A stretch of 15,573 nt of DNA, taken from Anaerolineae bacterium (GTDB taxonomy: Bacteria; Chloroflexota; Anaerolineae; JAAYZQ01). Positions 1 to 15,573 of the stretch are shown here, piece by piece; the first letter of the stretch is position 1; each line of letters starts with the position of its first letter. The position numbers and the translations under genes were made by a program. Location of the stretch: positions 1-15,573 of the forward strand of contig JAFGOG010000184.1 of NCBI GenBank assembly GCA_016926595.1, read 5' to 3'. The notes beneath the pieces are model-generated. The model was not told the DNA's origin and ran no database searches. It saw only the letters and a list, made by a program, of their open reading frames with translations.

Positions 1-187
1 GCGGCGACCCCTGGTAACGCCCTTCACTCAGAAAGGCCGTGCAGCGGATCCCTGGATCTATCTGCGGCAAATGAGCAAGCAGGTTGTAGATATACCACGT
101 GATCCCTGCGCTGCGATAGCCGCTGCCCAAAGACAAAAGATGGGCGTTCAACCCGACATGAACTGTCCGCTTAATCGCCCCGCTCAC
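1..187 (-). CDS. Glycosyltransferase family 1/4, N-terminal part (cut by left edge)
   Basis: The minus strand is open from a GTG at 187 to the window edge, about 62 codons. The product begins roughly MSGAIKRTVHVGLNAHLLS and continues with GYRSAGITWYIYNLLAHLP. A short beta strand, then NAHLL, then a G-I-x2-Y-I-x-N-L-L helix is the usual N-terminus of GT-B fold glycosyltransferases (GT1/GT4), which transfer sugars from nucleotide donors, often for cell-surface glycans or glycolipids. The donor-binding C-terminal domain lies outside the window, so substrate and full length are unknown. GTG is chosen because it keeps the conserved strand and lies about one base below the expected transcription start. 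There is no Shine-Dalgarno, so the message may be leaderless. I am fairly sure of the fold and unsure of the exact start. Confidence 0.72.
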   Translation of the reverse strand, partial: MSGAIKRTVHVGLNAHLLSLGSGYRSAGITWYIYNLLAHLPQIDPGIRCTAFLSEGRYQGSP

Positions 188-194
188 AGCTATG

Positions 195-223
195 ATTATA
201 CCACCGGAATCGACAAAGGTCAA
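195..223 (-). promoter_or_regulatory. Promoter of the glycosyltransferase gene
   Basis: Read on the minus strand, TTGACC at 218-223 and TATAAT at 195-200 are separated by 17 bases. This is a close match to the sigma-70 consensus. The start point should fall near 188, immediately before the GTG at 187. Confidence 0.75.
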
Positions 224-268
224 GACCGTCAACGGCCAGCAATCAGCCCAAGGCTAATCGCCAACAGG

Positions 269-1507
269 TTATCGCACGAACAGAGCGACCGACTCGACGT
301 GGTACGTCTGCGGAAAAAGGTCCACCGGTTGCACTTCCACAAGGTGGTAGCCGGCCTCTACCAGACGGCGGGCATCGCGGGCCAGCGTGGCGGGGTCGCA
401 CGCGACATAGGCAATACGCCGCGGCTCAAGCCGGGCAATTTCGGCCATCACCCACGCCCCGGCGCCGGCCCGGGGCGGATCGAGCACCACCAGACCCTCG
501 CGCAATGGCCCTTCGATGTGCGGTAGGGCCTCCTCGACGGACCCAGCGATCAACCGGACGTTGGATAACCCCTGGGTATTGTGACGGAAATCATCCGCCG
601 CGCTGCGGTCCGCTTCCACGCCGATCACCTGGCCGACCTGGCCGGCCAGGGCCAGGCCAAACAACCCCACCCCGCAGTACAGATCCACAAGCGTTTCAAC
701 GCCAGTTGGCGCCAGGTGCTCCCGGACCAGGTCGATCAACACCTCGGCGCCTGCCGTGTTCACCTGGAAAAAGCTGCCCGCCGAAACGCGATAGTCACAG
801 CCTGCGACCCGCTCCACGAGATAGGAATTGCCCATCAACACCACCGGCTCGCCGTCGGCCAGGCGCACCACACACGACACCGGAAAATCCACTTCGATGT
901 CGAAATCCTCATAGTGATCCAACTCGAAAATGGCCATCAGGTCGCCGGTAGCCGAGCCGCAGCGCAGAGCAAGCTGCCGGAGCTGCGGCCAGTCCATGTC
1001 CAGGGCGGCCCATAGGTCGTCGAGCAGCGGGTCGATGATCAGGCACGAGTCGACGGGTATCGGTTCATGGCTGCCGGCTCGTTGAAAAGCCGCGCGCCCA
1101 TCTTCGGTCAGGCTGAACTGAACGTGGTTGCGGTAGCGCCACGGCTCGGCGGCGCCGATCGCTTCTTGCACACTGGCGTCAGCCAAACCGCCTATGCGGC
1201 CCAACTGGTCGATGACTACCCGGCGTTTGAAATCGACCTGGGCTTCATAACGGATATGCTGAAAATGACAGCCGCCGCATCGGTCGGGGCCAAAGTAGGG
1301 GCACGGCGGCGTGATTCGATCGGGGGAGGCGTCCAACACCTCGAGCAAGCGGGCTCGCGCCCAGTGGGCATGCGATTCAATGAGCTCGGCGCGGACCCGT
1401 TCGCCCGGAATGGTATGGGGCACAAATATGGTCTGGCCTTTGTAGCGGCCCAGCGCCGCCCCACCATGGGCCATGGCCGTCAATTGCAGCTCTATTACCC
1501 CGGCCAC
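269..1507 (-). CDS. RlmD/TrmA-family SAM-dependent RNA uracil-C5 methyltransferase
   Basis: The 412-residue protein has the full layout of the TrmA/RlmD/RlmCD family, which methylates C5 of a uridine in 23S rRNA or tRNA using S-adenosylmethionine. An N-terminal TRAM-like RNA-binding region covers about residues 1-60. The cysteines of the [4Fe-4S] cluster are C69, C77 and C80 (CPYFGPDRCGGC) with a fourth at C155. The SAM-binding motif is DLYCGVGLFG (275-284), a second motif LDPPRAG starts at 342, the catalytic cysteine is C370 in YVACDPATLARD, and E405 lies in HVESV. The cluster cysteines point to RlmD-like rRNA methylation, but the exact target uridine cannot be read from sequence. The start is GTG, six bases after the stop of the PIG-L gene, with AGAGGGG as ribosome binding site. 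It is the last gene of the five-gene operon. Confidence 0.9.
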   Translation of the reverse strand: MAGVIELQLTAMAHGGAALGRYKGQTIFVPHTIPGERVRAELIESHAHWARARLLEVLDASPDRITPPCPYFGPDRCGGCHFQHIRYEAQVDFKRRVVIDQLGRIGGLADASVQEAIGAAEPWRYRNHVQFSLTEDGRAAFQRAGSHEPIPVDSCLIIDPLLDDLWAALDMDWPQLRQLALRCGSATGDLMAIFELDHYEDFDIEVDFPVSCVVRLADGEPVVLMGNSYLVERVAGCDYRVSAGSFFQVNTAGAEVLIDLVREHLAPTGVETLVDLYCGVGLFGLALAGQVGQVIGVEADRSAADDFRHNTQGLSNVRLIAGSVEEALPHIEGPLREGLVVLDPPRAGAGAWVMAEIARLEPRRIAYVACDPATLARDARRLVEAGYHLVEVQPVDLFPQTYHVESVALFVR

Positions 1508-1513
1508 GGGCGG

Positions 1514-2311
1514 TCACCCCTCTGGCGGCCACCAGATCCGCTCGGCGAGGCCTGCTTCCAGGGATCGGGAGGCGGCGAAACCCCATACCCGGCTAGGCAT
1601 GGCCTCAGCGCCGCGAAACAGGATGCCTAGCTGCGATCGGTAATAGTCCACAGCGCTGACCTGGGCCGCCACGTCGGCCGGGCTGAGATGGATGACCTCC
1701 AATCGCCAATCTTTGGCGCCGGAGGCGGTTAGGGCTGCCTCCGACGCGCCTGGCTGGTCGGCGTAGGGATAGTCCTCGTAGAAGGCGACGCGGCAGCCGC
1801 GGCTGGCAAGCTGCCGCGCCGCCGCGTGCACGATCTGATGATCCACGTGCCGGCCCACCGCCAGAGGGGCATAGATCACCGGATCGACTGCGTGCCGGGC
1901 AAAGCCGAGCACCTGGGCGATCAGGTCTGTTTGGGCCAATACCATCGGATCGCCAGGCTGCACCTGCCCGAGCAGGGTTTCCAGGTCTGTGTAGAGCCAC
2001 CGGCCGCTGGCGTCAGCTCGATACACGGCGTCAAGGTACCCGGCATGGTACCAATCTGCCTGCAACAGGCTCAACGCCGCCACGTCTTCTGCCCGGCGAA
2101 GCGCCATCGGGCAGGGAGGATCGCCCCAGTAGTGATGCTGCAGCAGGGCAAAAGATGACAGGGCGCCGGTCGCGCCGTGAGCAGAGGCCTCGCCGGCAAA
2201 GAAGGTGAGCACCAGCACCGGTTCGCCGGCGGCGGTGTGGCGGTGGATCGCTCCGCCGCACGACAGCACGGCGTCGTCCAGGTGCGGCGACAGATAGATA
2301 TGTTTTGTCAT
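1514..2311 (-). CDS. PIG-L (LmbE-like) family N-acetyl-sugar deacetylase
   Basis: A 265-residue protein of the PIG-L/LmbE fold. These are zinc-dependent enzymes that remove an acetyl group from N-acetylglucosamine-type conjugates such as MshB or BshB substrates. The first metal motif is PHLDD at 9-13 (H10, D12, D13), preceded by the strand IYLS. The second is HVDH at 155-158, in GRHVDHQ. The usual motif is HPDDE, so L replaces P and A follows the aspartates, as is common in divergent members. The ATG at 2311 overlaps the stop of the M20 gene as ATGA, so translation is probably coupled. The open frame continues upstream but that part has no family similarity. A thiol-cofactor role (bacillithiol or mycothiol type) is possible, but no partner gene is visible here. 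Confidence 0.85.
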   Translation of the reverse strand: MTKHIYLSPHLDDAVLSCGGAIHRHTAAGEPVLVLTFFAGEASAHGATGALSSFALLQHHYWGDPPCPMALRRAEDVAALSLLQADWYHAGYLDAVYRADASGRWLYTDLETLLGQVQPGDPMVLAQTDLIAQVLGFARHAVDPVIYAPLAVGRHVDHQIVHAAARQLASRGCRVAFYEDYPYADQPGASEAALTASGAKDWRLEVIHLSPADVAAQVSAVDYYRSQLGILFRGAEAMPSRVWGFAASRSLEAGLAERIWWPPEG

Positions 2312-3438
2312 TGCCCCAGCTCGATCACCAGCTCGGCCAGCAGCGCTGCCCGGCGCGGCAGTGAGGTGAGATCCACCCACTCGGTCAGGGCGTGGGCGTC
2401 GTTGCCCACTGCACCCAGCCCGTCGAGCGTGGGAACACCCAACGCCGCCGCAAAGTTGCCGTCCGAACCGCCGCCCGTGCCTGCCGGCCACAGGTCGAGC
2501 CCCAAAGCTGCCCCTACCCGCCGCGCCCGCTCAAAAAGGGCGTCGCTTGCCGGCGATGCCTCCCAAGGCGGGCGGTTCATGCCCCCCGAGATGATCAGCG
2601 TCGCTTCTGGATTTGCCGGCTGGAGCTCCAAGATCGCCTCGGTCATGCGCCGGCCTTCTTCGGCGGTCAGGACCCGCAGGTCTATCGCCGCCCAAGCCGA
2701 AGCCGGGCGGACATTGACTTTCGATCCGCCTTCCACCACCCCTACGTTGACCGTCGTACCGCGGCCATAGTCGGTCATGGCCTCCAGGCGGAGGACCTGG
2801 TGGGCCAGCTCCTGCACGGCGCTGACCCCCTGCTCGTGCGCGGCCCCGGCATGGGAAGCAACCCCCTGGACTTCCAACTCAAAGCGCCCAACCCCCTTAC
2901 GCCAGGTAACCAGCGCATTGTTGCGGGATGGTTCCAGCACCAGCACCGCCTCGCTGCGCCGGGATTCGGCTTCGATGAATGGCCTGGACGTCAAGCTGCC
3001 CACCTCTTCGTCCGAGTTGAACAGGAATACCAGGCGGTGTGCAGGTTTCAATCCCAGCTCTTGCAGGGCCATAACGGCATACAGGGCGATGACCAGCCCG
3101 CCCTTCATGTCAAAGATACCCGGCCCGGTGGCCTTGTCCTGGGACACGCGAAAAGGCCGGTGTTGCACCTCGCCCAGGGGCCACACCGTATCCATGTGGC
3201 CCAGCAGCAGCAACTGGCGGTCACCCTGGCCCCAGGAAATGCGCAGGTGGTCGCCGAATGCGGCTTGCCGCAGGCGCTTTACCGTAGCCCCTGCTTCTTT
3301 GAACGCCCGGGCCACCAAATCTCTCAGGGCATTGACAGCCTCGGGCTCATTGCTGGGCGATTCGAGCATGACCCACTGTTCCAGGGTGCGGGTCATTGCC
3401 TCCTGTCGGGCCAGCATATAGTCCAGCAACCGGCTCAT
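2308..3438 (-). CDS. M20-family metallopeptidase, carboxypeptidase G2-like
   Basis: The 376-residue protein matches the M20 zinc peptidases, which cut C-terminal amino acids or acyl groups from small peptides and amino-acid conjugates. Visible residues are H81 and D83 in LLGHMDTVWP, bridging D110 in GPGIFDMKGG, general base E144 and ligand E145 in NSDEEVGS, E169 in VLEP, and H349 in GNDAHALTE. A lid/dimerisation domain lies at about 180-290 (VASHAGAA). E169 takes the place of the aspartate I recall in carboxypeptidase G2 and resembles the ArgE/DapE branch, so the substrate is uncertain. No signal peptide is seen, so it is probably cytoplasmic. ATG at 3438 overlaps the upstream stop by four bases and has GGAGG in front. 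Confidence 0.88.
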   Translation of the reverse strand: MSRLLDYMLARQEAMTRTLEQWVMLESPSNEPEAVNALRDLVARAFKEAGATVKRLRQAAFGDHLRISWGQGDRQLLLLGHMDTVWPLGEVQHRPFRVSQDKATGPGIFDMKGGLVIALYAVMALQELGLKPAHRLVFLFNSDEEVGSLTSRPFIEAESRRSEAVLVLEPSRNNALVTWRKGVGRFELEVQGVASHAGAAHEQGVSAVQELAHQVLRLEAMTDYGRGTTVNVGVVEGGSKVNVRPASAWAAIDLRVLTAEEGRRMTEAILELQPANPEATLIISGGMNRPPWEASPASDALFERARRVGAALGLDLWPAGTGGGSDGNFAAALGVPTLDGLGAVGNDAHALTEWVDLTSLPRRAALLAELVIELGQ

Positions 3439-4241
3439 TCCGGCACCTCCACCGTCAGACCATCGTACGCCAAGCTGACGTTCGGTGGAAGCTTGGCTGA
3501 AATCTGGTCATACTCTATCGTGTGGGACAGGTGGGTGAGGATCGCCCGGGCTGGCATCACCTCGCCGATCAGCTCCAGGGCGGTTGTGATATCCATGACC
3601 GATCGCCGCCACATTTCAATCCCCTCGTAGTAGTGGCTGGCGCCAAGCACCAGCAGATCCAGGCCAGTCAATGCCGCCCGGGTCTCGGCGGTTGGGCGCA
3701 GCATGTCGGATACATAGGCCAGTCGCCGGCCGCCAAAGGCGAGCAGGTACCCGTAGGCCGCGCCGCCCAAGCCATGATCTACGCGCAGCGGCCGGACTTC
3801 CAATCCCCACAGATCGATCGGCGCATCGATGGCTTGGGGTTGTATGACCTTGCGGTAGATCTTGTCTGTCCAGATATACTCGAACCGCCTGCGGACCTCT
3901 TCGAGAACGTGATCTGGAGCATAGATCGGAAGCTGCCGTTCGGCCAGGCGTTGGGCATTGACCAGGGTACTGAACCCCAAGATGTGATCGTCGTGCGCGT
4001 GGGTGACCAGCAGAGCATCGAACTGGCGCAGGCTCAGTCCCGTCGCCTGTAACCGGAACTCGGGCGCGGTGTCGATCAACACCGTCCGCTGGGCGTAGGG
4101 CGGTCCGTAACACAGCGCGGCCGATGGGCCGGTACGATAGTTGCGGCTGCCGGGCGATAGCACGTTGCGGCAGACATCGCACTCACAGCCAACGCGGGGA
4201 ACACCCTTGGAGTCGCTACAGCCGAGAAAAATCAGTCGCAT
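3435..4241 (-). CDS. PhnP-like metallo-beta-lactamase-fold hydrolase
   Basis: A 268-residue MBL-fold enzyme. The hallmark THAHDDH spans 80-86, with further metal ligands H156 (RVDHGLGG), D179 (YVSDM) and H237/H240 (LTHLSH). The N-terminus has C19, C21 and C24 in GCECDVC, the structural zinc site typical of PhnP-type phosphodiesterases, which open cyclic phosphate esters. The family is clear, but the substrate is not: no carbon-phosphorus lyase genes are nearby, so a housekeeping cyclic phosphodiesterase role is more likely than phosphonate use. ATG at 4241 is chosen because MRLIFLGCSDSKG matches the family N-terminus and GGGGGAG lies seven bases upstream. An in-frame GTG at 4280 would overlap the Nif3 stop and cannot be excluded. 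Confidence 0.86.
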   Translation of the reverse strand: MRLIFLGCSDSKGVPRVGCECDVCRNVLSPGSRNYRTGPSAALCYGPPYAQRTVLIDTAPEFRLQATGLSLRQFDALLVTHAHDDHILGFSTLVNAQRLAERQLPIYAPDHVLEEVRRRFEYIWTDKIYRKVIQPQAIDAPIDLWGLEVRPLRVDHGLGGAAYGYLLAFGGRRLAYVSDMLRPTAETRAALTGLDLLVLGASHYYEGIEMWRRSVMDITTALELIGEVMPARAILTHLSHTIEYDQISAKLPPNVSLAYDGLTVEVPE

Positions 4242-4276
4242 CGTCGTCTCCCCCGTCCCGTCAAGGCCGATAGGTA

Positions 4277-5032
4277 TCACGCCCCAGTAGGCAGATCCAG
4301 GAACACAGTTTCCAGGTCAAACTTGTCCGACAGGTGTTCGGCCAGCGCCTTCAGGCCGACCGTCTCGGTGGCATAATGGCCGCCAAAGACGACATTGAGA
4401 CCAAGCTCGTGGGCTGTGTGATAAGCGCTGTGACTCACCTCGCCGGTCAGATAAACGTCCACCCCAGCCGCCGCGGCCTGATCCAGCAAAAAGGCTGCCC
4501 CGCCCGAGACAATGCCCACCTGCCTGACGGTGGACGGGCCAAACGGCCAGATCTGGATGATCTGCTCCTGCACCACCTTTTCCACCTGGGCTGCGAAATC
4601 GCCCAAAGACACAGCCGCCGGCAACCAGCCCGCCATACCCACCGGCATGCCGTGGTACTCGCCAAAGGACGTAACCTCTTCCAGGTTGAGCCAGCGCGCC
4701 AGCACGGCGTTATTGCCCACCTCCTCATGTAGATCTAGGGGCAGATGGACCCCATACAGCGACAGGTCGGCTTCGAATAGCCGCTTTAGGCGGCGATAGT
4801 GAATACCGGTCACCATGAGCGGCTTGCCCCAAAATAGCCCGTGGTGCACAATGAGCATCTGCGCCCCGACGTCTGCCGCCCCCTGGATCGCAGACAGGCT
4901 GGCGTCTACGGCAAGGGCCAGGCGGGTCACCTCACCGGCGCCCTCCACCTGCAAGCCATTGTTAGACTCATCGTCGATGGCCTTTACTCGCAAATAGTCG
5001 TTCAGATAGGTCGCCAAATCATCGCGTTTCAT
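4277..5032 (-). CDS. Nif3-like dinuclear metal centre protein (YbgI/DUF34 family)
   Basis: The 251-residue protein has the length and all signatures of Nif3/YbgI proteins, toroidal hexamers with a two-metal centre. These are SNNGLQVEG (23-31), VHHG with H63 and H64, VHLPLDLHEEVGNN with D100, and GGHYATETVG with H219 and E223. The family is nearly universal and has been linked to GTP cyclohydrolase I type 2 annotation and to metal-insertion or metabolite-repair roles; none is firmly settled. ATG at 5032 is chosen because homology starts there and GGGAAGG lies at 5038-5044. The longer open frame upstream is out-of-frame shadow of the fumarase-like fragment. It is the first gene of the operon. 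Confidence 0.9.
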   Translation of the reverse strand: MKRDDLATYLNDYLRVKAIDDESNNGLQVEGAGEVTRLALAVDASLSAIQGAADVGAQMLIVHHGLFWGKPLMVTGIHYRRLKRLFEADLSLYGVHLPLDLHEEVGNNAVLARWLNLEEVTSFGEYHGMPVGMAGWLPAAVSLGDFAAQVEKVVQEQIIQIWPFGPSTVRQVGIVSGGAAFLLDQAAAAGVDVYLTGEVSHSAYHTAHELGLNVVFGGHYATETVGLKALAEHLSDKFDLETVFLDLPTGA

Positions 5033-5054
5033 TTTCGCCTTCCCAGGTAATAGC

Positions 5055-5083
5055 AGTATATCACCTTTCCAAGGGGGATGCAA
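5055..5083 (-). promoter_or_regulatory. Promoter of the nif3-like five-gene operon
   Basis: On the minus strand TTGCAT at 5078-5083 and TATACT at 5055-5060 are exactly 17 bases apart. The expected start near 5048 gives a leader of about 16 nucleotides that contains the Shine-Dalgarno of the Nif3-like gene. No later promoter is evident inside the tightly packed operon. Confidence 0.75.
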
Positions 5084-5097
5084 CCTGGCATTCCAAC

Positions 5098-5436
5098 CTA
5101 TTTCTGGATGCCGCCCTCTGTCATGCTGCGGGCATCCAGGAGGCGATCGGCCTGGAAGGGATCGACCACAAACTGGCCATTCCAGCGGCCGTCGATCACC
5201 TCCTGTGCTGCCTGGACGATGGCCTGACCTCGCTGCCCGTCCAACAGGCCAAGCTCCACATGGACCAGGGCTGCCGCCTGCTTGATGACAGCCATACTCC
5301 ACACAAAAGCAGGATAGGGCCGCAGGCCGCTGACAGGAAAATTGCGCACGGCGCGCATTGTCTGCGCGCCGTACAAGGCATCTGCTGGCACCTTGACTGT
5401 GCCCAACGAATCCTCTTCGATCCGGGTATCGGTCAT
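5098..5436 (-). pseudogene. Truncated fumarase/aspartase-family protein, N-terminal fragment
   Basis: The 112-residue frame begins MTDTRIEEDSLGTVKVPADA and continues LYGAQTMRAVRNFPVSGL. This is the N-terminus of class II fumarases and aspartate ammonia-lyases (usually about 460-470 residues), tetramers that add or remove water or ammonia across fumarate. Similarity ends near residue 95 at GQFVVDPFQA, where the family continues into the GAGTS/NMN substrate loop. Instead a 17-residue unrelated tail ends at TAG. All later catalytic regions are missing, so it cannot be an active lyase alone. ATG at 5436 has GGAGG about 12 bases upstream; a GTG at 5463 is possible. The intact frame and ribosome site suggest either a recent truncation or an expressed small protein. 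It lies 42 bases after the ferritin-like gene. Confidence 0.75.
5104..5139. repeat. Inverted repeat at the end of the fumarase-like fragment
   Basis: CTGGATGCC at 5104-5112 and GGCATCCAG at 5131-5139 form a perfect 9-base inverted repeat with an 18-base loop. It coincides with the unrelated tail of the truncated lyase fragment. No T-run follows on the minus strand, so it is not a standard terminator. Confidence 0.5.
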
Positions 5437-5478
5437 GACTTTCACCTTTCCTCCGTTGCTCACGGCGAAAGGCGCGGC

Positions 5479-5985
5479 TTAGAACGGCGCGAACCCCATT
5501 TCCGTCTGAAAATAGCTCATCAGGCGATTGTATTCACCCTCCAGGAGCCTCAGGTGGTCTTGTTCCATGTCGGCCAGATCGCGGAACATCCGCCGGCCGT
5601 TGGGATTATCCGTTTGCGCCGCAGCGCGGGTGTAGAAATCGACGGCGTCCTTTTCGATCAGATAGGCCACACGCAGGGCGGACAGGTCTGACGTGTGAGC
5701 CACTACGTTCTGTTTCACGCGCTCCTGCGAAAAGATCGGAGCGCCCTGGTCCACGTCCAGAGCCAATCCCTTGTACTCGGCCCATTCACCGCTCTGTTCC
5801 AACATGGCCTTGGTATTGCGCAGCATCTCGAGGTGCATGATCTCATCGCGAGCCAACCGCTCGAATATCCTCCGCGCGTCGGGCTCGGTGCTGCGCTCGG
5901 CGAACTTTTGGTAAAAGTTGTGCCCGTCGATCTCGGTCTGAATGGCCATCTGTAACACAGCGATGGCCGCGTTTAGCTCACTCAT
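5479..5985 (-). CDS. Rubrerythrin/ferritin-like diiron protein with two half-ferritin units
   Basis: The 168-residue protein consists of two ferritin-like helical pairs. Unit one (about 10-65) has E18, Y25 and E48-x2-H51. Unit two (about 103-160) has E111, Y118 and E141-x2-H144. Together they supply the four glutamates and two histidines expected of a diiron four-helix bundle. This family includes rubrerythrin-type peroxide reductases and iron oxidases. The rubredoxin-like CxxC domain of true rubrerythrins is absent, so an external electron donor would be needed; the thioredoxin-fold fusion encoded just upstream is a candidate (inference). ATG at 5985 has GGAGGAA upstream and overlaps the preceding gene by eight bases (ATGAGTGA), which implies coupled translation. 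Confidence 0.85.
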   Translation of the reverse strand: MSELNAAIAVLQMAIQTEIDGHNFYQKFAERSTEPDARRIFERLARDEIMHLEMLRNTKAMLEQSGEWAEYKGLALDVDQGAPIFSQERVKQNVVAHTSDLSALRVAYLIEKDAVDFYTRAAAQTDNPNGRRMFRDLADMEQDHLRLLEGEYNRLMSYFQTEMGFAPF

Positions 5986-8329
5986 CTTTTTCCTCCAGCA
6001 CCACCTCTTCCTCGCCTGTGGCCCGCAGATCCAGCAGCCAGTTATCCACAACCCCGGCGTCGATCTTGGCCTGCACGCGACGGTACCCCTCAGCGCTCAG
6101 GCGCTGCCGAAGGAGGGTCTGGCCAACCTCGCTGCTCAAATCCAGGTCTGGCCAGCGGTTTTTGACCTCCTCCTCAGTGCTCCAGATGCAGTAGCGAAAG
6201 ACCCGCGCGCCATCCTTGAGAACGCGGAAAAAGTACTGCAACCGCTGTTGTGGTTCAGGTTTAAATCCTTCATCGATAGTATAGCCCTTGTACTCCCGGG
6301 CGCCATGCCCCATGCGCTCCTGGCCTACCATCGCTTCGGCCTGGGCCAGCAGCTCGTTGGGGTCGGCCGTAGGGCGGGCGCACAGAGTGCCCACACAGAC
6401 ATAGGCCGCCGGGGCAGGCTGAGCAGGATACCCCAGCCGGGCAAGCCGGTTGGCCTCCCACACCGGATCCACAGCCTGGATCGTCTTGTTGGGGGCATAG
6501 GCCCGCCTGGCAGCGCGGAGCAGCTCAGCCCGTTGTGGGTCCTCGTTCTCGCCAACCACCGTGATAATCAGAGGCCGCCGCAGATAGCGGTCCACCGCCA
6601 GGGCAAAGCGGGCGGCGTCGAGGCCGGCGTCGCCGTGAAAGGGAGCCAGCGTCTGTAGGGTCTGCTGAGCCGACTGGCGATACTCCTCGCGGCCGGTCAG
6701 ACGGTGGAGGCGCAGGTCGACCTCCGCCGCCAGTACGTTTTCACAGAACGGCTTGCCGCGGCGGCGCAGCCGGCCTACTGCCTCCGGCACCGCGATCGAA
6801 TCAAAGTAGCGTCCATCCTGGTCGCGCAAGGCGTTATGGACAAACCGCATGAGAGTCTCGGCCCGCTGCAAATAGACCTCGCGGCCAAAATGCTCATAGG
6901 CATCGAGCCAGGCCTGGGACATCCTTACCTGATCGGCCAACATGCCAGGTAAATGGGGCTGAGTGTCAAAGTAGTGGTGCATCCCCAGCCCTTGCTGGTA
7001 GCTCCTGAGCCAGACAAACTCCAGGGCGCGGATGGCCAGATCGGCGTAGCGCGGCTCGTTTAGCACGCTGCTGGCCTGCATGTAGGCCGAGGCGACGGCT
7101 GCGTTCCGCTCGGTATAGGCGATCTTGTCCACATAAGGTGCGGGGCGACCTGTCCGACCTTGGGCGTCGAGCCCGGGGCTGTAATAGTCCGGATCCGCCG
7201 CCTGGCTGCTGTAAAAGTAGCCCTGATCCCGGTCCCACAGCACAGTATCCAGGTACCGAAGGACGCTGCGGGCGGTGTCCAGGTAGGTCTGTTGGCCTGT
7301 GGCCTGGTAGGCGATCAGGTAGAGGGCCAATAGCTGGGCCTGGTCGCCTGCCATTTTTTCATAGTGAGGGGCGCTCCAGTCGGCCGCCGAAGCGTAGCGG
7401 AAAAATCCGCCGTCTATCGGGTCATGCAGCCCGCCGCTGGCCATGGCTGCCAACGACAGGTGGACCAGCTCGGCGAGCGCTTCGTTGCCGGTGCGGTGGG
7501 CCACGGCGAGGACGAACTCGAGTGCGTCGGCGTGATGAAACTTGGGCGCGCCGCCCAAGCCGCCATGCTCCCGGTCAAAGGCGGCCAGGACCGTCTGTAG
7601 GATCTGCTCCGGCAGTTTATGCAGATCCTCGACGGGCCAGCCCTCGGAGCGCAGCGGAGCGGGAGGGGAAGGGGTTAGAGCTCTGCCCGCTTCGGGGAGT
7701 TCGAGATCGACCAGCGGCTGCCCTGGCCGCAGGCCGACGATCGGGGCCTCTGCCGGCACCGCGTCGCCCTTGAATCGTGCTCCGATGCGGCGTGACGCGG
7801 CCAGCATCTGCTCAGCCGTCAGGTAATTGTGGCTCTCCAGCACCTCGCCGGCGGCGTTCAGGAAAGCGGCCGTCGGCCAGCCGCCCTGATTGTAGCGAGC
7901 ATCGACGTCAGGCCGCTTGTCAGCATCCACCATAATCGGGATCAAGTCGGCGTTGATGGCTTCTACTACCTGTGGATCGGCAAACGTGGTTCGCTCCATC
8001 AGGTGGCAAGGCTCACACCAGGGAGCGGTGATGTACAGCATCACCGGCAGATCCAGCTCATCGGCCAGGCGGAATGAATCATCCTCCCACTCGTACCACT
8101 TGATCGGCAGGCGCTCGCGGCCTAACTCCAGGTCAGGCTCAAAGATGCGGCGATATTCGGCCTCCAGCAGGTCGTGGTGCTGCCGCTCCTGCTCTCTCAA
8201 CATCTCAAACAGAGAGCGGGTAGCTGCGTCGCCGGCCGCCTCGGCCATGCGCGAGTAAAAATCGTGGGCGGACTGCTCACGCTGGATGGCCAGACGCCAT
8301 ACGTCTGGGATCTCGTTGAGCGGTTTCAT
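5978..8329 (-). CDS. Half-ferritin + DUF255 thioredoxin-fold + alpha/alpha-barrel fusion protein
   Basis: The 783-residue protein has an unusual order of parts. Residues 1-66 are one ferritin-like helical pair (E18, Y25, E48-x2-H51). Residues 75-190 are a thioredoxin fold of the DUF255/YyaL (SPATA20-like) family with WCEPC (C105, C108) and GGWPTAAF as the cis-proline loop. Residues 235-585 are the alpha/alpha barrel usual in this family (GGLGGAPKF, GGFFRYASAADW, PHYEKMAGDQA). Residues 585-665 include VCVGTLCARP. The last 110 residues (about 675-783) are a tail I do not recognise. YyaL-type proteins are thioredoxin-domain proteins of poorly defined function. The family's usual N-terminus (SPYLLQHA-type) appears replaced by the ferritin-like pair. 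No signal peptide is seen. ATG at 8329 has AAGGAAGGAG upstream. I see no convincing promoter in the 46 bases before it. Confidence 0.85.
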   Translation of the reverse strand: MKPLNEIPDVWRLAIQREQSAHDFYSRMAEAAGDAATRSLFEMLREQERQHHDLLEAEYRRIFEPDLELGRERLPIKWYEWEDDSFRLADELDLPVMLYITAPWCEPCHLMERTTFADPQVVEAINADLIPIMVDADKRPDVDARYNQGGWPTAAFLNAAGEVLESHNYLTAEQMLAASRRIGARFKGDAVPAEAPIVGLRPGQPLVDLELPEAGRALTPSPPAPLRSEGWPVEDLHKLPEQILQTVLAAFDREHGGLGGAPKFHHADALEFVLAVAHRTGNEALAELVHLSLAAMASGGLHDPIDGGFFRYASAADWSAPHYEKMAGDQAQLLALYLIAYQATGQQTYLDTARSVLRYLDTVLWDRDQGYFYSSQAADPDYYSPGLDAQGRTGRPAPYVDKIAYTERNAAVASAYMQASSVLNEPRYADLAIRALEFVWLRSYQQGLGMHHYFDTQPHLPGMLADQVRMSQAWLDAYEHFGREVYLQRAETLMRFVHNALRDQDGRYFDSIAVPEAVGRLRRRGKPFCENVLAAEVDLRLHRLTGREEYRQSAQQTLQTLAPFHGDAGLDAARFALAVDRYLRRPLIITVVGENEDPQRAELLRAARRAYAPNKTIQAVDPVWEANRLARLGYPAQPAPAAYVCVGTLCARPTADPNELLAQAEAMVGQERMGHGAREYKGYTIDEGFKPEPQQRLQYFFRVLKDGARVFRYCIWSTEEEVKNRWPDLDLSSEVGQTLLRQRLSAEGYRRVQAKIDAGVVDNWLLDLRATGEEEVVLEEKDE

Positions 8330-8375
8330 AGACAGCTCCTTCCTTCTACTTGTGGCAAACTGGGCCTGTTCCAAA

Positions 8376-8412
8376 AGCCCGCCTTCTGCAATGCTGACGC
8401 TAAAGGCGGGCT
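8376..8412 (-). terminator. Intrinsic terminator of the half-ferritin/regulator operon
   Basis: On the minus strand AGCCCGCCTT pairs with AAGGCGGGCT (10 perfect pairs, 17-base loop), followed by TTTT. It lies about 100 bases after the stop of the Crp/Fnr gene and before the fusion gene, so at least part of transcription should stop here. Confidence 0.7.
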
Positions 8413-8426
8413 AGGCATTTCTGTTC

Positions 8427-8483
8427 TGTCCGTTCTGAGCGGCGCTGGCGGTTCTTCGGTCGCTTTTCTCCCTCAGAATGACA
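8427..8483. repeat. Small inverted-repeat element (REP/MITE-like)
   Basis: The ends TGTCCGTTCTGAG (8427-8439) and CTCAGAATGACA (8472-8483) are imperfect inverted copies that bracket an insert containing GTTCTTCGGTCGC. From memory this resembles dispersed bacterial repeats of the type TTCTTCGCTCCGCTCAGAATGAC. It holds no coding frame of its own and lies between the regulator stop and the terminator. Confidence 0.5.
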
Positions 8484-8509
8484 CGTGTAGGGCGCCCCGA
8501 GGGAATAGG

Positions 8510-9169
8510 TTACAGCGCCCCCGCTTCCAGCTTTAGCCCGTCTACGTCGAGCAAAGTCAGCCTTCGCCGGCCCGAGTCTACCAGCCCCCGTCGCCTAAAC
8601 TCCTGCAAAGTCTTGCTGATCGTCTCGCGCCAGGTGCCCAACATGTCGGCCAGCTCCTGGTGGGTGATCTCGATGGTGTTATTCCGGCTGTCCGCTCGCA
8701 GCTCCAACAACAGGGCCGCCAGGCGAGAGGCGATGGTGCTATAGGCCATCTGCTCCAGGCGATTTTCCGCTTCCACCACCCGCTGACCCATTGCCTGCAT
8801 CAGGCCAAAGCCGAACAGTGGATTCGTGGAAGAGATCTCTCTCGCACGCTGCCCCGGCATCACCCACACAGAACCAGCCTCGAGGCCAACCGCGTAGGCG
8901 TTAGGCCCATGCCCACCCAGCAGCGATTCCTCGCCAAAGATCGATCCCGGTTCCAAGGTTGCGATCGCAAAGCGGCGCCCATCCGGCGTGGCGCGGTACA
9001 ACTGCACCCGCCCGCTGATGACCAGGAACAACGAGCTTGCCATCTCCCCGGCTTCATAGATCAGCTCGCCAGCCCGGAATGTACGGCATTCCAGCGACTC
9101 GCTCATCACCTTATTCTGCTGGACCAATTGGTCCAGGATCTTGGTCACACTTTTGTCTCTTGGCGCCAT
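8510..9169 (-). CDS. Crp/Fnr-family transcriptional regulator
   Basis: The 219-residue protein has a cyclic-nucleotide-binding beta-roll (about 25-115, with IYEAGEMASSLFLVISGRV and PGSIFGEESLLGG) and a dimerisation helix around 125-155. The C-terminal winged helix-turn-helix follows (about 165-205: ITHQELADMLGTWRETISKT). R181/E182 stand where Crp/Fnr proteins contact DNA. The only cysteine is C28, so an FNR iron-sulfur cluster is excluded. The cAMP-binding Arg-Ser/Thr-Ala motif is absent; GPNAYAV stands there. Its signal is therefore unknown. ATG at 9169 lies ten bases after the half-ferritin stop; the ribosome site is weak (AAGGA about 15 bases away), so coupling is likely. It probably controls the neighbouring ferritin-like genes (inference). 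Confidence 0.9.
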   Translation of the reverse strand: MAPRDKSVTKILDQLVQQNKVMSESLECRTFRAGELIYEAGEMASSLFLVISGRVQLYRATPDGRRFAIATLEPGSIFGEESLLGGHGPNAYAVGLEAGSVWVMPGQRAREISSTNPLFGFGLMQAMGQRVVEAENRLEQMAYSTIASRLAALLLELRADSRNNTIEITHQELADMLGTWRETISKTLQEFRRRGLVDSGRRRLTLLDVDGLKLEAGAL

Positions 9170-9179
9170 AAACGCAAGC

Positions 9180-9386
9180 CTAGTCCTTGGCCGCTCCCTT
9201 GAGCTTCTTTTCCAGCTTGGCGTACTCGCTTTCCAGGAAATCCGCGTGTACCGTTTCCTCGTCTCGCAGCCTGGCAAAGAACGTCTTCATCTCTGCATCT
9301 GGCGCCAGGTCCACGGCCAGTTGATACTTGGCTTTCGCCGCGTGCTCTTCCATCACCATGATCTTGATAAAGCTCAGCCAGTCCAT
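9180..9386 (-). CDS. 68-residue half-ferritin (two-helix ferritin-like protein)
   Basis: The product is a single ferritin-like helical pair: E14 and Y21 in the first helix, E44-x2-H47 (DEETVHADFL) in the second, then a charged end. The same E-x6-Y and E-x2-H spacing occurs in the downstream fusion and in the 168-residue protein. One copy supplies only half of a diiron site, so a dimer or higher ring is needed; encapsulated ferritins also work as two-helix units, but no encapsulin shell gene is visible here. ATG at 9386 has AGGAG seven bases upstream. It is the first gene of the operon with the Crp/Fnr regulator. It could serve in iron oxidation, peroxide reduction or as a subunit for a partner. 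Confidence 0.8.
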   Translation of the reverse strand: MDWLSFIKIMVMEEHAAKAKYQLAVDLAPDAEMKTFFARLRDEETVHADFLESEYAKLEKKLKGAAKD

Positions 9387-9397
9387 CGTTTTCTCCT

Positions 9398-9414
9398 TTG
9401 ATCTTGATTTTGAA
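9398..9414 (+). repeat. Triple TTGAT direct repeat in the half-ferritin leader
   Basis: TTGAT-c-TTGAT-t-TTGAA runs with a 6-base period between the -10 box and the ribosome binding site of the half-ferritin gene. Each unit looks like half of an FNR/CRP-type site, but they are direct, not inverted. Confidence 0.35.
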
Positions 9415-9425
9415 TACCTGCCCTA

Positions 9426-9431
9426 ATTATA
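9426..9431 (-). promoter_or_regulatory. -10 box of the half-ferritin/regulator operon
   Basis: On the minus strand TATAAT is perfect and lies 40 bases before the ATG. At 17 bases upstream there is only ATCTAA, a poor -35, as expected for a promoter that needs an activator. Confidence 0.6.
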
Positions 9432-9441
9432 CCGCCTTTGT

Positions 9442-9493
9442 GTTAGAATTAGATTAACGAACTTGGACAAAAGCATTAGAGTCCCATTAGAGT
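9442..9493 (+). promoter_or_regulatory. Cluster of TTAGA motifs upstream of the half-ferritin promoter
   Basis: TTAGA occurs at 9443, 9449, 9476 and 9487. The last two are inside a perfect 9-base direct repeat CATTAGAGT (9474-9482 and 9485-9493) with an 11-base period, one helical turn. The first two sit in the imperfect palindrome GTTA-N9-TAAC (9442-9458), over the -35 position. The arrangement fits protein binding sites; the binder is unknown. Confidence 0.4.
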
Positions 9494-9519
9494 TCTGTAA
9501 GCTCTATCACATCCGTAAC

Positions 9520-10191
9520 CTAGTTCTTTGCCAGGTACCCGCTATACCCCCCCTCCCACTGCTCTGTCTGGGAGCCGCTGATATACTCCAAGAGCAGCCG
9601 CTCACGCCGTAGCATAACCTGCTCGGCCCGGAGCAGATCGGCCACCGACGGCCGGCACAGCAGGTACTGTTTCTGCGCCATTGGCACCTGCAAGGCGATG
9701 GCGACCAACAGAGCCAGCGCTCGCGGCTCTTCCGGTATCTGCTCGATCTCCATGCGGTGGCCCTGGGCCTTGACCAGCAGGTTGAGATACTGCTCAAACG
9801 AAACGAGCATCGACTTGGCCCGCGCCTGCGCCGGTTCGACGGCGCCGCCAGACAGCGGCCAAGGTTCGGCGCTTCCCACCAGGTAAGGCTGGTCGTCACG
9901 TATGGCCAGCAGCCGGAACCGCTCACTGCCGATGGTAACCAGGTTATAGCGGCCGTCTTTTGTCCGGCTGGCTCCGGCGATCACTGCTGTGGTACCCACA
10001 TCGTGGGGCGTTGCGCCGCCTCCCACTTCTCCACCTTCACGGATCAGCACCACGCCAAAGGGCCGGTTGTCCTTCATGCAGCGGCCGATCATCAGCTTGT
10101 AGCGCTCCTCAAAGATGTGGAGCGGCAGCACCATGCCCGGAAACAGCACCGTATTCAGCGGAAAGAGCGGCAGGTCGCTCCAGTCGTTCAT
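9520..10191 (-). CDS. Stand-alone Lon substrate-binding (LON) domain protein
   Basis: The 223-residue protein starts MNDWSDLPLFPLNTVLFPGM followed by VLPLHIFEERYKLMI, the signature of the N-terminal domain of Lon protease. There is no Walker ATPase motif and no Ser-Lys protease part (Lon is about 800 residues), so it is the short LON-domain family, thought to bind proteins or act as an adaptor. Its biochemical role is not established. ATG at 10191 matches the conserved start; the longer open frame upstream overlaps the propeller gene and is not family sequence. No clear Shine-Dalgarno precedes it, and the gap to the propeller stop is 25 bases, so it likely shares that transcript. Confidence 0.85.
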   Translation of the reverse strand: MNDWSDLPLFPLNTVLFPGMVLPLHIFEERYKLMIGRCMKDNRPFGVVLIREGGEVGGGATPHDVGTTAVIAGASRTKDGRYNLVTIGSERFRLLAIRDDQPYLVGSAEPWPLSGGAVEPAQARAKSMLVSFEQYLNLLVKAQGHRMEIEQIPEEPRALALLVAIALQVPMAQKQYLLCRPSVADLLRAEQVMLRRERLLLEYISGSQTEQWEGGYSGYLAKN

Positions 10192-10216
10192 GATCGGGCC
10201 GTTCAATTGGCCATCA

Positions 10217-11602
10217 CTATCGAAGGCCGAGGGAAATCGGCTCACCCTCGAGTGGTATAGTGTGCACGACCCTTGCCGAAGGCAGATAGACAGCCGAAAT
10301 GGTGCGCGACTCACGATTGGCGACGTAGGCCCATTTTCCGTCGGCGCTGATCGTCAGCGCTCGCGGCCCCTTGCCCACTGCTATGATGGTGGTTGGTGCC
10401 TGGCCAGACGGATCGACGATAGACAGCGTGTCAAGATAGTCGTTCAGCACGTACACCTCATCCTTTATCGGTGAGGCGGCCAGAGCGCTGGCGCCAAGGG
10501 CTAACGGCTGGCTCATGGAAGCAACCCCGCCCCGATCGGTCCGAACGGCAACCACCACATCCCTGACTGGACCCGGGGACCAGGTCATGTGCTGGGTATC
10601 CGTCGGCGCGCCGGTGGAGGTCAGGGGAACCGTGCTCGTCAGTATCCTGGTCTCGACAGCCGGGTCAACAGCCACCCGGGCGAGCTGGTAAACGTACCGC
10701 CCATCGGCTGATATCACGGCCCTCTCGTGCGATGACCCGGTGGGGACGCCGGCCCAGCCCCACACCGGCGTCCCATCGCCCCACGCCCACACTAGGCGGT
10801 TGGCGGCCATGAGCACATAGATGTCGGTGCCGTCCGGCTGCCACACGATCTGAGGCGCCCTTTTATCGGCCACCAGCAGCGTGTCGGTCATCAGCTTGCC
10901 GCTTTCGGCGTCAAAGGTGAACAGATGCGTAACTGCGCCGTCCTCCGCGCCGGTCGCCAGGGCGTATCGCCCATCGACAGTCAGGTCCAGGCTGCCGATC
11001 TCGCCTTTGGCTCTCAGCCTGCCCAGCGATTTTTCATAGCGGCTGTCGACGATATAACCCTGGCCATCGACGATCGTGTACAGCAGCTCCTTGCTCGGGT
11101 GGATGCGAATGTGGCTGACCGGACCCAGTTTCCAATCCGACATGCGGATGGTCCGGACGGGCAACAGGCTGGCGGTATCGATTTCGGTCACCCTGGCCCA
11201 ATCCAATCCCACGTACAGCCGGTCGCCGGCGTGCGGCGCAAGCGGTACGCTAACCGTCGTCTCTTTGCCCTCAGGCACGACCACCTGTGGCTGGAACACC
11301 AGGTCATAGTCCAGCTTTTGCACCCGCACGACGTAGGTCGAGCCGGGCGGCAGGTCTCGGAAACGGGCCACACCCTCTTCGTCAGTCGTCACGGCCGGCC
11401 AGGGCTGCTCGCCCTGCGCCTGAACCTGGACCACCGCTCCGGGCAGCGGTTCGCCGCTTGTCGCGTCAAGGACCTGGACAACCAGCACGGTCGGAGAGGG
11501 CGCCGTCAAGTACAACAGAACCAGGGCGCCCACTGCCAATCCGACGGCAAGCAGCACCACGATCCGCAGCCCGCGGCGGCGCCGCTCTACCTTTTCGGAC
11601 AC
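10217..11602 (-). CDS. Membrane-anchored carboxypeptidase-regulatory-like domain + beta-propeller protein
   Basis: The 461-residue protein has a basic N-terminus (RRRRG), one membrane helix at about 13-33, then an Ig-like/carboxypeptidase-regulatory-type domain at about 38-121 (VLDATSGEPLPGAVVQVQ, DEEGVARFRDLPPGSTYVV). The remainder is a beta-propeller of YVTN/WD-like repeats; the last blades read DEVYVLNDYLDTLSIVD and KWAYVANRESRTISAVYLP. The membrane helix with positive N-terminus puts the rest outside the cytoplasm. Such proteins usually bind other proteins or polysaccharide; no catalytic motif is seen. The start is GTG at 11602 with a strong GGAGGAGGAA site. It leads a two-gene operon with the LON-domain gene. 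Confidence 0.82.
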   Translation of the reverse strand: MSEKVERRRRGLRIVVLLAVGLAVGALVLLYLTAPSPTVLVVQVLDATSGEPLPGAVVQVQAQGEQPWPAVTTDEEGVARFRDLPPGSTYVVRVQKLDYDLVFQPQVVVPEGKETTVSVPLAPHAGDRLYVGLDWARVTEIDTASLLPVRTIRMSDWKLGPVSHIRIHPSKELLYTIVDGQGYIVDSRYEKSLGRLRAKGEIGSLDLTVDGRYALATGAEDGAVTHLFTFDAESGKLMTDTLLVADKRAPQIVWQPDGTDIYVLMAANRLVWAWGDGTPVWGWAGVPTGSSHERAVISADGRYVYQLARVAVDPAVETRILTSTVPLTSTGAPTDTQHMTWSPGPVRDVVVAVRTDRGGVASMSQPLALGASALAASPIKDEVYVLNDYLDTLSIVDPSGQAPTTIIAVGKGPRALTISADGKWAYVANRESRTISAVYLPSARVVHTIPLEGEPISLGLR

Positions 11603-11631
11603 GAGATTCCTCCTCCTTGCTTCTGTGGTTT

Positions 11632-11659
11632 ATTATACACCAGTTCGCCTTGAACCCAA
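11632..11659 (-). promoter_or_regulatory. Promoter of the propeller/LON operon
   Basis: On the minus strand TATAAT (11632-11637) is preceded after 16 bases by TTGGGT (11654-11659). The -10 is perfect and the -35 weak. The leader is about 25 bases long. Confidence 0.55.
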
Positions 11660-11795
11660 AACGCAGGCGGTGTTGCTTGTCAGGCAAAAATTGTGGAGGT
11701 GGTTGGCGAGCTCAACCTCAATGACCGTAGTCGCTCCCCGGGGGAAATCGTTCTACAGCATATGTGGTCTTTGATTGATGCGGCACAATCGCGTT

Positions 11796-11817
11796 GGCCG
11801 GGTTGCCATACCCGGCC
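11796..11817 (-). terminator. Hairpin after glutamine synthetase, possible terminator
   Basis: GGCCGGGT and ACCCGGCC form eight perfect pairs with a 6-base loop, 32 bases beyond the glutamine synthetase stop. No T-run follows on the minus strand, so intrinsic termination would be weak. The rest of 11660-11795 shows nothing I can name. Confidence 0.4.
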
Positions 11818-11848
11818 CCTTGTTGTTCCTGTCGCGGGCTTGATCGTG

Positions 11849-13186
11849 TCAATAAACCGACAGGTACCGCTCCAGCTCCCAGGCGCTCACCTGCCGGTTG
11901 TACTCCTGCCATTCAATCCTCTTCGCCTCCACGAGACGATCGAGTAGGTGTGCGCCCAGGGTGGCGCGCACCAGGTCATCGCGCTTCAGCTCCTCCAACG
12001 CCTCGCCCAGCGACCCCGGCAGTGTCTCCAGGTTGCGAGCCTGGCGGCTCATGTCGTCCAGGCGATACAGATCCTCATTCGAGATCGGCGGCGGTTCCAG
12101 CTCCTGCCGCACTCCATCCAGCCCGGCGCGGAGCATGACGGCGAACGCCAGGTAGGGGTTGCAGCTCGGATCGGGGCAGCGCAGCTCCACCCGCACCGAG
12201 TCGGGCCGGCCGGGGGTCGATTTCGGCACCCGGATCAGGGCCGAGCGGTTGATCTGGCCCCAACTGACATACACCGGCGCCTCGTAGCCGGGCACCAGCC
12301 GTTTGTACGAGTTGACCAGGGGAGCCAGCACAGCGCACATGCCCCGGGCGTGGGCCAGTTGGCCGGCGATAAAGCGCAGGGCCAGGCGCGACAGGCCATA
12401 TTCACCCTGCTCGTCGGCGAATGCGTTTTCACCCGTGTCGATCCGTGACATGCTCTGATGGACGTGCATCCCCGAGCCGGCAATGCCGGCGACCGGCTTG
12501 GGCATAAAGGTCGCGTGCAGCCCGAGCTGCCGGGCTATCTCCTTGAGGCTGGCCTTGAAGGTAACGACGTTGTCGGCGGCGCGCAGGGCATCGGTGTAGC
12601 GAAAGTCGATTTCATGCTGCCCAATGGCAGCTTCGTGATGGCTGGTCTCCACGCGGATGCCAAAGGCGGCCAGCGTCTTACTCATCTGCTTTCGGACTTC
12701 CAAGCCCCGATCGGTCGAAAGGTCAAAGTAACCTCCCTGGTCGTGGGGCACGGGCACGGCGCGGCCGTTTCCATCTTGACTTAGCAAAAAGAACTCGGGC
12801 TCTGGCCCGGTATTGTAGACAAGCCCCAGGGCTGCGGCCTCCTCCATCGCCCGCTTCAAGATATACCGCGGGTCGCCATGGAACGGTTCGCCGGTAGGCG
12901 TATAGACATCGCAGATCAGGCGGGCAGTTGGACCCCCATCCTGCTGCCACGGGATGGCTGAATAGGTGTCGAGGTCTGGCACCAGGTACATGTCGCTCTC
13001 GGCAATGCGGGCAAATCCCTCCACCGACGAGCCGTCGAACCAGATGCCCTGATCCAGGGCCGTTGCCAGCTCGCTGACCGGGATGGTCACACTCTTGACA
13101 ATGCCCACAATATCGGTGAACTGCAAATTGATAAACTCTATGCCTTGCTCGGCGACGCGCCCGATGATCTCTTCCTTACTCCTCAT
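11849..13186 (-). CDS. glnA: Type I glutamine synthetase, alpha (GSI-alpha) form
   Basis: The 445-residue enzyme makes glutamine from glutamate, ammonia and ATP. Visible signatures are DGSSVEGFARIAESDM (51-66), metal ligands in GPEPEFFLL (E129, E131), AGIAGSGMHVHQS around H241, VNSYKRLVPGYEAP (291-304) and RCPDPSCNPYLAFA (336-349). The length equals that of Bacillus-type GSI-alpha, the 25-residue insertion of GSI-beta is missing, and the region around residue 373 (DLYRLDD) lacks the tyrosine adenylylation motif. Control is therefore likely through feedback inhibition and promoter regulation; R60 sits where the Bacillus feedback arginine is found. ATG at 13186 has GGGAGG upstream. No GlnR or PII gene is near. 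Confidence 0.95.
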   Translation of the reverse strand: MRSKEEIIGRVAEQGIEFINLQFTDIVGIVKSVTIPVSELATALDQGIWFDGSSVEGFARIAESDMYLVPDLDTYSAIPWQQDGGPTARLICDVYTPTGEPFHGDPRYILKRAMEEAAALGLVYNTGPEPEFFLLSQDGNGRAVPVPHDQGGYFDLSTDRGLEVRKQMSKTLAAFGIRVETSHHEAAIGQHEIDFRYTDALRAADNVVTFKASLKEIARQLGLHATFMPKPVAGIAGSGMHVHQSMSRIDTGENAFADEQGEYGLSRLALRFIAGQLAHARGMCAVLAPLVNSYKRLVPGYEAPVYVSWGQINRSALIRVPKSTPGRPDSVRVELRCPDPSCNPYLAFAVMLRAGLDGVRQELEPPPISNEDLYRLDDMSRQARNLETLPGSLGEALEELKRDDLVRATLGAHLLDRLVEAKRIEWQEYNRQVSAWELERYLSVY

Positions 13187-13227
13187 GTTGAGCCTCCCGT
13201 TCTTGGTGCCCGGCAAAATTGGAGCGA

Positions 13228-13256
13228 GTATACCAGAGGTCGCAGAGGTTGTCAAG
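13228..13256 (-). promoter_or_regulatory. Promoter of glnA with 9-base-period repeats in the spacer
   Basis: On the minus strand a perfect TTGACA (13251-13256) and TATACT (13228-13233) are 17 bases apart. The spacer holds ACCTCTG twice with a 9-base period (plus-strand CAGAGGT at 13235-13241 and 13244-13250), a possible repressor site. Confidence 0.8.
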
Positions 13257-13263
13257 CGCCGAG

Positions 13264-13292
13264 TTGGAGGCCAGGCCTGGCTGTGGTATACT
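13264..13292 (+). promoter_or_regulatory. Divergent promoter of the M1 peptidase gene with palindromic spacer
   Basis: TTGGAG (13264-13269) and TATACT (13287-13292) have a 17-base spacer. The spacer contains the perfect 12-base palindrome GCCAGGCCTGGC (13270-13281). The two divergent -35 boxes are only seven bases apart, so the promoters may interfere. Confidence 0.6.
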
Positions 13293-13314
13293 TGCCGGCA
13301 AAGTGAGGTGAGCA

Positions 13315-15099
13315 TTGAAATTCCTATTCTTCATCGTGCTGTCCGGCTTGCTTGTCGAATTGATCGTACTGGGCTTTGTCGCTTTCCGGGCGCTCAGGAA
13401 TAGAGCTGAAGGTAGCTCCAGGAGACAGGGGTATGCGGCGTTGGGCTGTTTTACCGTTTCGGCGGTCGCGGCCTGCCTGGTGGCGGCGTTGGGAGCCTGC
13501 TGCTGGCTCCCTGGTCGCGTCTTGCCGTCGGTCCTTGACATTGCGGCCGCGCCCTCCACTACCCCCCAGGCAGGGCACGGCCCTACCCACACCCCGGCCC
13601 CGGAGCCCTTGCCCGTCATCTCCTACCCCGGCGATACAGAGCAGTTCGCGGCAAGCATGATCCCAGAGGAACGGCCAGCCCTCGAGCGGTTGGACGACCC
13701 GCCGCGCTGTACCCTCGACGTGTCGGTGCTGTGGGATCAGGCGACGATCGTCGGCCGGGAACGGCTCCTGCTGACCAACAACGAGGCGGCACCCCTCGAC
13801 GAGGTTGTCTTTCGCCTCTTCCCCAACGCCCCCTACTATCAGGAGGGCAGGCTGGAGGTTGGTGCGGTCGAAGTGAACGGCTATCCCGTTCAGTTCGCGT
13901 TGGACCAGGACGACACGGTGCTGACGGTGACCCTGCCCGCGCCTCTCCCGCCCGAAATCCAGGCCGATCTGACCCTTGATTTCACGGTGACTGTGCCCTC
14001 CCGGCCGGACCGTTTCGGCGTGTACCAGGATGTGATGGTCCTGGGCCATTGGTATCCCAAGCTGAGCGTTTACGACGACGAAGGCTGGCACGCCGATCCA
14101 TACGTCCCGCTGGGCGACGCCTATTACGGCGAGGCGTCCCATTTTACACTGAACTTGACCTTGCCTGAGAGCCTGACCGTGGCTGCGACCGGCGTAGAAA
14201 CGGCGCGGCGGGTGAATGACGGCGGCAGTTTCACGCTGACCTATCAAAGCGGCGCCGTGCGCGACGTGGCCGTGGTCATGGGTCCCACTCTGGAGACGAT
14301 CAGCACGACGGTGGGCCAGTCCACGATCACCAGCTTTTACCTGCCCGGCGACCAAGCCGGCGGGCAGCGAGCGTTGGATGTGGCCGCCGGGTCGGTGCGG
14401 ACTTATAACGAGCTATTTGGTCCCTACCCCTACGCCGATCTGGACGTGGTCGAAGGCTACTTTCTGATCGACGGCTCGCCGGGCGGCATGGAGTTCTCGG
14501 GATTGGTGCTGATCAGCAGCGAGTTTTACGCCTCAGAGGGCCCTTACACCATGATGGACATGCCGGCCATGGTCGTGTCGCACGAAATAGCCCACCAGTG
14601 GTGGTATGCCGCGATCGGCGACGACCAGGTGGACGATCCCTGGCTGGACGAGGCCTTTGCCGTCTATTCGTCCATCCTCTACTTTGAAGCAAAGCAGGGC
14701 CGAAAAGGAGCCCAAGTGCAGTTGCTCGAAAATTGCACCATCCCTTACAGGCTGGTGGCATGGGCGGGCGGCGACCGGCCTATTGCTACCTCGTTGCTCG
14801 ATTTTGACGATGCGCTGACCTACTCGGCCATCGTCTACGGCAAAGGCGGCCTCTTTCTACACCAGCTCCGCCAAGCTCTCGGCGATGAGCGTTTCTTCGG
14901 GCTGTTACAGAACTACTACGCACAATTCAAGTACCGCGTTGTCCGGCCCGACGACTTTTATGCCGCCATGCTGGACGCCGCCGGCGACGCGGCGGGAAGG
15001 GAAGCAGCGGCCAGGCTGTATGACGACTGGGTGCTCGGCGCAACCGGCGAGCCTATCAGCCTGGATGACTTGCGAGGCTTGCTGGAGCTGTTGAAATAG
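13315..15099 (+). CDS. Membrane-anchored M1-family (gluzincin) metallopeptidase
   Basis: The 594-residue protein has HEIAH at 423-427 (zinc ligands H423, H427; E424 catalytic) and the third ligand E446 exactly 18 residues later in LDEAFAVYS. Upstream is the exopeptidase-like loop GGMEFSG (390-396), and Y508 in VYGKGG is the likely transition-state tyrosine. Together these define the M1 aminopeptidase family. Residues 115-340 form the beta-rich N-terminal domain. Two hydrophobic helices (about 3-24 and 40-62) flank a basic loop (RALRNR), which puts the enzyme outside the cytoplasm; LGAC at 59-62 resembles a lipobox. A Pro/Thr-rich linker follows at about 78-102. The start is TTG with GAGGTGA in front; no better ATG exists upstream. 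It is shorter than classical M1 enzymes, lacking most of the C-terminal helical domain. Confidence 0.88.
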   Translation: MKFLFFIVLSGLLVELIVLGFVAFRALRNRAEGSSRRQGYAALGCFTVSAVAACLVAALGACCWLPGRVLPSVLDIAAAPSTTPQAGHGPTHTPAPEPLPVISYPGDTEQFAASMIPEERPALERLDDPPRCTLDVSVLWDQATIVGRERLLLTNNEAAPLDEVVFRLFPNAPYYQEGRLEVGAVEVNGYPVQFALDQDDTVLTVTLPAPLPPEIQADLTLDFTVTVPSRPDRFGVYQDVMVLGHWYPKLSVYDDEGWHADPYVPLGDAYYGEASHFTLNLTLPESLTVAATGVETARRVNDGGSFTLTYQSGAVRDVAVVMGPTLETISTTVGQSTITSFYLPGDQAGGQRALDVAAGSVRTYNELFGPYPYADLDVVEGYFLIDGSPGGMEFSGLVLISSEFYASEGPYTMMDMPAMVVSHEIAHQWWYAAIGDDQVDDPWLDEAFAVYSSILYFEAKQGRKGAQVQLLENCTIPYRLVAWAGGDRPIATSLLDFDDALTYSAIVYGKGGLFLHQLRQALGDERFFGLLQNYYAQFKYRVVRPDDFYAAMLDAAGDAAGREAAARLYDDWVLGATGEPISLDDLRGLLELLK

Positions 15100-15127
15100 G
15101 CAGTGTCTCGCCCGATCGCCGCTGTGG

Positions 15128-15158
15128 GCCGTTCACTGACTGGCAGTCAGTGAACGGC
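15128..15158 (+). terminator. 14-base-stem hairpin after the M1 peptidase gene
   Basis: GCCGTTCACTGACT (15128-15141) and its perfect complement (15145-15158) enclose a GGC loop. A second copy of GGCAGTCAG (15156-15164) follows, then AATTTT. The T-run is short and a few bases away, so it is a probable but not typical intrinsic terminator. Confidence 0.6.
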
Positions 15159-15168
15159 AGTCAGAATT

Positions 15169-15196
15169 TTGCCAAGCGGACGGTATATGGTATAAT
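15169..15196 (+). promoter_or_regulatory. Promoter of the leader RNA / HdrC-like gene
   Basis: TTGCCA (15169-15174) and a perfect TATAAT (15191-15196) are 16 bases apart. Transcription should begin near 15203, giving a leader of about 285 nucleotides before the next start codon. Confidence 0.7.
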
Positions 15197-15198
15197 GG

Positions 15199-15438
15199 AG
15201 CAGTGCTGGAGACAATGACGCTCCAGAGCCACCGGTAAACTGGCGAGCGCTGCTAGAGAGGAAGCGGAATTGACCGGCTTTTCGGTAGCCAAGAAGCAAG
15301 GAGCCACGCCAATGGCAGGGCATGGTATTGTTGCCCAAGCGATTATGCCTGTTGCCAAGCAAAGCGCTCCCCTTGAGGCGTTGGTTGACTATTGCTGCCC
15401 AAGGTAGGCCTGTCAGGCTATGTGGGCAGTTTTTGTTT
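15199..15438 (+). ncRNA. Structured leader RNA, riboswitch- or attenuator-like, of unknown class
   Basis: After the promoter comes about 240 bases with no credible frame but many helices. AGCAGTGCT (15199-15207) pairs with AGCGCTGCT (15246-15254) around two hairpins: GGAG/CTCC (15208-15211 with 15221-15224), and CCGG/CTGG (15232-15235 with 15240-15243). This makes a three-way junction. GGCAT/ATGCC (15319-15323 with 15345-15349) follows. GGGCA at 15318-15322 can instead pair with TGCCC at 15332-15336 or at 15396-15400, the latter being the 5' arm of the terminator. I see no T-box sequence and no cobalamin, SAM, TPP, FMN or cyclic-di-GMP core. It may be a cis-acting switch for the HdrC-like gene or a separate small RNA. 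The first few bases may precede the true start. Confidence 0.5.
15395..15438 (+). terminator. Intrinsic terminator (attenuator) before the HdrC-like gene
   Basis: CTGCCCA (15395-15401) pairs with TGGGCAG (15423-15429). An inner stem GCCT/AGGC (15408-15411 with 15415-15418) lies between them, and TTTTTGTTT follows directly. It ends 50 bases before the next start codon, so it can switch downstream expression off. Confidence 0.8.
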
Positions 15439-15446
15439 CCAGCAGC

Positions 15447-15467
15447 AAACAGCCTCCTACGCAGGAG
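15447..15467 (+). promoter_or_regulatory. Hairpin holding an SD-like GGAGG before the HdrC-like gene
   Basis: Around 15447-15467, GCCTCCT and AGGAGGGC fold on an ACGC loop with one bulged G. It would hide a GGAGG, but that lies about 20 bases from the ATG; the nearer GGAG at 15475-15478 is the likelier ribosome site. Its role is therefore uncertain. Confidence 0.35.
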
Positions 15468-15488
15468 GGCTGACGGAGCTGAAAGACC

Positions 15489-15573
15489 ATGGAACCAGAC
15501 CTGACATTCATTGACCAGGTGAGCGATCTGAGCCACCAGAACGTGCGGCGCTGCTACTACTGCCAGCGCTGCA
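15489..15573 (+). CDS. HdrC-like 4Fe-4S protein, first 28 codons (cut by right edge)
   Basis: The frame begins MEPDLTFIDQVSDLSHQNVR and reaches CYYCQRC at the window end. C-x2-C-x2-C after a short acidic helix is how heterodisulfide-reductase subunit C and related succinate-dehydrogenase-type iron-sulfur proteins begin their first [4Fe-4S] motif. Such proteins pass electrons between flavin or membrane partners. The fourth cysteine and second cluster lie beyond the edge, so the family call rests on little sequence. ATG at 15489 has GGAG ten bases upstream. It is preceded by the structured leader and terminator, so its expression is probably controlled by attenuation. Confidence 0.6.
   Translation, partial: MEPDLTFIDQVSDLSHQNVRRCYYCQRC

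Follow-up and report, generated by a model that had tools for sequence, protein, structure and literature searches.

The whole stretch of DNA analysed here (the window; 15,573 nucleotides of contig JAFGOG010000184.1 from an Anaerolineae bacterium) encodes three ferritin-like proteins grouped around a Crp-family regulator. Our main reading, to which we assign a probability of roughly 60%, is that the group forms a small cluster of ferritin-superfamily stress genes in Anaerolineae-like Chloroflexota, in which diiron sites would detoxify O2 or peroxide together with ferrous iron beside oxygen-sensitive enzymes. The CODH/ACS enzymes are among the most oxygen-sensitive known, and, to our knowledge, their shielding in anaerobes is poorly understood. 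A protein of about 61-68 amino acids with a putative diiron half-site, encoded inside acs clusters, would be an easily tested candidate for a CODH/ACS guard. Moreover, half-ferritins would be seen to occur outside encapsulins and as modules fused to other proteins (YyaL in this cluster, DJ-1/PfpI in relatives), a point relevant to the origin of four-helix ferritins from hairpin halves.

Four hairpin units in three proteins

The preliminary description of the locus held that four half-ferritin units in three proteins share one pattern. Indeed, all four are present, on the minus strand: helical hairpins with the spacing E-x6-Y ... E-x2-H occur once in a 68-aa protein (type A; 9180..9386; E14, Y21, E44, H47), once at the N-terminus of a 783-aa fusion (type B; residues 7-63, 8141..8311; E18, Y25, E48, H51) and twice in a 168-aa protein (5479..5985; E18/Y25/E48/H51 and E111/Y118/E141/H144), with an E-to-H span of exactly 34 residues in each unit. 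Shuffled sequences produce the spaced motif in only 0.3% (68-aa protein) and 0.7% (residues 1-68 of the fusion) of cases, so that it exceeds chance in both. It is retained in 80/80 scored relatives of the 68-aa protein, P0121-P0200 (P0201-P0203, the weakest matches, were excluded), and in 119 of the 120 fusion relatives listed out of 162 found, the sole exception being P0098, in which the His is shifted by one residue. For the 168-aa protein, 412 relatives were found, and all 120 of those listed, the window's own copy among them, show the double motif. According to PMC5012862, the E/Y/E/H set corresponds to the ferroxidase centre of EncFtn. The proposal that each unit provides half of a diiron site is supported by this ligand match and by the predicted fold of the 68-aa protein, described below.

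The AlphaFold2 model of the 68-aa protein is a clean two-helix hairpin (pLDDT 95.6) carrying the Glu/Tyr/Glu/His half-site, and every one of its 50 listed Foldseek hits is EncB, EncC, R. rubrum EncFtn, NE0167 or P. furiosus encapsulated ferritin; for this 68-residue hairpin, the best E-value among the matches listed is 0.016, and none lies below 0.001. The EncB_fam profile matches the protein with E=3.2e-5, far below the curated cut-off. It reaches 15.8, 24.0 and 23.9 bits against cut-offs of 27, 125 and 90 (PF22277, TIGR04535 and NF058679, respectively); the protein thus looks related to EncFtn, and would work like it, but is called EncFtn-like here rather than filed as a member of these families. 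The type A ligands are invariant in 18/18 proteins with identities down to 43%, as well as across a 33-row alignment. Sequence and model thus identify the 68-aa protein as an EncFtn-like half-ferritin: like EncFtn, EncB, EncC and the short FLP NE0167 (3k6c), it is predicted to be a helical hairpin with Glu-x6-Tyr, Glu-x2-His and one half-site per chain. In contrast to this group, no targeting-like tail was seen on it, no encapsulin was found in its two closest genomes, and its neighbours are a Crp-family regulator and a YyaL fusion, or CODH/ACS genes.

The 168-aa protein matches PF02915 (E=9.8e-18; 65.3 bits, cut-off 22.8) and aligns over nearly its whole length with the PF02915 proteins TM1526 (1vjx) and 2fzf. 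A profile search gave no rubredoxin domain match, unlike for the rubrerythrin encoded in genome G009, so the protein is not a classical rubrerythrin. The claim that it holds both half-sites in one chain stands; however, it is an ordinary two-unit PF02915 bundle rather than two novel half-units.

In the 783-aa protein (5978..8329, minus strand), the N-terminus matches the PF02915 profile with E=2.1e-5 and is followed, after a flexible linker modelled with low confidence, by a thioredoxin-fold domain (Thioredox_DsbH, 83.5 bits, cut-off 27; about residues 76-190, 7760..8104) with the sequence W104-C105-E106-P107-C108, whose CEPC motif is invariant in 53 aligned fusions. The adjoining alpha/alpha toroid part (about residues 230-670, 6320..7642) has an epimerase/GH76-like fold. 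The best fold match of the fusion is 7tkv, and the thioredoxin fold with CxxC plus toroid is that of YyaL/SSP411/DUF255 proteins; compared to these, the fusion gains the N-terminal half-ferritin and a C-terminal beta-rich domain (about residues 678-778, 5996..6298), and the matches of more distant fusions stop near residue 670. The fusion is thus a thioredoxin-toroid protein of the YyaL/DUF255 kind to which a half-ferritin is tethered, an architecture conserved in relatives. Like the 68-aa protein, its N-terminus is a single EncFtn-type hairpin that carries the metal ligands for one half-site. At least 6 of the 298 genomes of the class encode the fusion (scoring at most three candidates per genome and excluding matches that start at residues 26-61). 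Half-ferritin hairpins fused to DJ-1/PfpI were also seen in relatives.

Neighbourhoods and control of the genes

In the two close genomes found, G001 and G014, half-ferritin, regulator and fusion lie together. G014 alone also has the 168-aa gene there; beside the G001 fusion, no 168-aa orthologue was found. As an indirect measure of linkage, fusion and 168-aa proteins share the length of their longest contig 20 times versus 0.7 expected, 68-aa and 168-aa proteins 9 times versus 0.3 (an expectation calculated for contigs of at least 2000 bases, with one of the 9 being shorter), and fusion and 68-aa proteins 7 times versus 0.2. Type A occurs in 5/6 fusion genomes versus 12/292 others (Fisher p=1.9e-6; at least 6 fusion genomes exist), and all 6 fusion genomes identified encode AcsC. 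Linkage with fusion and regulator is therefore kept in both close genomes, and contig sharing supports the linkage of the three ferritin-like genes, so the neighbourhood check proposed in the preliminary description does not refute it. In the literature search, no described equivalent was found among the matches listed. Among 400 genomes searched across the phylum, 15 match the half-ferritin at E<=1e-3, strongly only G001 and G312.

A survey of the 298 genomes of the class yielded 17 stand-alone type A genes; of the 25 genomes with matches at E<=1e-3, 8 were set aside because their hits were weaker (E from 7.6e-7 to 8.7e-4) and for the most part partial. New here is the occurrence of such genes in CODH/acetyl-CoA-synthase clusters (8/17) and in an oxygen-defence run (1/17). 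In six genomes (G098, G237, G155, G118, G040 and G274), type A lies between acsD and acsC, and in G272 and G032 it adjoins CooS and ACS; several of these neighbours were named by NCBIfam. The oxygen-defence run, in G009, comprises genes for a flavodiiron protein, a rubredoxin-reductase type flavoprotein, superoxide reductase, a two-unit ferritin-like protein, rubrerythrin, type A, a ferritin-like protein and encapsulin, in this order. AcsC is encoded in 16/17 type A genomes compared to 124/298 overall (Fisher p=4.8e-6). However, it is also encoded in 108 of the 281 genomes that lack a strong type A match, which implies that type A is not required for the pathway. Moreover, no type A gene was found between acsD and acsC in G137 (with an AcsC of the same close group), G010 and G101; G257 was left out of this check, since its contig ends there. 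At 7 of the 17 loci (G001, G014, G023, G041, G072, G002 and G003), the stretch read yielded no acsC, acsD, ACS, CooS, encapsulin, rubrerythrin, flavodiiron or superoxide-reductase gene, and the neighbours found are limited to ferritin-like, partial reductase, regulator, fusion or AcsE-like genes; contig ends cut several of these stretches short. No CODH/ACS gene was seen in the ORF list of the window either.

The regulator (219 aa; 8510..9169, minus strand) has the cNMP-binding fold (PF00027) and the Crp HTH (PF13545) of the Crp family, with a single cysteine as a noted difference. FNR-type O2 sensors hold a 4Fe-4S cluster by cysteines, so one cysteine does not support an FNR-type Fe-S sensor or an FNR-type redox signal. 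This weakens the earlier suggestion that the regulator points to an inducible redox or iron response, as does a terminator-like hairpin followed by UUUU, which separates regulator and fusion in the window (within 8355..8425, minus strand; -28.7 kcal/mol, z -2.66). A scan for promoter and terminator patterns gave counts near those of shuffles, and the hairpin is not among its matches. A Crp-site-like palindrome upstream of the 68-aa gene (9496..9511, no strand; 1 mismatch) is within chance for the window, since at least one such site occurs in 47/200 shuffles, and it is not claimed as an operator. No Crp site with up to 3 mismatches occurs within 300 bases upstream of the gene in G001, and the 90 bases scanned upstream of the G014 gene contain two with 3 mismatches.

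A putative oxygen and iron guard

The position of some type A relatives in oxygen-defence or carbon-monoxide/acetyl-CoA clusters suggests protection from oxygen or loose iron. Since CODH/ACS clusters or oxygen-defence neighbourhoods account for about half of the type A genes, Wood-Ljungdahl and ferredoxin enzymes could be what is guarded. Mechanistically, the hairpins may dimerise, or form rings like those of EncFtn, a metal-dependent decamer with ferroxidase activity, to create diiron sites. These sites could oxidise Fe(II) with O2 or H2O2, so that oxidant and free iron would both be removed. The thioredoxin domain of the fusion might regenerate thiols or the iron site, or might act as electron donor, as the preliminary description proposed, and the 68-aa lineage would help to protect oxygen-sensitive Wood-Ljungdahl and ferredoxin enzymes. 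A more far-reaching version is put forward only tentatively: a free-standing half-ferritin family might have been recruited in Chloroflexota as a dedicated oxygen or iron guard of Wood-Ljungdahl CODH/ACS, its gene lying between acsD and acsC. In one lineage, it might cooperate with another half-ferritin that is joined to a thioredoxin-toroid protein, with a Crp-family regulator in control and perhaps a heteromeric diiron site.

Instead of removing oxidants, the half-ferritins could buffer iron for Ni-Fe-S and Fe-S enzymes, such as CODH/ACS and 2-oxoacid:ferredoxin oxidoreductase. Such storage or supply would suit the six type A genes inside the acs gene order itself, the putative cysteine desulfurase encoded by the ORF after the G312 relative, and the 2-oxoacid:acceptor oxidoreductase in the fusion cluster of G072; G002 has ORFs with the same beginning at the corresponding place. 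However, the G009 gene sits amid dedicated O2 and superoxide defence genes, and iron uptake by EncFtn rings that lack a shell is confined to a few sites (PMC5012862), and we regard this alternative as rather unlikely. Action inside encapsulin shells, as for known EncFtn, would fit with G009, where the encapsulin gene is next but one to type A, and with the fusion genomes, of which three of six encode encapsulin (G041, G072 and G002), in G072 and G002 3-4 kb upstream of the fusion. Nevertheless, PF04454 was not found in the draft genomes G001, G014 and G025, the first two being the closest relatives, and no targeting-like tail is visible on the 68-aa protein, whereas neighbouring ferritin-like proteins of 300-340 aa end in TVGSL-type tails, which the review PMC11202242 tabulates as targeting tails. 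Even though this review allows that tail-less short FLPs may be encapsulated, a role as cargo appears very improbable.

The preliminary description also envisaged mixed assemblies, in which type A and type B half-ferritins would pair into a diiron site. Type A lies near a type B-bearing fusion in the window, G001 and G014, and in G041, G072 and G002 it is followed, after a 9-base gap, by a gene for a 70-aa stand-alone type B protein. However, the neighbourhoods of the 8 type A genes in CODH/ACS clusters showed no separate type B gene, and EncFtn is a homo-oligomer (PMC5012862). A Rosetta-stone-type idea, with type A as the N-half and type B as the C-half of a two-unit protein, had to be rejected: the C-half profile scores better for 13/18 type A and 121/123 type B units, so both lean to the C-half, and the Pfam rubrerythrin profile gave mixed halves. 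This one indirect test thus did not support mixed assembly, which we consider unlikely, though the tandem genes keep the idea open. Finally, the fused hairpin might be a mere metal-free oligomerisation module of the YyaL protein. In many genomes of the class, matches to the fusion start only near residue 70, so YyaL-type proteins evidently manage without a similar hairpin; retention of the ligand motif in 119 of the 120 listed fusions, with a His shifted by a single residue in P0098, makes such a metal-free role hard to credit.

Half-ferritin units of the cluster

The minus-strand cluster (5479-9386) encodes a 68-aa protein, a Crp-family regulator, a 783-aa protein and a 168-aa protein, in this order. 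Named relatives point to a Chloroflexota source for the window, probably within Anaerolineae. The pattern that the preliminary description had noticed in four units is indeed present: each of the four helical hairpins carries E-x6-Y and E-x2-H over an identical span of 34 residues. The motif is retained in 80/80 relatives of the 68-aa protein, in 119 of the 120 listed relatives of the 783-aa fusion (the best 120 of 162), and, for the 168-aa protein, twice in each of the best 120 of 412 relatives, the window's own copy included. According to the excerpted text of PMC5012862, iron in the encapsulated ferritin (EncFtn) of R. rubrum is bound between two chains by the same four residues, Glu32, Tyr39, Glu62 and His65.

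Sequence matches of the 68-aa protein to EncFtn-type families are weak; in a fold search with its predicted model, all 50 matches listed were of the EncFtn type (best E 0.016, probability 1.00). The 168-aa protein is of the two-unit ferritin-like kind: it matches PF02915 at E=9.8e-18 and has relatives of solved structure (2fzf, 1vjx). The 783-aa protein belongs to Thioredox_DsbH (YyaL, DUF255); the hairpin precedes this part, and an extra beta-rich domain forms the C-terminus. In its model (mean pLDDT 80.3), the hairpin is well defined (helices 7-31 and 35-63), and the residues linking it to the thioredoxin domain (65-74) have a pLDDT under 50. The C-terminal domain (approximately residues 678-778; window 5996-6298, minus strand) has no Pfam match at E<=1 and lies past the match end in more distant fusions. 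Half-ferritins and YyaL proteins are already known, and short EncFtn-like proteins that lack a targeting tail are reviewed as the s-FLP class (PMC11202242, excerpt); in the open-access literature searched, neither a YyaL-fused half-ferritin nor one encoded within acs clusters was found described. Directly downstream of the 168-aa gene, a 121-aa ORF (5098-5463, minus strand) matches only the N-terminal part of lyase family PF00206 and is perhaps a decayed gene.

The regulator, previously labeled Crp/Fnr, has Crp domains but a single cysteine and is therefore, judging by its sequence, not an FNR-type sensor. Between the regulator and fusion genes the window has a hairpin with UUUU behind it, so the cluster may be transcribed in more than one piece. 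A palindrome resembling a Crp site, considered as an operator for the 68-aa gene and located upstream of it, is within chance.

Linkage of the cluster genes

Conservation of the neighborhood, the suggested check, was borne out for half-ferritin, regulator and fusion, which occur together in this order in the two close genomes found, followed by an AcsE-like gene in G001 (L001), and in G014 (L035) with a two-unit protein before the fusion and the 168-aa orthologue and an AcsE-like gene start, at the contig end, behind it. Linkage of the 168-aa gene thus holds in G014, but not in G001, where the AcsE-like gene follows the fusion. This gene scores 20.9 bits against the Pfam CdhD profile, under the cut-off of 24.8, and matches, at 1e-52, genes that neighbor the acs genes in G098 and G274; the AcsC gene of G001 is on a different contig from its cluster. 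In G041, G072 and G002, a more distant fusion precedes a two-unit protein and, further on, 168-aa orthologues (truncated in G041, where the contig ends). G072 and G002 encode an encapsulin 3-4 kb upstream of the fusion and 2-oxoacid:acceptor oxidoreductase ORFs downstream (alpha subunit named by family search for G072), and in G025 the ORF directly before the fusion reads as a transketolase. At L055:12132-19904, a fusion is followed by a two-unit protein, 2-oxoacid:acceptor oxidoreductase genes, an ORF reading as glutaredoxin-PDZ-like and three more two-unit ferritin-like genes.

Shared longest-contig sizes support linkage in metagenomes. The comparison covered the best 120 of 162 fusions, the 83 relatives found for the 68-aa protein and, for the 168-aa protein, the best 120 of 412 relatives less the window copy: 20 sizes were common to fusion and 168-aa relatives (0.7 expected), 9 to 68-aa and 168-aa relatives (0.3 expected from 2000 bases upward, a length that one of the 9 does not reach), and 7 to fusion and 68-aa relatives (0.2 expected, contigs of at least 4000 bases).

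Surroundings and putative role of the small half-ferritin

Among 298 genomes from the same class as G001, 25 have a match to the small half-ferritin (type A); in 17 of these the gene stands alone and the match covers almost all of it. It lies between acsD and acsC in 6/17 (L076, L077, L078, L079, L080, L081) and adjoins CooS and an ACS subunit in two. Two genomes combine it with regulator and fusion, two with two-unit proteins and a rubredoxin-reductase-like gene (partial in G023; with rubrerythrin in G059), and one with two-unit proteins only (G003). In one (G009), it is part of an oxygen-defence and encapsulin run. This compact run (L070:2301-8138) encodes a flavodiiron protein, a reductase, superoxide reductase, a two-unit ferritin-like protein, rubrerythrin, a half-ferritin, a 300-aa ferritin-like protein with a TVGSL-like tail and encapsulin. 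AcsC is encoded in 16/17 type A genomes vs 124/298 overall, and in 6/6 genomes counted with the fusion. However, this is no general rule, since AcsC occurs in 108 of the other 281 genomes, which lack a strong type A match, and type A was not found between acsD and acsC in G137 (L106), G010 (L108) and G101 (L109).

The single hairpins would have to pair to make a diiron site, which the two-unit protein would form inside a single chain. If they act like EncFtn and rubrerythrin-like proteins, paired hairpins would use O2 or peroxide to oxidise Fe(II). Because the genes adjoin CODH/ACS, or superoxide reductase, flavodiiron protein and rubrerythrin, the likeliest role would be protection of oxygen-sensitive metal enzymes, with iron supply to the same enzymes as the chief rival. 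Mixed sites built from the 68-aa protein and the hairpin of the fusion (type B) are a possible but less likely arrangement. In their favor, 3/17 genomes encode, 9 bases after type A, a separate 70-aa half-ferritin of the type B kind; against them, no type B gene was seen near the eight acs-linked type A genes, and compared with the N- and C-half profiles of the two-unit protein, the two types do not sort into the two halves.

A single half-ferritin is joined to a stress-type protein in another form as well: DJ-1/PfpI proteins with a C-terminal half-ferritin unit are encoded at L040:7901-8677 (PF01965 and PF02915) and L041:3917-4717 (assigned by similarity). Both adjoin a two-unit ferritin-like protein, and about 1.3 kb off lies a YyaL-type gene that lacks a matching hairpin.
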